Shown: in pieces, positions 1-64,000 of the stretch | Position numbering within the stretch: the stretch's first letter is position 1 | Layout: the number at the start of each line of letters is the position of its first letter | Source: [Actinobacillus] rossii | Lineage (GTDB): Bacteria; Pseudomonadota; Gammaproteobacteria; Enterobacterales; Pasteurellaceae | DNA length: 64,000 nucleotides | Assembly: GCA_900444965.1 (NCBI GenBank) | Contig: UFRQ01000003.1 | Coordinates: 1,798,001 to 1,862,000, forward strand | Direction of reading: 5' to 3' | The notes under the pieces: generated by a model | What the model was told of the DNA's origin: nothing | The model's database searches: none | Seen by the model: the letters and a program-made list of their open reading frames with translations, nothing else | Made by a program: the position numbers and the translations under genes

Positions 1-231
1 AATTTGTTTACCAAAATTCTCATCAATATAACGTACAATATCCAAACTTTCCGGCATAGCTGTACCGTCATTTTTTATCAAAATGGGGACCATTTTTTTA
101 CCCACTAAACTAATTGGCGTAGCTTCATCATCATTTGCCAAAATAATTAATTCAGCAGGTAAATTTTTTAACCCCAAAATCATTCTTGCCCGTACACAAA
201 ATAAACAATGATCATAAACATATAATTTCAT
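1..231 (-). CDS. grxB: Glutaredoxin 2, N-terminal 77 residues (cut by window edge)
   Basis: The 77 visible codons run without a stop from the ATG at 231 to the left window edge. The start MKLYVYDHC and the later stretches NDDEATP and MPESLDIVRYID match the thioredoxin-fold N-terminal domain of GrxB-type glutaredoxins, which are GST-like proteins of about 215 residues that reduce disulfides with glutathione. The active site normally reads CPYC; here it is C-L-F-C at residues 9-12, so both cysteines are kept but the proline and tyrosine are not. The C-terminal helical domain lies outside the window. Confidence 0.85.
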   Translation of the reverse strand, partial: MKLYVYDHCLFCVRARMILGLKNLPAELIILANDDEATPISLVGKKMVPILIKNDGTAMPESLDIVRYIDENFGKQI

Positions 232-341
232 GGAAAACTCCTATACTTTCGCTAAAAATTTGAACTTCATCACAGATTATTCATAAAATTTCTTTTATTA
301 TCAAGACAATCTTTAATTGCTTGCAATTTCAGGAGGGAATT

Positions 342-1211
342 ATGTGGAAATCAGTTTCTCAAGTTTTGGCTGACCAATTTGGCGCCTATTACAACATCAA
401 ATCCAAAGAAAAAGTTCATACCGGTGAACTCCACGAATCTTGGGTAATTGATGACGGTGTGCAACCTGTTTTTACCAAAACAAATGAAAAATCCTATCGT
501 TCTATGTTTCGCGCGGAAGCCGATCAACTGGAATTACTTGCAAAAACGAATACGCTTTTTGTTCCACGGGTTTATGGTGTGGGCTGTTCACAAAATCACA
601 GCTTTTTATTACTTGAATATCTTCCCTTGCAAAAAGCACAACCTGAAGAATTTGCTGAATTTGGGATAAAACTAGCTCAGTTACATCAAATTCAAGGTAC
701 TGAACGTTATGGTTTAGATTTTGATACATGGCTAGGTCCTGTTTATCAACCTAATGAATGGAAAGATAATTGGGCGAAATTTTTTTCTGATCAACGCATT
801 GGTTGGCAATTAGAAATATGTCGGGAGAAAGGCATTAATTTTGGTAATATCAAATCAATTGTAGATAAAGTGGCAGAAAAACTCGCAAAACATAAACCAC
901 ACCCCTCCCTATTACATGGTAATCTTTGGATCGAAAATTGCGCTTCAGTCAACGGTAAAATTGCAACCTATGACCCGGCTTCTTACTGGGGCGATCGTGA
1001 ATGTGATCTCGCATTTACCGAATTATTTGAGCCATTTCCCAAAGAATTTTATGAAAATTATGATCGCACTTTCCCTATTGATAAAGGATATGCTGAACGT
1101 AAGGCTGTTTATCAACTGTATTATTTACTAAATTTCAGCCATCGCTTTAAAGAACATTATGTCGCATTAACACGTAAACTTATTCAGTTGATTTTAGATG
1201 ATGAAATTTAG
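342..1211 (+). CDS. Fructosamine kinase family protein
   Basis: A 289-residue aminoglycoside-phosphotransferase-fold kinase of the fructosamine/ketosamine-3-kinase family (YniA-like), which phosphorylates sugar groups attached to proteins by glycation. Visible marks are a FLLLEYLPL hinge, the catalytic-loop HGNLWIENC (in place of HGDLWxGN) and a following YDPASYWGDRECDLA, which supplies the metal-binding aspartate. The first catalytic-loop Asp is Asn here, which is worth noting. The start at 342 is chosen over the in-frame TTG at 321 because AGGAGG sits about 5 nt upstream. A terminator follows directly. Cytoplasmic; substrate not shown by the sequence. Confidence 0.85.
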   Translation: MWKSVSQVLADQFGAYYNIKSKEKVHTGELHESWVIDDGVQPVFTKTNEKSYRSMFRAEADQLELLAKTNTLFVPRVYGVGCSQNHSFLLLEYLPLQKAQPEEFAEFGIKLAQLHQIQGTERYGLDFDTWLGPVYQPNEWKDNWAKFFSDQRIGWQLEICREKGINFGNIKSIVDKVAEKLAKHKPHPSLLHGNLWIENCASVNGKIATYDPASYWGDRECDLAFTELFEPFPKEFYENYDRTFPIDKGYAERKAVYQLYYLLNFSHRFKEHYVALTRKLIQLILDDEI

Positions 1212-1225
1212 CTTAAAAAGAAAAT

Positions 1226-1257
1226 AAAAAAGGGCTTTATAAAAGCCCTTTTTGTTT
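1226..1257. terminator. Bidirectional rho-independent terminator
   Basis: AAAGGGCTTT and AAAAGCCCTTT form a stem with T runs on both sides. It lies between the convergent kinase gene and OmpA-like lipoprotein gene and can end both transcripts. Confidence 0.85.
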
Positions 1258-1270
1258 TTCATAAAATGAA

Positions 1271-2116
1271 TTATTTTTGATAAAGTGGTGCAGGACCAGT
1301 TGGACCGCCTACTTTAGCTTCACTTTGATCACGTACAATAGAGCCTGCTGCACTGATTTCTACACGACGGTTTGGACGTAAACAATCACGTAATGCTTGA
1401 CCAGATTCACCGCTACACGCTTTAACTTGTTGTGCTTTACCATAACCTACAGCCGTAATCGCAGCGGTAACGCCTTGTTCAATTAAACGCGCTTTTACTG
1501 TATCTGCACGACGTTGTGATAAACCTAAGTTATATTCAGCTGAACCTAAACGGTCTGTGAAACCCGCTACTTTAACAGATTGAGATTTCACTTTTTTCAA
1601 TTCAGTTGCGATATTATCAACAACTTCTTTACCTTTCGGTGTTAATGTTGATTTATCGAAATCGAATAGGAAGTCACCACTTAAATTGTAAGCCGCATTA
1701 CCGTTACAACCATTTGGATACCAGAAGAAACTTTGAGCTTGCATTTGTTTGTCAAATAACACTTTGTATTGACAGATTTTGTGCTCACCATTTTCACGGT
1801 AGTTAAACGCATAAGTCCACTCTCGTACGAAGTATAAGCCTTCTGTATGTTGTGGATCGCCAATTAAGTGACGAATTTGGTCTTTAGCCATACCGCGTTC
1901 GATCATACGTACATTATCCCAGTTTGGCCAAGTACCGTATTGTGTACCATCATGGTTATATGCGTTGTCTTCAATTTTTGGCCATACTAAGTTTTTAACC
2001 GCTTCTTCAGGTGTATCTCCCGCTGGAGTACCTTCATCTGTTACATTACTCATGTTACCGCACGCCGCTAAAGTAAATGCTGCCGCTGCTGTAAATGCTA
2101 AATGTGATAATTTCAT
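1271..2116 (-). CDS. Outer-membrane lipoprotein with OmpA C-terminal domain
   Basis: 281 residues. A lipoprotein signal peptide ends in the lipobox LAAC (Cys about residue 19). Residues about 60-130 (MIERGMAKDQIRHLIGDPQHTEG) look like the SmpA/BamE (OmlA) fold. Residues about 145-260 are an OmpA-like peptidoglycan-binding domain with FDFDKSTLT, GFTDRLGS, YNLGLSQRRA and PNRRVEI. The expected role is an outer-membrane anchor tying the envelope to peptidoglycan. Start chosen at the MKLSHLAF signal peptide. Transcribed alone; the 194-bp space to sohB holds only a short inverted repeat (AAGGCT/AGCCTT). Confidence 0.85.
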   Translation of the reverse strand: MKLSHLAFTAAAAFTLAACGNMSNVTDEGTPAGDTPEEAVKNLVWPKIEDNAYNHDGTQYGTWPNWDNVRMIERGMAKDQIRHLIGDPQHTEGLYFVREWTYAFNYRENGEHKICQYKVLFDKQMQAQSFFWYPNGCNGNAAYNLSGDFLFDFDKSTLTPKGKEVVDNIATELKKVKSQSVKVAGFTDRLGSAEYNLGLSQRRADTVKARLIEQGVTAAITAVGYGKAQQVKACSGESGQALRDCLRPNRRVEISAAGSIVRDQSEAKVGGPTGPAPLYQK

Positions 2117-2310
2117 GCGTGTTCCCTATTGGAATTATTCAATTTTAATACTAGATAAAATCTAGTCCCTTAAATGATGAAACTCGGATTTCATTCAGTT
2201 CACTATATTAATGCGAACAAGGCTAAAAGTAAAGGAAAATGCACCCGTTAAGCCTTGGAATTTTGTCAAGCATTGTAAAGGTAAAATGACGTACATTGAC
2301 AAATTTATTT

Positions 2311-3372
2311 TTATAAATAAGTTGTTGGATGACGTTTAGTCCAATTTAATACGAAATTATCGGAGCTCTCTTCTACTTGTTTACCTAATTTCTGTATTAA
2401 CGATTTTTTCTGTTTATAATGCACTGCAATCACGGCTTTCGTTTCCATGGCTTGTAAAATTAAATCGTCGCTTGTCGCAATTTCATCCACTAAATTTAAC
2501 GCCAACGCCTGAGTACCAAACCAATGTTCTCCTGTAGCAATTTGAGCTATATCCAAGTGCGGTCGATTTTGCAACACAAATTGTTTGAACAAATTATGCG
2601 TTTCTTCTAGTTCTTGTTGGAATTTTTGTTTTCCTTTCTCTGTATTTTCACCGAGCATCGTCACAGTACGTTTAAATTCACCTGCCGTCATCACATCCAC
2701 ATCAACATCATGTTTTTTCAACAACCGATGAATATTCGGAACTTGAGCAACAACGCCCACCGAACCAATAATCGCAAAGGGGGCTGACACAATTTTATCT
2801 GCGACACAAGCCATCATATAACCGCCACTCGCCGCGACTTTGTCTACCGCAATAGTTAACTTAATTCCTTTCTGTTTTAAACGCGTTAATTGTGATGCAG
2901 CCAAACCATATCCATGTACCACGCCTCCAGGGCTTTCCAAACGTAATAACACTTCATCTTGATCTGGTTTCGCTACCGCCAAAATAGTACTAATTTCTTC
3001 GCGCAACGCCCCCGTTGCAGATGCTTGAATATCGCCTTTAAAATCTAATACATACAAAGTCGGTTTACTTTCTTTTAGGGGGATTTCACCTTTTTTACGT
3101 TGAGCTTTTTCTTCTTTTATTTTCGCTTTAGCGGCTTTCTTCTCTGCTTTTTCTTGCGCTTTTAATTCATCTTCGGTCAAATGAAAGTCGCGTAATTTTT
3201 TACTATTATCTTCAAATTCTTCGGATAAATTCGTTATTTCTAATTCGCCTTGTATACCTTGTTTTTTCTGTTTCAACGCAATAATTACCAACGCAATTCC
3301 CGCAATAACTAATAAAATCGTTAAAATTTCCAAGATAAAAATGCCGTAACCGACCATAATTTCAGACCACAT
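2311..3372 (-). CDS. sohB: Inner-membrane S49 serine peptidase SohB
   Basis: 353 residues, the usual SohB length. A single N-terminal transmembrane segment (about residues 8-30) is followed by a charged, Lys/Glu-rich linker (about 60-105) and then the S49 signal-peptide-peptidase-like domain. Motifs of the family are visible: LRLESPGGVVHGYG, AVDKVAASGGYMMACVADKI with the nucleophilic serine, and the following APFAIIGSVGVV. Periplasm-facing protease on the inner membrane; substrates are unknown. Transcription is divergent from trpE. Confidence 0.93.
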   Translation of the reverse strand: MWSEIMVGYGIFILEILTILLVIAGIALVIIALKQKKQGIQGELEITNLSEEFEDNSKKLRDFHLTEDELKAQEKAEKKAAKAKIKEEKAQRKKGEIPLKESKPTLYVLDFKGDIQASATGALREEISTILAVAKPDQDEVLLRLESPGGVVHGYGLAASQLTRLKQKGIKLTIAVDKVAASGGYMMACVADKIVSAPFAIIGSVGVVAQVPNIHRLLKKHDVDVDVMTAGEFKRTVTMLGENTEKGKQKFQQELEETHNLFKQFVLQNRPHLDIAQIATGEHWFGTQALALNLVDEIATSDDLILQAMETKAVIAVHYKQKKSLIQKLGKQVEESSDNFVLNWTKRHPTTYL

Positions 3373-3499
3373 AATTGTTCCTTTTCAAAAGATTTAAGAC
3401 ATAATCATACCTTTTTTAGAAAACACACGCAAAACTGACCGCACTTTACACATAAAATAAGTGAAATTAAAATTTCTTTACTCAATTTTATTTCTTTAC

Positions 3500-3533
3500 T
3501 TGACATTTTAATCTTGCACTAGTTTAATAGTAC
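3500..3533 (+). promoter_or_regulatory. trpE promoter with overlapping TrpR operator
   Basis: TTGACA at 3500-3505 and TTTAAT at 3523-3528 are separated by 17 bp. GCACTAGTTTAATAGTAC at 3516-3533 is a near-palindrome matching the TrpR box consensus built on ACTAGT. It covers the -10 element, so bound TrpR would block RNA polymerase. Predicted transcription starts about 20 nt before the trpE ATG, which leaves no room for a leader peptide or attenuator. Confidence 0.8.
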
Positions 3534-3557
3534 AAAATATTGATGTGAGAATTTTCT

Positions 3558-5102
3558 ATGTTTCAACCTTATATACGTGTATTCCACCAAACTGTAGATT
3601 ATTACGAGGATTTAACCAAAGTATTTCATACCCTTTGTGGACAAAAATCAAACTGCCTACTACTCGAGAGCGCAGAAATTTCAAGCAAAAATAGCCTAAA
3701 AAGTTTGCTATTGATTAATGCGGCAGTAAAAATTACTTGTCTTACTAACCGCGTCACATTTAAAGCGCTCAGTGCAAATGGCAAAACGGTATTAAAGCAT
3801 CTTGTTGGTAATTTATGGGGATTACCTTGCAATGTACAACAACCATCTGATGACGAAATGGTTGTCACATTTTCAACTTTAGATCAAAACTTAGATGAAG
3901 ACAGCAAGTTACAATCTCTCACTATTTTTGATGGTTTACGTCAGCTCAATAATCTTTATGCACACAGTCAAACACCAATCTTCTTAGGCGGTTTATTTGC
4001 CTATGATTTGGTTGTGAATTTTATTCCGATGAAAGAGATTGAGCTTAAAGATGACGGACTGACTTGCCCTGATTATGTGTTTTATTTAGCGGAAAACCTA
4101 CTGCGTTTAGATCATCAAACTCAGCAAGCAACCTTACAAACTTTTTGTTTTTCTAGCAAAGAAGAAGATCATCTAACACAAAGTGCGGTTAAAATTGCAA
4201 AAGATTTAAAAAACCTAAAAACATTACCAGAAATTCATTCGGCAAGTACTGACGTTGTTCCTAATCTTGATGATGATAAATTTAAAGAAATTATCACCGC
4301 ACTTAAACACCATATTTATGTCGGCGATGTGTTCCAAATCGTACCATCACGCCGTTTTAGTATTCCTTGCCCGAATACACTCGCAACCTATCGCCAACTC
4401 AAACACAATAACCCAAGTCCTTATATGTTCTATATGCAGGATGATGAATTTACCCTATTCGGCGCCTCACCTGAAAGTGCATTAAAATACAGTGCTGACT
4501 CTCGCCAATTAGAAATTTATCCTATTGCAGGATCACGCCCGCGTGGGTTTGATGACAATGGGCATATCGATCTCGAACTCGATGCACGCTTAGAATTAGA
4601 GTTGCGCTTAGATCATAAAGAACTGGCTGAACATTTAATGTTGGTAGATTTGGCTCGTAATGACATCGCTCGAGTCTGTGAAAGTGGCACTCGCCAAGTC
4701 AAAGAATTGATGCAAGTAGATCGCTATTCCCACATTATGCATTTAGTTTCCCGCGTCGTCGGTAAATTGCGTCCAGAACTTGATGCATTACATGCCTATC
4801 AAGCTTGTATGAATATGGGTACACTCACTGGCGCACCTAAAATTAAAGCGATGCAACTGATTTACCAATTTGAACAACAAAAACGCCATAGTTATGGCGG
4901 TGCGGTAGGTTATCTTTCATCTGATGGTAACTTCGATACCTGTATTGTTATTCGTTCTGCATTTGTTCAAAACGGTATCGCTCACGTTCAAGCCGGCTGT
5001 GGAGAAGTTCTTGATTCTGATCCACAAATGGAAGCGGACGAAACACGCCATAAAGCCCGTGCTGTACTGAATACCATTATCCAAACTAATCGCGCAAAAT
5101 AA
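3558..5102 (+). CDS. trpE: Anthranilate synthase component I
   Basis: 514 residues. Converts chorismate and ammonia (delivered by TrpG) to anthranilate, the first step of tryptophan synthesis. The N-terminal LLLES at residues 34-38 is the tryptophan feedback-binding motif. The chorismate-binding domain fills the C-terminal half, with YPIAGSRPRG, LMLVDLARND, GTLTGAPKIKAM and the terminal QAGCGEV. First gene of trpEGDCBA, preceded by a TrpR operator; trpG follows after 9 nt. Confidence 0.97.
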   Translation: MFQPYIRVFHQTVDYYEDLTKVFHTLCGQKSNCLLLESAEISSKNSLKSLLLINAAVKITCLTNRVTFKALSANGKTVLKHLVGNLWGLPCNVQQPSDDEMVVTFSTLDQNLDEDSKLQSLTIFDGLRQLNNLYAHSQTPIFLGGLFAYDLVVNFIPMKEIELKDDGLTCPDYVFYLAENLLRLDHQTQQATLQTFCFSSKEEDHLTQSAVKIAKDLKNLKTLPEIHSASTDVVPNLDDDKFKEIITALKHHIYVGDVFQIVPSRRFSIPCPNTLATYRQLKHNNPSPYMFYMQDDEFTLFGASPESALKYSADSRQLEIYPIAGSRPRGFDDNGHIDLELDARLELELRLDHKELAEHLMLVDLARNDIARVCESGTRQVKELMQVDRYSHIMHLVSRVVGKLRPELDALHAYQACMNMGTLTGAPKIKAMQLIYQFEQQKRHSYGGAVGYLSSDGNFDTCIVIRSAFVQNGIAHVQAGCGEVLDSDPQMEADETRHKARAVLNTIIQTNRAK

Positions 5103-5111
5103 GGATAAAAA

Positions 5112-5690
5112 ATGGCAACTATCATATTTTTAGATAATTTTGACTCCTTTACTTACAATTTAGTGGATCAATTTCGTTCTTTGGGACATGAAGTAAAAAT
5201 TTATCGCAATGATTGTGATCTGGACTTCTTAGAAAATCTTTGTAAACAACCTAACCATATTCTTGCGCTTTCTCCTGGCCCCGGCACACCGGCAGAAGCA
5301 GGTAATATGCTCACTTTAATTGAACGCGTTAAAAATGCGGTATCGATTATTGGCATTTGTTTAGGGCATCAAGCTCTAATCGAAAGTTTTGGCGGCCATG
5401 TCGTTCATGCTGGCGAAGTGTTACATGGTAAAGTATCGAAAATCCACCATGACAATCAAGCGATGTTTCAAGATCTTCAAAATCCAATGCCTGTAGCGCG
5501 TTATCATTCGTTAATGGGAAAAGATTTGCCCGAAGAATTTGTGATCAATGCAGAATATAACAATATTATTATGGCCATTCGCCACAAAACCTTGCCAATC
5601 TGCGCTTTCCAATTTCATCCAGAAAGTATTTTAACCGTGCAAGGTTCAAAATTGTTGAAACAGTCAGTTGAGTGGCTACTCAATAGATAA
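5112..5690 (+). CDS. trpG: Anthranilate synthase component II (glutamine amidotransferase)
   Basis: 192 residues; the glutaminase subunit that feeds ammonia to TrpE. The class I amidotransferase triad is visible: Cys83 in GICLGHQ, His169 and Glu171 in FQFHPES. SPGPGTP at 54-60 forms the oxyanion region. It is a stand-alone protein, not fused to TrpD as in enteric bacteria. Confidence 0.96.
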   Translation: MATIIFLDNFDSFTYNLVDQFRSLGHEVKIYRNDCDLDFLENLCKQPNHILALSPGPGTPAEAGNMLTLIERVKNAVSIIGICLGHQALIESFGGHVVHAGEVLHGKVSKIHHDNQAMFQDLQNPMPVARYHSLMGKDLPEEFVINAEYNNIIMAIRHKTLPICAFQFHPESILTVQGSKLLKQSVEWLLNR

Positions 5691-5749
5691 TTAATATAGA
5701 AAGTTTGCTAGCCACAATATACAATTTTGAAACTTAGAAGGAAATTATT

Positions 5750-6751
5750 ATGCAAATCGACTATATTCTAACCGCACTTTTTGAGAATAAATGTTTAACT
5801 CAAGATCAATCCGAAACCTTTTTTAGTGCCGTAGTAAAAGGCGAAGTGTTACCCGAACAACTTGCGGGTGCACTAATTGCCTTAAAATTCCGTGGTGAAA
5901 CCATTGAGGAAATTACAGGCGCAGTAATTGCATTGCTGAAAGCCGCAGAACCATTCCCTACCCCAGACTATCCTATTGCTGACATCGTAGGCACTGGGGG
6001 AGATGGTGCCAATACAATTAATATTTCAACAGCGTCTGCAATTGTTGGTGCAAGTATGGGATTGAAAATTGCCAAACATGGTAATCGTAGCGTATCCAGT
6101 AAAACAGGGGCAAGTGATTTGCTAACCGCATTTGGGGTCGATATTAATATGAGTGCAACTAATGCACGTAAAGCATTGGATGAAATTGGGTTAGCATTCA
6201 TTTTTGCACAGAAATATCACACAGGTTTCAAACACGCAGTACCCGTACGTCAAGCTTTAAAAACACGTACAATTTTTAATATTCTTGGCCCCTTAATTAA
6301 TCCCGCTAATCCAAAACGCCAGCTACTCGGTGTATATGCGCCCGAATTATTAAAACCTTATGTGGAAACTAACGCACGTTTAAATCATGAACATAGTATT
6401 ATTGTGCATGGTTGTGGTTTAGATGAAGTCGCCATTCATGGTAAAACGCAAGTAGCCGAATTACGCGACAATAAAATTGAATATTACGAACTTTCCCCTA
6501 AAGACTTTGGTTTTGAAACCCAACCATTAGAAAGTTTACGCGGTGGTGAACCGTTGGAAAATGCCCAGCTTTTAACCGCACTTTTGAAAGGCAATGGAAA
6601 AACAGAACATAATCAGGCAGTCGCCATGAATACAGCACTCTTGATGAAATTATTCGGCTATGAGAATATTCGTGAAAATGCACAAGAAGTGCTAGAACAT
6701 CTTTCGACAGGCAAAGCGCATGATACATTACTGAAATTAATACAGTACTAA
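5750..6751 (+). CDS. trpD: Anthranilate phosphoribosyltransferase
   Basis: 333 residues. Transfers phosphoribose from PRPP to anthranilate. The glycine-rich [14 protein letters not shown] (residues 81-94) and [15 protein letters not shown] (about 108-122) bind PRPP and metal; LGPLINP lies further on. Start follows AGAAGGAAA at normal spacing. Fourth-codon-onward sequence carries one uptake signal (ACCGCACTT at about 5770). Confidence 0.96.
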
Positions 6752-6824
6752 CTACAAGGTGAGACTTTCCTCTAAAAAATAATAATAATACAAATAATAA
6801 GCAAGGGTGACCGACAGGAAAATT

Positions 6825-8243
6825 ATGAAATTAAACAACGCCCCCACAATATTACAAAAAATCGTCATCGATAAAATCGAATGGGTAAAAAACAAAAAAT
6901 CGGAATTTCCTCTAGCGCAATTCCGACAAAATATCTCAAAATCTGACCGCAGTTTTTATGATGCGTTGGCTAAAGGTTCGCACCAACACCCGGCTTACAT
7001 TTTGGAATGTAAAAAAGCCTCCCCATCAAAAGGGTTAATTCGTCATGAGTTCAATCCGAAAGAAATTGCTGCTGTCTATAAAAACTATGCGTCTGCGGTT
7101 TCGGTTCTCACGGATGAAAAATATTTCCAAGGGGATTTTAGTTACATCAAAATCGTACGTGACATCATTTCTCAACCGGTGCTTTGCAAAGATTTTATGA
7201 TTGATGAGTATCAGGTTTATCTTGCACGTTATAGCCAAGCGGATGCCATTTTATTGATGTTATCTGTAGTGGATGATGAAACCTATCTCAAATTATCCGC
7301 ACTTGCCCATGAATTAGGTATGGGCGTGCTAACTGAAACGAGCAACGAAGAAGAATTTGAGCGAGCGTTAGCATTAAAAGCAAGAATTATTGGTGTAAAT
7401 AACCGTAACTTACATGATTTAAGTGTCGATTTAAATCGCGTAAAATATTTAGTTGAAAAATATGCGACTCAAATTCCTGCGGAGACTCGAATCATCAGTG
7501 AATCTGGCATTTATACACATCAACAAGTATGTCAATTGCAATCCGTTTCACATGGATTTTTAATCGGCTCCAGTTTAATGGGAAATGTGGATTTAAATAA
7601 TGCTGTGCGTGCTATCATTTTAGGCGAAAACAAAGTATGCGGATTAACGCGCGTACAAGATGTTCAGGCTGTTTATAATAATGGCGCCCTTTACGGTGGC
7701 TTAATTTTTGCTGAAGGTTCACCACGCCAAGTTTCATTACGCCAAGCGCAAGAGTTAGTGACAGCAGCTCCGCTCCGTTTTGTGGGTGTATTCCAAAACC
7801 AAGAGATTGATTTTATTGTAAAAATTTCATCACAATTAAATTTATTTGCGATTCAGTTACACGGTTCAGAAACGGCAGAATTTATCACCGCACTTCGCGC
7901 TCAATTACCAGAACAAATTCAGATCTGGAAAGCTGTTTCTGTGGATGTCAATTTACAAAGTGCGGTGGAAATTACGCCACTTTTAGAAGTCAGTCGCTAT
8001 GTGTTAGATAGCAAAATGGGAAACCAACAAGGCGGTACAGGTGCGACTTTTGATTGGTCAAAAATTCCAGCTGAATTAAAAGATAAAATTATTCTCGCAG
8101 GCGGTATTAATCCTGAGAATATTGAATTAGCCCTGCAACAACAATGCTTAGGCGTTGATCTCAATTCAGGGGTTGAAAGTGGAAAAGGGATAAAAAGCCC
8201 TGAAAAACTCACCGCAATTTTTAACAAGATTCATAATAATTAA
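6825..8243 (+). CDS. trpC: Bifunctional indole-3-glycerol phosphate synthase / phosphoribosylanthranilate isomerase
   Basis: 472 residues, a TrpC-TrpF fusion of two TIM barrels. The N-terminal half has the IGPS marks [12 protein letters not shown] (about residues 59-70) and [11 protein letters not shown]; the C-terminal half starts near [10 protein letters not shown] (about 262) with isomerase marks VFQNQ and LAGGINPEN, ending GVDLNSGVE. It catalyses two consecutive steps of the pathway. The ATG at 6825 is preferred to the upstream GTG at 6807 because AGGAAA lies at the proper distance. Confidence 0.95.
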
Positions 8244-8255
8244 AAAGGAAAAAAT

Positions 8256-9452
8256 ATGACATACACCATCTTAACCCCCTATTTCGGGAAATTCGGTGGA
8301 ATGTACGTTCCCGAAATTCTCGTTCCAGTACTGAAACAACTGGAAAAAGCGTTTGTTGAAGCACAACAAGATCCCCAATTTCAAGCTGAATTTGCCGATC
8401 TTTTGAAAAACTATGCAGGACGTCCCACTGCATTAACGCTTTGTCGTAACTTAACCAAAGGCACAAAAACAAAACTTTATCTTAAACGTGAAGATTTGCT
8501 CCACGGTGGTGCACATAAAACCAATCAAGTACTAGGGCAAATTTTGCTCGCAAAACGTATGGGAAAAACCCGCATCATTGCTGAAACTGGTGCGGGACAA
8601 CATGGCGTCGCGACTGCTCTTGCCTGTGCGATGTTGGATATGCCTTGCCGTGTTTATATGGGCGCTAAAGATGTAGAACGCCAATCACCAAATGTATTCC
8701 GTATGCGTTTAATGGGCGCAGAAGTGATATCTGTACAGAAAGGTTCTTGTTCATTAAAAGATGCCTGTTGTGAAGCTATGCGTGACTGGTCTGCAAATTA
8801 TGAAACCACGCACTACTTGCTTGGTACAGCAGCCGGTCCACACCCATTCCCGACAATTGTTCGAGAGTTCCAAAAAATGATTGGTATCGAAACTAAACGC
8901 CAAATTTTAGAGAAAGAAGGGCGTTTGCCTGATGCCGTTATCGCCGCTGTGGGTGGTGGTTCTAACGCAATTGGAATGTTTGCAGATTTCATTGACGAAA
9001 AAACTGTACGTCTAATCGGCGTAGAACCTGCGGGTAAAGGGATTGAAACAGGTGAACACGGTGCACCGCTAGGTCATGGGAAACCCGGCATTTACTTTGG
9101 TATGTTATCACCTATTATGCAAACGGAAGACGGTCAAATCGAAGAATCGTACAGTGTTTCAGCAGGTCTTGACTTCCCGTCTGTGGGTCCACAACATGCG
9201 TATTTGAATGCTATTGGACGTGCTGAATACCCAAGTATAACCGATGACGAAGCGCTAGATGCATTCCAAGCTCTCGCGAAACATGAAGGGATTATCCCTG
9301 CGCTTGAAAGTTCACATGCGCTCGCTCAAGCATTAAAAATGATTAAACAAAATCCAGAAAAAGAACAATTATTAGTGGTAAATTTATCTGGTCGTGGCGA
9401 TAAAGATATTTTCACGGTGGATAAAATTTTAAATGAAAAGGGGAAAATCTAA
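8256..9452 (+). CDS. trpB: Tryptophan synthase beta chain
   Basis: 398 residues, PLP enzyme joining indole and serine. HGGAHKTN contains the PLP lysine (Lys88), [10 protein letters not shown] binds the cofactor phosphate, and ETGAGQHG is the family signature. Its stop overlaps the trpA start (TAATG), consistent with translational coupling of the two subunits of the complex. Confidence 0.97.
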
Positions 9453-10258
9453 TGAGTCGTTTTGAACAGGCTTTTGCCAACTTAAAAGCAAAGAATGAAG
9501 GCGCATTTGTCCCTTTTGTTACGCTATGCGACCCTGATTTTGATCGTAGTTTTGAGATTATTTGCACTTTAGTCGATAACGGCGCAGATGCGCTTGAATT
9601 AGGTTTTCCATTTTCTGACCCATTATTAGATGGTCCCGTTATTCAAGCGGCTAATAATCGTGCGCTGAACGCAAAATGTAGTACTGCCGAAAGCTTTAAA
9701 TTACTAGAACAAGTGCGGTCAAAATATCCGGAAATTCCAATCAGCTTACTACTCTGCGCTAACTTAATTTATGCACAAACGATCAACGGTTTTTATAAAC
9801 GCTGTGCAGAAATTGGAATCGATGCGGTTTTAGTTGCAGACATTCCGTTACTCGCTTGTGAAGAATATGTTTATGCAGCGCAAAAATATGGTGTACAACC
9901 TGTATTTATTTGTCCGCCCAATGCAGATGCCAAAACTATTGCAGGCGTAGCAGAAAAATCTGAAGGTTATACTTATCTTGTTTCACGTGCTGGTGTAACC
10001 AGTGCAGAAAATCAATCATATGCCGCCAATTTGGACACTTTGGTGGAACAGTTAAAAGCAAATCATAGTGCGCCTATTTTGCAAGGCTTTGGTATAGCTA
10101 AACCCGAGCAGGTCAAAGAAGCTATCGCACTGGGTGCTGCCGGTGCAATTTCAGGTTCAGCAACCGTAAAAATTATTGAGCGTAATCTTGATAATCATAC
10201 CAACTGCTTACGAGAGCTAGCAGAATTTGTTCGCGAAATGAAAGCAGCAACGCGTTAA
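9452..10258 (+). CDS. trpA: Tryptophan synthase alpha chain
   Basis: 268 residues, TIM barrel that cleaves indole-3-glycerol phosphate. Catalytic Glu49 and Asp60 are at the same numbers as in E. coli TrpA, within [23 protein letters not shown] and GFGIAKPEQ are further family motifs. Last gene of the operon; a terminator made of paired uptake signals follows. Confidence 0.97.
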
Positions 10259-10276
10259 TTCAGTAAAAGAAAAAAT

Positions 10277-10308
10277 AAAAGTGCGGTCGTCTTTTACCGC
10301 ACTTTTTT
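10277..10308 (+). terminator. trp operon terminator made of two inverted uptake signals
   Basis: AAAAGTGCGGT and ACCGCACTTTT pair over an 8-nt loop, followed by a T run. Two uptake signal cores in opposite orientation form the stem. Confidence 0.85.
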
Positions 10309-10351
10309 GTATCATAAATACCATCTCACTTCTTGATTCCTAGGACACAAC

Positions 10352-13264
10352 ATGTTACTTCCCATTACGCAATTTGACGCTGAATTAAATCAACTTGCCG
10401 ATTTACTTTGTGAGCAATTTCCAGAACAGTTTTCAACCAATTTTTATCAATCTCACCCAAACACTGCCGCTATTTTGCAAAGCATTGCTATGTCCGATTT
10501 TGTGGCAGAAGTCTTTAAAAAACAACCGCACTTTTTAGCAACGTGTTGGCAAGTTTTACCGCAATTACAAGATTGTGAAAATTATCAAGTTCGCCTTAAT
10601 CATCTGCTTGAGCAAGTCGAAAATGATGAACAACTTAACCAAGTTCTACGCCAATTTCGTAATCGTGAAATGGCAAAACTCAGTATTTGCCAAACCTTAA
10701 ATTTGGGGACTGTAGAAGAAATTTTTATTCATTTGTCTCAGTTAGCAGAAAGTCTCATTATTGGTGCTCGCGATTGGTTATATAAGCAAGCTTGCGTTGA
10801 AATGGGTACACCAATGGATGCCGAAGGAAATATCCAGCAACTTTATATTCTTGGAATGGGTAAATTAGGCGGATTTGAGTTAAATTTCTCATCGGATATT
10901 GATCTCATTTTTACTTACCCCAATAATGGCGAAACAGTTGGAGCACGTCGTAGTATAGATAATCAAAAGTTCTTTACCCGTTTAGGTCAACGTTTAATTA
11001 ATGCGTTAGATCAGTTTACTCCTGATGGATTTGTTTATCGCACAGATATGCGCTTGCGCCCTTTCGGAGATAGTGGCGCTCTTGCTTTGAGCTTTACCGC
11101 AATGGAAACCTATTATCAAGAACAAGGACGTGATTGGGAACGTTACGCCATGATAAAAGGGCGGATTTTAGGTGCCGATCCGACAGACCCTAATGTAAAA
11201 CACTTGCGTCAATTACTCCGCCCATTTATCTATCGCCGTTATATTGATTTTAGCGTTATTCAGTCGTTACGTGATATGAAAGGGAAAATAGAGCGCGAAG
11301 TACGCCGTCGTGGTTTAGTCGATAATATAAAATTAGGAGCTGGCGGCATTAGGGAGATTGAATTTATTGTACAAGTTTTCCAACTAATTCGCGGTGGACG
11401 AGAAGCTTGTTTACAACAACATGAATTATTGAAATTATTGCCTGAAATTGAGCGTTTACAATTACTCTCGCCTGAACAACGCCAAAATTTACAAAATGCT
11501 TATCTTTTTTTACGCCGTGTAGAAAATGTTCTACAAGCTATTAATGACAAACAGACACAACTTCTTCCAACCAGTGATTTAGATCGTCAACGTATTGTGG
11601 CGGCAATGTCAGAATATACACAATGGTATGCGGATCAGGTGGCAGAAACTGTTCGCTATAATATGGCTAATTGGGATGATTTTTATGCCATTCTACAGAT
11701 GCATCATCAAAAAGTGCGGTCAATTTTTGATGCATTAATTGGCGATGACAATGAAAAAGCCACTACGGATCAAGATAATGAATGGGCAGATTTTTTAGAG
11801 AATGACTTTAATCACGATGACTTAGTCGCAGTACTCAATGAAAACGGCATAACTGATGATAGTGACGAGATCGACCATATTCTGACTCAATTCCGTACTA
11901 GCCTTGCTCATCGTTCAATTGGCACTCGTGGACGAGAAGTTCTTGGTCAATTAATGCCAAATTTATTAACTCAGGTTTTTGCTCACCAAGAATATCGCAT
12001 ACTTTTACCACGTATGTTGAATATTATAGAGAAAATTGTATCTCGCACCACTTATTTAGAATTGTTACATGAAAATGCTCACGCACTAAAACAACTTATC
12101 GAACTTTGCGTACAGTCTCAAATGATTGCTGAACAAGTCGCGCGTCACCCAATTCTGCTTGATGAACTACTCGACAGCCAAACATTATTCAATCCGCCAC
12201 CATTCACACAATATACGGATGAGTTACACCAATATTTATTACGCTTACCTGACGATGATGAAGAGCAATATATCAATACATTACGTCAATTTAAACAAAC
12301 GATTTTACTTCGTGTTGCGGCTGCCGATATTATGAATGTATTACCTGTAATGAAGGTCAGCGACCATCTTACTTATCTTGCAGAAGCGATTATAGGTGCA
12401 GTAGTTAATCTCGCTTGGCAGCAAGTTACCGCGCGTTTTGGTGTTCCTGAACATCTATCACCAAATGAAAAAGGATTTTTGGTGATCGGTTATGGAAAAT
12501 TGGGCGGTATCGAACTGGGTTATAAATCGGATTTGGATTTAGTTTGTCTTTATAAACATAGTGACAGTTGGACAGTTGGAGGCAAAAAACAAATTGACAG
12601 TCGTCAATTTTATCTTCGTTTAGTACAAAAGATCATCAGTATTTTTAGTATGAACACCAACGCAGGGGTGCTGTATGAAGTCGATATGCGATTACGTCCA
12701 TCTGGCGATGCCGGACTATTATGTTGTTCATTAAACGCCTTTGAAGAATATCAGCAAAAAGAAGCTTGGACATGGGAAAAGCAAGCATTAGTCCGTAGCC
12801 GTGCCGTTTATGGTTCAACAGAATTACGTCAACATTATGAACAATTACGCCAACGTGTACTCTCCACGCCACGCGATATAGAAAACCTTAAAACAGATGT
12901 ACGTGAGATGCGTCAAAAAATGTATGAACATCTTGCCAATCATAATGATGACAAATTTAATATCAAAACAGATCCAGGCGGCATTACGGATATTGAATTT
13001 ATCGCACAATACCTCGTTCTGGCTAATGCCCCTGCGAATCCTAAGTTAGCCTATTGGTCTGATAATGTACGTATCTTTGATATTATGGCAGAAAATAATG
13101 TCATTTCGCTTAATATCGCCGAACGTTTAAAAGATTGCTACACTTCGCTACGCAACCGAATTCATCATCTGAATTTGCTCGGTCAGCCGTCTATTGTTCC
13201 TGCAGAAGAATTCATCGAAGTGCGGTCATTTATTAGCAAGATTTGGGCAGAATATCTTAAATGA
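10352..13264 (+). CDS. glnE: Bifunctional glutamine synthetase adenylyltransferase / deadenylase
   Basis: 970 residues. Two nucleotidyltransferase domains are visible: the deadenylylating one around [20 protein letters not shown] and the adenylylating one around [20 protein letters not shown], each with the paired-aspartate metal site and each followed by a helical GlnD-PII-uridylyltransferase-like bundle (DMRLRP occurs in both halves). It adjusts glutamine synthetase activity to nitrogen supply. One insertion element border lies directly after its terminator hairpin. Confidence 0.96.
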
Positions 13265-13265
13265 C

Positions 13266-13294
13266 AAAAAGCCAGATAGCACTAACTATCTGGC
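13266..13294 (+). terminator. glnE hairpin, possibly cut off from its T run
   Basis: GCCAGATAG and CTATCTGGC form a perfect 9-bp stem with a CACTAA loop, with AAAAA on the 5' side. No T run follows because the att-like sequence of the integrated element starts immediately. It may now work mainly on the minus strand, where TTTTT follows the stem. Confidence 0.5.
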
Positions 13295-13310
13295 AATAGC
13301 TGGACCCGAA
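13295..13310. other. Left attachment-site remnant
   Basis: AATAGCTGGACCCGAA matches the tRNA-Val segment at 21695-21710 with one mismatch (C for T). The bases on the host side (CTGGC) do not restore the tRNA acceptor end (TGCG), so the site is degenerate or was changed after integration. Confidence 0.65.
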
Positions 13311-13649
13311 TTTAAATAATAAGATATTGATTTTTATACAAAATTATCTTTGTTGTTTTACTATTGGTTACTGTGACGGTTACTAAAATCTAAAATCAAT
13401 TTAGTAGGGGAGTGATAACAATATTATTTTAACCCATCCGCCAAAAAATAAAAAATTCTGCAAAAAAAAACTTTTTTAAAAGTTGTCTCACTCCCTCACT
13501 TTATCCCTTTTTTTAGTGTAACTCTTTGATTTCAAAAGATAAAATTGAAGTGTGATATTTTTAAGGAAGTGGGAAACTTTCCCACTTTTTTCACTCTTTG
13601 AGTGAATTTTAATCAAAAATAAAGCCTAGCATATTAGCTAGGCTTGTTT
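13311..13649. other. Gene-free left end of the integrated element
   Basis: No open frame of note. AT-rich, with A and T runs, a close GGTTACT direct repeat near 13373-13392 and several hairpins: AAGTGGGAAA/TTTCCCACTT at 13567-13587 followed by a T run (plus-strand terminator), TCACTC/GAGTGA at about 13591-13605, and the terminator at 13619-13653. Such a region in a P4-like element could hold the replication origin, but no iterons are evident. Confidence 0.5.
13567..13592 (+). terminator. Terminator in the left end of the element
   Basis: 10-bp stem AAGTGGGAAA/TTTCCCACTT with a one-base gap, followed by TTTT. It would block plus-strand transcription entering the element from glnE. Confidence 0.6.
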
Positions 13650-13653
13650 TTAG
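13619..13653. terminator. Bidirectional terminator after the helicase fragment
   Basis: AAGCCTAGC and GCTAGGCTT pair over a 6-nt loop with T-rich flanks on both strands, just downstream of the minus-strand helicase stop at 13650. Confidence 0.75.
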
Positions 13654-14612
13654 TTGTCCCAATCTCTTAGGGTGTTGATCATGTCAATGTAGTAAATGTT
13701 TGTAACGTTGATTCCGTCTTTTATTCGTGTTCGCAATGGTTGGAGGCTTCCTCGTTCTTTTAGCGCATGTTCAAACGCTTGCCTAAATCTATTTCTTTGT
13801 AGAGGGTTGATTATCCCCATACGATCACAGAAATACAGATATGAAGAATGCAACGCTGTACGGTGTGCGCCATCTTTTCTGCTGCTCCCTAATGTTAAGC
13901 CGTTGATAATTTCCCTCGCTTCAAAGTATTTGGCAAATTGAAGAATATGATCGCTTTCTTCTTTTACCTTGATCGCCTCTTCGCTTGCTTTTTGTTCCTC
14001 TAGAAGTTGTTTGGCTGCCATTGGCTCGGGAAATGCATCAAGAAGTAATCGAACAATCCCCCCGGCTTCTCGTTCCAGTTTATCTTTTAATTTGTAATCT
14101 TTGTTGCTTTCATTAACCACTTTGTTAAACTGGAAAATAACCCTTCTCCGAGATGTACCGCCTTTTTGCTCTTTAAATATGATCGGGCTGTTGCCGGTTA
14201 TCAAGAAAATAGCTTTTACAATATCTTTAAAGGCGCTTCTATATAGCGGTCTAAAACTCACAGAATCGCCCCCGGTAATCGACCTTAAAACGCCACCATC
14301 TCCGATATAACTTTCTTGATCTGGGGAGTAGCAAAGGGTTTTATCAATCAATCCGCAACGCATTATTGGGCTTTCTAAATCTTTTAGGCTAAGTGCTGCG
14401 GTATTATCATCGCCACCGGCTAAAATCTTGGCTAAATGATTAAAAACGCTCTTACCTGTTCCACCTTCGCCCGTGATTTCTAAAAATAACTGCCATTCAT
14501 AACGATTTGTCAAAATCATATATAATGCCGCCAAAATTCGCTTTTTCTTTTGTTCATCGCCAGCACTGACCCAATTTAGCCATTTGTCAAAATTGGGGGT
14601 AGGTGTCGCCAT
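13650..14612 (-). pseudogene. Phage primase-helicase, C-terminal (helicase) fragment
   Basis: C-terminal part of a D5/P4-alpha-like superfamily 3 helicase, severed from its N-terminus by an IS481-family insertion. The Walker A motif GEGGTGKSVF lies about 48 residues in; the Walker B-like segment LCYSPDQESYIGD and the sensor motif LITGNSPI follow. The frame is actually open from the IS edge (14673), 20 codons before this ATG, so 13650-14612 is only the largest ATG-led piece. Removing the IS and one 7-bp duplication joins the two fragments in frame to a protein of about 610 residues. The fragment keeps the ATPase core but lacks the N-terminal region; it is probably not functional. Confidence 0.85.
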
Positions 14613-14673
14613 TGAGTAGTAATCTATATTGATAAATGAGGTTAAAAAGTGTTCTTTTGCGTGTGGAATAAAT

Positions 14674-15874
14674 TGTAGAAGATCAAACCTAATCTGACAG
14701 TCCCCGTTTAGAATTACCGTGTCTGTCAGATTAATTTGAGCTTAAATTCTTTTCTGCCCAAATCCCTTTTCCATCAAGTAATGTTGCCATCGGTGTTCTG
14801 CCACAGCACATTTTTCCTTGATGTGTTCGATGGTGATTATAATACATTAACCACTCATCTAAATCAGCTTGTAATGTCGCTAAATCCGTATATATTTTCT
14901 TCCTAAATGCGACTTGGTAAAATTCTTGTAAGATAGTCTTATGAAAACGTTCACAGATACCATTCGTCTGTGGATGCTTCACTTTCGTTTTAGTATGCTC
15001 TATGTCATTTATCGCTAAATAAAGCTCATAATCGTGATTTTCCACCTTGCCACAATATTCACTACCACGGTCGGTGAGAATACGCAACATCGGTAATCCT
15101 TGGGCTTCAAAGAACGGCAGGACTTTATCATTGAGCATATCTGCAGCGGCAATTGCGGTTTTCATTGTGTAGAGCTTTGCAAAAGCAACCTTACTATAAG
15201 TATCAACAAATGTTTGCTGATAAATGCGTCCAACACCTTTTAAATTACCTACATAAAAGGTATCTTGTGAACCTAAATAGCCCGGATGAGCGGTTTCAAT
15301 TTCTCCACTCGATATATCATCCTCTTTCTTACGTTCCAAGGCTTGGACTTGACTTTCATTTAGAATAATGCCTTTCTCAGCTACTTCTTTCTCTAGTGCA
15401 TTTAAACGCTGTTTAAAGTTAGCAAGATTATGACGTAGCCAAATGGAACGAACACCACCGGCTGAAACAAAAACACCTTGCTTGCGAAGTTCGTTACTCA
15501 CTCGAACTTGTCCGTAAGCTGGAAAATCTAGGGCAAATTTTACAACAGCTTGCTCAATGTGCTCGTCTACTCGATTTTTGATATTCGGTGCCCGACGAGT
15601 TTGATTAAGTAATGCTTCAACACCACCTTGCTCTACGGCTTGTTGATAGCGATAGAATGTATCTCGGCTCATTCCCATCGCTTTACAAGCTTGAGAAATG
15701 TTTCCAAGTTCTTCTGCTAAATTGAGTAAACCGGTCTTGTGTTTAATGAGCGGATTGTTAGAATAAAACATGAGAGTTTCCTTTTTTGTTTAGATTTAAT
15801 TTTAGACACTCATATTCTAAACGGGAAACTCTCATTTTTATAATGATTTGTCAGATCAAGTCTGATCTTCTACA
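14674..15874 (-). mobile_element. IS481-family insertion sequence, copy 1
   Basis: 1201 bp with imperfect terminal inverted repeats starting TGTAGAAGATCA at both ends, and one 346-aa transposase. It is flanked by a perfect 7-bp target duplication AATAAAT (14667-14673 and 15875-15881). It interrupts the primase-helicase gene. The two other copies in the window (19359-20559, 43848-45048) have the same length. No uptake signal inside. Confidence 0.93.
14731..15771 (-). CDS. IS481-family transposase, copy 1
   Basis: 346 residues. The N-terminal helix-turn-helix (about residues 10-55, NISQACKAMGMSRDTFYRY) is followed by a second HTH-like stretch and an integrase core with the DDE acids in FVDTYSK, LTDRGSEYCG and ICERFHKT; the end YNHHRTHQG...RTPM is typical of the family. 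It moves the element by cut-and-paste or copy. It differs from copy 3 by one residue (RRAPN against RRVPN). Its start codon lies in a hairpin arm (see copy 2). Confidence 0.95.
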   Translation of the reverse strand: MFYSNNPLIKHKTGLLNLAEELGNISQACKAMGMSRDTFYRYQQAVEQGGVEALLNQTRRAPNIKNRVDEHIEQAVVKFALDFPAYGQVRVSNELRKQGVFVSAGGVRSIWLRHNLANFKQRLNALEKEVAEKGIILNESQVQALERKKEDDISSGEIETAHPGYLGSQDTFYVGNLKGVGRIYQQTFVDTYSKVAFAKLYTMKTAIAAADMLNDKVLPFFEAQGLPMLRILTDRGSEYCGKVENHDYELYLAINDIEHTKTKVKHPQTNGICERFHKTILQEFYQVAFRKKIYTDLATLQADLDEWLMYYNHHRTHQGKMCCGRTPMATLLDGKGIWAEKNLSSN

Positions 15875-16690
15875 AATAAATTCGCCCGTTTGCTTGTGTA
15901 AAATGCCATTCGCAAAAGCCAGCAAATTCGGATCACGTTTTCCCATTCTTTCAACATCATACTTAAAGAGGCTTAACATCTTTTCTATTTTGCTTGCGTT
16001 ATATTTAACAATGCCATATTCAAGAAAGAAATTCCGGATACATCGCCCCATTGCAACATCTTCTACCGCCTCCCACTTTTGCCCCGTGTAGTGGTAAAGT
16101 GTTTCTAGTTGCTCGTGGTAGCAAATCGGCTTCTTGTACCACTCCATAAAAACAGAAATTTTTTCATTGTCGCCCATGGTGTCAAATAACTTAGCAAATT
16201 CAGCCTTGCGTTGTTCTTCGCTTTTCGTTGCATCCGCCACCATTTCCGCCACGGTTTCGCCTTTTCTAATCCGATCAACATATCCACTTAAATCTTCAAG
16301 AAGTTGCCCGGCTTCATCAATGTAGTGAACAGATTGCGCTTGTGTGTTTTTGGCAATATTCAGACAAAGTGCGGTCATTTGTTTGCTTGTTAGCTCTCCG
16401 CATTGAATAAATTTAATCGCGGTTTGTTCTTTATCTGCTATCCGTATTTTCGCGATATTCTCAAGCGTATCACCCGCAATAATCACGGGTGCTTGATCGT
16501 AAGGATTAATACGCTTTCCTGTGCTAGTAGTGAATGTATCAATTTTTAAACCGTCCACCAGCAACCGCCAGTGAACGCTATCACCCTTGCCCCATACATT
16601 CCACGCGTCCGCACCTACTAATACAATCAAATCAGAATAGTGCTGTTTATTCCACGGTTCTTTTAAAAATGGTGCGTTAGTGAATTTCAT
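15851..16690 (-). pseudogene. Phage primase-helicase, N-terminal fragment
   Basis: N-terminal 272 native residues plus eight residues (CRRSDLI and stop) read from the IS inverted repeat. It carries the D5 N-terminal-like region (VMEWYKKP...YHYTGQKWE...GRCIRNFFLEYGIVKYN...KRDPNLLAFANGILH) that precedes the SF3 ATPase in phage replication proteins. The start at 16690 is preferred to 16720: AGGAA lies 7 nt upstream, and the overlap with the previous gene shrinks to 14 nt. An AEP primase signature is not obvious to me. Broken by IS copy 1 immediately after GEFI. Confidence 0.8.
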
Positions 16691-17102
16691 AATTAGTTCC
16701 TGTATTTGTACTGCGTTCAATCATCGCAAGACGAATTTCAATGACCTTTTGAATAGACTGTAAATCTTTTACTAATGTATGAATCACTCCTGTTTTTAAC
16801 ATTGCATCTATTAATTCATCATTAGTAAACTTATCCGCCAACTCATTAGGATCTAAACTAGGCGGAGCAGGTAATAAATTCAGCAAATGACGGCAAATCG
16901 TTGTTAATTCATCATAGAAAATCTTTAATGCCCGCGCTTTTTCAGTGGGATAACTGATAAACTGTTCTCCTATTGTCGTCATCACTGCGCTAAAATAAGG
17001 ATAGGACGAATTATCTGTATGATGAATTATGTTTTCATAAGCAATAGAAATCGCCTTAAGTTCTACCGCGTTTAATTTTGAATAATCTAGTTCTTCGTTC
17101 AT
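16677..17102 (-). CDS. Hypothetical protein of the satellite element
   Basis: 141 residues, mostly helical and acidic (MNEELDYSKLNAVELKAISIAYENI...). No recognised domain or membrane segment. It sits between the 74-aa gene (1-nt gap) and the primase-helicase (14-nt overlap), so it is part of the replication operon of the element. Function unknown. Confidence 0.7.
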   Translation of the reverse strand: MNEELDYSKLNAVELKAISIAYENIIHHTDNSSYPYFSAVMTTIGEQFISYPTEKARALKIFYDELTTICRHLLNLLPAPPSLDPNELADKFTNDELIDAMLKTGVIHTLVKDLQSIQKVIEIRLAMIERSTNTGTNYEIH

Positions 17103-17103
17103 G

Positions 17104-17328
17104 TTATGCCGCCTTTTGAATTTTTAGCCCATTAGTTACCGTGCGTTTTATCGATTTCAATGCATCCGCAGCACCTTTTAAGTGTCCGTTGTGAATGTAG
17201 TCTTTAGCAAAATTTAAGTATAAATCTGCGTCTTTAATCGCTTTGACTAACTGTTCCCATTCTGGCAAACGTTCATCTTCAATCCGTTTTTGCTTACGTG
17301 CGGAATAAGGTTTTCTTGCTCTACTCAT
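17104..17328 (-). CDS. Small basic hypothetical protein of the satellite element
   Basis: 74 residues with a strongly basic N-terminus (MSRARKPYSARKQKRIEDERL) and a basic C-terminus (KSIKRTVTNGLKIQKAA); nucleic-acid binding is possible but not shown. Overlaps the end of the preceding 56-aa gene by 8 nt. Confidence 0.65.
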   Translation of the reverse strand: MSRARKPYSARKQKRIEDERLPEWEQLVKAIKDADLYLNFAKDYIHNGHLKGAADALKSIKRTVTNGLKIQKAA

Positions 17329-17491
17329 TTTTGCCCCCTTTCACAATCTCAACTTTTAGTACATCACGATAACTAAAATCATCCGGATTAGATTCAATAT
17401 AGACTTTGATTTCTTCTGCCCGGGCAAGAATCACGTCTTCAGCACAAATAAACGTGTGCCCGTCTTGATAGTGTAGGATTACGTTATACAT
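17321..17491 (-). CDS. Small acidic hypothetical protein (56 aa)
   Basis: ATG at 17491, TAG at 17321-17323. The product begins MYNVILHYQDGHTFICAED and ends EIVKGGKNE. The reading frame is supported by exact 8-nt overlaps with both neighbours, the same coupling pattern as the other genes of this operon. No domain recognised. Too short for a 60-codon cutoff, so easily missed. Confidence 0.65.
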   Translation of the reverse strand: MYNVILHYQDGHTFICAEDVILARAEEIKVYIESNPDDFSYRDVLKVEIVKGGKNE

Positions 17492-17819
17492 GGCTTTCGT
17501 CTCTCATGTTGTTAAGGTGATAATCTGCATTACTTGCGCTATTTCGTAACGAATTGAGCAAATAAGCATTTGCTTGAATTAATCCGCCTAGTTGTCGCAC
17601 AGTGCTGTTGTCTAAGGCTTTATCATTGAAATTCTGTTTTTCTTCATCAGCAAAATACCCTAAATTTTCCATCATCTTGCCTATGGCAAATAAACCATAT
17701 TCAATCGATTCGCATAGATTTTCGCTTTCAGTGCGGATAGTTTCTAGGCTTTCTTTGCTGGTGTCGTTACTATCGACTTTTTCAAATAGAATGTTTTGAA
17801 TAGCATTGTACTTAAGCAT
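17484..17819 (-). CDS. Hypothetical helical protein of the satellite element
   Basis: 111 residues from the ATG at 17819 (MLKYNAIQNILF); an upstream in-frame ATG at 17852 is less likely because the chosen start follows a GGGGTGG ribosome site and makes an 8-nt overlap with the previous gene. Helical, acidic, with SLETIRTESENLCESIEYGLFAIGKM resembling small phage proteins that sit next to replication genes. Function unknown. Confidence 0.65.
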   Translation of the reverse strand: MLKYNAIQNILFEKVDSNDTSKESLETIRTESENLCESIEYGLFAIGKMMENLGYFADEEKQNFNDKALDNSTVRQLGGLIQANAYLLNSLRNSASNADYHLNNMRDESHV

Positions 17820-18396
17820 AAACCACCCCCAACACAACAAAGAACGGGGCAATTTTGGCGCGTGCTTGTGCTAATGTATCGGCATTAATGCGCACGGTGT
17901 ATTTTGGAAAGGCTGAATAGTGTTTTGCGGTATTGCGTAAATCTGAACGGTTTACGGCTTTGAATAGGTAGACCATGGCTGATAACTCCATTAGTAATTT
18001 TGAAGAAGTTACCACGCTGAAGTTCTCAGGCTTAGGGCGGTAACGTGTAACGGGCTGAGAAACTGCGACTAATGGAACACAGCAAAGGGCGAAACCTTTC
18101 CCATTACACGCCACCATAGAAAGAAATTTTATCAATCCAAATTTGGATTGGTTAATTTCATACGTTGAAGAAATACTGTCAAATTTGACCGCACTTTCTT
18201 TAGGTGTGTGTAAGCCACGAATAAAAAAAGCGCAAGGCGCGCTATTATTCGCCATTAGTAAATTATTCGAGTTCTCAGGCTCGGCTTTAGATTTTGCTAA
18301 AGCGTGGAAAGAATAAAAAATTTCACCGCACTTTGTAAAGATTTTTAGTTGTGAAATATTTTCATGTTTCTTATAATATATTTGATTTAAATTCAT
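17812..18396 (-). CDS. Icd-like / Ash-family phage protein
   Basis: 194 residues. The APCAFFIRGLHTP segment and the YRPKPENFSVV...VNRSDLRNTAKHYSAFPKYTVRINADTLAQARAKIAPFF C-terminus resemble proteins annotated as host cell division inhibitor Icd-like or phage Ash proteins, typical of P4-like satellites. That role is a family label, not shown here. Good ribosome site (AGAGGAAAT). Two uptake signals (ACCGCACTT at about 18190 and 18328) lie inside the gene, which is unusual for phage DNA. Confidence 0.55.
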   Translation of the reverse strand: MNLNQIYYKKHENISQLKIFTKCGEIFYSFHALAKSKAEPENSNNLLMANNSAPCAFFIRGLHTPKESAVKFDSISSTYEINQSKFGLIKFLSMVACNGKGFALCCVPLVAVSQPVTRYRPKPENFSVVTSSKLLMELSAMVYLFKAVNRSDLRNTAKHYSAFPKYTVRINADTLAQARAKIAPFFVVLGVVYA

Positions 18397-18496
18397 TTTG
18401 ATTTCCTCTTAGTGGGTTTAAATCATTTCTATCAACTGAAATCATCTCGTAGGGCTGTGATGAAATTTCTTGTCGTTTAGGAATTTAGTCATTTCC

Positions 18497-18871
18497 TTAC
18501 CTTTCGGGGTAAGGTTGGGAATAGCCGTTAGCAGTAGCTCGCTGACGGCTTTTTTCTTGCCGATATTTCTTAAATCTCGCATAGGCTTGCAGTTCTTCCG
18601 CTTGAGTAAGTTCGCCCCCTTTCGCTCTGTAAATTGCTATCACTTGCTTTAGTTGTTGCTCGTTCGCTATTTCATAGCGGTAATAAGTGCCGCACCCGTC
18701 TGCGGTTTTCTCTCGTGTGCGTTTTACTCTTTCGGTTAAATGTTTACGCTCAAGCTCACTGACTGCATTTCTAGCTGATGTCATATTCATTGCGTAGCCA
18801 TCAATTCCGCTAATACTTGAGGAAATTAAACGGCGTAACACTTTAAGAAATTGCGTGGGTCTTCTTTCCAT
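18497..18871 (-). CDS. Hypothetical protein, possible winged-helix DNA-binding protein
   Basis: 124 residues. The order FLKVLRRLISSSISGIDGYAMNMTSARNAVSELERKHL followed by TYYRYEIANEQQLKQVI suggests a winged helix-turn-helix with a beta wing; the C-terminus is basic (RFKKYRQEKSRQR). It starts 9 nt after alpA with an AAGGGG ribosome site, so the two are cotranscribed. A small CCTTACC/GGTAAGG hairpin overlaps its stop codon. Confidence 0.6.
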   Translation of the reverse strand: MERRPTQFLKVLRRLISSSISGIDGYAMNMTSARNAVSELERKHLTERVKRTREKTADGCGTYYRYEIANEQQLKQVIAIYRAKGGELTQAEELQAYARFKKYRQEKSRQRATANGYSQPYPER

Positions 18872-18880
18872 GCATACCCC

Positions 18881-19111
18881 TTAAGCTCGTTTTGCTTCTT
18901 GTGCTGATATCCATTGTTGAATTTCGCTTAAATTCCAACGGATATGATTTTTTGAAAGAATAATCGGTTTAGGGAAGGTAGTATCTTCTTTGCGTAATGC
19001 ATTGAGTTTTGTGCGTTTGAAGCCGATCATAGTCATAACATCATCGGTGCTTCCCCAAACAGCTTTAACTGGTTCAGGTTTTGGCGGTAGGTTGATTTGA
19101 GAATTTGACAT
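18881..19111 (-). CDS. AlpA-family transcriptional regulator
   Basis: 76 residues, MerR/excisionase-like HTH: VWGSTDDVMTMIGFKRTKLNALRKEDTTFPKPIILSKNHIRWNLSEIQQWI. AlpA-type proteins activate or direct excision and early expression in P4-like elements. Strong ribosome site (GGAGGG). First gene of the minus-strand operon that runs to the primase-helicase. Confidence 0.85.
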   Translation of the reverse strand: MSNSQINLPPKPEPVKAVWGSTDDVMTMIGFKRTKLNALRKEDTTFPKPIILSKNHIRWNLSEIQQWISAQEAKRA

Positions 19112-19285
19112 TCTTTGCCCTCCGTAAGTTGAATTTAGATAACGTGGTTTATTGCAACGTTGCGGGGGGTATTAGAAAGGATTTGTAATAAAGCTTGAAG
19201 AATTGAAATTAAAAAATAATCGTGTTAATTCAATGTAAAATTTTGTTTTTTCTAATTTAATGAAGGGGCAAATTGAATTGATAAA

Positions 19286-19329
19286 AAAACAGTCTCAAAA
19301 TCGTATCAATTCAATTTTAAGACTGTTTT
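19286..19329 (-). terminator. Minus-strand terminator left without its gene
   Basis: AAAACAGTCTC and its partner AAGACTGTTTT, extended by AAAAT/ATTTT, form a 16-bp stem with one mismatch; on the minus strand a run of seven T follows. The nearest minus-strand coding sequence upstream is lost in or beyond IS copy 2, so this is probably the terminator of a deleted gene or of the integrase. Confidence 0.7.
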
Positions 19330-19397
19330 CATATTAGTAAAATTTAGGTCTGCTCATATGTAGAAGATCAGACTTGATCTGACAAATCATTATAAAA

Positions 19398-19463
19398 ATG
19401 AGAGTTTCCCGTTTAGAATATGAGTGTCTAAAATTAAATCTAAACAAAAAAGGAAACTCTCAT
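19398..19463 (+). repeat. Inverted repeat covering the transposase ribosome site and start codon
   Basis: ATGAGAGTTTCC (19398-19409) and GGAAACTCTCAT (19452-19463) are perfect complements; GTTTAGA/TCTAAAC extends the pairing inside. The second arm contains the GGA ribosome site and the first two bases of the transposase ATG. Transcripts entering from outside would fold and hide the start, a control known in other IS elements. Present in all three copies. Confidence 0.75.
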
Positions 19464-20502
19464 GTTTTATTCTAACAATCCGCTCATTAAACACAAGACC
19501 GGTTTACTCAATTTAGCAGAAGAACTCGGAAACATTTCTCAAGCTTGCAAAGCGATGGGGATGAGCCGAGATACATTCTATCGCTATCAACAAGCCGTAG
19601 AGCAAGGCGGTGTTGAAGCATTACTTAATCAAACTCGTCGGGTACCGAATATCAAAAATAGAGTAGACGAGCACATTGAGCAAGCTGTTGTAAAATTTGC
19701 CCTAGATTTTCCAGCTTACGGACAAGTTCGAGTGAGTAACGAACTTCGCAAGCAAGGTATTTTTGTTTCAGGCGGTGGTGTTCGTTCCATTTGGCTACGT
19801 CATAATCTTGCTAACTTTAAACAGCGTTTAAATGCACTAGAGAAAGAAGTAGCTGAGAAAGGCATTATTCTAAATGAAAGTCAAATTCAAGCCTTGGAAC
19901 GTAAGAAAGAGGATGATATATCGAGTGGAGAAATTGAAACCGCTCATCCGGGCTATTTAGGTTCACAAGATACCTTTTATGTAGGTAATTTAAAAGGTGT
20001 TGGACGCATTTATCAGCAAACATTTGTTGATACTTATAGCAAGGTTGCTTTTGCAAAGCTCTACACAATGAAAACCGCAATTGCCGCTGCAGATATGCTC
20101 AATGATAAAGTCCTGCCGTTCTTTGAAGCCCAAGGATTACCGATGTTGCGTATTCTCACCGACCGTGGCAGTGAATATTGTGGCAAGGTGGAAAATCACG
20201 ATTATGAGCTTTATTTAGCGATAAATGACATAGAGCATACTAAAACGAAAGTGAAGCATCCACAGACGAATGGTATCTGTGAACGTTTTCATAAGACTAT
20301 CTTACAAGAATTTTACCAAGTCGCATTTAGGAAGAAAATATATACGGATTTAGCGACATTACAAGCTGATTTAGATGAGTGGTTAATGTATTATAATCAC
20401 CATCGAACACATCAAGGAAAAATGTGCTGTGGCAGAACTCCGATGGCAACATTACTTGATGGAAAAGGGATTTGGGCAGAAAAGAATTTAAGCTCAAATT
20501 AA
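19462..20502 (+). CDS. IS481-family transposase, copy 2
   Basis: 346 residues, intact, with the same HTH and DDE core as copy 1. It differs from copy 3 at three positions (GIFVSGGG for GVFVSAGG, NESQIQ for NESQVQ), so it is the most diverged of the three. The stop codon lies in an 11-bp inverted repeat (20500-20510 with 20533-20543) at the 3' end of the element. Confidence 0.95.
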   Translation: MFYSNNPLIKHKTGLLNLAEELGNISQACKAMGMSRDTFYRYQQAVEQGGVEALLNQTRRVPNIKNRVDEHIEQAVVKFALDFPAYGQVRVSNELRKQGIFVSGGGVRSIWLRHNLANFKQRLNALEKEVAEKGIILNESQIQALERKKEDDISSGEIETAHPGYLGSQDTFYVGNLKGVGRIYQQTFVDTYSKVAFAKLYTMKTAIAAADMLNDKVLPFFEAQGLPMLRILTDRGSEYCGKVENHDYELYLAINDIEHTKTKVKHPQTNGICERFHKTILQEFYQVAFRKKIYTDLATLQADLDEWLMYYNHHRTHQGKMCCGRTPMATLLDGKGIWAEKNLSSN

Positions 20503-20554
20503 TCTGACAGACACGGTAATTCTAAACGGGGACTGTCAGATTAGGTTTGATCTT

Positions 20555-21475
20555 CTACACCTTATGTCCTGATATTTTTGCAAGAGTCATCACATCAACT
20601 TTCTTAGCTAATCGAGAACAAGCCTCTCGACGAGTATCGTGAAAATGCAAATATTCTCTCATTGCCATTTGTTTCAGTTTTCTAAAAGTAGCGTCTAATG
20701 TACTTGCTTTAAGATCAAAGCAAAATTCACTATCTATTTCATTTCTTAATCTAATCAGGATTTCAATTGCCTTTGTAGATAACGGAACATCCCTAGCTGT
20801 TCCATTCTTTGTTATAGGCAAGTGAGCAATTCTCTTTTCTAAATTTACATTTTCCCAAGTTAAATTACAAATCTCACCTGCGCGCATTGCTGTTTCAATC
20901 GCAAATAGCATTGCCGCGCCCGTTCTAGCTCTTGCAGTAGAAACTTTATCAGGATAACTACTCACATAAAGCAAAGCATCAATATCTTCTTGAGTAAATC
21001 TTTGAGTACGTGGCTTACTCCCTTCAGGCAATTGCAAACCTATCATCGGACTTTTATCAATGTAACCCCAACGCTCTAAGGCGACTTTAAAGATGTGCCC
21101 GATAGTAGAGAGCTCTCTTCTAACACTTTCCCCTTTAACACTTTTAAGGCGCTCAGCAATCCAATCTTCAAGGTCTTGTCTAGTTACATCAGAGATATAT
21201 TTATCCGTGATTGGATGACGTAAAAATTTATTAAGCCTATTAAGTTCGTGCTTAACACCTCTTTTGTTAACTGTCACTTCATTTTGATAGCGAACAATCA
21301 CATCAGAAAATAATGTCTCAGGTTGCATACCTTTGGAATTCAGCTCTATTTTTCGTTCTTCTTCAATACCCCACAAATTTGCTTCTGCTTTTGTGCGAAA
21401 AGTTTTTGATTTACGCACTCCATTCTTATAGACTTCTACACGATATTTATCACCGCGTTTACGAATCGTTGCCAT
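20555..21475 (-). pseudogene. Tyrosine integrase truncated by IS copy 2
   Basis: About 305 residues from the ATG at 21475 (MATIRKRGDKYRVEVYKNG), which has AGGA upstream; an earlier in-frame ATG at 21574 is unlikely. The N-terminal arm-binding and core-binding parts and most of the catalytic domain are present: Arg in TAMRAGEI, HDTRREACSRL (H-x-x-R) and the His in KISGHK. The frame then enters the IS and stops after ISGHKV, so the catalytic tyrosine, normally about 25-30 residues later, is missing. It lies beside the tRNA-Val target, as expected for the element's own integrase. Inactive as read. Confidence 0.9.
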
Positions 21476-21651
21476 AATTTTTATTCCTACTAGGGCGTAA
21501 TTTTTACCAAATTCAGGCGTAGATTTGGCGTAATGACGAGATAGAAATATATAAAAATAGATAAAAAATAGCAATAACCTTGATTAAATACACAGTAAGA
21601 AAATAATAATATTTATAGATAACACATTGAAATATAAGAAAAATAAATAAA

Positions 21652-21680
21652 TAAAAAATCCCCGTCAAATGACAGGGATT
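21652..21680 (-). terminator. Terminator downstream of tRNA-Val
   Basis: On the minus strand AATCCCTGTC and GACGGGGATT pair with one wobble and are followed by six T. It can end the glmM/tRNA transcript before the element. Confidence 0.75.
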
Positions 21681-21687
21681 AAGATAG

Positions 21688-21764
21688 TGGTGCGAATAGC
21701 TGGACTCGAACCAGTGACCCCCACCATGTCAAGGTGGTGCTCTAACCAACTGAGCTATATTCGC
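21688..21764 (-). tRNA. tRNA-Val (anticodon GAC)
   Basis: 77 nt, 5' GCGAATATAGCTC and 3' ATTCGCACCA with encoded CCA. The acceptor stem, D arm, T arm (GGTTCGAGTCC) and anticodon stem CCACC/GGTGG with loop TTGACAT are all intact. Anticodon GAC reads valine codons GUC/GUU. Its 3' half (21695-21710) is the attachment site of the integrated element. Confidence 0.97.
21695..21710. other. Right attachment site within tRNA-Val
   Basis: AATAGCTGGACTCGAA is shared, with one mismatch, with the far border at 13295-13310, exactly 8400 bp away. The tRNA remains complete, so the element or the crossover restored its 3' end. Confidence 0.7.
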
Positions 21765-21898
21765 GTTTGGATTTTATTTTGTCGTTGTTTCAACGAAAAG
21801 TACGGTCAATTATAACGAATTTTTATAGCAAAACAAGTCAAAAATCCACCGCGCTTAACCAAATGAGAAAAATTTGAACAATTTAAGAATATATTCTT

Positions 21899-23233
21899 CT
21901 AATTTGCTTTTACAGCATTAGCAATTTCTTCCGCACATTGTTGTGCCAGTACGCCATCTTCACATTCTACCATTACTCGAATTAATGGTTCTGTACCTGA
22001 TTTCCGTAACAAAATACGACCTTTACCAGCTAAACGTTTTTCAACTTCTGCGGCTACCACTTTTACTGCATCACTTTCTAATGGATTTACACCGCCTGCA
22101 AAACGTACATTGATTAAAACTTGTGGGAACAATTGTACTGCTGCAGTTAGCTCATTTAAGGTTAATTTGTGTTGAACCATTGCAGTTAAAACGGCCAATG
22201 AAGCAATAATACCGTCACCAGTCGTATTTTTATCCGCAATAATGATATGCCCTGAATTTTCACCGCCAAATTTCCAGTTATTTTCTTGCATTTTCTCAAG
22301 TACATAACGATCACCAACATTAGCACGCAAGAAAGGTATACCTAATTGTTTAAGGGCAATTTCAAGACTCATATTACTCATTAATGTCCCCACTACGCCA
22401 CCTTTTAAGTTTCCGGCACGCAATGCTTCACGAGCAATAATGTAAAGAATTTGGTCTCCGTCAACTCGATGACCTAAATGATCAACCATCATAATACGGT
22501 CACCATCACCATCATAAGCCAAGCCAACATCAGCATTCACTTCTAACACTTTAGCTTGCAATGCTTTAATATCTGTTGCACCACATTTTTCATTGATATT
22601 TAAACCATTAGGCTCAGTACCGATTTCGATAACTTCAGCGCCTAATTCTCGCATAACACTCGGGGCAATATGATAAGTTGCGCCATGAGCACAATCGACT
22701 ACAATTTTATAACCGTCTAAGCTCAAATGCGTTGGAAATGTACTTTTGCAAAATTCAATATAACGACCTGCCGCATCACTAATTCGGCTTGCTTTTCCTA
22801 AGGAAGCAGACTCTACACAGTCCATCGGTTGCTCAAGCATCGCTTCGATTGCTTCTTCAACTTCATCAGGTAATTTTGTCCCAGTTGCGGAAAAGAATTT
22901 AATACCATTATCATAATATGGATTATGTGAGGCAGAAATGACTACACCAGCTTCTGCGCGAAAAGCACGTGTCAAATAAGCAACAGCGGGAGTTGGCATT
23001 GGTCCAACAAAAGCAGCAGATAAACCAGCTGCCGCCAGACCCGCTTCTAATGCGGATTCCAGCATATAACCTGAAATTCGCGTATCTTTACCAATTAAGA
23101 CTTTTTTTGAACCTTGGGTGGCTAACACTTTACCTGCTGCCCAACCCAATTTAAGTGCAAATTCAGGTGTAATTGGAAATTCACCTACTTTACCACGTAC
23201 ACCATCAGTACCAAAATATTTACGTTCTGCCAT
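21899..23233 (-). CDS. glmM: Phosphoglucosamine mutase
   Basis: 444 residues. Converts glucosamine-6-phosphate to glucosamine-1-phosphate for peptidoglycan and lipopolysaccharide. The phosphoserine is Ser102 in ISASHNP; the metal loop AYDGDGDR and the substrate loop GGENSGH are present, and [12 protein letters not shown] near the C-terminus binds phosphate. It lies just after folP on the same strand, the usual folP-glmM pair of gamma-proteobacteria. Confidence 0.97.
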
Positions 23234-23322
23234 TTTATTTCCTTTTCATAAGGTGAAACTCTATATTCACCGGTAATCTATCTTCTATAAATTCATGGGG
23301 AATCCCCACGCTATTTATCTAA

Positions 23323-24150
23323 TTATGCATTTAATGTTGCTTGCCAAATTTTAAGCGCATCCGCAGTTTCAGCCACATCATGTACTCGTAAAATCGTTGC
23401 GCCATTCATTGCTGCAATTAATGCTGCAGTAGCACTGCCAATCACACGTTGATCAACGGTTTTATCCAATACCGCACCAATCATTGATTTACGAGAAAGC
23501 CCAGCAAGCACAGGATAACCTTGTACGGCGAAACGTGCACTTTGTTGTAACAATTTGAAATTGTGTTGCACTGTTTTACCAAAACCAAATCCCACATCCC
23601 AAATGATATTTTCTGGTTTTATACCGGCTTGCAAACAAAGTGCGGTGCGTTTTTCAAGAAATTCCAACACTTCTGTCACAACATCCTGATATTGCGGATT
23701 AGCTTGCATTGTTCGAGGTTGCCCTTGCATATGCATAATGCAAGTAGGTAAAGCTAATTTTGCCGCTGTTTCTAACGCATTAGGTTCTTGCAACGCGCGA
23801 ATATCATTAATAATATCCATACCCGCTTTCGCACTTTCTTCCATAACAATGGCTTTAGATGTATCGACTGAAATCCAACAATCAAAACGTTGACGTACGG
23901 CGCTGACTAAAGGGACAACTCGTGCCAATTCTTCTTGTTCAGTCACTTCATCTGACATTGGTCGTGTTGATTCACCGCCAATGTCAATAATAGTTGCACC
24001 ATCATTGAGCATTTTTTCCACTTGAAATAACGCTTTGTCTAAAGTAAAAAATTTACCACTATCAGAAAATGAATCGGGAGTAAAATTCAAAATTCCCATA
24101 ATTTGCGGTTGGGACAAATCTAAGATTTTATTATTTGCTTGAAGTTTCAT
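23323..24150 (-). CDS. folP: Dihydropteroate synthase
   Basis: 275 residues. Joins p-aminobenzoate to the pterin pyrophosphate in folate synthesis, the target of sulfonamides. Signatures MGILNFTPDSFSDSG, IDIGGESTRPM and AGLSRKSMIG are visible, with VRVHDV near the end. Upstream of glmM by 89 nt on the same strand; divergent from ppc. Confidence 0.96.
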   Translation of the reverse strand: MKLQANNKILDLSQPQIMGILNFTPDSFSDSGKFFTLDKALFQVEKMLNDGATIIDIGGESTRPMSDEVTEQEELARVVPLVSAVRQRFDCWISVDTSKAIVMEESAKAGMDIINDIRALQEPNALETAAKLALPTCIMHMQGQPRTMQANPQYQDVVTEVLEFLEKRTALCLQAGIKPENIIWDVGFGFGKTVQHNFKLLQQSARFAVQGYPVLAGLSRKSMIGAVLDKTVDQRVIGSATAALIAAMNGATILRVHDVAETADALKIWQATLNA

Positions 24151-24478
24151 GAAATAAAAACCGTTTTTACTGAGTAAAAGTGCGGTTAATTATAGCGAAA
24201 TATGATCGAAATTGCGACTAATAACATATGAAAATTGAACAGAGATTAAGGGTTTCAGCTTGTGGTTATATATCATTAAAAGCGCGGTTAAATTTTTATA
24301 AATTTTATTGAAGTTTCCCGAAAATATTAAATCAATTCTAAAAATATAGAGCCGACTTTAGAAAAATACGATCTAAAACAAGGAAAATACAAATTTTTAT
24401 ATTTTTGGTGATTTCTATTTGCAATTCCTAACTTATTTTGGTTATATTGACTCTAGATTTAATTTACGGAGAGCAAAT
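24151..24478. promoter_or_regulatory. Divergent folP-ppc intergenic region
   Basis: 328 bp without a gene. It holds an uptake signal (AAGTGCGGT at about 24179) and a plausible ppc promoter: TTGCAA at 24419-24424 and TATATT at 24443-24448 with an 18-bp spacer. The ppc ribosome site is ACGGAGAG at about 24467. Confidence 0.4.
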
Positions 24479-27130
24479 ATGACACAAGAACAAGAATACT
24501 CAACAATGCGTAGCAATATAAATATGCTTGGGCATTTCTTAGGCGAAACCATTAGTGAAGCACAAGGTAGCGATATTCTTGAATTAATTGAAAAAATTCG
24601 AGTACTTTCACGTGATTCTCGTAGTGGCAATGACAACGCGCGTAATGAGCTTTTATCGCTTCTTTCTAATATTTCTACAGAAAATATTATCCCTGTTGCA
24701 CGTGCATTCAACCAGTTTTTGAACTTAACCAATGTTGCAGAGCAATACCAAACAATTTCACGGCATCATCACGACAAAACGGCGGAACATCGTTCTATTA
24801 AGTCATTATTTAAACGCTTAAAAGAACAAAATGTTCCCCGCGATGAAATTATTAAAACTATCAATAACCTGCTTATAGAATTAGTACTCACTGCACATCC
24901 GACTGAAGTCACTCGCCGTTCGCTTGTGCATAAACAAGTGGAAATTAATAAATGCTTAAGCAAATTAGAACACAGTGATTTGACTGAGAATGAACGTCAT
25001 AATGTTGAACGCCGTTTATTGCAGCTTATTGCTCAAGCATGGCATACCAATGAAATTCGTACCCAACGCCCAACACCATTTGAAGAGGCAAAATGGGGCT
25101 TTGCGATGATTGAAAATAGCCTTTGGGAGGCGGTACCTGCTTTCTTACGTCAATTAAATGACAATGCGGTTGAACAATTAGGCTATGAACTTCCGATTGA
25201 TTTATCACCAGTACGTTTTTCGTCTTGGATGGGTGGGGATCGTGACGGTAATCCATTTGTTACCGCCAAAGTCACAACCCAAGTATTACAACTTGCTCGT
25301 TGGAAAGCGGCAGATTTATTTTTAGGTGATATTCAAGCTTTAGTAGATGAGCTTTCTATTTCAGCTTGTTCTGATGAATTCCGTAATAAATATGGAGATC
25401 GTGCTGAACCTTATCGCCAAGTAATGAAAGGTTTACGTACTAAACTTAAAAATACGCTGGATTATTACAATGATCTGCTGGCTGATCGTTTGCCGAAATA
25501 TACTGTAGCAGAAATCATTACTCAAGATAACGACTTGTGGGAACCTCTTTACGATAGCTATCAATCATTAATTGCTTGTGGAATGCGTATTATCGCGAAC
25601 GGTTTATTATTAGATACTCTACGTCGCATTCGTTGTTTTGGTGTTGCCTTCTCTCGTTTAGATATTCGTCAAGAAAGTACGCACCACACGAATGCTATTG
25701 CTGAAATCACTCGTTATATCGGTTTAGGCGATTATTCAAATTGGACAGAAGATGACAAACAGGCATTCTTAATTAGAGAATTAAGTTCACGTCGTCCACT
25801 TGTGCCACGTGACTGGACGCCATCACCAGAAACGCAAGAAGTACTAGATACCTGCCGAGTCATTGCACAGCAACCTGAAGGTACATTCTCTTGCTATATT
25901 ATTTCGATGGCACGTACTGCCTCAGACGTATTAGGTGTTCATTTATTATTAAAAGAAGCCGGTGTTCTTTATCATTTGCCTGTTGTGCCATTATTCGAAA
26001 CCCTTGATGACTTAGATGCGTCGGAAGAAGTAATGACCCAATTATTCAATGTGGGTTGGTATCGTGGCGTAATTAATAATAAACAAATGGTGATGATTGG
26101 CTATTCAGATAGTGCGAAAGATGCGGGTATGATGGCGGCATCTTGGGCACAATATCGTGGACAAGAAAATCTCGTTAAACTGTGTGAAAAATTAGGAATT
26201 GAATTAACCTTATTTCATGGTCGTGGTGGTACTGTAGGTCGTGGTGGTGCACCAGCTCACGCAGCATTATTATCACAGCCACCACGCTCATTGAAAAACG
26301 GCTTGCGCGTAACTGAACAAGGCGAAATGATCCGTTTCAAATTAGGTTTACCTGCAGTTGCCATGAAAACCTTAGATCTCTACGCAAGCGCAATTTTAGA
26401 GGCCAACTTACTACCACCGCCAGAACCGAAAGCAAGTTGGCGTGCAATTATGGATAAACTTGCCTCTTCTTCATGCAAAATTTACCGTGATATCGTGCGT
26501 GGCGATAAAGATTTTGTTCCTTATTTCCGCAGTGCAACACCTGAGCAAGAGTTATCCAAACTTCCACTTGGCTCTCGTCCAGCAAAACGTAATCCAAATG
26601 GTGGTGTAGAAAGCTTACGTGCTATTCCATGGATTTTCGCTTGGATGCAAAACCGTTTAATGCTTCCTGCTTGGCTAGGGGCAGGCGCGTCATTACGTCA
26701 AGCAATGACTGAAGGCGAAAACAAAATGGTTATTGAAGAAATGTGTCATGCATGGCCATTCTTTAATACTCGTATTGGTATGTTAGAAATGGTATTTAGT
26801 AAGACTGACGCATGGCTATCTGAGCATTATGATCAACGCTTAGTGAAAGAAGAACTTTGGTATCTTGGTCAATCATTACGTCAACAATTGGCTGATGATA
26901 TTAAAACAGTACTTGAGCTGTCAGGTAAAGGTCAGCAATTAATGTCTGATTTACCATGGGTTGCACAATCTATTGCATTACGTAATGTCTATACAGACCC
27001 ACTTAACTTATTACAAGTAGAATTACTCAGCCGTTTACGCCAAAACCCTGAACATTCAAATCATGATGTGGAACAAGCATTAATGATTACTATTGCAGGT
27101 ATTGCAGCTGGTATGCGTAATACAGGCTAG
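24479..27130 (+). CDS. ppc: Phosphoenolpyruvate carboxylase
   Basis: 883 residues. Carboxylates phosphoenolpyruvate to oxaloacetate, refilling the TCA branch. The catalytic LTAHPTEV with its histidine, [11 protein letters not shown], the mobile loop [11 protein letters not shown] and the invariant C-terminal RNTG are present. The ATG at 24479 follows CGGAGAG; an upstream in-frame ATT/TTG extension is not needed. A bidirectional terminator follows. Confidence 0.96.
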
Positions 27131-27145
27131 TTATAGTCTTATTAA

Positions 27146-27180
27146 AAAAAGCCCAAGATACTCACTATCTTGGGCTTTAT
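27146..27180. terminator. Bidirectional terminator between ppc and the DUF1294 gene
   Basis: AAAGCCCAAGATA and TATCTTGGGCTTT form a 13-bp stem with A and T runs on either side. Confidence 0.9.
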
Positions 27181-27196
27181 ACTTTCGTAATTATAC

Positions 27197-27478
27197 TTAT
27201 TCACTCATTCGCATAAAAAATATCATTGGCAAAATGACTAGAAAAATGACCGCACTTACGATAACGGCTATTCTGAATTGCCAATGTTGTGTTTTATGAC
27301 GATACCGCTCCATCGCGACATGCGTTCCAATAAAACCGCCCATAAAACATACTGTCAATAACACGTATTCTTCAATACGCCATTCTTTGTTTATTGCACG
27401 TTTTTTATCCGTTCGCATCAAAAAATAAGCGGCGATATTCACCGCCGCTAAATAACTTGCAAGAATACCGAAAAACAT
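27197..27478 (-). CDS. DUF1294 family membrane protein
   Basis: 93 residues with three hydrophobic segments (about 3-20, 38-55, 70-88) and the family motif KRAINKEWRIEE...LLTVCFMGGFIGTHVAMERYRHKTQH. Predicted inner-membrane protein of unknown function. Its start overlaps the glyA stop by one base, so it is likely cotranslated with glyA. An uptake signal lies inside (about 27248). Confidence 0.85.
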   Translation of the reverse strand: MFFGILASYLAAVNIAAYFLMRTDKKRAINKEWRIEEYVLLTVCFMGGFIGTHVAMERYRHKTQHWQFRIAVIVSAVIFLVILPMIFFMRMSE

Positions 27479-28743
27479 TAGTTGCTATACACAGGTAAAC
27501 GCGCACAGATTTCTAATACTTTCGCTTTAGTAGAAAGAATGACTTCTTCTTCTTTCTCTGTCCCCATTGCATCTAATACATCACACATCCAACCAGCAAG
27601 TGCCGTCACATCAGCAACGGTAAAGCCACGGCGTGTCACCGAAGGTGTACCGACACGAATACCTGAAGTCACAAATGGTTTTTGTGGGTCATTTGGTACT
27701 GAGTTTTTGTTAACAGTAATATTCGCACGACCTAATGCGGCATCTGCTGCTTTCCCTGTTTTACCTTGTTTGATAAAGCTAACTAAGAACAAATGGTTTT
27801 CTGTGCCATTTGAAACCACATCATAACCACGCGATTTGAATACTTCTACCATCGCTTTAGCATTTTTCAATACGTTTGCTTGATACTCTTTAAATGCCGG
27901 CTCTAATGCTTCTTTGAAACAAACTGCTTTCGCAGCAATGATATGAACTAATGGTCCACCTTGGTTTGCAGGGAAGACAGATGATTGTAGTTTTTTATAG
28001 ATTTCTTCATCACCACAAGCAGATAGAATTAAACCACCACGTGGACCACCTAAAGTTTTGTGGGTTGTCGTTGTTACTACGTGCGCATGTGGTAATGGGC
28101 TTGGATAAACACCAGCTGCAATTAAACCTGCCACATGTGCCATATCAACGAATAAATACGCGCCTACTGCATCCGCAATTTCACGCATTTTCGCCCAGTC
28201 AACCACTTGAGAATAAGCAGAAAAACCGGCCACAATCATTTTCGGTTGGCATTCTTTTGCTTTCGCTAAAACATCATCATAGTCAATCACACCGTCTGCG
28301 GTAATACCATAAAGCACTGAGTTATAAATTTTACCTGAGAAACTCACTTTCGCACCATGAGTTAAGTGACCACCATGGGCTAAGTCCATACCTAAAATTG
28401 TATCGCCCGCGTTAATTAAAGCACCATAAACCGCAGCGTTTGCTTGTGAACCTGAATGTGGTTGTACGTTAGCGTAATCACAGTTAAATAATTCTTTTGC
28501 ACGATCAATCGCCAATTGCTCAACGATATCTGCATACTCACAACCACTGTAATACCGTTTGCCCGGATAACCTTCCGCGTATTTATTGGTAAACTGAGAA
28601 CCTTGAGCTTCCATAACACGTGGGCTAGCATAATTCTCAGATGCTATCAACTCAATATGTTCTTCTTGACGACGATTTTCATCTTGGATGGCTTGCCATA
28701 GAACCGGATCGTAATCTGCAATATTCATTGATTTTTTAAACAT
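27478..28743 (-). CDS. glyA: Serine hydroxymethyltransferase
   Basis: 421 residues. Interconverts serine and glycine with tetrahydrofolate and is the main source of one-carbon units. [13 protein letters not shown] holds the PLP lysine; [15 protein letters not shown] and the C-terminal [12 protein letters not shown] are family marks. The start [12 protein letters not shown] matches the usual N-terminus and follows AAGGAA. A PurR-box match lies 28 bp upstream. Confidence 0.97.
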
Positions 28744-28770
28744 GGTCAGTTCCTTCTTAGTAAAAAAGTT

Positions 28771-28786
28771 AAGTAATCGGTTGCGC
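28771..28786 (-). promoter_or_regulatory. Putative PurR operator upstream of glyA
   Basis: On the minus strand GCGCAACCGATTACTT matches the PurR consensus ANGCAANCGNTTNCNT at 11 of 12 fixed positions. It lies just before the glyA start; glyA is a known PurR target in E. coli, and purR is encoded in this window. Confidence 0.65.
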
Positions 28787-29087
28787 TACTTATTCTACCC
28801 TATTTTTAGAAAAAAGATTAGCGAAAATTTTTTCTATTCTACATTATATTGTGATCAAATCTAAATATATTAAGGTTGGCTTTATGACAATGCTAGTATG
28901 CTCTGATATAAAAAAGGACAGGTATAAAGCCTGTCCCTATAAAATCACCAATTTTTAACCGCACTTTACTTCATAATCTTTACTTTGTGTTATTTTATCA
29001 ACTATATAATTTCAGGTCTAAAATGAGTAAATTCCGATATTTCGCTTCCAAAATTTATGCTTTATTGGCGAGGCTTTCGCACATCAT
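28787..29087. other. Intergenic region between glyA and the XRE gene
   Basis: About 300 bp without a supported gene. It contains glyA promoter sequence, a minus-strand terminator (28910-28937), and one uptake signal (ACCGCACTT at about 28960). Confidence 0.5.
28910..28937 (-). terminator. Terminator of the XRE regulator gene
   Basis: GGACAGG and CCTGTCC form a stem; on the minus strand TTTTTT follows. It lies about 150 bp after the stop of the XRE gene. Confidence 0.7.
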
Positions 29088-29471
29088 CTAGGATTTTCTT
29101 TCTAACAACGAAATAATTTTATTCAAGTTCTGAATTTCTTTTTGAATAAGTAACTCATTTTTATGAGCTAACTGTAGCTTCAATTTTTCAATTTCAAGAG
29201 CCAAACCTTCAGCATTACCACTATAATTTGTATAAATATAATCACTGTTGTCATTCATACAAAAAATAACACCTTTTTCAGTATCTACCAAATCAGTCAC
29301 TTTCATATTAAAGATTTGAGCAATTTGTACTAATTTATCGTATTGTAATTTCGTATCACCTCGCTCAATTTTGGCATACCCACTTGGCGACATATTCATT
29401 TTTTCTGCCATGTCTTCTTGTGAAAATTGGTGTAATTCTCGCATCAAACGAATTTTATCGTATACCGCCAT
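29088..29471 (-). CDS. XRE-family transcriptional regulator with C-terminal coiled coil
   Basis: 127 residues. Residues about 3-62 form a lambda-Cro/C1-type HTH (KIRLMRELHQFSQEDMAEKMNMSPSGYAKIERGDTKL). Residues about 88-125 are a leucine-rich heptad stretch (LALEIEKLKLQLAHKNELLIQKEIQNLNKIISLL), likely a dimerisation coil. Divergent from a lipoprotein gene; direct and inverted repeats lie between the two and may be its operator. Confidence 0.85.
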   Translation of the reverse strand: MAVYDKIRLMRELHQFSQEDMAEKMNMSPSGYAKIERGDTKLQYDKLVQIAQIFNMKVTDLVDTEKGVIFCMNDNSDYIYTNYSGNAEGLALEIEKLKLQLAHKNELLIQKEIQNLNKIISLLERKS

Positions 29472-29534
29472 TTTAATATTCCAAATTGAGTAGAGATTGT
29501 CTGAATAAGACGTTAATTGTCGCGTCCATGGCTG

Positions 29535-29594
29535 TCTTAATATTCCCTAATTTCTTAATATTATCCTGCAATCACATTTCAAGATAAGATTGCA
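29535..29594. repeat. Direct and inverted repeats between XRE and lipoprotein genes
   Basis: TCTTAATATT occurs at 29535-29544 and 29553-29562 (18-bp spacing). TGCAATC (29567-29573) and GATTGCA (29588-29594) form an inverted repeat close to the lipoprotein gene start. These are candidates for regulator binding; no direct proof. Confidence 0.4.
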
Positions 29595-29631
29595 AATAAT
29601 GTTATTTTTACATATTTAGAGGTTTTAATCT

Positions 29632-30141
29632 ATGAAAAAGTTAACTAAATTCGGGAAAGTTGCAGCATTAATTGTCACTGCAGGACTTGCTACCGGTTGT
29701 GCAACTATTGTAAGTAAAAGTGATTACCCAGTTTCCATCACATCAACGCCGAGCCAAGTACCTTTCGAAATCAAAAACCGTGCAGGAGAGATCGTTACTC
29801 GTGGTACAACACCACAAAGTGTAATATTAAAAGCGGGCGCTGGCTATTTCAAAGGCGAGAAATATCAAGTTACATTTAGACCAACTGGTAAAAATAGACA
29901 ACCGCAAACATTTGTATTAGATACAACGCTAGATGGTTGGTATTTAGGCGGTAATTTAATATTTGGTGGATTGATCGGTTATTTAATCGTAGATCCAATG
30001 ACTGGTGCAATGTATAAACTTCCTGAAAAATTCGCTGTAAATTTAGACACAAATAAAACAGAAACTGCCGGATTACATATCATCTCTATTGATAAACTGA
30101 ATGACGAACAACGCGCTAAATTACAACAAATCAAACTATAA
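29632..30141 (+). CDS. Hypothetical lipoprotein
   Basis: 169 residues. Lipoprotein signal peptide with lipobox LATGC (Cys 23). The mature part begins with a beta-rich PEGA-like stretch (PVSITSTPSQVPFEIKNRAGEIVTRGTTPQSVILKAG), followed by a glycine-rich hydrophobic segment (GGNLIFGGLIGYLIVDPMTGAMYKLP), as seen in small bacterial lipoproteins of unknown role. Probably anchored in the envelope. Divergent from an XRE regulator that may control it. Confidence 0.8.
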   Translation: MKKLTKFGKVAALIVTAGLATGCATIVSKSDYPVSITSTPSQVPFEIKNRAGEIVTRGTTPQSVILKAGAGYFKGEKYQVTFRPTGKNRQPQTFVLDTTLDGWYLGGNLIFGGLIGYLIVDPMTGAMYKLPEKFAVNLDTNKTETAGLHIISIDKLNDEQRAKLQQIKL

Positions 30142-30189
30142 AAGAAGGGCGAAAAATATTTCGCCCCACAAGTAAGTCCATTAAAAAAA

Positions 30190-31479
30190 TCACGCATTTT
30201 GCTCTCTCGCCACTGCACGATAACCAATATCACGACGATAAAAACGTCCTTGCCATTGAATTTGTTCCGCCAATTTTAACGCTTTTTGCTGCGCTTCAAA
30301 AACCGAATTCCCCAATGCTGTGGCACAAAGTACACGCCCGCCGCTAGTCACTAGTTTGCCCGCTTGCTCGGCAACACCGGCGAGAAACACTTTTTCATCC
30401 TGACGCGCTTGGTTTGGCAATCCGTGAATTTCATCACCTTTACGATAATCATTCGGATACCCCTCCGCTGCAAGCACAATACCCAACGCAGCTTGTTCGT
30501 GCCATTCTGATTTCACTTCATTCAATTTTCCAGCGCAGGCTTGCAAACAAAGCTCCACTAAATCAGATTTCATCCGCATCATAATCGGTTGCGTTTCAGG
30601 ATCACCAAAACGACAGTTAAATTCGATGACTTTCGGCTGATCGTTTTTATCAATCATCAAACCTGCGTATAAGAAACCTTTGTACACATTATTTTCCGCC
30701 GCCATACCGCGCACAGTCGGGTAAATAATTTGCTCCATCACGCGATTGTGAATTTCTTGTGTCACTACTGGCGCAGGCGAATAGGCACCCATACCGCCTG
30801 TATTCAAGCCTTTATCACCTTCGCCTACGCGTTTGTGATCTTGTGATGTTGCCATTGGCTCCACATTCACACCATCTACCATCACGATAAAGCTGGCTTC
30901 TTCGCCATCTAAAAATTCTTCAATCACCACGCGGCTACCCGCTTCACCAAAGGCATTACCAGACAGCATATCTTTGATCGCATCTTCTGCCTCTTGCAAT
31001 GTCATCGCTACAATCACACCTTTACCAGCCGCTAAGCCGTCAGCTTTCACCACAATCGGCGCACCTTTTTCACGCACATAAGCCAACGCCTGATCTACAT
31101 CAGTAAAGTTTTGATATTCTGCAGTCGGAATATTGTGACGCGCCAAGAAATCTTTGGTAAAGGCTTTAGAACCTTCCAACTGCGCCGCTGATTTACGCGG
31201 CCCGAAAATAGTTAACCCAGCTGCTTCAAAGGCATCCACCACACCGACTACTAACGGTGCTTCAGGGCCAACAATAGTTAAACCAATATTATTTTCTTGG
31301 GCAAATTTCACCAACGCAGGCACGTCTGTGGCAGAAATATTCACATTTTCCACCGCACTTTCTAACGCTGTACCCGCATTACCAGGGGCAACAAAAACTT
31401 TGCTTGCTAAAGGTGACTGTGCTGCTTTCCACGCTAGAGCGTGTTCACGACCGCCATTTCCGATAATTAAGATATTCAT
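30190..31479 (-). CDS. purD: Phosphoribosylamine-glycine ligase
   Basis: 429 residues, ATP-grasp enzyme making glycinamide ribonucleotide. The N-terminal MNILIIGNGGREHALAWK, the GPEAPLVVG loop, the ATP-binding KADGLAAGKGV and EFNCRFGDPETQ are visible. It follows purH on the same strand, the usual purHD order, but 351 bp of hairpin-rich DNA separates the two genes. Confidence 0.97.
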   Translation of the reverse strand: MNILIIGNGGREHALAWKAAQSPLASKVFVAPGNAGTALESAVENVNISATDVPALVKFAQENNIGLTIVGPEAPLVVGVVDAFEAAGLTIFGPRKSAAQLEGSKAFTKDFLARHNIPTAEYQNFTDVDQALAYVREKGAPIVVKADGLAAGKGVIVAMTLQEAEDAIKDMLSGNAFGEAGSRVVIEEFLDGEEASFIVMVDGVNVEPMATSQDHKRVGEGDKGLNTGGMGAYSPAPVVTQEIHNRVMEQIIYPTVRGMAAENNVYKGFLYAGLMIDKNDQPKVIEFNCRFGDPETQPIMMRMKSDLVELCLQACAGKLNEVKSEWHEQAALGIVLAAEGYPNDYRKGDEIHGLPNQARQDEKVFLAGVAEQAGKLVTSGGRVLCATALGNSVFEAQQKALKLAEQIQWQGRFYRRDIGYRAVAREQNA

Positions 31480-31533
31480 TTTATATTCCTTTTATTTTTA
31501 AATTGCTATCTACGGCTTATTGCTAATCATTTT

Positions 31534-31829
31534 TCGCACGATGTGCGACTTACTTTTTCTTTGCTTGTGCAAAGCAAAAGTAAGCAAAAAGAAAGCACAC
31601 CCCGATTTTGTCGCTTTATCCTTTTTAAAAGAAATTTTCTTTACGCTAATTACCTAAACTCGCTACGCTCAAACAGACGGTAATTAGCTAAAAATTCCTT
31701 TTAAAAAAGAGCACCAAAGACGGGAACCCCGTTTGAGGTGAAATCAATTTGTATGGTTATACAGAGCCACAGAGTAGCTCAATCAGCCGTAGGCTGAGCG
31801 TAACCTAGTACGGCTACGCCGTGCTAGGT
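31534..31829. repeat. Hairpin-rich spacer between purH and purD
   Basis: At least five inverted repeats: TCGCAC/GTGCGA (31534-31548); a 16-bp imperfect arm pair at 31549-31564 and 31569-31584; a long imperfect pair at about 31621-31654 and 31679-31709, including GCTAATTACC/GGTAATTAGC; CAGCC/GGCTG near 31784-31796; and ACCTAGTACGGC with its partner at 31803-31829. No coding sequence. It resembles a dispersed intergenic dyad repeat more than a unique sequence, but I cannot check copy number. Confidence 0.55.
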
Positions 31830-31830
31830 C

Positions 31831-33429
31831 TTAATGACGGAAGTGACGCATTTTCGTCAATACCATCACCATATTATGCTCATCCGCCGCATCAATCACT
31901 TCTTGATCACGCATTGAGCCACCCGGGTGGATAACACATTCAATGCCTACCGCGGCAGCGGCATCAATGCCGTCACGGAATGGGAAGAATGCGTCAGAAG
32001 CCATAACACAACCTTTCACTTCTAAGCCTTCATCTTGTGCTTTGATACCTGCGATCTTCGCAGAATAAACACGGCTCATTTGACCTGCGCCAATACCAAT
32101 GGTTTGATTGTTTTTCGCATAAACAATGGCATTAGATTTCACAAATTTCGCCACTTTCCAGCAGAATAATAAATCTTCTAATTCTTGTTGAGTTGGCTTA
32201 CGTTTGCTGACCACATCTAAATCATCAATGCTCACCATGCCTAAATCCGCATCTTGCACCAATAAACCGCCGTTCACACGTTTTATATCTAAACGCGGTT
32301 GCGGTTTGCTGAATTCACCGCATTCTAATAAACGCACATTTTTCTTCGCTTTTACTACTTCAACCGCTGCCGCTGAAACCGTTGGTACAATAATCACTTC
32401 CACAAATTGACGTTCAACAATGGCTTTTGCTGTGGCTTCATCTAATTCACGGTTAAAGGCAATAATGCCACCAAATGCTGAAGTTGGGTCAGTTTGATAA
32501 GCACGGTTATAAGCCTCTAAAGCATCTTTTCCTAACGCCACACCACAAGGATTCGCGTGTTTAACAATCACACAAGCTGGTTCATCAAAAGATTTCACAC
32601 ATTCTAATGCCGCATCAGTATCCGCAATATTGTTGTAAGAAAGAGCTTTACCTTGTAATTGTTTCGCGGTTGAAACGCTGGCTTCTTTTACATCTTGTTC
32701 TACATAAAATGCCGCGTTCTGGTGGCTGTTTTCGCCATAACGCATAGTTTGTTTACGAATAAAGTTCAAGTTTAAAGTACGAGGGAATTGACCGCACTTC
32801 GCATCTTTATCTTCTTCCTCCGCCGTAAAATAAGGTTTCACCATTTGACCAAAATAGTTGGCAATCATTGAATCGTATTGCGCCGTATGTTCAAAGGCTT
32901 TAATGGCTAAATCAAAACGGGTTTCTAAGGTTAAGCTATTTTGGTTTTGATCCATTTCCGCAAGAATCGTATTAAAATCTTTATTATTCACTACAATCGC
33001 CACATCTTTATGGTTTTTCGCCGCAGAACGCACCATAGTCGGGCCACCGATATCAATATTTTCTACCGCATCTTCAAGGCTGCAATTCGGTTTTGCCACC
33101 GTCGCTGCAAAAGGATAAAGGTTTACCACCACCATATCGATCCCTTCGATACCATGTTGTTGCATAATGGCATCATCCGTACCGCGACGACCTAAAATCC
33201 CACCGTGCACTTTAGGATGAAGGGTTTTTACACGGCCGTCCATCATCTCAGGAAAGCCAGTGTAATCAGAAACTTCCGTCACCGGCAAACCGCTGTCAGC
33301 TAACAGTTTTGCTGTACCACCGGTTGATAATAATTTCACACCACGTTGGTGTAAGCCTTGTGCGAATTCCACAATACCAGCTTTGTCAGACACGCTTAAT
33401 AACGCTTGACGAATGGGACGAGTTTGCAT
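31831..33429 (-). CDS. purH: Bifunctional AICAR formyltransferase / IMP cyclohydrolase
   Basis: 532 residues. The N-terminal MGS-like domain (residues about 1-195, with [33 protein letters not shown]) closes the IMP ring; the C-terminal AICARFT domain (with KHANPCGVA and [14 protein letters not shown], and the end HTMRH-like KMRHFRH) transfers the formyl group. A strong PurR-box match lies about 50 bp upstream. Confidence 0.97.
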
Positions 33430-33475
33430 GAATGTTTCCTTTTATGGGTTAATATAAAAAATCCTGCGCATTATA

Positions 33476-33491
33476 ACGCAATCGATTGCGC
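33476..33491 (-). promoter_or_regulatory. Putative PurR operator upstream of purH
   Basis: ACGCAATCGATTGCGC is an almost perfect palindrome and matches the PurR consensus ANGCAANCGNTTNCNT at 11 of 12 fixed positions. It is centred about 54 bp before the purH start codon, in promoter position. Confidence 0.8.
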
Positions 33492-33520
33492 AATGCTATT
33501 TAAAGATTATTTTGAGATCA

Positions 33521-33547
33521 AAAAAAGACCGCAAGTGCGGTCTTTTT
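33521..33547 (-). terminator. Terminator of the DyP peroxidase transcript
   Basis: AAAAAGACCGC and GCGGTCTTTTT pair over the loop AAGT; the right arm and loop together contain an uptake signal core. It separates the peroxidase gene from the purH promoter. Confidence 0.85.
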
Positions 33548-33562
33548 AAACGTTAATTTAAG

Positions 33563-34453
33563 TTATAAACTTAACAATTTTTCCAAGGATGGTGCAAAAT
33601 AATAGGCTCCTGTCACTGGCTTAGTAAAACCTAAAAGGCGGTCGGTTTTGCCATCTAATTCACCAAACATACTTAATAATTGCTGTTCAATGTTATGCAA
33701 GGTGGCGCAATAAGCGATGAAGAATAAGCCATGCGTGCCGATTGCTGTGCCATAAGGTAAGCTTTGGCGTAAGATTTTTAAGCCTTTCCCGTTTTCTTTC
33801 ACATCAGTGCGTCCAACGTGCGAAGTTTCCGGTACTTCTTCAAGTTCTACGCTGTCGGTTTTGGTGCGCCCAATCACATTTTCTTGTTTTTCAACACTCA
33901 ATTTTTCCCATTTTGGTAAATCGTGTTCCCAACGTTGGGTAAAGACATAGCTACCGTCTGCGTCTTCACCGTTAGCAATTAAGCCTACTTCCGCACGCGC
34001 TTGAGCTTTCGGGTTTTCTGTGCCATCAATAAATCCTGTCAAATCGCGTTCTTCCACCCAACGGAAACCATGAATTTCTTGTTGAATTTCCACCGCACTT
34101 TGGAAAGACTTCACCGCTGCTTGAGCCAAAGTAAAGTTCACATCAGGGCGATTGGACTGAATATGCACGAGCAAATCATATTGGGTAGCAGGCGCAATTA
34201 AATTCCCTTTACCTAATGTCACAAAAGATTTTAACTCAGGCGCACTACTTGCTGGCGAAAGTTGTTTCCATACCCTGTCACTAAATGCCACTGTTGCACC
34301 TAGATGCGCATCAGGAAATGTAGTCTGAAGTACCTTTAATTGCTCAATAAAAGCACGACTTGCGGCAGGTAATGCGTTCACCACTGTTACATTGGCTTCT
34401 AAATAAATTCCTGCTTTGCAGCCTTCCAATAAGATACCTGTTTGTGCTGTCAT
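33563..34453 (-). CDS. yfeX: DyP-type heme peroxidase (YfeX-like)
   Basis: 296 residues, single dye-decolourising peroxidase domain. The family motif GFIDGTENP (G-x-x-D-G, catalytic Asp) and the proximal heme histidine in SHVGRTD, as well as the RQSLPYG arginine, are present. No signal peptide, so cytoplasmic like YfeX. Acts on porphyrinogens or heme in known relatives; the physiological substrate is unclear. It starts 9 nt after the dsbD stop and is probably cotranscribed with dsbD. Confidence 0.9.
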
Positions 34454-34462
34454 TATTTTCTC

Positions 34463-36148
34463 CTAGTTTGTTAATCTGTTTACCCAATCCGTAAAAGGTT
34501 GAGATTCCATAAATCCAGTAATACGTGCGCCTTGAATTTCTTCGCCACGCTGATTAAAAAAGATAATTGTTGGTAGCCCCATAACGTTTAATTTTTCCAT
34601 TAGGATTTTATTTTCTGGGCTATTTTTTGTCATATCTACTTGTAATAATAATACTTTTTCAAAAACCTTTTGCACTGTTGGTGTACTAAATGTATATTTT
34701 TCAAATTCTTTACACGCCACACACCAGTCTGCATATAAATCCAACATTGCAATAGATTTTGGGTTATCCGCTAAAGCTTGTTGTAATTCACCATAGGTTG
34801 AAATACGAATAAATAGCGTATGGTTCGCTGAAACTTCCCTATTTTCCACCGCACTTTTTTCAAATAATTGTAATGAATTCGCATAATGTTGAAGGGCAAA
34901 AAAGAGCGTAAAGGTCACAGCTAAACCAACCCAATATTTTTTCGATGCCACCCAACAACAAAAGGCTAAAAGCCAAAGTACCCAAAGTTGAGCAGAATAA
35001 GTTGGGAATACGCGTTCAAGTAAAACGACGGGTAAAATCAATAAAATAAAGCCAAATAACTCTTTGACAATAATCATCCACGCCCCTGATTTAGGAAGAA
35101 TTTTATTCCCAAAAAGCGTAACTAACATTAATGGTAAGCCCATACCTAATGCCAGTAAATATAAGGTCATTGCTCCTGTAAAAAAATCCCCCGATTGCGC
35201 CACATAAAGCAACGCCCCTGAAAGTGGTGCTGTTGTACAAGGTGATGCCACCAGTCCTGCGATCATCCCCATCATAAAGACACCGCCCCATGCTCCCGAT
35301 TTCTGACTCTGGCTCCATTGATTCAATTTATTCTGTAACGCATTAGGTAACTCCAACTCAAAAGCCCCAAACATCGATGCTGCTAAGATAATAAATAAAA
35401 CTGACAAGCTCATTAAAACTTCTGGACTTTGTAGCGCAATTTGGAATGGTAAGCCAAGGGAAACCACCAACAAGCCTAACAAAGTATAAGTGAACGCCAT
35501 ACCTTGCACATACACAAAACTTAACCCCAAAGCACGCACCATACTCGGACGTTCACCTTGTCCTAACACAACGGCAGAAAGCAATGGCAACATCGGCAAT
35601 ACACAAGGCGTAAAAGCTAATCCTAGCCCCAACAAAAAGAACCAAAACACGGAATATTTTGATTGTTTCAAACTTTGTGCCAATTGATCTTGCTGACTAT
35701 TCAGTGCAGTGGAATTTTCTTGTATTTTTTTGACCGCACTTAAATCCACGATTTTTTCTTCAGGTGGATAACAAAAACCAGTGGTACAACCTTGATAAGT
35801 GACAGTAATTTTGTCATCTGCAATGGCGTTTTCTAAGGTTGCATTAACATTAAGTTCATCACGAAAAATTTCTACATTTCCAAAAAATTCATCTTGATGC
35901 ATTTCCCCCGGTGGAAACTGTAATTCTCCCATTTTCCCTTTTTCTGCCACAACACTAATTTCTTTTTTATAAAGATAATATCCATCAGCAATATGCCAAT
36001 TTAAGTGTAATTGATTGCCTTGTTGTTCAATTGAAAACAGAAAAGCTTCATCCGCTTTTAAAAATTCGGATTTTGTATTATCAAACAGCCCAGCCTGTGC
36101 GGAAAGTGTGGTCAAAAAGAAAGATAAAAATAAAAAAAATTTTTTCAT
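34463..36148 (-). CDS. dsbD: Thiol:disulfide interchange protein DsbD
   Basis: 561 residues from the ATG at 36148; signal peptide MKKFFLFLSFFLTTLSAQA. The N-terminal periplasmic domain has CTTGFCYPPEE; eight hydrophobic segments follow with the redox cysteines in LAFTPCVLPMLP and GLVASPCTTAPLSG; the C-terminal thioredoxin-like domain has YADWCVACKEFEK. It passes electrons from cytoplasmic thioredoxin to DsbC, DsbG and cytochrome c maturation in the periplasm. The upstream TTG at 36166 is a less likely start because it precedes the signal peptide. Confidence 0.96.
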   Translation of the reverse strand: MKKFFLFLSFFLTTLSAQAGLFDNTKSEFLKADEAFLFSIEQQGNQLHLNWHIADGYYLYKKEISVVAEKGKMGELQFPPGEMHQDEFFGNVEIFRDELNVNATLENAIADDKITVTYQGCTTGFCYPPEEKIVDLSAVKKIQENSTALNSQQDQLAQSLKQSKYSVFWFFLLGLGLAFTPCVLPMLPLLSAVVLGQGERPSMVRALGLSFVYVQGMAFTYTLLGLLVVSLGLPFQIALQSPEVLMSLSVLFIILAASMFGAFELELPNALQNKLNQWSQSQKSGAWGGVFMMGMIAGLVASPCTTAPLSGALLYVAQSGDFFTGAMTLYLLALGMGLPLMLVTLFGNKILPKSGAWMIIVKELFGFILLILPVVLLERVFPTYSAQLWVLWLLAFCCWVASKKYWVGLAVTFTLFFALQHYANSLQLFEKSAVENREVSANHTLFIRISTYGELQQALADNPKSIAMLDLYADWCVACKEFEKYTFSTPTVQKVFEKVLLLQVDMTKNSPENKILMEKLNVMGLPTIIFFNQRGEEIQGARITGFMESQPFTDWVNRLTN

Positions 36149-36188
36149 AGCTAACATCAAACTCAATATTTGTAAGAAATTCTAGCGA

Positions 36189-36749
36189 TTATTCGGGAAT
36201 AATCAACAAATTAAACACTTCTTCCAAATCCCCAATAATTTTATTTGGGGTGGAAATTTCATTATTTTCAATAAAATAACGCATTAAACCCAATGTGGTC
36301 ACAGCAAAAATATGTCCTTGCAAATCCAACTCTTCCGAGCGTTTCCCTGTTTTAAGTATCGCTTGTTGAATGTAAACCTGCTTTGTAATCCGTTGTAATT
36401 CGCTATACAGATTAATACGTGGAGTTTCAATACGCCCAATTAAACGAATCATATCTTTATACTGCCAAAAAATGGGGATCATTTTTTGTACAAATTCACG
36501 AGTAGGAATAGAAAAACGCGTTTCAAAATTGCTATATAACAAACCTTTAATTTCATCAATAAACATCTTTGCCACATCATTTTTATTTTTGAAATGGGCA
36601 TAAAAGGTCGATCGATTAATTTATGTACGATCTAAAATATCTTGTACAGTCATATTTTCAAAACCTTTTTCTTCTAACAAAGCTAAAAATGCGCCACGAA
36701 TTAAGTTTAGCGTACGCATGATACGAACATCTTGTTTTATTACCGCCAT
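36189..36749 (-). pseudogene. TetR/AcrR-type repressor with nonsense codon
   Basis: The frame starts at the ATG at 36749 (MAVIKQDVRIMRTLN) and encodes a TetR N-terminal HTH (GAFLALLEEKGFENMTVQDILDRT, then INRSTFYAHFKNKNDV), but codon 43 is TAA (36621-36623) in the middle of the DNA-binding helix. Downstream the same frame continues to 36189 with a normal ligand-binding domain. One base change would restore a 186-residue protein. It lies divergently upstream of a broken efflux gene that it probably once controlled. Confidence 0.88.
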
Positions 36750-36893
36750 CTTTGTCACTACTTCTATTATAAATATCCGACAATTTAACGTTTCTTATAT
36801 AGTTAAACAACATCTTGTTGGATATTGTCGGTTGAATGCTCAAAAAGCAAGCGTAAAATGAAGAAAATCTCTCTTTTAGTTTACGGGGGTAAA

Positions 36894-38097
36894 ATGAAAT
36901 TTAAATATATTACAACCACATTAATCGCAGTAGGTAGCCGAAGCAATGGCTGGAACTGACTATGCTAATGCCAATAAAGGCATCAACGTAGCGGCTCAAG
37001 CTAACATTGGCGGTACGCGTAGTAATATTGAAAATCCTATTACAGGTAATTCAAATACCTCTAGTTGTTACACGCAATTTGGTGCGATCACTGCCAGCTG
37101 GGAGGCAGATTTCTTCGGCAAAAAACAAGCAGACGAAGATGCAGCAAAAGCAACGGAACTTGCCGTTCAAGATCAGGTTTATGCCGCACAAATGTTAGTG
37201 GCAAGTCAAATTGCAGAAAGCTATTTTAATATTTTTGCGATTAAACAACACAGTGCGGTATTAAAACAAAGTGAAAAGATCTTAAGTCAGCTTAAAAATT
37301 ATGTACAAGGACGTTTCAATGCAGGACAAGCGAATGCCAATGACGTGTTAGAAGTAGAAAGTCGAATCACGATTATTCAGGCCCAACAATCTACATTAAC
37401 AAGTCAAATTGCAACAAATGAACGGGCTATCGCTGTACTAACAGGACAATCACCTCAAGGTTTTCATATCCAAACTTCGGGTTATTATCCTTTAAACAAC
37501 TTGCCCGCAGCACCGGTCGGTGTACTGCCTAGTAAGGTGTTAAATCAACGTCCAGATCTACGTACTTATGCAAATCAAGTACAAGCTCAAGCGGCAAAAT
37601 TAGCCAGTGCGAAAGCCGATCTCTATCCACGTTTTGATATTCAATTTTTAGGTGGCACTGGACATATTGATTTAAATACTGACATTGCTGAATTGAAAGG
37701 CTGGGGCGGATTATTAAGCGCAGGTTCAAGTGTGCCTATTTTCACAAATGGACGAATTCAAGCCAATATTAATGCGGCTGACGCCCGTTTAAAAGCGGCG
37801 TTATTACAATATGACAAAGGCATCTTACAAGCCTTAGCTGATGTAGATAACAGTTATCAAGCCCAATATGCCTTAAACCGTCAAACACAACTTATTCGGA
37901 CAGCGAGCAAACAAGCACAAAAGCACGCGAACCAAGCTGAAAAACTGTTTAAATATGGCGAGAAAAATCTTGATAATGTGTTAACTGCGCAATTAACTGC
38001 CCTTGATACTCAACGTCAGATTGTGGATGCACAACTTAAACAAGCCCAAAATTTGGTGGGTTTATATAAAGCATTAGGTGGCGGTTGGCAAAAATAA
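36894..38097 (+). pseudogene. Efflux outer-membrane factor with N-terminal deletion
   Basis: From 36946 an intact 383-residue frame matches the later part of OprM/NodT-type outer-membrane efflux proteins (FGAITASWEADFFGKKQADEDAAKA, VASQIAESYFNIFA, LPSKVLNQRPDLRTY, and the terminal LVGLYKALGGGWQK). About 90-100 expected residues, including the lipoprotein signal and first coiled coil, are missing. A separate ATG at 36894 (MKFKYITTTLIAVG) gives a signal-peptide start in another frame that stops at 36957. The junction near 36932-36940 therefore looks like a deletion, perhaps one that also removed the pump genes. Confidence 0.8.
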
Positions 38098-38107
38098 GGG
38101 AAAATAT

Positions 38108-38131
38108 AACCGCACTTTCTTAAAGTGCGGT
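38108..38131 (+). terminator. Terminator-like pair of inverted uptake signals
   Basis: ACCGCACTTT and AAAGTGCGGT pair over CTT. A short T-rich stretch follows, between the convergent efflux pseudogene and the lipoprotein gene. Confidence 0.65.
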
Positions 38132-38155
38132 CGAATTTTGCTCTATTTATTTAGC

Positions 38156-38743
38156 TTATTTAGCCGATTTGGCAGGGGCTTGAATATCTGCTAAATCAGG
38201 ATAGGTTTGTTTAACAATTGGCGCATATTGTTGATCCCAATTGATAAAATACCATTTACCGGCATCTTTTATTGCCAGTAAATACCCATCGCTGACAATG
38301 TCTTGTCCTTGCATATTTGCCTTTAATTGGTTTGGAATGAAAACATAATCACGCCCATCTTTCGATTTTTCTGCAATGGACTTATCTAATTGATAACTAT
38401 AAGTTTGTACTTTTACGGCTTGCCCTAGAGAAGCCACCATATCAGTCAATGCTTTTTCTAATTCTTCTTTTGGCATATTAGCCTGTTTTGCTAAATTTTC
38501 AATTAATGCTGGCGGCATCACTTTGATTGAAAGATCCCATTTGTCAGCTTTAAATGAATCCCCTAATTTCACTAATTCTGCTTCAATCGTTTTACCATCT
38601 TCCACGGATAAACCCGCAATTTTAGGTGTTTCTGCCACTTGTTCTGTTTTTACTTTAGGTTCTTCAGTTTCTACTTTTTTGTCACAAGCACTCATCACTA
38701 AAGTAGAAGATAAAATTAGCAATGCTAAAAATGATTTCTTCAT
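38156..38743 (-). CDS. Hypothetical lipoprotein
   Basis: 195 residues, lipobox MSAC (Cys about residue 20), then an acidic/lysine linker and a folded part with AGLSVEDGKTIEAELVKLGDSFKADKWDLSIKVMPPALIENLA and KWYFINWDQQ. The pattern of a small exposed-beta domain is like lipoproteins of unknown function in Pasteurellaceae. A ribosome site AGGAGG precedes the start. Confidence 0.8.
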   Translation of the reverse strand: MKKSFLALLILSSTLVMSACDKKVETEEPKVKTEQVAETPKIAGLSVEDGKTIEAELVKLGDSFKADKWDLSIKVMPPALIENLAKQANMPKEELEKALTDMVASLGQAVKVQTYSYQLDKSIAEKSKDGRDYVFIPNQLKANMQGQDIVSDGYLLAIKDAGKWYFINWDQQYAPIVKQTYPDLADIQAPAKSAK

Positions 38744-38874
38744 AATATGCTTTCCTCCTTAACAATCGATAAGCTAAGGATTCTACGCATATTCTCATCA
38801 GAAAACAAAGAACTTTACATAATTTTACCTATCTTCGACATTTCTCACAAAACACCTTAAAAAATCACCGCACT

Positions 38875-39036
38875 TTATGTATTTTTCGTTTCTTCTTGAT
38901 GTGCTTCACGTAATTCTTTTGCCACTAATGCGATGGCTTGTCCAACAGGAATGCCTTGAGCCATCAGCTTTTGAACCTTCTCAACGGCTTGCTGTTGCTG
39001 TTCATGCGTTAGCCCTAATAATGCGCTATCTAACAT
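38875..39036 (-). CDS. UPF0181 family protein (YoaH-like)
   Basis: 53 residues, starting [20 protein letters not shown] and continuing [26 protein letters not shown]. The middle block ([22 protein letters not shown]) is the UPF0181 signature. Function unknown. Divergent from argF; the gene is short and overlaps the uptake-signal region at its 3' end. Confidence 0.85.
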
Positions 39037-39112
39037 AATTTATCCTTTAATAAAACAAGTAAAAGCAGTAATATAGCAAAAATTATAATTCAGCGATACA
39101 GGAGCAAACCCA

Positions 39113-40117
39113 ATGCCTTTTAACTTAAAAAATCGTCATTTATTAAGCTTAGTCAATCACACGCCACGTGAAATCCAATATCTCTTGGATTTATCACGTG
39201 ATTTAAAACGTGCTAAATATACAGGTACTGAACAACCGCGTTTAAAAGGTAAAAATATTGCGTTAATTTTTGAAAAAACATCAACTCGTACCCGTTGTTC
39301 CTTTGAAATAGCAGCGTATGATCAAGGGGCTAACGTCACTTATCTGGATTCTGTATCGTCACAAATCGGTCATAAAGAAAGTATTAAAGACACTGCGCGT
39401 GTGTTAGGTCGTTTATATGATGCCATTGAATATCGTGGATTTAGTCAACAAATCGTGAATGACTTAGCCAAATACTCAGGTGTACCTGTTTTTAATGGAT
39501 TAACTGATGAATTTCACCCGACACAAATGCTTGCTGATGCATTAACAATGATAGAACATAGTCCAAAACCATTAAATGAAATCAGTTATGTTTACATTGG
39601 TGACGCTCGCAATAATATGGGTAACTCGCTTTTATTAATCGGAGCAAAATTAGGGATGGACGTACGTATTTGTGCGCCTAAAGCCTTATTACCTGAAGAA
39701 AGTCTTGTGGCAATGTGCCGAGAATTTGCCAAAAAAACAGGCGCGCGCATTACCGTCACTGAAGATATTGACACTGCAGTAAAAGGCGTGGATTTTGTCC
39801 ATACAGACATTTGGGTTTCAATGGGAGAACCTATTGAAGCTTGGGGTGAACGCATTGATTTGTTAATGCCATATCAAGTAACGCCTAAATTAATGCAACG
39901 CACGGGCAACCCGAACGTGAAATTCATGCACTGCTTGCCGGCGTTCCATAACTGTGAAACAAAGGTAGGGCAAGAAATTGCAGCTAAATATCCCGCTCTC
40001 GCAAATGGTATTGAAGTCACTGAAGATGTCTTTGAAAGTCCAATGAATATCGCCTTTGAACAAGCAGAAAACCGTATGCACACCATTAAAGCGGTAATGG
40101 TTGCGTCTTTGGGGTAA
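39113..40117 (+). CDS. argF: Ornithine carbamoyltransferase
   Basis: 334 residues. Carbamoyl phosphate binding STRTR at residues 57-61, the ornithine-loop and catalytic HCLPAFH, and SMGEP (240s) are present. Makes citrulline for arginine synthesis, or degrades it in the reverse direction in the arginine deiminase pathway; an arcB name would also fit, and the window holds no other arg or arc gene to decide. Ends with a terminator of inverted uptake-like sequences. Confidence 0.93.
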
Positions 40118-40153
40118 TTCTCGGATTTTTTGAAAATTGTATAGTATATAACC

Positions 40154-40184
40154 AAAGCGCGGTCAATTTTCACCGCGCTTTTTC
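40154..40184. terminator. argF / hsdR terminator
   Basis: AAAGCGCGGT and ACCGCGCTTT pair, followed by TTTC. This is an uptake-signal pair with one base changed (GCGCGGT for GTGCGGT). It lies between convergent argF and hsdR. Confidence 0.8.
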
Positions 40185-40185
40185 T

Positions 40186-43100
40186 TTAACTCGTCAATTC
40201 ATCCGCAATCACTTCCGCTTGTTCCAACACAAATTGAATAGCCTCATCACATTTATCCGGTGGATATTTGAATAATCTTAATGTTACACGCACCAAGTTT
40301 CTCATTTTGGCACGCACTGCTTCTTTGTATTGCCAGTCAATGGTGGCGGATTTACGCAGTTTATCCGTAATCGCTTTTGCTAAGTTTTTCAAGGCTTCAT
40401 CGCCCAATTCTCGCACCGCACTTTCATTACGGGCAAGGGCATCGTAAAAGGCAATTTCTGCTGGCGATAAACCCAATTTCTCCCCACGTTGCAAGCGTTC
40501 GGTAAATTCCTTGCTCATATTCAGCAACTCTTCCAACACTTGCATAATGGTGAGATTTTGGTTGTGGTATTTGTTTAACGCCTCTTTCAAACGCTCGGCA
40601 AAATCTTTTTGCACCGCCAAATTGCCTGTTCCTTTTTCATTGATTTGGCTACGCAAATAACGCTCCACCGCCAACAGCCAAAGCTCTTTGGTTTGACTGT
40701 TTTTGATTTTCTCTAAAAACTCTTCCGACAAAATATTAATATTCGGCTGTTCACGGTTGAGCAAATCAAACAGGTTAATCACACCGCTTGCGTCCACCGC
40801 TTTATTTAATAATGCCACCAACTGCAACTGACGTTCTTCGCTTGAAGCGGTGGAATTTGGCTCACGTTTTGCCAAAATCGCTCGCACCGCATCATAAAAG
40901 GCAAGCTCTTTTTGGTACTGCTGAACATCGCCGTCTGCACCGCATAAGCTAAAGCCTTTTTTCGCCAAACGCACCGCTTTTAAAAACGCATTACGTCTTG
41001 GGGTTTTCTCGGTTTTATCCGCAACTGCTTGATGATCTAAGGCGAGAATATGGTTCGCTCCCAACACTACTTGCTTGAACAACGCCAGTTCATCTTCAAT
41101 TTTCAAGGCATCAAACAGCTTAAACGGCTGATCGTTCACAGGTGTAGCAAACTGCCCACGCACAACATCAATATACTCCAACATCTTCGCCTTAATTTCG
41201 GCGATATTGTGGGTCATCTGCCCTTTGCCGTGCGAGTGAGTATATTGTTCTGTCGCTTCCCGAAGTTCGCTGGTTAGTCCCACATAATCCACAATCAAAC
41301 CGCCATTATCACGGCTTTTATTGCGGAACACACGGTTTACCCGTGCAATCGCCTGCATTAAATTATGCCCTTTCATCGGCTTATCAATGTACATCGTATT
41401 GCAACAAGGGGCATCAAAACCCGTTAGCCACATATCACGCACAATCACAATTTTCAGCGGATCGTCAGGATCTTTAAAACAGCATTCCAACAGCTTTTTA
41501 CCTTGCGAAGAATAGATATGTTTTTGAATGTCCGCAGGATCGCTCGCCGACCCCGTCATCACAATCTTAATCGCCCCTTCATTCACATCATCGCTATGCC
41601 ACTCTGGACGAAGTGCGGTGATTTTTTCGTACAATTTCACACAAATCTGACGGCTCATCGCCACCACCATAGCCTTGCCGTCAATTAAAGCAGTGCGTTG
41701 TTCAAAATGTTTGACAAAATCTTCTGCCAAACGGCTCAAACGCCCCTCTGTTCCCATTAATTTTTCACGCAAACGGAAGTTGTAGCTACTTTCATCATCT
41801 TCATCAATTAGCATTTGGGCTTCTTGCACCACATTATCAAACTCGGCACTCTGTACAATCGGAATTTGCCGTGCTTCATAAATAATCGGCACTGTCGCCC
41901 CATCTTCCACCGCATCGGTAATATCGTAAATCGACACATATTTACCGAACACTTCCTGCGTATCTTTATCTTCAAGACTAATCGGCGTGCCGGTAAAACC
42001 GATAAAAGACGCATTTGGCAAAGCATCACGCAAATGTTTTGCATAGCCGACACGGTATGTCCCTGTGCAGTTTTTATCGTTCAGTTTCACACTTTGGCTA
42101 AAACCATATTGCGAACGGTGAGCCTCATCGCTGATCACAATAATATTGTGTCGCTCGTTTAACACAGGGTGAGCCTGCTCGCCCTCTTGCAAACCGAATT
42201 TCTGAATAGTGGTAAAAATCACACCGCCTGTTTCACGCTTGGCAAGTTCTTCACGCAACGCCTCCCTGCCGTCTGCCTGCACAGGTTGCTGACGAATTAA
42301 CGCCTGACCGCCTGAAAAGGTGGCATAAAGCTGACCGTCCAAATCATTGCGGTCGGTGACTACCACAATGGTCGGGTTGCGTAGCTCCGCCTGCGACAAC
42401 AATTTACCCGCATAAAACAACATCGACAACGACTTGCCCGAACCTTGTGTATGCCACATCACCCCGATTTTGCCATTGCCCTGCTCGCTCGCCGCCCACA
42501 GCGTACAATCCACCGCTTCATTCACACCGTAGAATTGATGATAAGCGGCAATTTTCTTCACCAAACGACCGCTTGAGGTTTGCTCAAATACAATAAAATT
42601 CTGGATATAATCCAACAAACTCGCAGGGTTAAGCAAGCCACTCACCAAGCCTTCCAACTCGTGTTCAAACGAAATCCGTTGCTTGTTCTTCTCGTCCACC
42701 ACACGCCAAGGGGTAAACCGCTCCAAATCCGCCGTGAGCGAACCAACCTTCGCCAAAATACCATCGCTGATCACAAGGGCTTGGTTATACACAAACAGAT
42801 CGCCGATTTCCTGCTTATACGTCTGCAACTGATTAAACGCCTGTGGCAAATCCGCATTCTCTTTCAAGGGATTTTTCAGCTCCAACACCACCACAGGCAA
42901 GCCATTGATATAACAAATCACATCAGGACGGCGATTGCCCTTCCGCCCCAAAATCGTCAGCTGGTTCACCACATCAAAACGGTTTAGGCTTGGCTGTTGA
43001 AAATCAATCAAACGGGCAAATTCCACATTTTGCTCATCATTTTCCCGATACTCCACCCGAACGCCCTCACGCAAGTAGCGATAGGCTTGCTGATTACGCT

Positions 43101-43347
43101 CCGTTAAATCCGTAATATCCGTTTTGCACACCAACGCCACCACTTCGTCCACAGAGGCAGACGGCAACTGCGGATTTAACCGCTCCACCGTCTCACGCAA
43201 CACCGAACGAAACACCACCTCGTCCGTCCGCAACCGCCAAGGATTTTCCCCATCGGCATTGATGGTCGAACCGTGCGTATAATCCCAACCCAATTCCTGC
43301 AAAAATCGCAAACAGGCTTGTTCAATGGTGTTTTCGTTGATGAGCAT
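40186..43347 (-). CDS. hsdR: Type I restriction enzyme, R subunit
   Basis: 1053 residues from the ATG at 43347 ([16 protein letters not shown]), which has AAGGA 7 nt upstream; in-frame starts further up are less likely. N-terminal nuclease: [21 protein letters not shown] (D...E-x-K). SF2 motor: Walker A in [15 protein letters not shown] box [19 protein letters not shown] and motif [12 protein letters not shown]. The C-terminal part is helical and assembles with HsdM/HsdS. It cleaves DNA after translocation. It is separated from hsdMS by about 3 kb holding an IS copy, a RAYT remnant and a pseudogene. Confidence 0.93.
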
Positions 43348-43369
43348 TGTTTTTTCCTTTTTCATTTTA

Positions 43370-43393
43370 TTTTTTCGACACAGATCGAAAAAA
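43370..43393 (-). promoter_or_regulatory. Palindrome just upstream of hsdR
   Basis: TTTTTTCGA and TCGAAAAAA flank a 6-nt centre (CACAGA), 23 bp before the hsdR start. It may be an operator or an mRNA hairpin; nothing further is shown. Confidence 0.35.
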
Positions 43394-43470
43394 TGATTTT
43401 TGATGGTTGATGGAATGTGTTTGGTTTCATCAAAATTTGTTCCAATTTTCGTTGAATTAAATTCGTTGGC

Positions 43471-43547
43471 GGACACACGCAGTGTGTCCCTACCAAATTA
43501 AAATCCCAATAAAATCAACCCCGTAGGGACACACTGCGTGTGTCCGT
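43471..43547. repeat. Pair of inverted REP-like palindromes
   Basis: Two perfect 24-bp inverted copies at 43471-43494 and 43524-43547, separated by 29 bp. Each contains the palindrome ACACACGCAGTGTGT and a GTAGGG/CCCTAC tail. They precede a RAYT gene by 14 bp, the usual layout of REP elements mobilised by such transposases. Confidence 0.85.
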
Positions 43548-43561
43548 TTTAGGAGATACTG

Positions 43562-43852
43562 ATGAATTATCCAAATCGCAAATCTGTCCGTGTAAAATGG
43601 GATACCTATCAAAATGGCTGTTATTTTGTAACCGTTTGCACCCAAAATAAAATTCATTATTTTGGCGAAATTCAAAATCAAACAATACAATTAACAACAT
43701 TAGGTAAACAATTACAAAATATCATTCAAGACACAATAAATTTAAGACAAAATCAATTTATCGAAATACCTATTTTTACCGTAATGCCAAACCATTTTCA
43801 TTTAATCATCACCATAAACAGTGATACAGACAAACATCAACATTATTTGTAG
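43562..43852 (+). pseudogene. REP-associated tyrosine transposase, truncated by IS copy 3
   Basis: 95 native residues: MNYPNRKSVRVKWDTYQNGCYFVTVCTQNKIHYFGEI...MPNHFHLIITI. The HUH motif is present (NHFHL), the N-terminal W-x-x-G-x-YFVTVCT block is typical of Y1/RAYT proteins. The frame hits the IS at 43848 and stops at 43852, so the C-terminal half with the catalytic tyrosine is lost. It is flanked by its own REP-like palindromes. Confidence 0.88.
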
Positions 43853-45048
43853 AAGATCAAACCTAATCTGACAGTCCCCGTTTAGAATTACCGTGTCTGT
43901 CAGATTAATTTGAGCTTAAATTCTTTTCTGCCCAAATCCCTTTTCCATCAAGTAATGTTGCCATCGGTGTTCTGCCACAGCACATTTTTCCTTGATGTGT
44001 TCGATGGTGATTATAATACATTAACCACTCATCTAAATCAGCTTGTAATGTCGCTAAATCCGTATATATTTTCTTCCTAAATGCGACTTGGTAAAATTCT
44101 TGTAAGATAGTCTTATGAAAACGTTCACAGATACCATTCGTCTGTGGATGCTTCACTTTCGTTTTAGTATGCTCTATGTCATTTATCGCTAAATAAAGCT
44201 CATAATCGTGATTTTCCACTTTGCCACAATATTCACTACCACGGTCGGTGAGAATACGCAACATCGGTAATCCTTGGGCTTCAAAGAACGGCAGGACTTT
44301 ATCATTGAGCATATCTGCAGCGGCAATTGCGGTTTTCATTGTGTAGAGCTTTGCAAAAGCAACCTTACTATAAGTATCAACAAATGTTTGCTGATAAATG
44401 CGTCCAACACCTTTTAAATTACCTACATAAAAGGTATCTTGTGAACCTAAATAGCCCGGATGAGCGGTTTCAATTTCTCCACTCGATATATCATCCTCTT
44501 TCTTACGTTCCAAGGCTTGGACTTGACTTTCATTTAGAATAATGCCTTTCTCAGCTACTTCTTTCTCTAGTGCATTTAAACGCTGTTTAAAGTTAGCAAG
44601 ATTATGACGTAGCCAAATGGAACGAACACCACCAGCTGAAACAAACACACCTTGCTTGCGAAGTTCGTTACTCACTCGAACTTGTCCGTAAGCTGGAAAA
44701 TCTAGAGCAAATTTTACAACAGCTTGCTCAATGTGCTCGTCTACTCGATTTTTGATATTCGGTACCCGACGAGTTTGATTAAGTAATGCTTCAACACCGC
44801 CTTGCTCTACGGCTTGTTGATAGCGATAGAATGTATCTCGGCTCATCCCCATCGCTTTGCAAGCTTGAGAAATGTTTCCAAGTTCTTCTGCTAAATTGAG
44901 TAAACCGGTTTTGTGTTTAATGAGCGGATTGTTAGAATAAAACATGAGAGTTTCCTTTTTTGTTTAGATTGAATTTTAGACACTCATATTCTAAACGGGA
45001 AACTCTCATTTTTATAATGATTTGTCAGATCAAGTCTGATCTTCTACA
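43848..45048 (-). mobile_element. IS481-family insertion sequence, copy 3
   Basis: 1201 bp, same ends as the other copies. Flanking heptamers are CATTATT (left) and CTTCAAA (right), so there is no target duplication. It truncates the RAYT gene on one side and ends inside or at the end of a small hypothetical gene on the other, which suggests that DNA between them has been lost. Confidence 0.93.
43905..44945 (-). CDS. IS481-family transposase, copy 3
   Basis: 346 residues, intact HTH and DDE core. One residue different from copy 1 and three from copy 2. Start codon in the same hairpin arrangement as in copy 2. Confidence 0.95.
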   Translation of the reverse strand: MFYSNNPLIKHKTGLLNLAEELGNISQACKAMGMSRDTFYRYQQAVEQGGVEALLNQTRRVPNIKNRVDEHIEQAVVKFALDFPAYGQVRVSNELRKQGVFVSAGGVRSIWLRHNLANFKQRLNALEKEVAEKGIILNESQVQALERKKEDDISSGEIETAHPGYLGSQDTFYVGNLKGVGRIYQQTFVDTYSKVAFAKLYTMKTAIAAADMLNDKVLPFFEAQGLPMLRILTDRGSEYCGKVENHDYELYLAINDIEHTKTKVKHPQTNGICERFHKTILQEFYQVAFRKKIYTDLATLQADLDEWLMYYNHHRTHQGKMCCGRTPMATLLDGKGIWAEKNLSSN

Positions 45049-45453
45049 CTTCAAACGCCAATAACACGTTTTACCTTCTAGCTTTTTCTCAACTAATGAA
45101 TGCTTAACAAGATGATTTAGTGTACTGTGAATGGTTTGTAAATGTAAACGTGACGCACCGTTATCAATAGATTGATTATCTAATTTCAATGCTTGAAGCG
45201 TAATCTCATTTGTATGAAACCATTTTTCAGGTTGTTTTTTAAGAATATGTGCCACTAATTGACGTGGTGATGACTGAAAACGGCTATTTCGAACTTTCTT
45301 GCTTAATGAAAAATCTGAATCCCTTGCATGGTTCAAGGCGGTTCGATAGTCTAAAATTTTCTGATTTAATCCCTTTATCTTTGCTTCACATTCATTTCTT
45401 TCTTGTTCTGCGAGTGAAATTTATTCCATTAATAACTTTTCTAATGCATTCAT
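45049..45453 (-). pseudogene. Broken small gene beside the hsd locus
   Basis: A frame starts at the ATG at 45453 (MNALEKLLME) but codon 11 is TAA (45421-45423); after it the same frame continues for about 120 codons: ISLAEQERNECEAKIKGLNQKILDYRTA (coiled coil), then a winged-helix-like part (SPRQLVAHILKKQPEKWFHTNEITLQALKL...HSTLNHLVKHSLVEKKLEGKTCYWRLK). Its end runs into IS copy 3. Looks like a decayed DNA-binding protein; the conserved frame before the stop suggests a recent loss. An internal ATG at 45336 could still give the winged-helix part. Confidence 0.65.
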
Positions 45454-45485
45454 TTTTTCTTACCTTTAATTTACAATGAGAGCAA

Positions 45486-45534
45486 GAAAAATGTAGCAGA
45501 AACACTAAATTAAATCTTTGTGCAACTGCTACAT
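45486..45534 (-). terminator. Terminator after orf322
   Basis: ATGTAGCAG and CTGCTACAT (45491-45499, 45526-45534) form a stem with a long loop; on the minus strand TTTTTC follows. It ends the hsdM-hsdS-orf322 transcript. Confidence 0.55.
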
Positions 45535-45567
45535 AATACCGAAATTTTATGGGAATGTTACCGCTTG

Positions 45568-46536
45568 TTATTTTTTCAATAATTTATCGAACAACATACT
45601 TACAATATTATTTGTTGTTTTTTCATCAATAAATTCTTTATCAGGCTTATCCAACACGCTTGCTGGATTTTTACCTAATTCTCTGATTGTTTCTTCAAAT
45701 AACATTATATTAAGCATTTGCTTCTTCTCTTTAACTGTTTCAGGCATTTTATCAATCTGCTCTTGGAAATTGATAAATGAACTTGCTAATACTTCTTTAT
45801 GTCTATATTCCTGCGAAAGTCTAAAATTTTCCTTTCTTAATCTAAATAAAAAGGCTAATAAAATACCGAACAACATTAAAATAGAAAATCTTTTTAAATA
45901 AAAGAAAACCAACTTATAACTTTCTAGATTATCGCCAATATCACTTTCTGTAACTTTAACAATAAAGAAAAGTAAAATAAAAATAATTATTAAAACAAGA
46001 AAATTATTTAATAATTCGAACTTACTTTTCTCATCTCTAAATTTTTCAGATAGAGAATTAATAACTTCCAAATTCCTTGCTTCCTTAATCTGTTCAGATA
46101 CAGACGCAATATCCTTTTGATAATCAGAGATAACATTAAGAAACAATGGAATAAAATACTCCCTAACATTCGAATGTAAACTCTCAGCGTCAAGAAGCAA
46201 TTCAGCTAGTTTTTCTTTATCATCACAAAGAAAAACAGTTGCTTCATCTGTATTTGTCTGTTTTGAATACGATATAACTTTCTTTTGTAGCTTTTCTATT
46301 ACATCATCAAAAAGAGCACATTCTTTATGATTGATATGTATTTTATTCTTAGCCGCTACTGAAATAATATTATTGCATTGAGAAAGAATATTGCTTAAAT
46401 TTTGACATTCCTTTATTAATCTTTTAGGATCTAAATACTCACCACCATTAGCTTCAACATATTCTATGCGATCAAATATCACATCGAAATAACGATAATA
46501 GTAGTCTTCCCACTTTTTATAAAATACATCACTCAT
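45568..46536 (-). CDS. Unrecognised two-transmembrane coiled-coil protein coupled to hsdS
   Basis: 322 residues from the ATG at 46536, which overlaps the hsdS stop by 8 nt. The N-terminal half (about residues 1-175) is helical, with long charged stretches such as KECQNLSNILSQCNN and EKLQKKVISYSKQ. Two transmembrane segments follow: LLNNFLVLIIIFILLFFIV (about 180-200) and FSILMLFGILLAFLF (about 220-236), then a cytoplasmic helical tail (KENFRLSQEYRHKEVLASSFINFQEQIDKMPETVKEKKQMLNIML). Strongly AT-rich against its neighbours. I do not recognise the family. Its position in the operon points to a defence-linked or RM-linked role. Confidence 0.75.
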   Translation of the reverse strand: MSDVFYKKWEDYYYRYFDVIFDRIEYVEANGGEYLDPKRLIKECQNLSNILSQCNNIISVAAKNKIHINHKECALFDDVIEKLQKKVISYSKQTNTDEATVFLCDDKEKLAELLLDAESLHSNVREYFIPLFLNVISDYQKDIASVSEQIKEARNLEVINSLSEKFRDEKSKFELLNNFLVLIIIFILLFFIVKVTESDIGDNLESYKLVFFYLKRFSILMLFGILLAFLFRLRKENFRLSQEYRHKEVLASSFINFQEQIDKMPETVKEKKQMLNIMLFEETIRELGKNPASVLDKPDKEFIDEKTTNNIVSMLFDKLLKK

Positions 46537-47821
46537 TACTAATATCCCCACTCAACAATTTAGGTAATAATTCATCTCTTATTTCGCTCAAAATTCGATT
46601 TTCTTCTAAAATTTTGTCCACTAGTACACACATATTTGCTACCTTTTCAGAAAAATAATTGCATAGTTTCAAATTATCAGGAATTATAACTTCCTTAACT
46701 ATAAATTCCATCCAATGCCGTCTATATTCCTGAAATTCTTGTTTATCTTTAACTGCATAATAAACCCAGTATGTTGGTAGTTTTTTTCCTTTTAAAGCAA
46801 TCACATTTTGATAAATAGAAAATGGTTTTGTGGATAATTTTGTTATACAAGTATGATCACCAAAAATAAACATAGGCTCATCAAGGCTAGCATTAAAAGC
46901 AGGTTCATCGCAATATCCCATTAAGATTTTAGCACCTTGTTCAAAAACAGGAATTTGACCTTCATCCGTTACATCTTCTTTCTTTAATTTTTGCTTGCTC
47001 TTTAATCGCTCAACGATATTTTCAACCTTTTGGATCTCCCACCACCTCGGCATTCCCTCTTCATCAAACCCACTCGGAAATGCCTCTGCGATTTCCCATA
47101 GTTGTTGGTATTGTTCGGGATTTGCCGTCTGCAAGCGGTGTAATTCTTGCGTGTTTTTACCACTGATCACTGCCATTGCCGCTTGGGTGGCTTGCTCCAA
47201 GGTTTGTCCGCTTGCCAGTGCGTTGGCTTTGGCGTGAACGGGGTCAAAATCAATAAACCAGCTTTTAAAAATCGTTTGGGCGATTTGTTCTAAGGTTTGG
47301 TTAATTTGGGTGTTGAGTTCGATTTTTTTATCTAATACAAAGACATTATCAACAATACTTTGTTGAATATCTTTACTAGGTATTTTTAATTCATAATGTG
47401 AAATTGAATCAAATGTAATTTGTGGAAATGTTCCAGAACGTGATTCTGCAATTACTTTAAAATACTCTGTTGCTTCATTAGAAATTAACAATAAAAAAAG
47501 AAATTCGGGTAATATAACTTCTTGATTTGATTCAATGACCATAAATTTTGTCGATACGACATAATCATCTACGCTATCTCCAACTAACAAATATCGCCCA
47601 TTTCCTGGTCTAATTTCACTATATAGAATATCGCCTTTTTGTATTGCCTTTTTAGCCTGACCTGGCAATCCATCCGCTATACTATAATTTTTATGTAAAA
47701 ACTGATTATTTAACACATCTCCTGTATTTATAAAAATTACATTAGAATGTTTACTAAAATCAAATCTTCTACTCGCATTTTTAGCGACCTCTACCAACTT
47801 ATACTCTTTCCAACTACTCAT
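46529..47821 (-). CDS. hsdS: Type I restriction-modification specificity subunit
   Basis: 430 residues with two target-recognition domains: about 1-165 (MSSWKEYKLVEVAKNAS..., IRPGNGRYLLVG) and about 255-400 (WWEIQKVENIVERL..., FGDHTCITKLSTKPF), each followed by a conserved helical spacer (NTQINQTLEQIAQTIFKSWFIDFDPVHAKANA and LEENRILSEIRDELLPKLLSG). It sets the bipartite DNA site for both methylation and cleavage. It overlaps hsdM by 8 nt and orf322 by 8 nt. The recognition domains are AT-rich compared with hsdM. Confidence 0.93.
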   Translation of the reverse strand: MSSWKEYKLVEVAKNASRRFDFSKHSNVIFINTGDVLNNQFLHKNYSIADGLPGQAKKAIQKGDILYSEIRPGNGRYLLVGDSVDDYVVSTKFMVIESNQEVILPEFLFLLLISNEATEYFKVIAESRSGTFPQITFDSISHYELKIPSKDIQQSIVDNVFVLDKKIELNTQINQTLEQIAQTIFKSWFIDFDPVHAKANALASGQTLEQATQAAMAVISGKNTQELHRLQTANPEQYQQLWEIAEAFPSGFDEEGMPRWWEIQKVENIVERLKSKQKLKKEDVTDEGQIPVFEQGAKILMGYCDEPAFNASLDEPMFIFGDHTCITKLSTKPFSIYQNVIALKGKKLPTYWVYYAVKDKQEFQEYRRHWMEFIVKEVIIPDNLKLCNYFSEKVANMCVLVDKILEENRILSEIRDELLPKLLSGDISNE

Positions 47822-49524
47822 ACCCCAACCCTCCCAAATTCGCTTTAATCTTGGCTTCTAATTCTGCACTTTGCTTAAATTGTTGTTGTAAAAGCGCGGT
47901 CAGTTGTTGCATTTTTTCTACAAATGGCACACCGTCATCTTCTTGTTCGGCAGCACCGACATAACGCCCAGGGGTAAGGACGAAGTCGTTTTGGGCGATT
48001 TCGTCAAGGCTTGCGGTGTAGCAGAATGCAGGGATATTTTGGTAGTCGGCGGATTGTTGCCAGCTGTGGTAGGTGTCGGCGACTTTGGCGATGTCGTCTG
48101 CGGTGAAGTCGCGTAAGACACGGTCTTTCATATAGCCGAGTTGTCGTGCGTCAATAAACAGCACTTCGCCTTTGCGTGCTTTGTTTTTGTTCAAAATCCA
48201 GATACAGGCTGGAATTTGGGTGTTGGTAAAGAGTTGGTTTGGTAGGGCGATCATCGCTTCCACAAGGTCGGCTTTGAGAATATTTTTGCGAATTTCGCCT
48301 TCGTTGTTGGTGTTCGATGACATTGAGCCGTTGGCAAGCAACAACGCCATTCGTCCGTTTGGCGAAAGGTGATAAATCATATGTTGTAGCCACGCAAAGT
48401 TGGCGTTGCCTTCGGGCGGTATGCCATATTGCCAGCGTGGGTCTTGGACAAGGCTTTCGTTCCACCAGTCTTTCATATTAAAGGGTGGGTTTGCCATCAC
48501 AAAATCCATTTTTTTATCACGGTGTTGCGGATTGCTGAAGGTGTCGGCGTTGCCTTTGCCGAAGTCAAATTCAATGCCACGAATTGCCATATTCATTGCG
48601 GCAAGTTTCCAAGTGGTTGGGTTGAACTCTTGCCCGAAAATGCTCACTTCGCTGACGTTGCCTTGATGTTCGCGGATAAAACGTTCTGTTTGCACAAAAA
48701 AGCCACCCGACCCCATTGCTGGGTCGTAAATGCGTCCTTTGTAGGGTTCGAGCATTTCGATAATCAGGGTAACAATGGATTTTGGTGTGAAATATTGACC
48801 GCCCTTTTTGCCTTCCGCAAGGGCGAATTGCCCGAGAAAATACTCATAAACGTGACCGAGAATATCTTTTGCTGCCAAGGAAATCGGCTTGCCGTCAAGG
48901 GTTGGACAGGTGAAGTTGGTGTCGGAAAAGAGATCGATTAAGCCTAATAAAATGCTTTCATCAACTTTATAAGGGCTGATGCGTTGAATGACGTTTTTGA
49001 GTTTAGGGTTGTCTTGTTCGATAGCATCAAAAGCGTCATCAATCAAGTTGGCAATGCCTTTAAAGGTTTTCTCGCCCCAGATTTTGTCGCCAATGTTAGC
49101 ACGAGCCACGACTTTGATTTCGTCCCAACGAGCTTGTTGCGGCACCCAGAATACGTTGTCTTGGGCGTAGTTGTCTCGTTCTTCCAGTTCGGCATTGAGA
49201 ATATCGGCAAGTTCGCTTTCGCTGTAAGCGGTCGGGTCGAGATAAAAATCGGACGTTGGATCGGTGTAGCGTTGTTTGATGATGTCTTGTTGTGCCGAGA
49301 AGCTGTCGGAAACGTATTTTAAGAAGATTAAACCGAGAACGATGTGTTTATAGTTGGCAGCGTCAAGCTGTTGGCGAAGTTTATCGGCGGCTTTCCAAAG
49401 GTCGGCATCGAGTTTGTTGAGAAAGGCTTGTTGATCTGCTTGCTGAGTAGCTAAATTTTCAGCCAGATGTGCTGTGCTGTGCTGTGCTGTGCTGTGCTGT
49501 GCTGTGCTGTGCTGTGCTGTGCAT
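47814..49524 (-). CDS. hsdM: Type I modification methylase subunit, phase-variable, out of frame here
   Basis: N6-adenine methyltransferase subunit. SAM motif I YDPAMGSGGFFV and motif IV ANPPF are present; the N-terminal FLNKLDADLWKAADKLRQ is the usual HsdM start region. The only good start, the ATG at 49524 (GGAG upstream), opens straight into a GCACA repeat. With 11 copies the frame closes after 21 codons (TGA just after the repeat); with 9 or 12 copies it would read through to a protein of about 566-571 residues. In this sequence the gene is therefore OFF unless an internal start such as GTG at 49145 works. The long frame itself is intact. Confidence 0.9.
49468..49522 (-). repeat. Pentanucleotide repeat (GCACA)11 in hsdM
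   Basis: Eleven perfect tandem copies (55 bp) begin at the G of the hsdM ATG. Change by one unit shifts the frame; n divisible by 3 is ON. Phase variation by 5-bp repeats in hsdM is known from H. influenzae (a GACGA tract), but the motif here differs. Confidence 0.95.
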
Positions 49525-49603
49525 TATACTATATCTCCGTAGTAAATTTCAATAAAAAATCAATAATTTATGTTTTTTATAGCGTTATGAAACAATCATT
49601 TTC

Positions 49604-50368
49604 CTATGAATATTTCAAATTTAGTTTATTTTGTGAAGTAAGCAAATATTCTAACCGATTCCACCCAAATCTTGCCCTTAAGACTTGCCATTGCTCATCC
49701 AATCCCGCCCGAATTTCAATGCGTTCTTGCGTAACAGGGTGATTAAAAGTTAATTTTTCTGCGTGTAACATCAATCTTATTACTCCTGTTTGCTCACTCA
49801 AACCGCGATTTTGATGTAAATCACCATATTGAGTATCGCCAAGGATAGGATGAAAAATATGTTTCATGTGACGCCGTAACTGATGTTTTCGCCCTGTATG
49901 TGGTATCAAACGCACTAAAGAATAACGCGCAGTTTGATATTTACCAATCGCCCAAGGCATTTCGACTGTCTGTAAACCTTGGTAATCGGTGACCGCACTT
50001 TGTGGTGCTTTATCTTCTTGTGCAAATTTGTCTGCAATCTTATCAAGCTGAATTTTCAATGGATAATCAATTTGTGCAGTCCCTATTAAATAGCCACGGA
50101 CTACAGCCAAATAGCTTTTCTCTACGGTTTTTCCTTCAAATTGCTGGCAAAGTAGATAGGCAATTTCACTATTCAAAGCAAAAAGCAACACGCCCGATGT
50201 TGGGCGATCTAAACGATGAATAGGAAAAACATGTTGTCTAATTTGATCACGTAATGTTTGCATCACAAATTGCGTTTCGTGATGATCCAGCCAACTTCGA
50301 TGAACTAACATTCCGGCGGGTTTATTAACAGCAACAATATATTCGTCTTGATAAAGAATCTCTAACAT
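49604..50368 (-). CDS. truC: tRNA pseudouridine(65) synthase
   Basis: 254 residues, RluA-family fold with FPIHRLDRPTSGVL, which contains the catalytic aspartate, and KTVEKSYLAVVRGYL and TGRKHQLRRHMKHI. The N-terminus MLEILYQDEYIVAVNKP and the C-terminus closely follow E. coli TruC. Modifies U65 in tRNA(Ile) and tRNA(Asp). Its start overlaps the yqcC stop by 4 nt (ATGA), as in E. coli gene order. Confidence 0.93.
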   Translation of the reverse strand: MLEILYQDEYIVAVNKPAGMLVHRSWLDHHETQFVMQTLRDQIRQHVFPIHRLDRPTSGVLLFALNSEIAYLLCQQFEGKTVEKSYLAVVRGYLIGTAQIDYPLKIQLDKIADKFAQEDKAPQSAVTDYQGLQTVEMPWAIGKYQTARYSLVRLIPHTGRKHQLRRHMKHIFHPILGDTQYGDLHQNRGLSEQTGVIRLMLHAEKLTFNHPVTQERIEIRAGLDEQWQVLRARFGWNRLEYLLTSQNKLNLKYS

Positions 50369-50688
50369 CATTGATTTTTCAACAATTCTTCAAGTTCAAG
50401 TAAAGGTTTAAGCAAATCTTGCAACCGTTCGTGTTCTTTCAACGCTTCTTCAATATAAGGCGAAATGGCGATTTGATTGGGTAATGGTTGCTGGCTTTCA
50501 CACAAAGCATGCATACGGGGAATAAAAATCCATTGCAACCACTCTGTTGGCGTCATTGTATCAATAGCAAACGGCTCCGTACTTGCAAAAGCCTCTTCGC
50601 TTGGTGGCTCAATCTGCCATAAATCCAACTCATTCATCACGGTTTGAAGTGCAGTTAAATGTTGGCGCGTTTTGTGTCGAATTGGCAT
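50368..50688 (-). CDS. yqcC: YqcC family protein (DUF446)
   Basis: 106 residues from the ATG at 50688 (MPIRHKTRQHLTALQTVMNELDLWQ). The WLQWIFIPRMHALCESQQPLP segment is the family signature. Small helical protein of unknown function, always next to truC. A TTG start at 50700 is possible but GAGAGA better serves 50688. Confidence 0.9.
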   Translation of the reverse strand: MPIRHKTRQHLTALQTVMNELDLWQIEPPSEEAFASTEPFAIDTMTPTEWLQWIFIPRMHALCESQQPLPNQIAISPYIEEALKEHERLQDLLKPLLELEELLKNQ

Positions 50689-50751
50689 AAATTCTCTCAA
50701 TAGGTTAAGATGATAAAAAAGTGACTTATTCTAACTAAATTGAGAACGAAA

Positions 50752-51534
50752 ATGTACCTTGTTGAAGTATTTTTCCAAAACAAACACCCAGAACAAGGCT
50801 TAAATCAAACTCTATTAATTAATGCTATCATTGATCAATGGCGTTACAATGGACAGATTATTGGGCGTGAAATCCCTGTTTTTGTTGCTGAACAAGATGG
50901 AGAAATGGGGCTTGGCACACGTGTAATTTGCCCAGAGCAATCAAGCTTATTATTTGAAAATAACAATTCTGCTGTAAATGAAGCTTTTACCCAAGCAGAA
51001 AAGTGCGGTCTATTTTTAGACAGTTTTCAAATTGTGGGCGAAGATCTAAATTCTGATATTACGTTTGATTTGGAAAAACCTAACTGGCAGGTTCTCTATA
51101 CCACTTATTTGCAAGTTTGCTCACCATTACATAGCGGTGACCGATTAGCGCCTATTCCCCTTTATAAACAGCTAAAAAATCAACCGCACTTAAGTATGGA
51201 CGTCATTAAATGGCAAGAAAATTGGCAAGCTTGCGATCAATTGCAAATGAATGGTTCGGTATTAGAAACACAAGCGTTAGCAGAAATTTCTGACATTCAC
51301 AGCAATACGTTCAAACACGGCTATTACCTTGCCCAAGAAATTGAACGAGAAAGCAATGTGCCGACTTTCTATTATTTTTATCGTGTTGGCGGGAAAAGTC
51401 TAGCGAGTGAACAAACTCGACGATGCCCTAAATGTGGTGGTGATTGGCGGTTAGACCAACCACTTTTTGACCTTTTCCATTTTAAATGCGATGATTGCCG
51501 TTTAATATCAAATATATCGTGGAACTTTTTATAA
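50752..51534 (+). CDS. DUF2310 family zinc-ribbon protein
   Basis: 260 residues; C-terminal zinc ribbon [10 protein letters not shown]...FKCDDC (four cysteines, about 225-252). The rest ([30 protein letters not shown]) is the DUF2310 core. Its role is unknown. It occupies the place that syd has between yqcC and queF in E. coli. The stop TAATG overlaps the queF start by one base, so the two are coupled. One uptake signal inside. Confidence 0.85.
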
Positions 51535-52370
51535 TGAATTACGAAAAACAATTAAAGGATCTCAAACTTGGTCAAAAAACCGAATACAAAGCCGAATATG
51601 ATTGTTCTTTGTTGCAACCTGTACCACGCGCCTTAAATCGCGATAGTTTGGGAATCACCGAAAAACAACCATTCACCCAAGGTTGCGACATTTGGACTGC
51701 TTACGAAATTTCGTGGCTCAATCCTAAAGGATTGCCACAAGTGGCTATCGCGGATGTTGAAATTGATTTTCGCTCACTCAATCTTATTGAATCAAAAAGT
51801 TTTAAGCTCTATTTAAACAGTTTTAATCAAACCCAATTTGTCTCTTTTGATGAAGTACAACGCATCATACAGCAAGATTTAAGTGATTGTGCGAAAGGCG
51901 ATGTTAAAGTGCGGTTAAATTCTTTGGCATTTTATGACGAGCAACCTATCGCGCGTTTACAAGGCGAATGTATTGATGAGCAAGCGATTGAAATCCAAAA
52001 TTATGGATTCAATTCGGCTCTCTTAGAAAACTGCACGCGCGAAAATCTCGTTGAAGAAACCCTTGTCAGTCATTTACTCAAGTCAAATTGTTTAATCACA
52101 AACCAACCTGATTGGGGTTCGGTACAAATTCATTATGTCGGTAAACAAATTGATCGCGAAAAATTATTACGTTATATCGTATCGTTCCGACAACATAATG
52201 AGTTTCATGAACAATGTGTGGAACGTATTTTCTGTGATTTAATGCAATTTGCACAACCCAAAAAGCTGACAGTTTACGCCCGTTACACTCGCCGTGGCGG
52301 TTTAGATATTAACCCATTCCGTTCGAATTTTGAAAGCGCACCGACTAATCTTCGCCTTGCGCGTCAATAA
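51534..52370 (+). CDS. queF: NADPH-dependent 7-cyano-7-deazaguanine reductase
   Basis: 278 residues, long (YqcD/E. coli-type) QueF of two tunnelling-fold halves. The signature [15 protein letters not shown] is at 86-100; the nucleophile is Cys186 and the acid Asp193 ([13 protein letters not shown]). It makes preQ1, the precursor of queuosine in tRNA. Start overlaps the stop of the DUF2310 gene; ppnN follows after 15 nt. Confidence 0.95.
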
Positions 52371-52385
52371 GGATGTAAAGTATTT

Positions 52386-53750
52386 ATGAGCAATATTCAT
52401 TACGTTAATCCGAAAGGCAGTATGGATTTACTGTCTCATGCGGAAGTAAAACATTTAACAAAACAAGCACAATCATCACTCTATCAACTTTATCGCAACT
52501 GTTCGCTTGCTGTATTAAATTCTGGGGCTGTAACAGATGACAGTCGTGCATTACTTGGAAAATATACAAATTTTGATATTCAACTTTTGACGCGCGAACG
52601 CGGTGTCGCATTAGAATTACATAACCCACCGGAAACAGCCTTTGTCGATGATGTTATGATTCGCAATATTCAATTTCATCTCTTTGCGGTATTACGTGAT
52701 ATTTTATTTGTTAATGCAATGATGCAACGTTTCGGTTTAAATGAACCCCAAACTGGCGAAGAAATTACCAACCAAGTGTTCAGTATTTTGCGCAATGCAA
52801 AAGCATTGATTGTGGGAGAAGATCCGAATCTTGTGGTATGTTGGGGCGGACATTCTATCAGCCAAACCGAATACCAATATTGTCGCGCAGTCGGGTTAGA
52901 ACTTGGGCTTCGCGAGCTAAATATTATCACCGGTTGCGGTACTGGCGTGATGGAAGCGCCGATGAAAGGGGCTGCAATTGGACATGCGAACCAACGTTTT
53001 AAAAACAGTCGTTTTATTGGAATTACAGAGCCTTCGATTATCGCCTCTGAGCCCCCTAATCCCATTGTTAACGAACTGATTATTATGCCAGATATTGAAA
53101 AACGCCTTGAGGCCTTTGTACGGATGGGGCATGGAATTATTATTTTCCCTGGTGGACCGGGTACATTTGAAGAATTTATGTTTATTTTAGGGATTAAACT
53201 GAATCCTGACAATCAAACGCAGCACTTACCATTGATTTTGACTGGACCCAAAGAATGCGCCGATTATTTTGCAGCAATCGATCGTTTTGTTGGCGAAACA
53301 TTAGGAACTCAAGCACAAGAGCTGTATGAAATTATTATCGATGATCCAACGGCTGTGGCACGTCATATGCGTAAAGCGATGATTGATGTAAAAGCACAAC
53401 GTTATGAAAATGCGGATAGTTATGGATTTAATTGGTCATTGAAAATTGATCCGGCATTCCAACATCCATTTATTCCAACCCATGAAAATATGGCGAATTT
53501 AAACTTACATTTAGATCAAAGTGCGGTCAATTTAGCCGCCAATTTACGCCGTGCTTTTTCTGGCATTGTGGCTGGCAATATCAAATCTGAGACACAAGAT
53601 CAAATTGAAAAATTCGGGAAATTCCAATTAAGTGGCGATGCACATTTAATGAAAAAAATGGATACATTGTTACAAAGTTTCGTAGAACAGCATCGTATGA
53701 AATTACCCACAGGTGATGCTTATATCCCTTGTTATGAAATTACACAATAA
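52386..53750 (+). CDS. ppnN: Nucleotide 5'-monophosphate nucleosidase PpnN
   Basis: 454 residues, LOG-family Rossmann core with [13 protein letters not shown] (PGGxGTxxE, catalytic), [15 protein letters not shown] and the family N-terminus [11 protein letters not shown]. Splits nucleotide monophosphates to base and ribose-5-phosphate and is stimulated by (p)ppGpp in E. coli. Lies in the conserved queF-ppnN order. Confidence 0.94.
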
Positions 53751-53806
53751 TGCCATGCATTTATTAAATGAATTTCGCTATTTTAGTTTATTTTTAAGGA
53801 AAGCTT

Positions 53807-54496
53807 ATGAAAAAAATTGAACAATTATTTGCCAACAATCACAGTTGGGCAATTCGTATGCGAGAAGAAAACGATGACTATTTTCGCGAACTTGCTGAAC
53901 ATCAAACACCTGATTTTTTATGGATAGGCTGTTCGGATAGCCGTGTTCCAGCGGAAAAATTAACTAATTTAGGTCCTGGCGAATTATTCGTTCATCGAAA
54001 TATCGCTAATCAAGTTATTCACACTGATTTAAATTGCTTGTCTGTCGTGCAATATGCAGTGGATGTGCTGAATATTGAGCACATTATTATTTGTGGTCAC
54101 ACAAACTGCGGTGGTATTAAAGCAGCGATCACCAAACAAGACGTTGGTTTAGCCAATAACTGGCTATTGCATATCCGTGATATTTGGTTTAAGCACAGCA
54201 GCTTAATTGGCAAACTTTCGCCAGAAAAACGTGCTGATATGTTGACGAAAATTAATGTGGCTGAACAAGTCTATAATTTAGGTCGATCATCCATCGTACA
54301 AGATGCTTGGGCTCGTGGTGCTAAACTTTCGCTTCATGGTTGGGTTTATGATGTCAATGACGGTTATTTGATTGACCAGGGCGTACTGGCAACCAGTCGC
54401 GAAACCCTTGAGATTTCTTATCGAAATGCTATCGCACGTCTTCAAACTTTGGAAGATGAAGATATTTTCAAAAAAGAAACTGAAGAAAATAAATAA
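53807..54496 (+). CDS. can: Beta-carbonic anhydrase
   Basis: 229 residues. Zinc ligands Cys42, His98, Cys101 with Asp44 and Arg46 (CSDSRVP; HTNCGG). The bicarbonate-site residues of the type II beta enzymes, Trp39, Arg64 and Tyr181, are all present, as in the H. influenzae enzyme, so allosteric inhibition by bicarbonate is expected. Hydrates CO2 in the cytoplasm. Followed by a terminator of paired uptake signals. Confidence 0.97.
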
Positions 54497-54502
54497 AAAA
54501 AT

Positions 54503-54540
54503 AACCGCACTTAAATGCGTTATCAATTTAAGTGCGGTTA
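54503..54540. terminator. Terminator of paired uptake signals after can
   Basis: A perfect 15-bp stem, TAACCGCACTTAAAT with its complement, containing both uptake signal cores; loop of 8 nt. Separates can from the small convergent gene. Confidence 0.75.
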
Positions 54541-54581
54541 ATATAAATGGTATTTCTATCACGTTTATCTGTGGATTACGA

Positions 54582-54662
54582 TTAAAAAATCGAAACAGCT
54601 AAAACGATAATCAGTGTTAATGCCAATACAGTCATCATCATCGAATAACCGAAATTACTCAT
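54582..54662 (-). CDS. YnhF-like small membrane protein (26 aa)
   Basis: MSNFGYSMMMTVLALTLIIV and then LAVSIF: a short polar start and a single transmembrane helix. ATG at 54662 with AGGAG 7 nt upstream (a second ATG directly before it is possible). It is divergent from purR, next to which ynhF lies in E. coli, and similar in size and layout. Inferred from size, hydrophobicity and synteny. Confidence 0.6.
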   Translation of the reverse strand: MSNFGYSMMMTVLALTLIIVLAVSIF

Positions 54663-54782
54663 CATCGTACTCCTATCTATTTTTGTTGCTAAACGATTGC
54701 ATTCTAGCAGTTAACGGCTATTTTTCCATATTAATTTTCAAATATTTCGCTATAATATGGCAAAATTTTCAAGGAGAATGCT

Positions 54783-55787
54783 ATGGCTACTATTAAGGAT
54801 GTTGCAAAATTGGCGGGCGTTTCAACGACCACAGTATCCCATGTGATTAATGAAACTCGTCATGTGGCAGCAGAAACAAAACAAGTTGTACTCAAAGCAA
54901 TTGAAGAATTACATTACTCACCAAGTGCTGTCGCACGGAGTTTAAAAGTTAATACAACAAAATCCATTGGTATGATTGTCACAACCAGTGAAGCGCCGTA
55001 TTTTGCTGAAATTATTCATGCAGTAGAAGAACAATGTTATCGCCAAGGTTATTCTCTCTTTTTATGTAATACGCAAAATAATCCTGAAAAAATCAAAAAT
55101 CATGTCGAGATGTTAGCGAAAAAACGTGTAGACGGTATTTTGGTAATGTGTTCAGAATATAAAGACGATAGCTTAGATTTACTCAAAGGGTTCAGTGATA
55201 TTCCTATGGTAGTCATGGACTGGGGTCCATTAAACCCCAATACAGATCGCATTTTAGATAATAGCTTTGAAGGTGGTTATTTGGCGGGTAAATATTTAGT
55301 CGAGAATGGGCATAAAGAAATTGGCTACCTGAGTGCTGAATTATCTAAGACCACTGCGCGTAAGCGTTATGAGGGCTTTTTGAAAGCATTACACGAAGCT
55401 GGGTTTGAAATGAATCCAGATTGGCTACTTGAAGGGTCTTTTGAACCAGAAGATGGCTATGAATGTATGAACCGTTTGTTAGCACAACCTACTCACCCGA
55501 CTGCGGTATTTTGTTGTAATGATATCATGGCATTTGGCGCCATTTCTGCAATCACGGAAAAAGGGTTGCGCGTACCAGATGACATTTCCATCATCGGTTA
55601 TGATAACGTCCATATTTCACGTTTTTGTGCGCCACCATTGACGACGATTCACCAGTCAAAAGCGCGCTTAGGTGAGCAAGCGCTAAAACTTTTATTTGAT
55701 CGTATCACAACGAAATCAGATGAACGGAGTACTATTGAAATTCATCCAGAATTGGTTATACGTAAATCTGTGAGAAAAATTAACTAA
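54783..55787 (+). CDS. purR: Purine repressor PurR (LacI family)
   Basis: 334 residues. The N-terminal HTH and hinge [20 protein letters not shown] through [22 protein letters not shown] follow E. coli PurR nearly residue for residue; the hypoxanthine/guanine-binding periplasmic-type domain covers about 60-334 ([20 protein letters not shown]). It represses purine and one-carbon genes when hypoxanthine or guanine is bound. PurR boxes lie before glyA and purH in this window; none is convincing before purR itself. Confidence 0.95.
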
Positions 55788-55790
55788 TAT

Positions 55791-55825
55791 AAAAAAACCT
55801 ATCAAGTAATTGATAGGTTTTTTTA
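55791..55825. terminator. Bidirectional terminator between purR and usg
   Basis: AAAAACCTATCA and TGATAGGTTTTT with A and T runs on both sides. Confidence 0.9.
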
Positions 55826-55829
55826 TAGA

Positions 55830-56792
55830 TTATTCTTCTTGTTGAAGAATGAGTTCTAACAATTTTACAGCTAAGAACGCCAGATTAAAGCGCTGTTCAT
55901 CAGCAACAGACCAAAATTCTATTCCATTTTCCACCGCACTTAAATCACTCACGTGTAATCTCACATTGTCTTCATTACTTTCCTGTTCACCATTAAGCAC
56001 TGGAGTCAATAAATTCTCTTCAACTTGAATCAAATCGTTTTCCTGCCATTGCGCGTTTAAACTTTCGCAATCCAATTCATAGGCGGAAAGTGCGGTCACT
56101 TTTTGTGCCATTCCATAGAACACAGGTGCTTGTATTGCATGAAACACCACATTAATTGCTGGGAAAATTTTTTGTAATTGTAAACTTAAATTTTGTGTAT
56201 TTTGAGGAAAAACATCAAACGCTAAACGTTGTTCGCCTTCATCCAACGGAATGCCATTTAATAGACGCGCCGTCTGACCCGCCAATTTGGACACGGTATC
56301 GCCATCTTGATATGACGCTGATAATAAAGATGTTACTAAAATTTGATTTAATTGATTTTCAAAACTAAATTGTGACAAACTTAATGCAAGTTGGCTTACT
56401 TGTGGATCTGGCATTGCCACAATGTTACGTTGTTTAATATTTTCAATATCACCATTATTTACCGTTGGCACTACAACAGCTACCCCACTAATATTCGCAG
56501 TCACACCTTTCATATCAATCACAACGCAACCTGCTTCTGCGGCATTCGCAATATGTTCGGCGTGACGACTATTCCCCGCAAACAATAAATAATCAAAGGT
56601 CGACCATTCAATTTCATCCGTTTTCAACTGTTCAACCGCTTTATTATTAAAACGGACACCTTGTTCTTCATTAAAAGGAAAAATCTCAACTATCGTTAAT
56701 TTATCAATCGTTAGTGCAGCACGTTCCAAAAACTCTGCCACTTTTTCACATAATTCAAATTCCGCTGCAATTGCAATATTTAATGTTGTCAT
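55830..56792 (-). CDS. usg: USG-1 family protein (aspartate-semialdehyde dehydrogenase-like)
   Basis: 320 residues. Follows E. coli Usg in LTSLLSASYQ, AGQTARLLNGIP, RLAFDVFPQ and VFHAIQAPVFYGMAQ. It has the Asd fold but, like other Usg proteins, no N-C-T-T catalytic cysteine (here MPDPQVSQ), so a dehydrogenase activity is unlikely. Its role is unknown. Confidence 0.85.
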   Translation of the reverse strand: MTTLNIAIAAEFELCEKVAEFLERAALTIDKLTIVEIFPFNEEQGVRFNNKAVEQLKTDEIEWSTFDYLLFAGNSRHAEHIANAAEAGCVVIDMKGVTANISGVAVVVPTVNNGDIENIKQRNIVAMPDPQVSQLALSLSQFSFENQLNQILVTSLLSASYQDGDTVSKLAGQTARLLNGIPLDEGEQRLAFDVFPQNTQNLSLQLQKIFPAINVVFHAIQAPVFYGMAQKVTALSAYELDCESLNAQWQENDLIQVEENLLTPVLNGEQESNEDNVRLHVSDLSAVENGIEFWSVADEQRFNLAFLAVKLLELILQQEE

Positions 56793-56857
56793 ATCTGTTC
56801 TCTTAGTTGTCCATTATCAGTCTATTCTACTGGTATTTAAGTTTGCGTTCTAGCAAA

Positions 56858-56890
56858 AAAAAGTGCGGTCAAATTTAGCCGCACTTTGTT
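56858..56890 (-). terminator. degS terminator made of uptake signals
   Basis: AAAGTGCGG and CCGCACTTT pair; T-rich flank on the minus strand, just after degS. Confidence 0.75.
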
Positions 56891-56901
56891 TGTCCTTTTC
56901 A

Positions 56902-57945
56902 CTATTCTTCCGGATATTCTTCAATCCGAACAGGAATCGTAATTTGTCGTCCAGCACGTAAAATTAGTAGTGGCACAGTCGTATTTGGTCTGGTATTGCT
57001 AATTAATTCCATTAATTGCGACGGCGACTCAATCTCTTGGTTATTGTATTTTATAATAATATCTTTTTCTCTTAATCCGGATTTTTGGGCGGGACCATTA
57101 GGTTTGAGTGAATCAATTTCAACTCCCATGCCATAATCGCGTTCTTGACCATTGCTATACAAAATATTTGTACTGACACCAAGATAGCCACGAATTACAC
57201 GTCCATCACGTAAAATTCGCTGCATAACATCGTTCACAACAGTAATCGGTATCGCAAAACCTAAGCCTTCGGCGGTTTCCATATCGTTTTTACCGATAGT
57301 TAAAGTATTGATCCCGATCAGCTCACCAAGGGAATTAATCAACGCGCCCCCCGAGTTTCCCCGATTAATTGATGCATCTGTTTGAATAAAATTCTGACGA
57401 CCAACGACTTCACCAATAGCATTTCGTCCCGTTCCACTAATGATACCTTGCGATACACTCTGTCCTAAATTATAAGGATTACCGATAGCTAATGCGATAT
57501 CGCCAACATGCACAAGGCGTTTTGGATTTTGTGGAATTGTTGGTAGATTCTCGCCGTGAATACGTAACACCGCAATATCAGTTAAACTATCTACACCAAC
57601 TAAAGTTGCTTCATAAGCTCGACCATCTTGCAGTAAAATAATGACTTGATCCGCCATTTGAATCACATGCTTATTTGTTACAACTAACCCATTTTCAGAC
57701 ATAATCACACCTGAACCTAATTCATTGGTTGTCACTTCCCCTGCATCAAGATTATTTTCACTGGTAAACGATTGATTATACACATTTACCACTGCTGGCG
57801 ACGCCAAACGTACAGCTTGTTTAAAAGACATCACATCGCCTGTCAATTGCAATGGATAGCCTCCAGTAAAACGTGGCAACACAAATAAAATCAATCCTGC
57901 ACAAACCAGCCCAATTAACGCTGCATGTAATAATTTCTTAATCAT
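56902..57945 (-). CDS. degS: Periplasmic serine endoprotease DegS
   Basis: 347 residues from the ATG at 57945. One N-terminal transmembrane anchor (MIKKLLHAALIGLVCAGLIL), trypsin-like protease with His93, Asp123 and Ser198 (TNKHVI, SLTDIAVL, RGNSGGAL), and one PDZ domain at about 255-340. It senses misfolded outer-membrane proteins and starts RseA cleavage, activating sigma E. The start overlaps the ribD stop by 8 nt, an unusual partner that couples the two genes. Confidence 0.94.
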   Translation of the reverse strand: MIKKLLHAALIGLVCAGLILFVLPRFTGGYPLQLTGDVMSFKQAVRLASPAVVNVYNQSFTSENNLDAGEVTTNELGSGVIMSENGLVVTNKHVIQMADQVIILLQDGRAYEATLVGVDSLTDIAVLRIHGENLPTIPQNPKRLVHVGDIALAIGNPYNLGQSVSQGIISGTGRNAIGEVVGRQNFIQTDASINRGNSGGALINSLGELIGINTLTIGKNDMETAEGLGFAIPITVVNDVMQRILRDGRVIRGYLGVSTNILYSNGQERDYGMGVEIDSLKPNGPAQKSGLREKDIIIKYNNQEIESPSQLMELISNTRPNTTVPLLILRAGRQITIPVRIEEYPEE

Positions 57946-59068
57946 TGCATTCCCTTGTATAAATGGTTTTAAGATCATCATCAATTTTAACCGCACTTTG
58001 CAGTTTCCATTGCGGCGCATCTTTCAGTTGTGTTAAATGTGGCAAATGGCATAAGCCACGAGCTTGGTCACCTAACAACTTTGGCGCAATATACACAATT
58101 AGCTCATCGACTAAATTTTCTTCAATTAACGCACCAGCTAAATTTGCCCCAGCTTCCACCCAAATTGTGTTAATTTGACGTTCACCGAGTCTCTGCATTA
58201 AGGCAGAAAGTGCGGTTAAATTTTCTGTTGTTTTAATAATAATCTGCTCACAAAAATCAGGAAAATGACGTAAATCTCGCTCTTTATCACTGACTAACCA
58301 GACAGGTGAAACGGTTTCAAATAATTTATGATGTGGCTGAACTCGCTGTTGGAAATCTAAAATCACACGTACTGGTTGACGCACATTTTCTTTGCTATAT
58401 TCACTCTTGATATCATCAGGAAAATCTTCCCAACGTACATTTAAACTCGGATTATCAATCTCAACGGTCACTCCCGTTGAAAGAATTGCGGAAGCTTGGG
58501 CTCGTCCCATTTGTACATCAGCACGCGATTGACAACCTGTAATCCATTTGCTTTCACCACTAGCCATTGCTGTACGTCCGTCTAAACTCATCGCCAATTT
58601 AAGTTGGACAAAAGGCACGCCTGCTCGCATACGTTTTAGGAATCCTTTATTCAAGGTTTCTGCTTGTTCTGCTAATAATCCAACCGCACTTTCAATACCC
58701 GCATCCTTAAGCATTTGTAAACCACGTCCTGCTACTTGTGGATTAGGATCTCGCATAGCGGCAATCACTTTCGAGACACCCGCATTAATTAAACCTAACG
58801 CACATGGCGGCGTACGCCCATAATGCGAACAAGGTTCTAACGTAACATAAGCAGTTGCCCCTTGTGCTTTTTCGCCTGCCACCCGTAAAGCCATAACTTC
58901 AGCGTGTGGCTCACCTGCTTTAAAATGAAAACCTTTTCCCACAATTTCACCGTTTCTGACAAGTACACAACCCACCGCTGGATTCGGTGTAGTAGTGAAC
59001 CGTCCACGACTCGCTAACTCAATAGCAAGTTGCATATATTGTTCATCTTGTGAGCTAAACTGATACAT
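57938..59068 (-). CDS. ribD: Bifunctional riboflavin biosynthesis deaminase/reductase
   Basis: 376 residues. N-terminal deaminase with zinc ligands His55 (HAE), Cys80 and Cys89 (CSHYGRTPPC); C-terminal reductase with KLAMSLDGRTAMASGESKWITG and WVEAGANLAGALI. Two steps of riboflavin synthesis. Uptake signals at about 58207 and 58682. The prophage begins about 200 bp upstream of it. Confidence 0.95.
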   Translation of the reverse strand: MYQFSSQDEQYMQLAIELASRGRFTTTPNPAVGCVLVRNGEIVGKGFHFKAGEPHAEVMALRVAGEKAQGATAYVTLEPCSHYGRTPPCALGLINAGVSKVIAAMRDPNPQVAGRGLQMLKDAGIESAVGLLAEQAETLNKGFLKRMRAGVPFVQLKLAMSLDGRTAMASGESKWITGCQSRADVQMGRAQASAILSTGVTVEIDNPSLNVRWEDFPDDIKSEYSKENVRQPVRVILDFQQRVQPHHKLFETVSPVWLVSDKERDLRHFPDFCEQIIIKTTENLTALSALMQRLGERQINTIWVEAGANLAGALIEENLVDELIVYIAPKLLGDQARGLCHLPHLTQLKDAPQWKLQSAVKIDDDLKTIYTRECND

Positions 59069-59288
59069 ATTAATCCTTTAATTTCTCAATTTCTTTGGTA
59101 AATAAAGAGTATAGTGTATTTATGCTATCTGAGTAAATGAAAGTGTTCCTAAAAATTGCTAACAATCACTTTAAAAAACTCTTTAAAATCAATTAGAATA
59201 TTTTTTATTTTGGAACACTTTCAATGTTCATCTTTATAATGTGACAGGGTTTACTTTTCTATAAAGGCGGGTTAATCCGCCTTTACTT
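59069..59288. other. Border region between ribD and the prophage
   Basis: No gene. A 12-bp inverted repeat, TGAAAGTGTTCC (59138-59149) and GGAACACTTTCA (59212-59223), encloses an AT-rich stretch. It could be part of the prophage attachment site, a terminator remnant or an operator; the other prophage end is outside the window. Confidence 0.4.
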
Positions 59289-59582
59289 CTAAACCACAAT
59301 ATCCCCTTTCTCTTTTAAATGTCGATAAATGCGATCTAGCATGATCTGTGTCGGCGTTTTCCCCAAATCATCTTCGGTTAACGGAGCCTCTAGAATGCCT
59401 TTCGCATTTTCACTATCGATCCATTTGTAGCTTTCGATAATTGGTGTGAAGTCGGTTACTTGACCTTCGCTATCTACTCCAGTGCCGATAACGTATTTTG
59501 CATTGATTGTGCCATCATCTTGAATAGAATATGTAGCGATAGTTGAGTACATTGGGTTTAAGATTTTGTTAAAAGTTGCCAT
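59289..59582 (-). CDS. Hypothetical phage protein at the prophage end
   Basis: 97 residues (MATFNKILNPMYSTIATYSIQDDGTINAKYVIGTG...), ending KEKGDIVV. Last gene of the tail module before ribD. Resembles small phage proteins encoded after tail-tip genes; no known domain. ATG is preceded by AAGGAG at good distance. Confidence 0.7.
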   Translation of the reverse strand: MATFNKILNPMYSTIATYSIQDDGTINAKYVIGTGVDSEGQVTDFTPIIESYKWIDSENAKGILEAPLTEDDLGKTPTQIMLDRIYRHLKEKGDIVV

Positions 59583-59611
59583 AATGGACTCCTTGTTAGT
59601 TTAGATAAAAG

Positions 59612-59635
59612 AAAACCCGACCATTTTTGATCGGG
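59612..59635 (-). terminator. Terminator after the 271-aa tail gene
   Basis: CCCGATCA and TGGTCGGG (minus strand, one wobble) with a TTTTC run after them. Confidence 0.7.
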
Positions 59636-59745
59636 CATTGTTAGAGATTTATACTGTTAGTGGTTTAATTGGAAAAATATTGTAACTGCTATCCTCCTAT
59701 TTTGTATCAAACCGCCTAAAAATTTATTTTACGTTTTCGTTTATT

Positions 59746-60561
59746 TTATGGATATTGAATAACCATAATATGCGAGTAAAGTTTAGCTGACTTTGACCAT
59801 GTGACTGTATAATTATCTGATGGTTTACGTCCCACTCCTGAAGCAAGGTGTGAATTTGAAATAAATATTCTCCCCTCCCATGGCTGGATAAAATATTTTG
59901 AAATATCCCACATAGAATTAGCTAATTTAATATGTTGAACTCCAATGCTTCCCCAGAGTACATAATCATTAGCACCAAGTTTTACATCAAATAACTCAGG
60001 TGGATAGTCACTATTTGTTACATTAACTTGATACTTGAAGAGATTAGTATCTTTTGCAGATATAAATTTGATGTTGTTAATGATTTTTGAATTATTAGTA
60101 TATATACATACTCCATTATTTGAGTAAACAGCAATCCCATATTTAGGAGGGTTATCTACTTTTTGTAAGCGATACGCACAGAGTACTTTAATTCTTAATT
60201 TATCCACCCCATTAGCAAGTAGATTTAAATCGCCTGACATCTTGTTAAATCCTAAATAAACCTGCATTACACCATTATTACGCCTAAATTTTATGGGCTG
60301 CATTGCTAAGAATGTCTTGTAATTCCTAAATACCAATTTGCCATTAATAAATATGCTACCATATCTATAAACCATGCACAGGAATTCATTAACGAAGCAT
60401 AACATATCTTCAGGGCGAATATTACTCGGCACGTTAGGTACATTATGCCATTTTGAGTGATTATTTTTATTTTCTTCTAAAATTACCCCTGCAACTTCAA
60501 TCAACCTTTCTGCTCCTATTGACATAGGTAGTCCAGGGCAATAAATACCATAATTTGCCAT
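59746..60561 (-). CDS. Phage tail-associated hypothetical protein
   Basis: 271 residues (MANYGIYCPGLPMSIGAERLIEVAGVILEENKN). The start and the order of short beta strands resemble the DUF6453-type proteins found after J genes of lambda-like phages, but I am not sure of the family. Low GC content. The start is 2 nt before the end of the 98-aa gene, suggesting coupling. Confidence 0.6.
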   Translation of the reverse strand: MANYGIYCPGLPMSIGAERLIEVAGVILEENKNNHSKWHNVPNVPSNIRPEDMLCFVNEFLCMVYRYGSIFINGKLVFRNYKTFLAMQPIKFRRNNGVMQVYLGFNKMSGDLNLLANGVDKLRIKVLCAYRLQKVDNPPKYGIAVYSNNGVCIYTNNSKIINNIKFISAKDTNLFKYQVNVTNSDYPPELFDVKLGANDYVLWGSIGVQHIKLANSMWDISKYFIQPWEGRIFISNSHLASGVGRKPSDNYTVTWSKSAKLYSHIMVIQYP

Positions 60562-60562
60562 T

Positions 60563-60859
60563 TTATACTCCTGCGAAAACTAGGACTGTCTGGGCGGTTG
60601 ATTTAATATGATCGAAATCAACCCAATTCCAAGTTAATGTTTTGCCGTTTATGGAAAAATTAATAACTTTACCTTTATGGCCTGATTGATAGGCTATATC
60701 GTTATTAGTACACATAACAGAACCAACATTATAAGAATATGTTTTCGAACCGTTTGAATTATACGGAATTAATAATATATCCATAATCATTGCCGTTCTT
60801 TTTGATAAATCAATCTTTCTTCCTCTTTCGTCGGTAGAGACGATTCCGAATTCAGCCAT
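60563..60859 (-). CDS. Small phage protein after the tail tip gene
   Basis: 98 residues (MAEFGIVSTDERGRKIDLSKRTAMIMDILLIPYN), beta-rich, no recognised domain. It starts like the 271-aa neighbour (MAxFGI/MANYGI), so the two may be related. Follows the J gene by 17 nt. Confidence 0.6.
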   Translation of the reverse strand: MAEFGIVSTDERGRKIDLSKRTAMIMDILLIPYNSNGSKTYSYNVGSVMCTNNDIAYQSGHKGKVINFSINGKTLTWNWVDFDHIKSTAQTVLVFAGV

Positions 60860-60876
60860 AATTAAATCCCATTCAA

Positions 60877-63800
60877 TTAACTTAGTTTTCCAATTTTAAC
60901 GCGAACAACACCTTTTTCATCATAAATCACAATACCGTCATTCTTCATAACCATGCCTACATTAGCATTGTTACCACGGATTGTAACTACGCCATTAGAA
61001 CCAACTTTAAAAAGGTTGTTAATATTAATACTCCCAGCTGTCACACTTCCCAAATTCGCACTAATCGCAGACAAACTACTGATATTCAGCTTATCCGCAG
61101 TGAGCGACTTAGATACAATATGACCGGCATTAACAGAGTTAGCCGACAAATGACGAGTAGCTATAGCTCCACTGGCTATTTCGTTTGCAGTGATAGTGTT
61201 CGCTGCTATTTGTTGGGCGGTAATGGTGTTAGTTACAATACTGCCACCGTGAATAGCCGTTACACCGCTATTAACCCACGCAGACGGTTGAGTGGTGTAT
61301 TGGGTACATTCTTCGAGCATTGGGCGAGCAACATAGACATTAGGGTTAGCACCTGTCGTTGTACCACTACATCTGAAACGTAGAGATACACAACCACTCG
61401 CAGGACATTGGAATTTAACCGCATATCTGCTCATTCCTTTAATCGTTTTTTGTGCTGAACCATTGACAATAGGCGTTGCACTACTTGCTACACCTTTCAC
61501 ATAAGCTGATCCGTCAGCACTATACTCTTCAACTAAGATATACCCTGTTTGAAAACGATAAATGTTAGCATAAATACTAAACATATACCATTGACCTGCA
61601 TTTAAGAATACAGTTCTGTAAAGTGGATCAACCCAACCGACATTTGTTGCAGTTGCAACCGTAACAATTGTTTTAATCCGCACCTCATTGTCTAAAGCGT
61701 CATTCGGATACCAGTCAGCCACACCGTTCTTTTTAGTAAATTGGTTATTTACAGCGAAACTTGTACTTTTAGCACCAACACCCCAACCATAAGCATTGTT
61801 AGACAAAATCGCATTTTGTAGGAGATTACCACCCAAGCCAATAGCCAATTTGTCAGCACTAATTTGCCCTGCTTGCAAATGGTTAGCGTTAATCGCTCCT
61901 GCTTGAATTTTACCTGCTGTTACTGCATTAGCGCTTAATTTGTTAGCAGTTACCGCATTAGCTTGAATAGCGTTAGCGCCCACACTATTAACACTCAATT
62001 TCTCTGCTGTAATTGCACCCGACTGAATTTTAATCGCTGTAATGGCATTTGCCGCAATGTTATCCGCCACTACAGCGTTAGTTGCAATTTTACCTGCAAC
62101 AACAGCTCCAGACCGAATTGCATTTGAACTAATAGCATTAGCTTGGATTTGGCTTGCCCCTACACTTCCAGATTGTAAGTGTGTAGCCCCAATTGCTCCA
62201 GCTTGTATTGCATTCGTACCGATGCTATTAGCTGAAATCTGATTAGCAGAAATCGTACCGGTTAATTTTGTTGTAGGTATAGACGCTAATTGTGATACTG
62301 CAATTGTACCAGTAATCTTATTTGCGCTAATTCCTTGTAATTGACTGTCTGTCAATTGACCACTTAATTTACTGGTAGGAATGGTTGGCATATTTGTTAA
62401 TGAGAGCGTACCAATGACTTTAGTCGCATTAATAGACTGAATTTGTTCATCGGTCAGTTTACCGGCTAAATTGGAAGTCGGAATTGGCGCGAGTTGCTCC
62501 GGTTGAATAATACCTTTAATATCTTCGGCAAAAACTTCTGCCATATCTGTGGTATAAATTGAGCCATTCCATGTGTACAACTTGCCATCTGCGGTGTTGT
62601 GTACTTGGCGATAACCTAGAAAAGTATTAACATCTAATCCGTTAACCGTTTTTATCATCTCGAGATTGCGCGCCGGCAAGGCGGTATCAATCACTTCGTC
62701 AATGATATTTTGACTTAACTTCTCATTTAATAAGCGCAATTCTTCGTCAATATCGACCGCACTTTCACCACGCAACCCAGTTTCTTGATAAAACGGTCCG
62801 GCGTTTTGCCCTCGCACATGACGCAACCAGTAATAACGAACCTGTCTTGCCCCGACCGTGTGGCTATACATATGCGCATTAACTTTAGCTAAACGTTGAG
62901 ATTGGCTAAAATTATCACTATCCGCTACAAAGATTTCAGTTTGAGTAATATCATCAACCCACTTCCAAGATAATGTGATTTCACCAAGTCCACCTGATAT
63001 ATTCACTTCTTGCGGTACCGGTGGACGGTCAATCACAAAGGTTTGCGATTTTTCACTGACAACTTGCCCACGAGCGTTTTTCGCATAAATGATAAGCTGA
63101 TATTCTCCATCAGGTAATCCATCCAGACTAATGTTCGGTGAGCTTAACCCTTTATCAAAGCGATATAATTTCCCCGCTTTGATAATTTTAATATCGTAAG
63201 TTAACGCCCCATCACCGGTAGAAATATCGGCGACAACATTGACTTTTCCATCAAACCCAACACCAATATCAAGATGTGTAATTTGTGCGGCTTGGTATAA
63301 CGTGGTCGCAATCGGTTCAAAATGCGCGCCATTATCCACAATTGCCTCTTTTTGTGGTTCATGTTGCAATCCGGTGATGGTATAAGTACCGTCATCATTT
63401 TCCGCAATCGCCATGGCTTTATAGCGTTTTGAACGGATTTGTTGCGTAGATAAAGACCATACACCATATTTTGTTAATCCTACTGGCGCGCGGTCTAATG
63501 TCACTTGATTGCCATTCGCTACCCCAAGAATTTTGAGGGTGCTTTGTATAGCGTTATTATCAATATAACTGAAATAGCTATCGCCATTTAACTCTATTTC
63601 GCGATCTAAAGTGACCGTTTTATCCTTAATTGCCAATACGCGACCGCCAATATCGGTACCCGCATAATGATTATCTGCCACCTCAAAAATATCACCCGGA
63701 ATATGCATCAACCCTTCACGTCCAACACTGAACGTAATCGTTTCTTTTTCCAGTTTTTCCGTCTCTAAAATCCAACGCCCGGTGCGATAAGCTTGTCCTC

Positions 63801-64000
63801 TTGAAGTACAACCGAACGCTGTGACTTTCTTAACATTTAAGCCATACTTGCGAATTAATTCGTCATCCGAGACATATTCAATTTTCTTCTGATAAAAATC
63901 GGATTTATCTAAATACTCCACATGGATCGCATTATGCCGCGATTTCAATGCCGAGTATTGACGCGTAAATTCGCCATTCACCACGTTTGCATTGGTATAA
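60877..64000 (-). CDS. Prophage tail tip / host specificity protein J, C-terminal part (cut by window edge)
   Basis: Open from the right window edge; the internal GTG/ATG at 63984 is not the true start. About 1040 visible residues. A phage tail-protein core (VEYVSDDELIRKYGLNVKKV...DIFEVADNHYAG) is followed by fibronectin type III-like domains (VPQEVNISGGLGEITLSWKW), then a run of short repeats of the type NAITA..I.SGAI (about residues 510-690), a carbohydrate-binding-like part (ADWYPNDALDNEVRI) and a C-terminal repeat tail. It is the lambda J-type tip that contacts the cell. One uptake signal (about 62757) lies inside. Confidence 0.9.
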   Translation of the reverse strand, partial: YTNANVVNGEFTRQYSALKSRHNAIHVEYLDKSDFYQKKIEYVSDDELIRKYGLNVKKVTAFGCTSRGQAYRTGRWILETEKLEKETITFSVGREGLMHIPGDIFEVADNHYAGTDIGGRVLAIKDKTVTLDREIELNGDSYFSYIDNNAIQSTLKILGVANGNQVTLDRAPVGLTKYGVWSLSTQQIRSKRYKAMAIAENDDGTYTITGLQHEPQKEAIVDNGAHFEPIATTLYQAAQITHLDIGVGFDGKVNVVADISTGDGALTYDIKIIKAGKLYRFDKGLSSPNISLDGLPDGEYQLIIYAKNARGQVVSEKSQTFVIDRPPVPQEVNISGGLGEITLSWKWVDDITQTEIFVADSDNFSQSQRLAKVNAHMYSHTVGARQVRYYWLRHVRGQNAGPFYQETGLRGESAVDIDEELRLLNEKLSQNIIDEVIDTALPARNLEMIKTVNGLDVNTFLGYRQVHNTADGKLYTWNGSIYTTDMAEVFAEDIKGIIQPEQLAPIPTSNLAGKLTDEQIQSINATKVIGTLSLTNMPTIPTSKLSGQLTDSQLQGISANKITGTIAVSQLASIPTTKLTGTISANQISANSIGTNAIQAGAIGATHLQSGSVGASQIQANAISSNAIRSGAVVAGKIATNAVVADNIAANAITAIKIQSGAITAEKLSVNSVGANAIQANAVTANKLSANAVTAGKIQAGAINANHLQAGQISADKLAIGLGGNLLQNAILSNNAYGWGVGAKSTSFAVNNQFTKKNGVADWYPNDALDNEVRIKTIVTVATATNVGWVDPLYRTVFLNAGQWYMFSIYANIYRFQTGYILVEEYSADGSAYVKGVASSATPIVNGSAQKTIKGMSRYAVKFQCPASGCVSLRFRCSGTTTGANPNVYVARPMLEECTQYTTQPSAWVNSGVTAIHGGSIVTNTITAQQIAANTITANEIASGAIATRHLSANSVNAGHIVSKSLTADKLNISSLSAISANLGSVTAGSININNLFKVGSNGVVTIRGNNANVGMVMKNDGIVIYDEKGVVRVKIGKLS

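Follow-up and report, generated by a model that had tools for sequence, protein, structure and literature searches.

A GCACA repeat opening a type I methylase gene in [Actinobacillus] rossii: a probable translational ON/OFF switch

In a 64,000-nucleotide stretch of the [Actinobacillus] rossii genome (referred to here as the window) the methylase gene of a type I restriction-modification operon begins with a perfect pentanucleotide repeat, and the frame opened by its start codon closes long before the conserved part of the protein is reached. This raises the question of whether hsdM is a switch caught in the OFF position, a gene which is translated from another start or simply a broken gene. 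We consider it very likely that this is a type I operon in which slippage of the GCACA tract turns translation of the methylase ON and OFF. We base this on the repeat itself, the reading frames, the open HsdM, HsdS and HsdR sequences and a copy number which varies with ON and OFF in close relatives. The features of the operon and of the 5' end of hsdM are as follows:

49535..49538, minus strand: GGAG, likely ribosome-binding site of hsdM, 10 nt 5' of the ATG (from the sequence)
49524..49526, minus strand: TAA stop in the hsdM frame 5' of the repeat with n = 11, overlapping the ATG (from the sequence)
49522..49524, minus strand: ATG start codon of hsdM (read from the sequence)
49468..49522, minus strand: GCACA x11 simple sequence repeat (SSR), proposed slippage switch (sequence and Tandem Repeats Finder)
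49459..49461, minus strand: TGA ending the n = 11 frame after 21 codons (from the sequence)
47814..49466, minus strand: HsdM frame downstream of the repeat, intact, out of frame with the ATG (550 aa; HsdM_N and N6_Mtase)
46529..47821, minus strand: hsdS, specificity subunit, 430 aa (Methylase_S; 8-nt overlap with the end of hsdM)
45568..46551, minus strand: gene X, 327 aa, with two hydrophobic stretches as judged by eye, overlapping hsdS (open reading frame)
43848..45048, minus strand: IS481-family element between X and hsdR (transposase and terminal inverted repeats)
40186..43476, minus strand: hsdR, restriction and translocation subunit, up to 1096 aa (HSDR_N, SWI2_SNF2 and T1RH-like_C)

The operon thus has the order hsdM-hsdS-X-hsdR on the minus strand and brings together the M, S and R genes of a type I restriction-modification system with their expected domains: N6_Mtase and HsdM_N, Methylase_S, and HSDR_N with SWI2_SNF2 and T1RH-like_C. 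The operon thereby includes an additional gene, X, of which the earlier note makes no mention. Among solved structures HsdM matches type I M subunits, the best being 3khk (E = 4.5e-203), and the frames of hsdS, X and hsdR are all open, with hsdS preceded by a purine-rich site of its own, GGGAGG. The true start of hsdR may be further down, because the listed GTG sits within an inverted repeat. The IS481-family element carries a transposase (43905-44945) and 26-nt terminal inverted repeats (43848-43873 and 45023-45048) which are 88% complementary. A search of a plasmid collection gave no match, and a phage collection gave one match of 4%.

The earlier note on this DNA claimed that the hsdM ATG runs straight into eleven perfect GCACA units, and both the sequence and Tandem Repeats Finder agree (11.0 copies, 100% match, score 110, against 57 for the runner-up array in the 64 kb). 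The first G of the array is the last base of the ATG and TCTGGCTGA lies directly 3' of it, so that this is a repeat within the coding frame, starting at the start codon and with a unit length not divisible by three. The distance from the A of the ATG to the CTG which opens the conserved HsdM frame is 5n + 3 bases, and the conserved frame is therefore in phase only when n is a multiple of 3. Reading the frame confirmed the predicted stop at n = 11, at the TGA after 21 codons, and the same arithmetic bears out the predicted read-through at n = 9 or 12, natural relatives with n = 6 and n = 18 being open. The claim that no earlier in-frame start exists was likewise upheld: the upstream frame is closed by the TAA at 49526-49524, and there is no in-frame ATG, GTG or TTG between this codon and the conserved HsdM N terminus.

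The array was the only one in the window for units of 4-9 nt with at least 3 copies and at least 15 bp, and when units of 1-3 nt were admitted as well, the remaining 208 tiles of 306 nt held no array; nine consecutive A at 13462-13470 straddle a tile border and escaped this tiling. In the genome from which the window comes, four GCACA units in a row are found at the hsdM array only. Chance origin of the array was considered and rejected as negligible, as it is the sole 4-9 nt array in the window and none of 208 tiles there, and none of 488 tiles elsewhere in the loci of relatives, held one.

We compared the window with its closest hsdM orthologues. GCACA copy numbers were 11 in Actinobacillus porcinus, 6 in A. 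minor NM305, 8 in an Actinobacillus MAG, 11 in Ursidibacter arcticus and 18 in G010, and over the N-terminal stretch compared these five orthologues are 89-100% identical to the window HsdM. With n = 6 and n = 18 the frame is open through HsdM (561 and 582 aa), and with n = 8 and n = 11 it stops; both the arithmetic and these natural copy numbers (6, 8, 11 and 18) thus predict that the number of repeats sets a full-length or a truncated product. In a sixth near relative, G055, GAACA replaces GCACA and the gene is OFF. Between species the copy number thus clearly varies. No close orthologue with n = 3k + 1 was met. The block ACGGAGATATAGTATAATGCACA is common to the window, A. porcinus, A. minor, the Actinobacillus MAG and G010, while Ursidibacter and G055 deviate from it slightly.

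Three database proteins (P0001, P0004 and P0005) begin with MHSTAQHSTAHLAENL, which corresponds to n = 6 and ON. P0001 is named [Actinobacillus] rossii and differs from the window HsdM at 8 of 550 residues. A single species probably carries both n = 6 and n = 11 at this site, and given the 8 differences the n = 6 copy may be a recombinant allele. The gene adjoining hsdM in the window is TruC, for which a database TruC was listed as 100% identical. The dN/dS of the window hsdM against its six nearest relatives was 0.04-0.11, indicating that the HsdM frame has been under strong constraint although it is OFF in the window. On the sequence evidence, the comparison of relatives favours a reversible switch over decay.

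We also examined the same position across the family. At E ≤ 1e-150, hsdM orthologues were found at 68 places in 67 of 140 Pasteurellaceae genomes and 66 were read, G100 being left out as its two partial places had no 5' end. We counted an array wherever, upstream of HsdM residue 19, a unit of 3-9 nt was repeated three or more times over no fewer than 15 bp; by this measure the slot held one in 44 of the 66 orthologues, from 22 of 26 genera, and 22 had none. Arrays were absent from a same-sized piece of the hsdM gene body (0/66) and from hsdM orthologues outside the Pasteurellaceae (0/15 of 16 loci, L018 being left out because it lacked a 5' end). The arrays were built from 15 different units: 3 tetramers (6 arrays), 6 pentamers (25 arrays) and 6 heptamers (13 arrays). 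All units were therefore 4, 5 or 7 nt long, with no length divisible by three, and none of the 15 contains a stop codon in any frame. GCACA differs, as the earlier note held, from the GACGA of Haemophilus influenzae. It is not unusual in the family: as a circular unit it is the commonest in the slot (15/44 arrays). Of the 140 Pasteurellaceae genomes, 47 contain the four-unit GCACA pattern, and the reversed sequence, used as a control, was found in 2 (G073 and G077), both of which carry hsdM arrays of that reversed unit.

The HsdM tree calls for no fewer than 18 changes of unit, against a minimum of 14 given 15 units and a mean of 28.1 in shuffles, so that units are inherited within clades and also replaced; this is a quick tree of 64 rows (G063 and G127 left out) in which 17 of 61 inner branches are weak. 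Taking the nearest ATG within 60 nt as the start, the phase of 41 of the 44 arrays could be called and that of 3 could not. Of these, 10 were ON and 31 OFF, where one third ON is expected at random (binomial P = 0.25); 5 of the copies called OFF also have a TTG in frame 5' of the array, and if these were used the ON count would be 15/41. Downstream of the array, 30 of the 31 OFF copies have at least 500 aa open. An SD-like 4-mer precedes the ATG in all 41 readable array-bearing orthologues vs 5.5% of shuffles, although it should be noted that the set of 4-mers was picked after part of the sequences had been seen. Taken at the level of sequence, this suggests that the switchability of hsdM is the retained trait while the repeat unit turns over.

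Several other explanations of the closed frame were weighed. HsdM could be made at any repeat number, from the CTG after the array (49466) or from GTG 49145, and database protein P0009, whose locus is probably L004 with n = 11, is indeed annotated from a CTG directly after the array; this CTG and the codons which follow are kept in five of the closest relatives. However, repeat sequence (CACAGCACAGCACAGCACAT) fills the 20 nt 5' of the CTG, with nothing SD-like in it, whereas the ATGs at arrays have an SD-like sequence in every readable case, and G055, 97% identical downstream, has no CTG codon there. GTG 49145 is the first listed start 3' of the array, and its use would cost 107 residues and remove 89 of the 145 residues of the HsdM_N match (19-163). 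We therefore regard translation at any repeat number as very unlikely. A miscount in the assembly, with the strain in fact ON, seems to us highly unlikely: repeat arrays are error-prone and the count rests on a consensus, but 55 bp fits in one short read, n = 11 recurs in assemblies of other species (L001 and L004) and a miscount would alter the ON/OFF state rather than the mechanism.

That hsdM is a dead remnant, frameshifted in a lineage which no longer uses the gene, would fit the closed frame in the assembly and the IS481-family element which splits X from hsdR, as in an operon starting to break up. Set against this are 550 codons without a stop, the low dN/dS values, the open hsdR and hsdS and the 30 of 31 OFF relatives which are likewise intact downstream, and we consider such decay extremely unlikely. 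There is just as slight a probability, in our judgement, that the array acts on transcription. A TTGAAA-18-TATAAT sequence (11/12 match, ending at 49523) overlaps the ATG, so that transcripts would start inside the repeat, and 2 such sites were found vs 0.8 expected in shuffles. As judged by eye, however, its -35 half is not retained in close relatives, where a purine-rich site at the position of the hsdM GGAG is; in other orthologues the array is preceded by a different upstream sequence, and the avoidance of unit lengths which are multiples of three suits control of the frame.

Under the favoured reading, a translational switch, slipped-strand changes in the GCACA array would shift the hsdM frame in a living population. 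At n = 3k HsdM would be made, M2S would methylate and R2M2S would restrict, roles which are stated in the available part of PMC5149525. At n = 11 both methylation and restriction would be lost, the latter because HsdR would have no complex to work in, and both would return once n became a multiple of 3. The assembly would then have captured an OFF cell or an OFF majority. The likely use would be bet-hedging, in which part of the cells keep phage defence while others shed both the defence and its cost, and genome-wide methylation, possibly with effects on gene expression, would change along with it. The phase-variation and OFF readings of the earlier note are thus supported by the relatives, while its proposal that the whole type I system is switched is best kept conditional, given that hsdS has its own GGGAGG site. 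With hsdM OFF, the genes hsdS, X and hsdR might be silenced or might stay expressed: hsdS has this purine-rich site, and in two H. influenzae isolate pairs the hsdM3-OFF isolates had more hsdM3 and hsdS3 transcript, not less, according to the accessible portion of PMC6646836.

SSR-switched hsdM is already established, and the window locus adds a further case. In H. influenzae hsdM (HI1287; hsdM3/HindVIIP), as described in the available sections of PMC2651432 and PMC6646836, SSR slippage truncates HsdM to 13, 16 or 24 residues and switching was measured via lysis by phage HP1c1. Like that gene, the window hsdM encodes a type I M subunit and carries pentanucleotide repeats at the 5' end; unlike it (GACGA/CGAGA), the unit is GCACA. 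H. influenzae-named proteins P0066, P0074 and P0089 are 73% identical to the window HsdM. A CACAG repeat, a rotation of GCACA, is cited by title for a type III system of Pasteurella (Mannheimia) haemolytica in the reference lists of PMC5149525 and PMC3874151; this is a methylase system from the same bacterial family, but as cited there the repeat is in a type III mod whereas that of the window is in a type I hsdM.

The titles and passages searched, among which Atack et al. (2020, FASEB J), reportedly a REBASE survey of hsdM and hsdS genes with SSRs, was not included, contained no account of an hsdM switched by GCACA. The accessible text of PMC6211672, on Glaesserella parasuis restriction-modification genes, does not name a GCACA repeat, and that of PMC3339403, on Histophilus somni, mentions hsdM and SSRs but never together. 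One use of GCACA was seen in the phase-variation literature, as a methylation motif. A survey figure quoted in the available part of PMC7394358 puts SSRs in 2% of hsdM genes; the 44/66 in the orthologue group of the window is far higher, with the caveat that the criteria differ. What may be less expected here is a slot which is fixed in position and changes its unit, together with an exchangeable gene X behind a switching methylase.

We looked for X in 48 of the 66 operons as the first plus-strand open reading frame of at least 90 aa behind hsdS, which is a permissive rule, and found one in 47. In the 48th (G010), HsdS is fused to a stretch resembling HEPN_AbiU2 (27.6 bits against a cut-off of 26.8). 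Of 46 operons in which this could be measured, 43 have an X which overlaps hsdS or starts no more than 3 nt from where hsdS ends, although overlaps may be overstated by the use of the most upstream X start. X is only 102 aa in G027 and 114 aa in G115, and a full hsdS was not found in G061. The 47 proteins form 17 clusters (BLASTP E ≤ 1e-4), of which that of the window may be loose, one member being just 23% identical. When one representative per cluster was scanned at the Pfam curated cut-off, six clusters (19/47 proteins by membership), all of them defence-like, matched FRG, HEPN_AbiU2, SIR2_2 (twice), Abi_C and an OLD-like ATPase-TOPRIM, and eleven, including that of the window, had no match. 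Extra genes in this position are not confined to the family: among 12 loci tried outside the Pasteurellaceae, 4 have additional open reading frames between recognisable hsdS and hsdR genes, L006 lacks any, and the other 7 were not readable in this way.

In the E. coli ecoprrI operon, prrC has its place between hsdS and hsdR. PrrC, an anticodon nuclease, is latent and is sequestered by the type I enzyme (available parts of PMC12707154 and PMC3874165), and in Campylobacter jejuni rlo genes are situated between hsdR and hsdS (accessible text of PMC5183652). The window operon resembles both in embedding an extra gene, X at 45568-46551. It differs from ecoprrI in that its methylase is phase-variable on our reading and its X belongs to no Pfam or NCBIfam family, so that nothing marks X as PrrC: searches of Pfam, NCBIfam, PADLOC and PHROGs gave no family at E ≤ 0.001, and the X alignment gave no PDB sequence match at E ≤ 1.

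Between G055 and G067, X is 99%, M 97% and S 39% identical, and between the window and A. porcinus M is 99% identical and X is unrelated. By these sequence comparisons X, hsdS and the M-R backbone move apart, with X changing independently of hsdS. Joint travel of X with hsdS was considered and rejected, the mean HsdS identity being 0.32 both in 69 pairs sharing an X cluster and in 966 others. We suggest only tentatively, and as a reading on balance unlikely, that the hsdM switch heads a modular defence operon with a conserved M-R chassis, a freely exchanged S and, in the position after hsdS, an effector gene which is exchanged on its own (FRG, AbiU2, SIR2, Abi_C or OLD-like, or of no recognised family as in the window) and whose product the type I complex restrains or licenses. 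On this reading slippage would turn an abortive-infection effector ON and OFF along with methylation and restriction, and selection over the long term would keep the switch while its unit is repeatedly replaced.

These results bear on how such genes are annotated and studied. The database entry P0009 begins with the CTG that follows the array, and its locus, probably L004, has n = 11, so that an OFF copy appears to have been filed as a complete protein; P0002 and P0003 (Glaesserella parasuis) resemble it at the protein level. Protein databases can in this way hide OFF hsdM copies behind a CTG start. Phase-variable type I methylases set at random which cells restrict phage, as well as the methylome of each cell, and expression and phage-sensitivity data from a single culture can therefore mislead. 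If X is tied to the type I complex, a single slippage event would turn two layers of defence ON or OFF at once.

The interval between hsdS and hsdR holds an ORF, here termed X, in 47 of the 48 operons read (45568-46551 in the window). These ORFs group into 17 clusters, and in the window and its relatives turnover of X is independent of hsdS. Two further features were noted in the window, the first of them between X and hsdR:

43848-45048, element of the IS481 family bounded by 26-nt terminal inverted repeats
43470-43546, pair of 24-nt perfect inverted repeats, overlapping the hsdR GTG

The IS481-family element may cut hsdR off from the operon transcript. Besides the pair itself, the 19-nt core of the 24-nt repeats has one further match in the genome (three in all), and by eye similar cores lie ahead of hsdM in A. 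porcinus and in a further genome, G010. ORFs matching the IS200-like family Y1_Tnp were found in three operons: between X and hsdR in genome G049, where the match exceeds the Pfam cut-off, at the corresponding place in A. minor and behind hsdS in G010, the last two falling short of it. These ORFs suggest that the inverted repeats at the hsdR GTG are a REP-type element.

We also considered methylase genes and repeat arrays elsewhere in the same genome (G000):

G000:C3:2219790-2220734 (locus L164), second strong N6_Mtase match of the genome, 851-aa open frame
L167:2393-2637 (beyond the window, at about 1.747 Mb of G000:C3), heptanucleotide array, TATATGC x35

No repeat array was found within the 3.9 kb examined around the second N6_Mtase gene, and the genome has no N6_N4_Mtase (type III mod-like) match above cut-off. 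The TATATGC array ends approximately 213 nt upstream of an ORF whose beginning, by eye, is like that of a trimeric autotransporter adhesin. The array is reminiscent of the repeats that the hmw genes of H. influenzae carry in their promoters.

Within the family, the search for four consecutive GCACA units gave 226 overlapping matches in genome G116, which therefore contains long or many GCACA arrays. Seven hsdM orthologues failing the array criterion (L073, L084, L086, L136, L146, L149 and L160) retain approximately 1–2 units in the hsdM repeat slot and have no in-frame start upstream; this looks like contraction of the array to an OFF state that is nearly locked.
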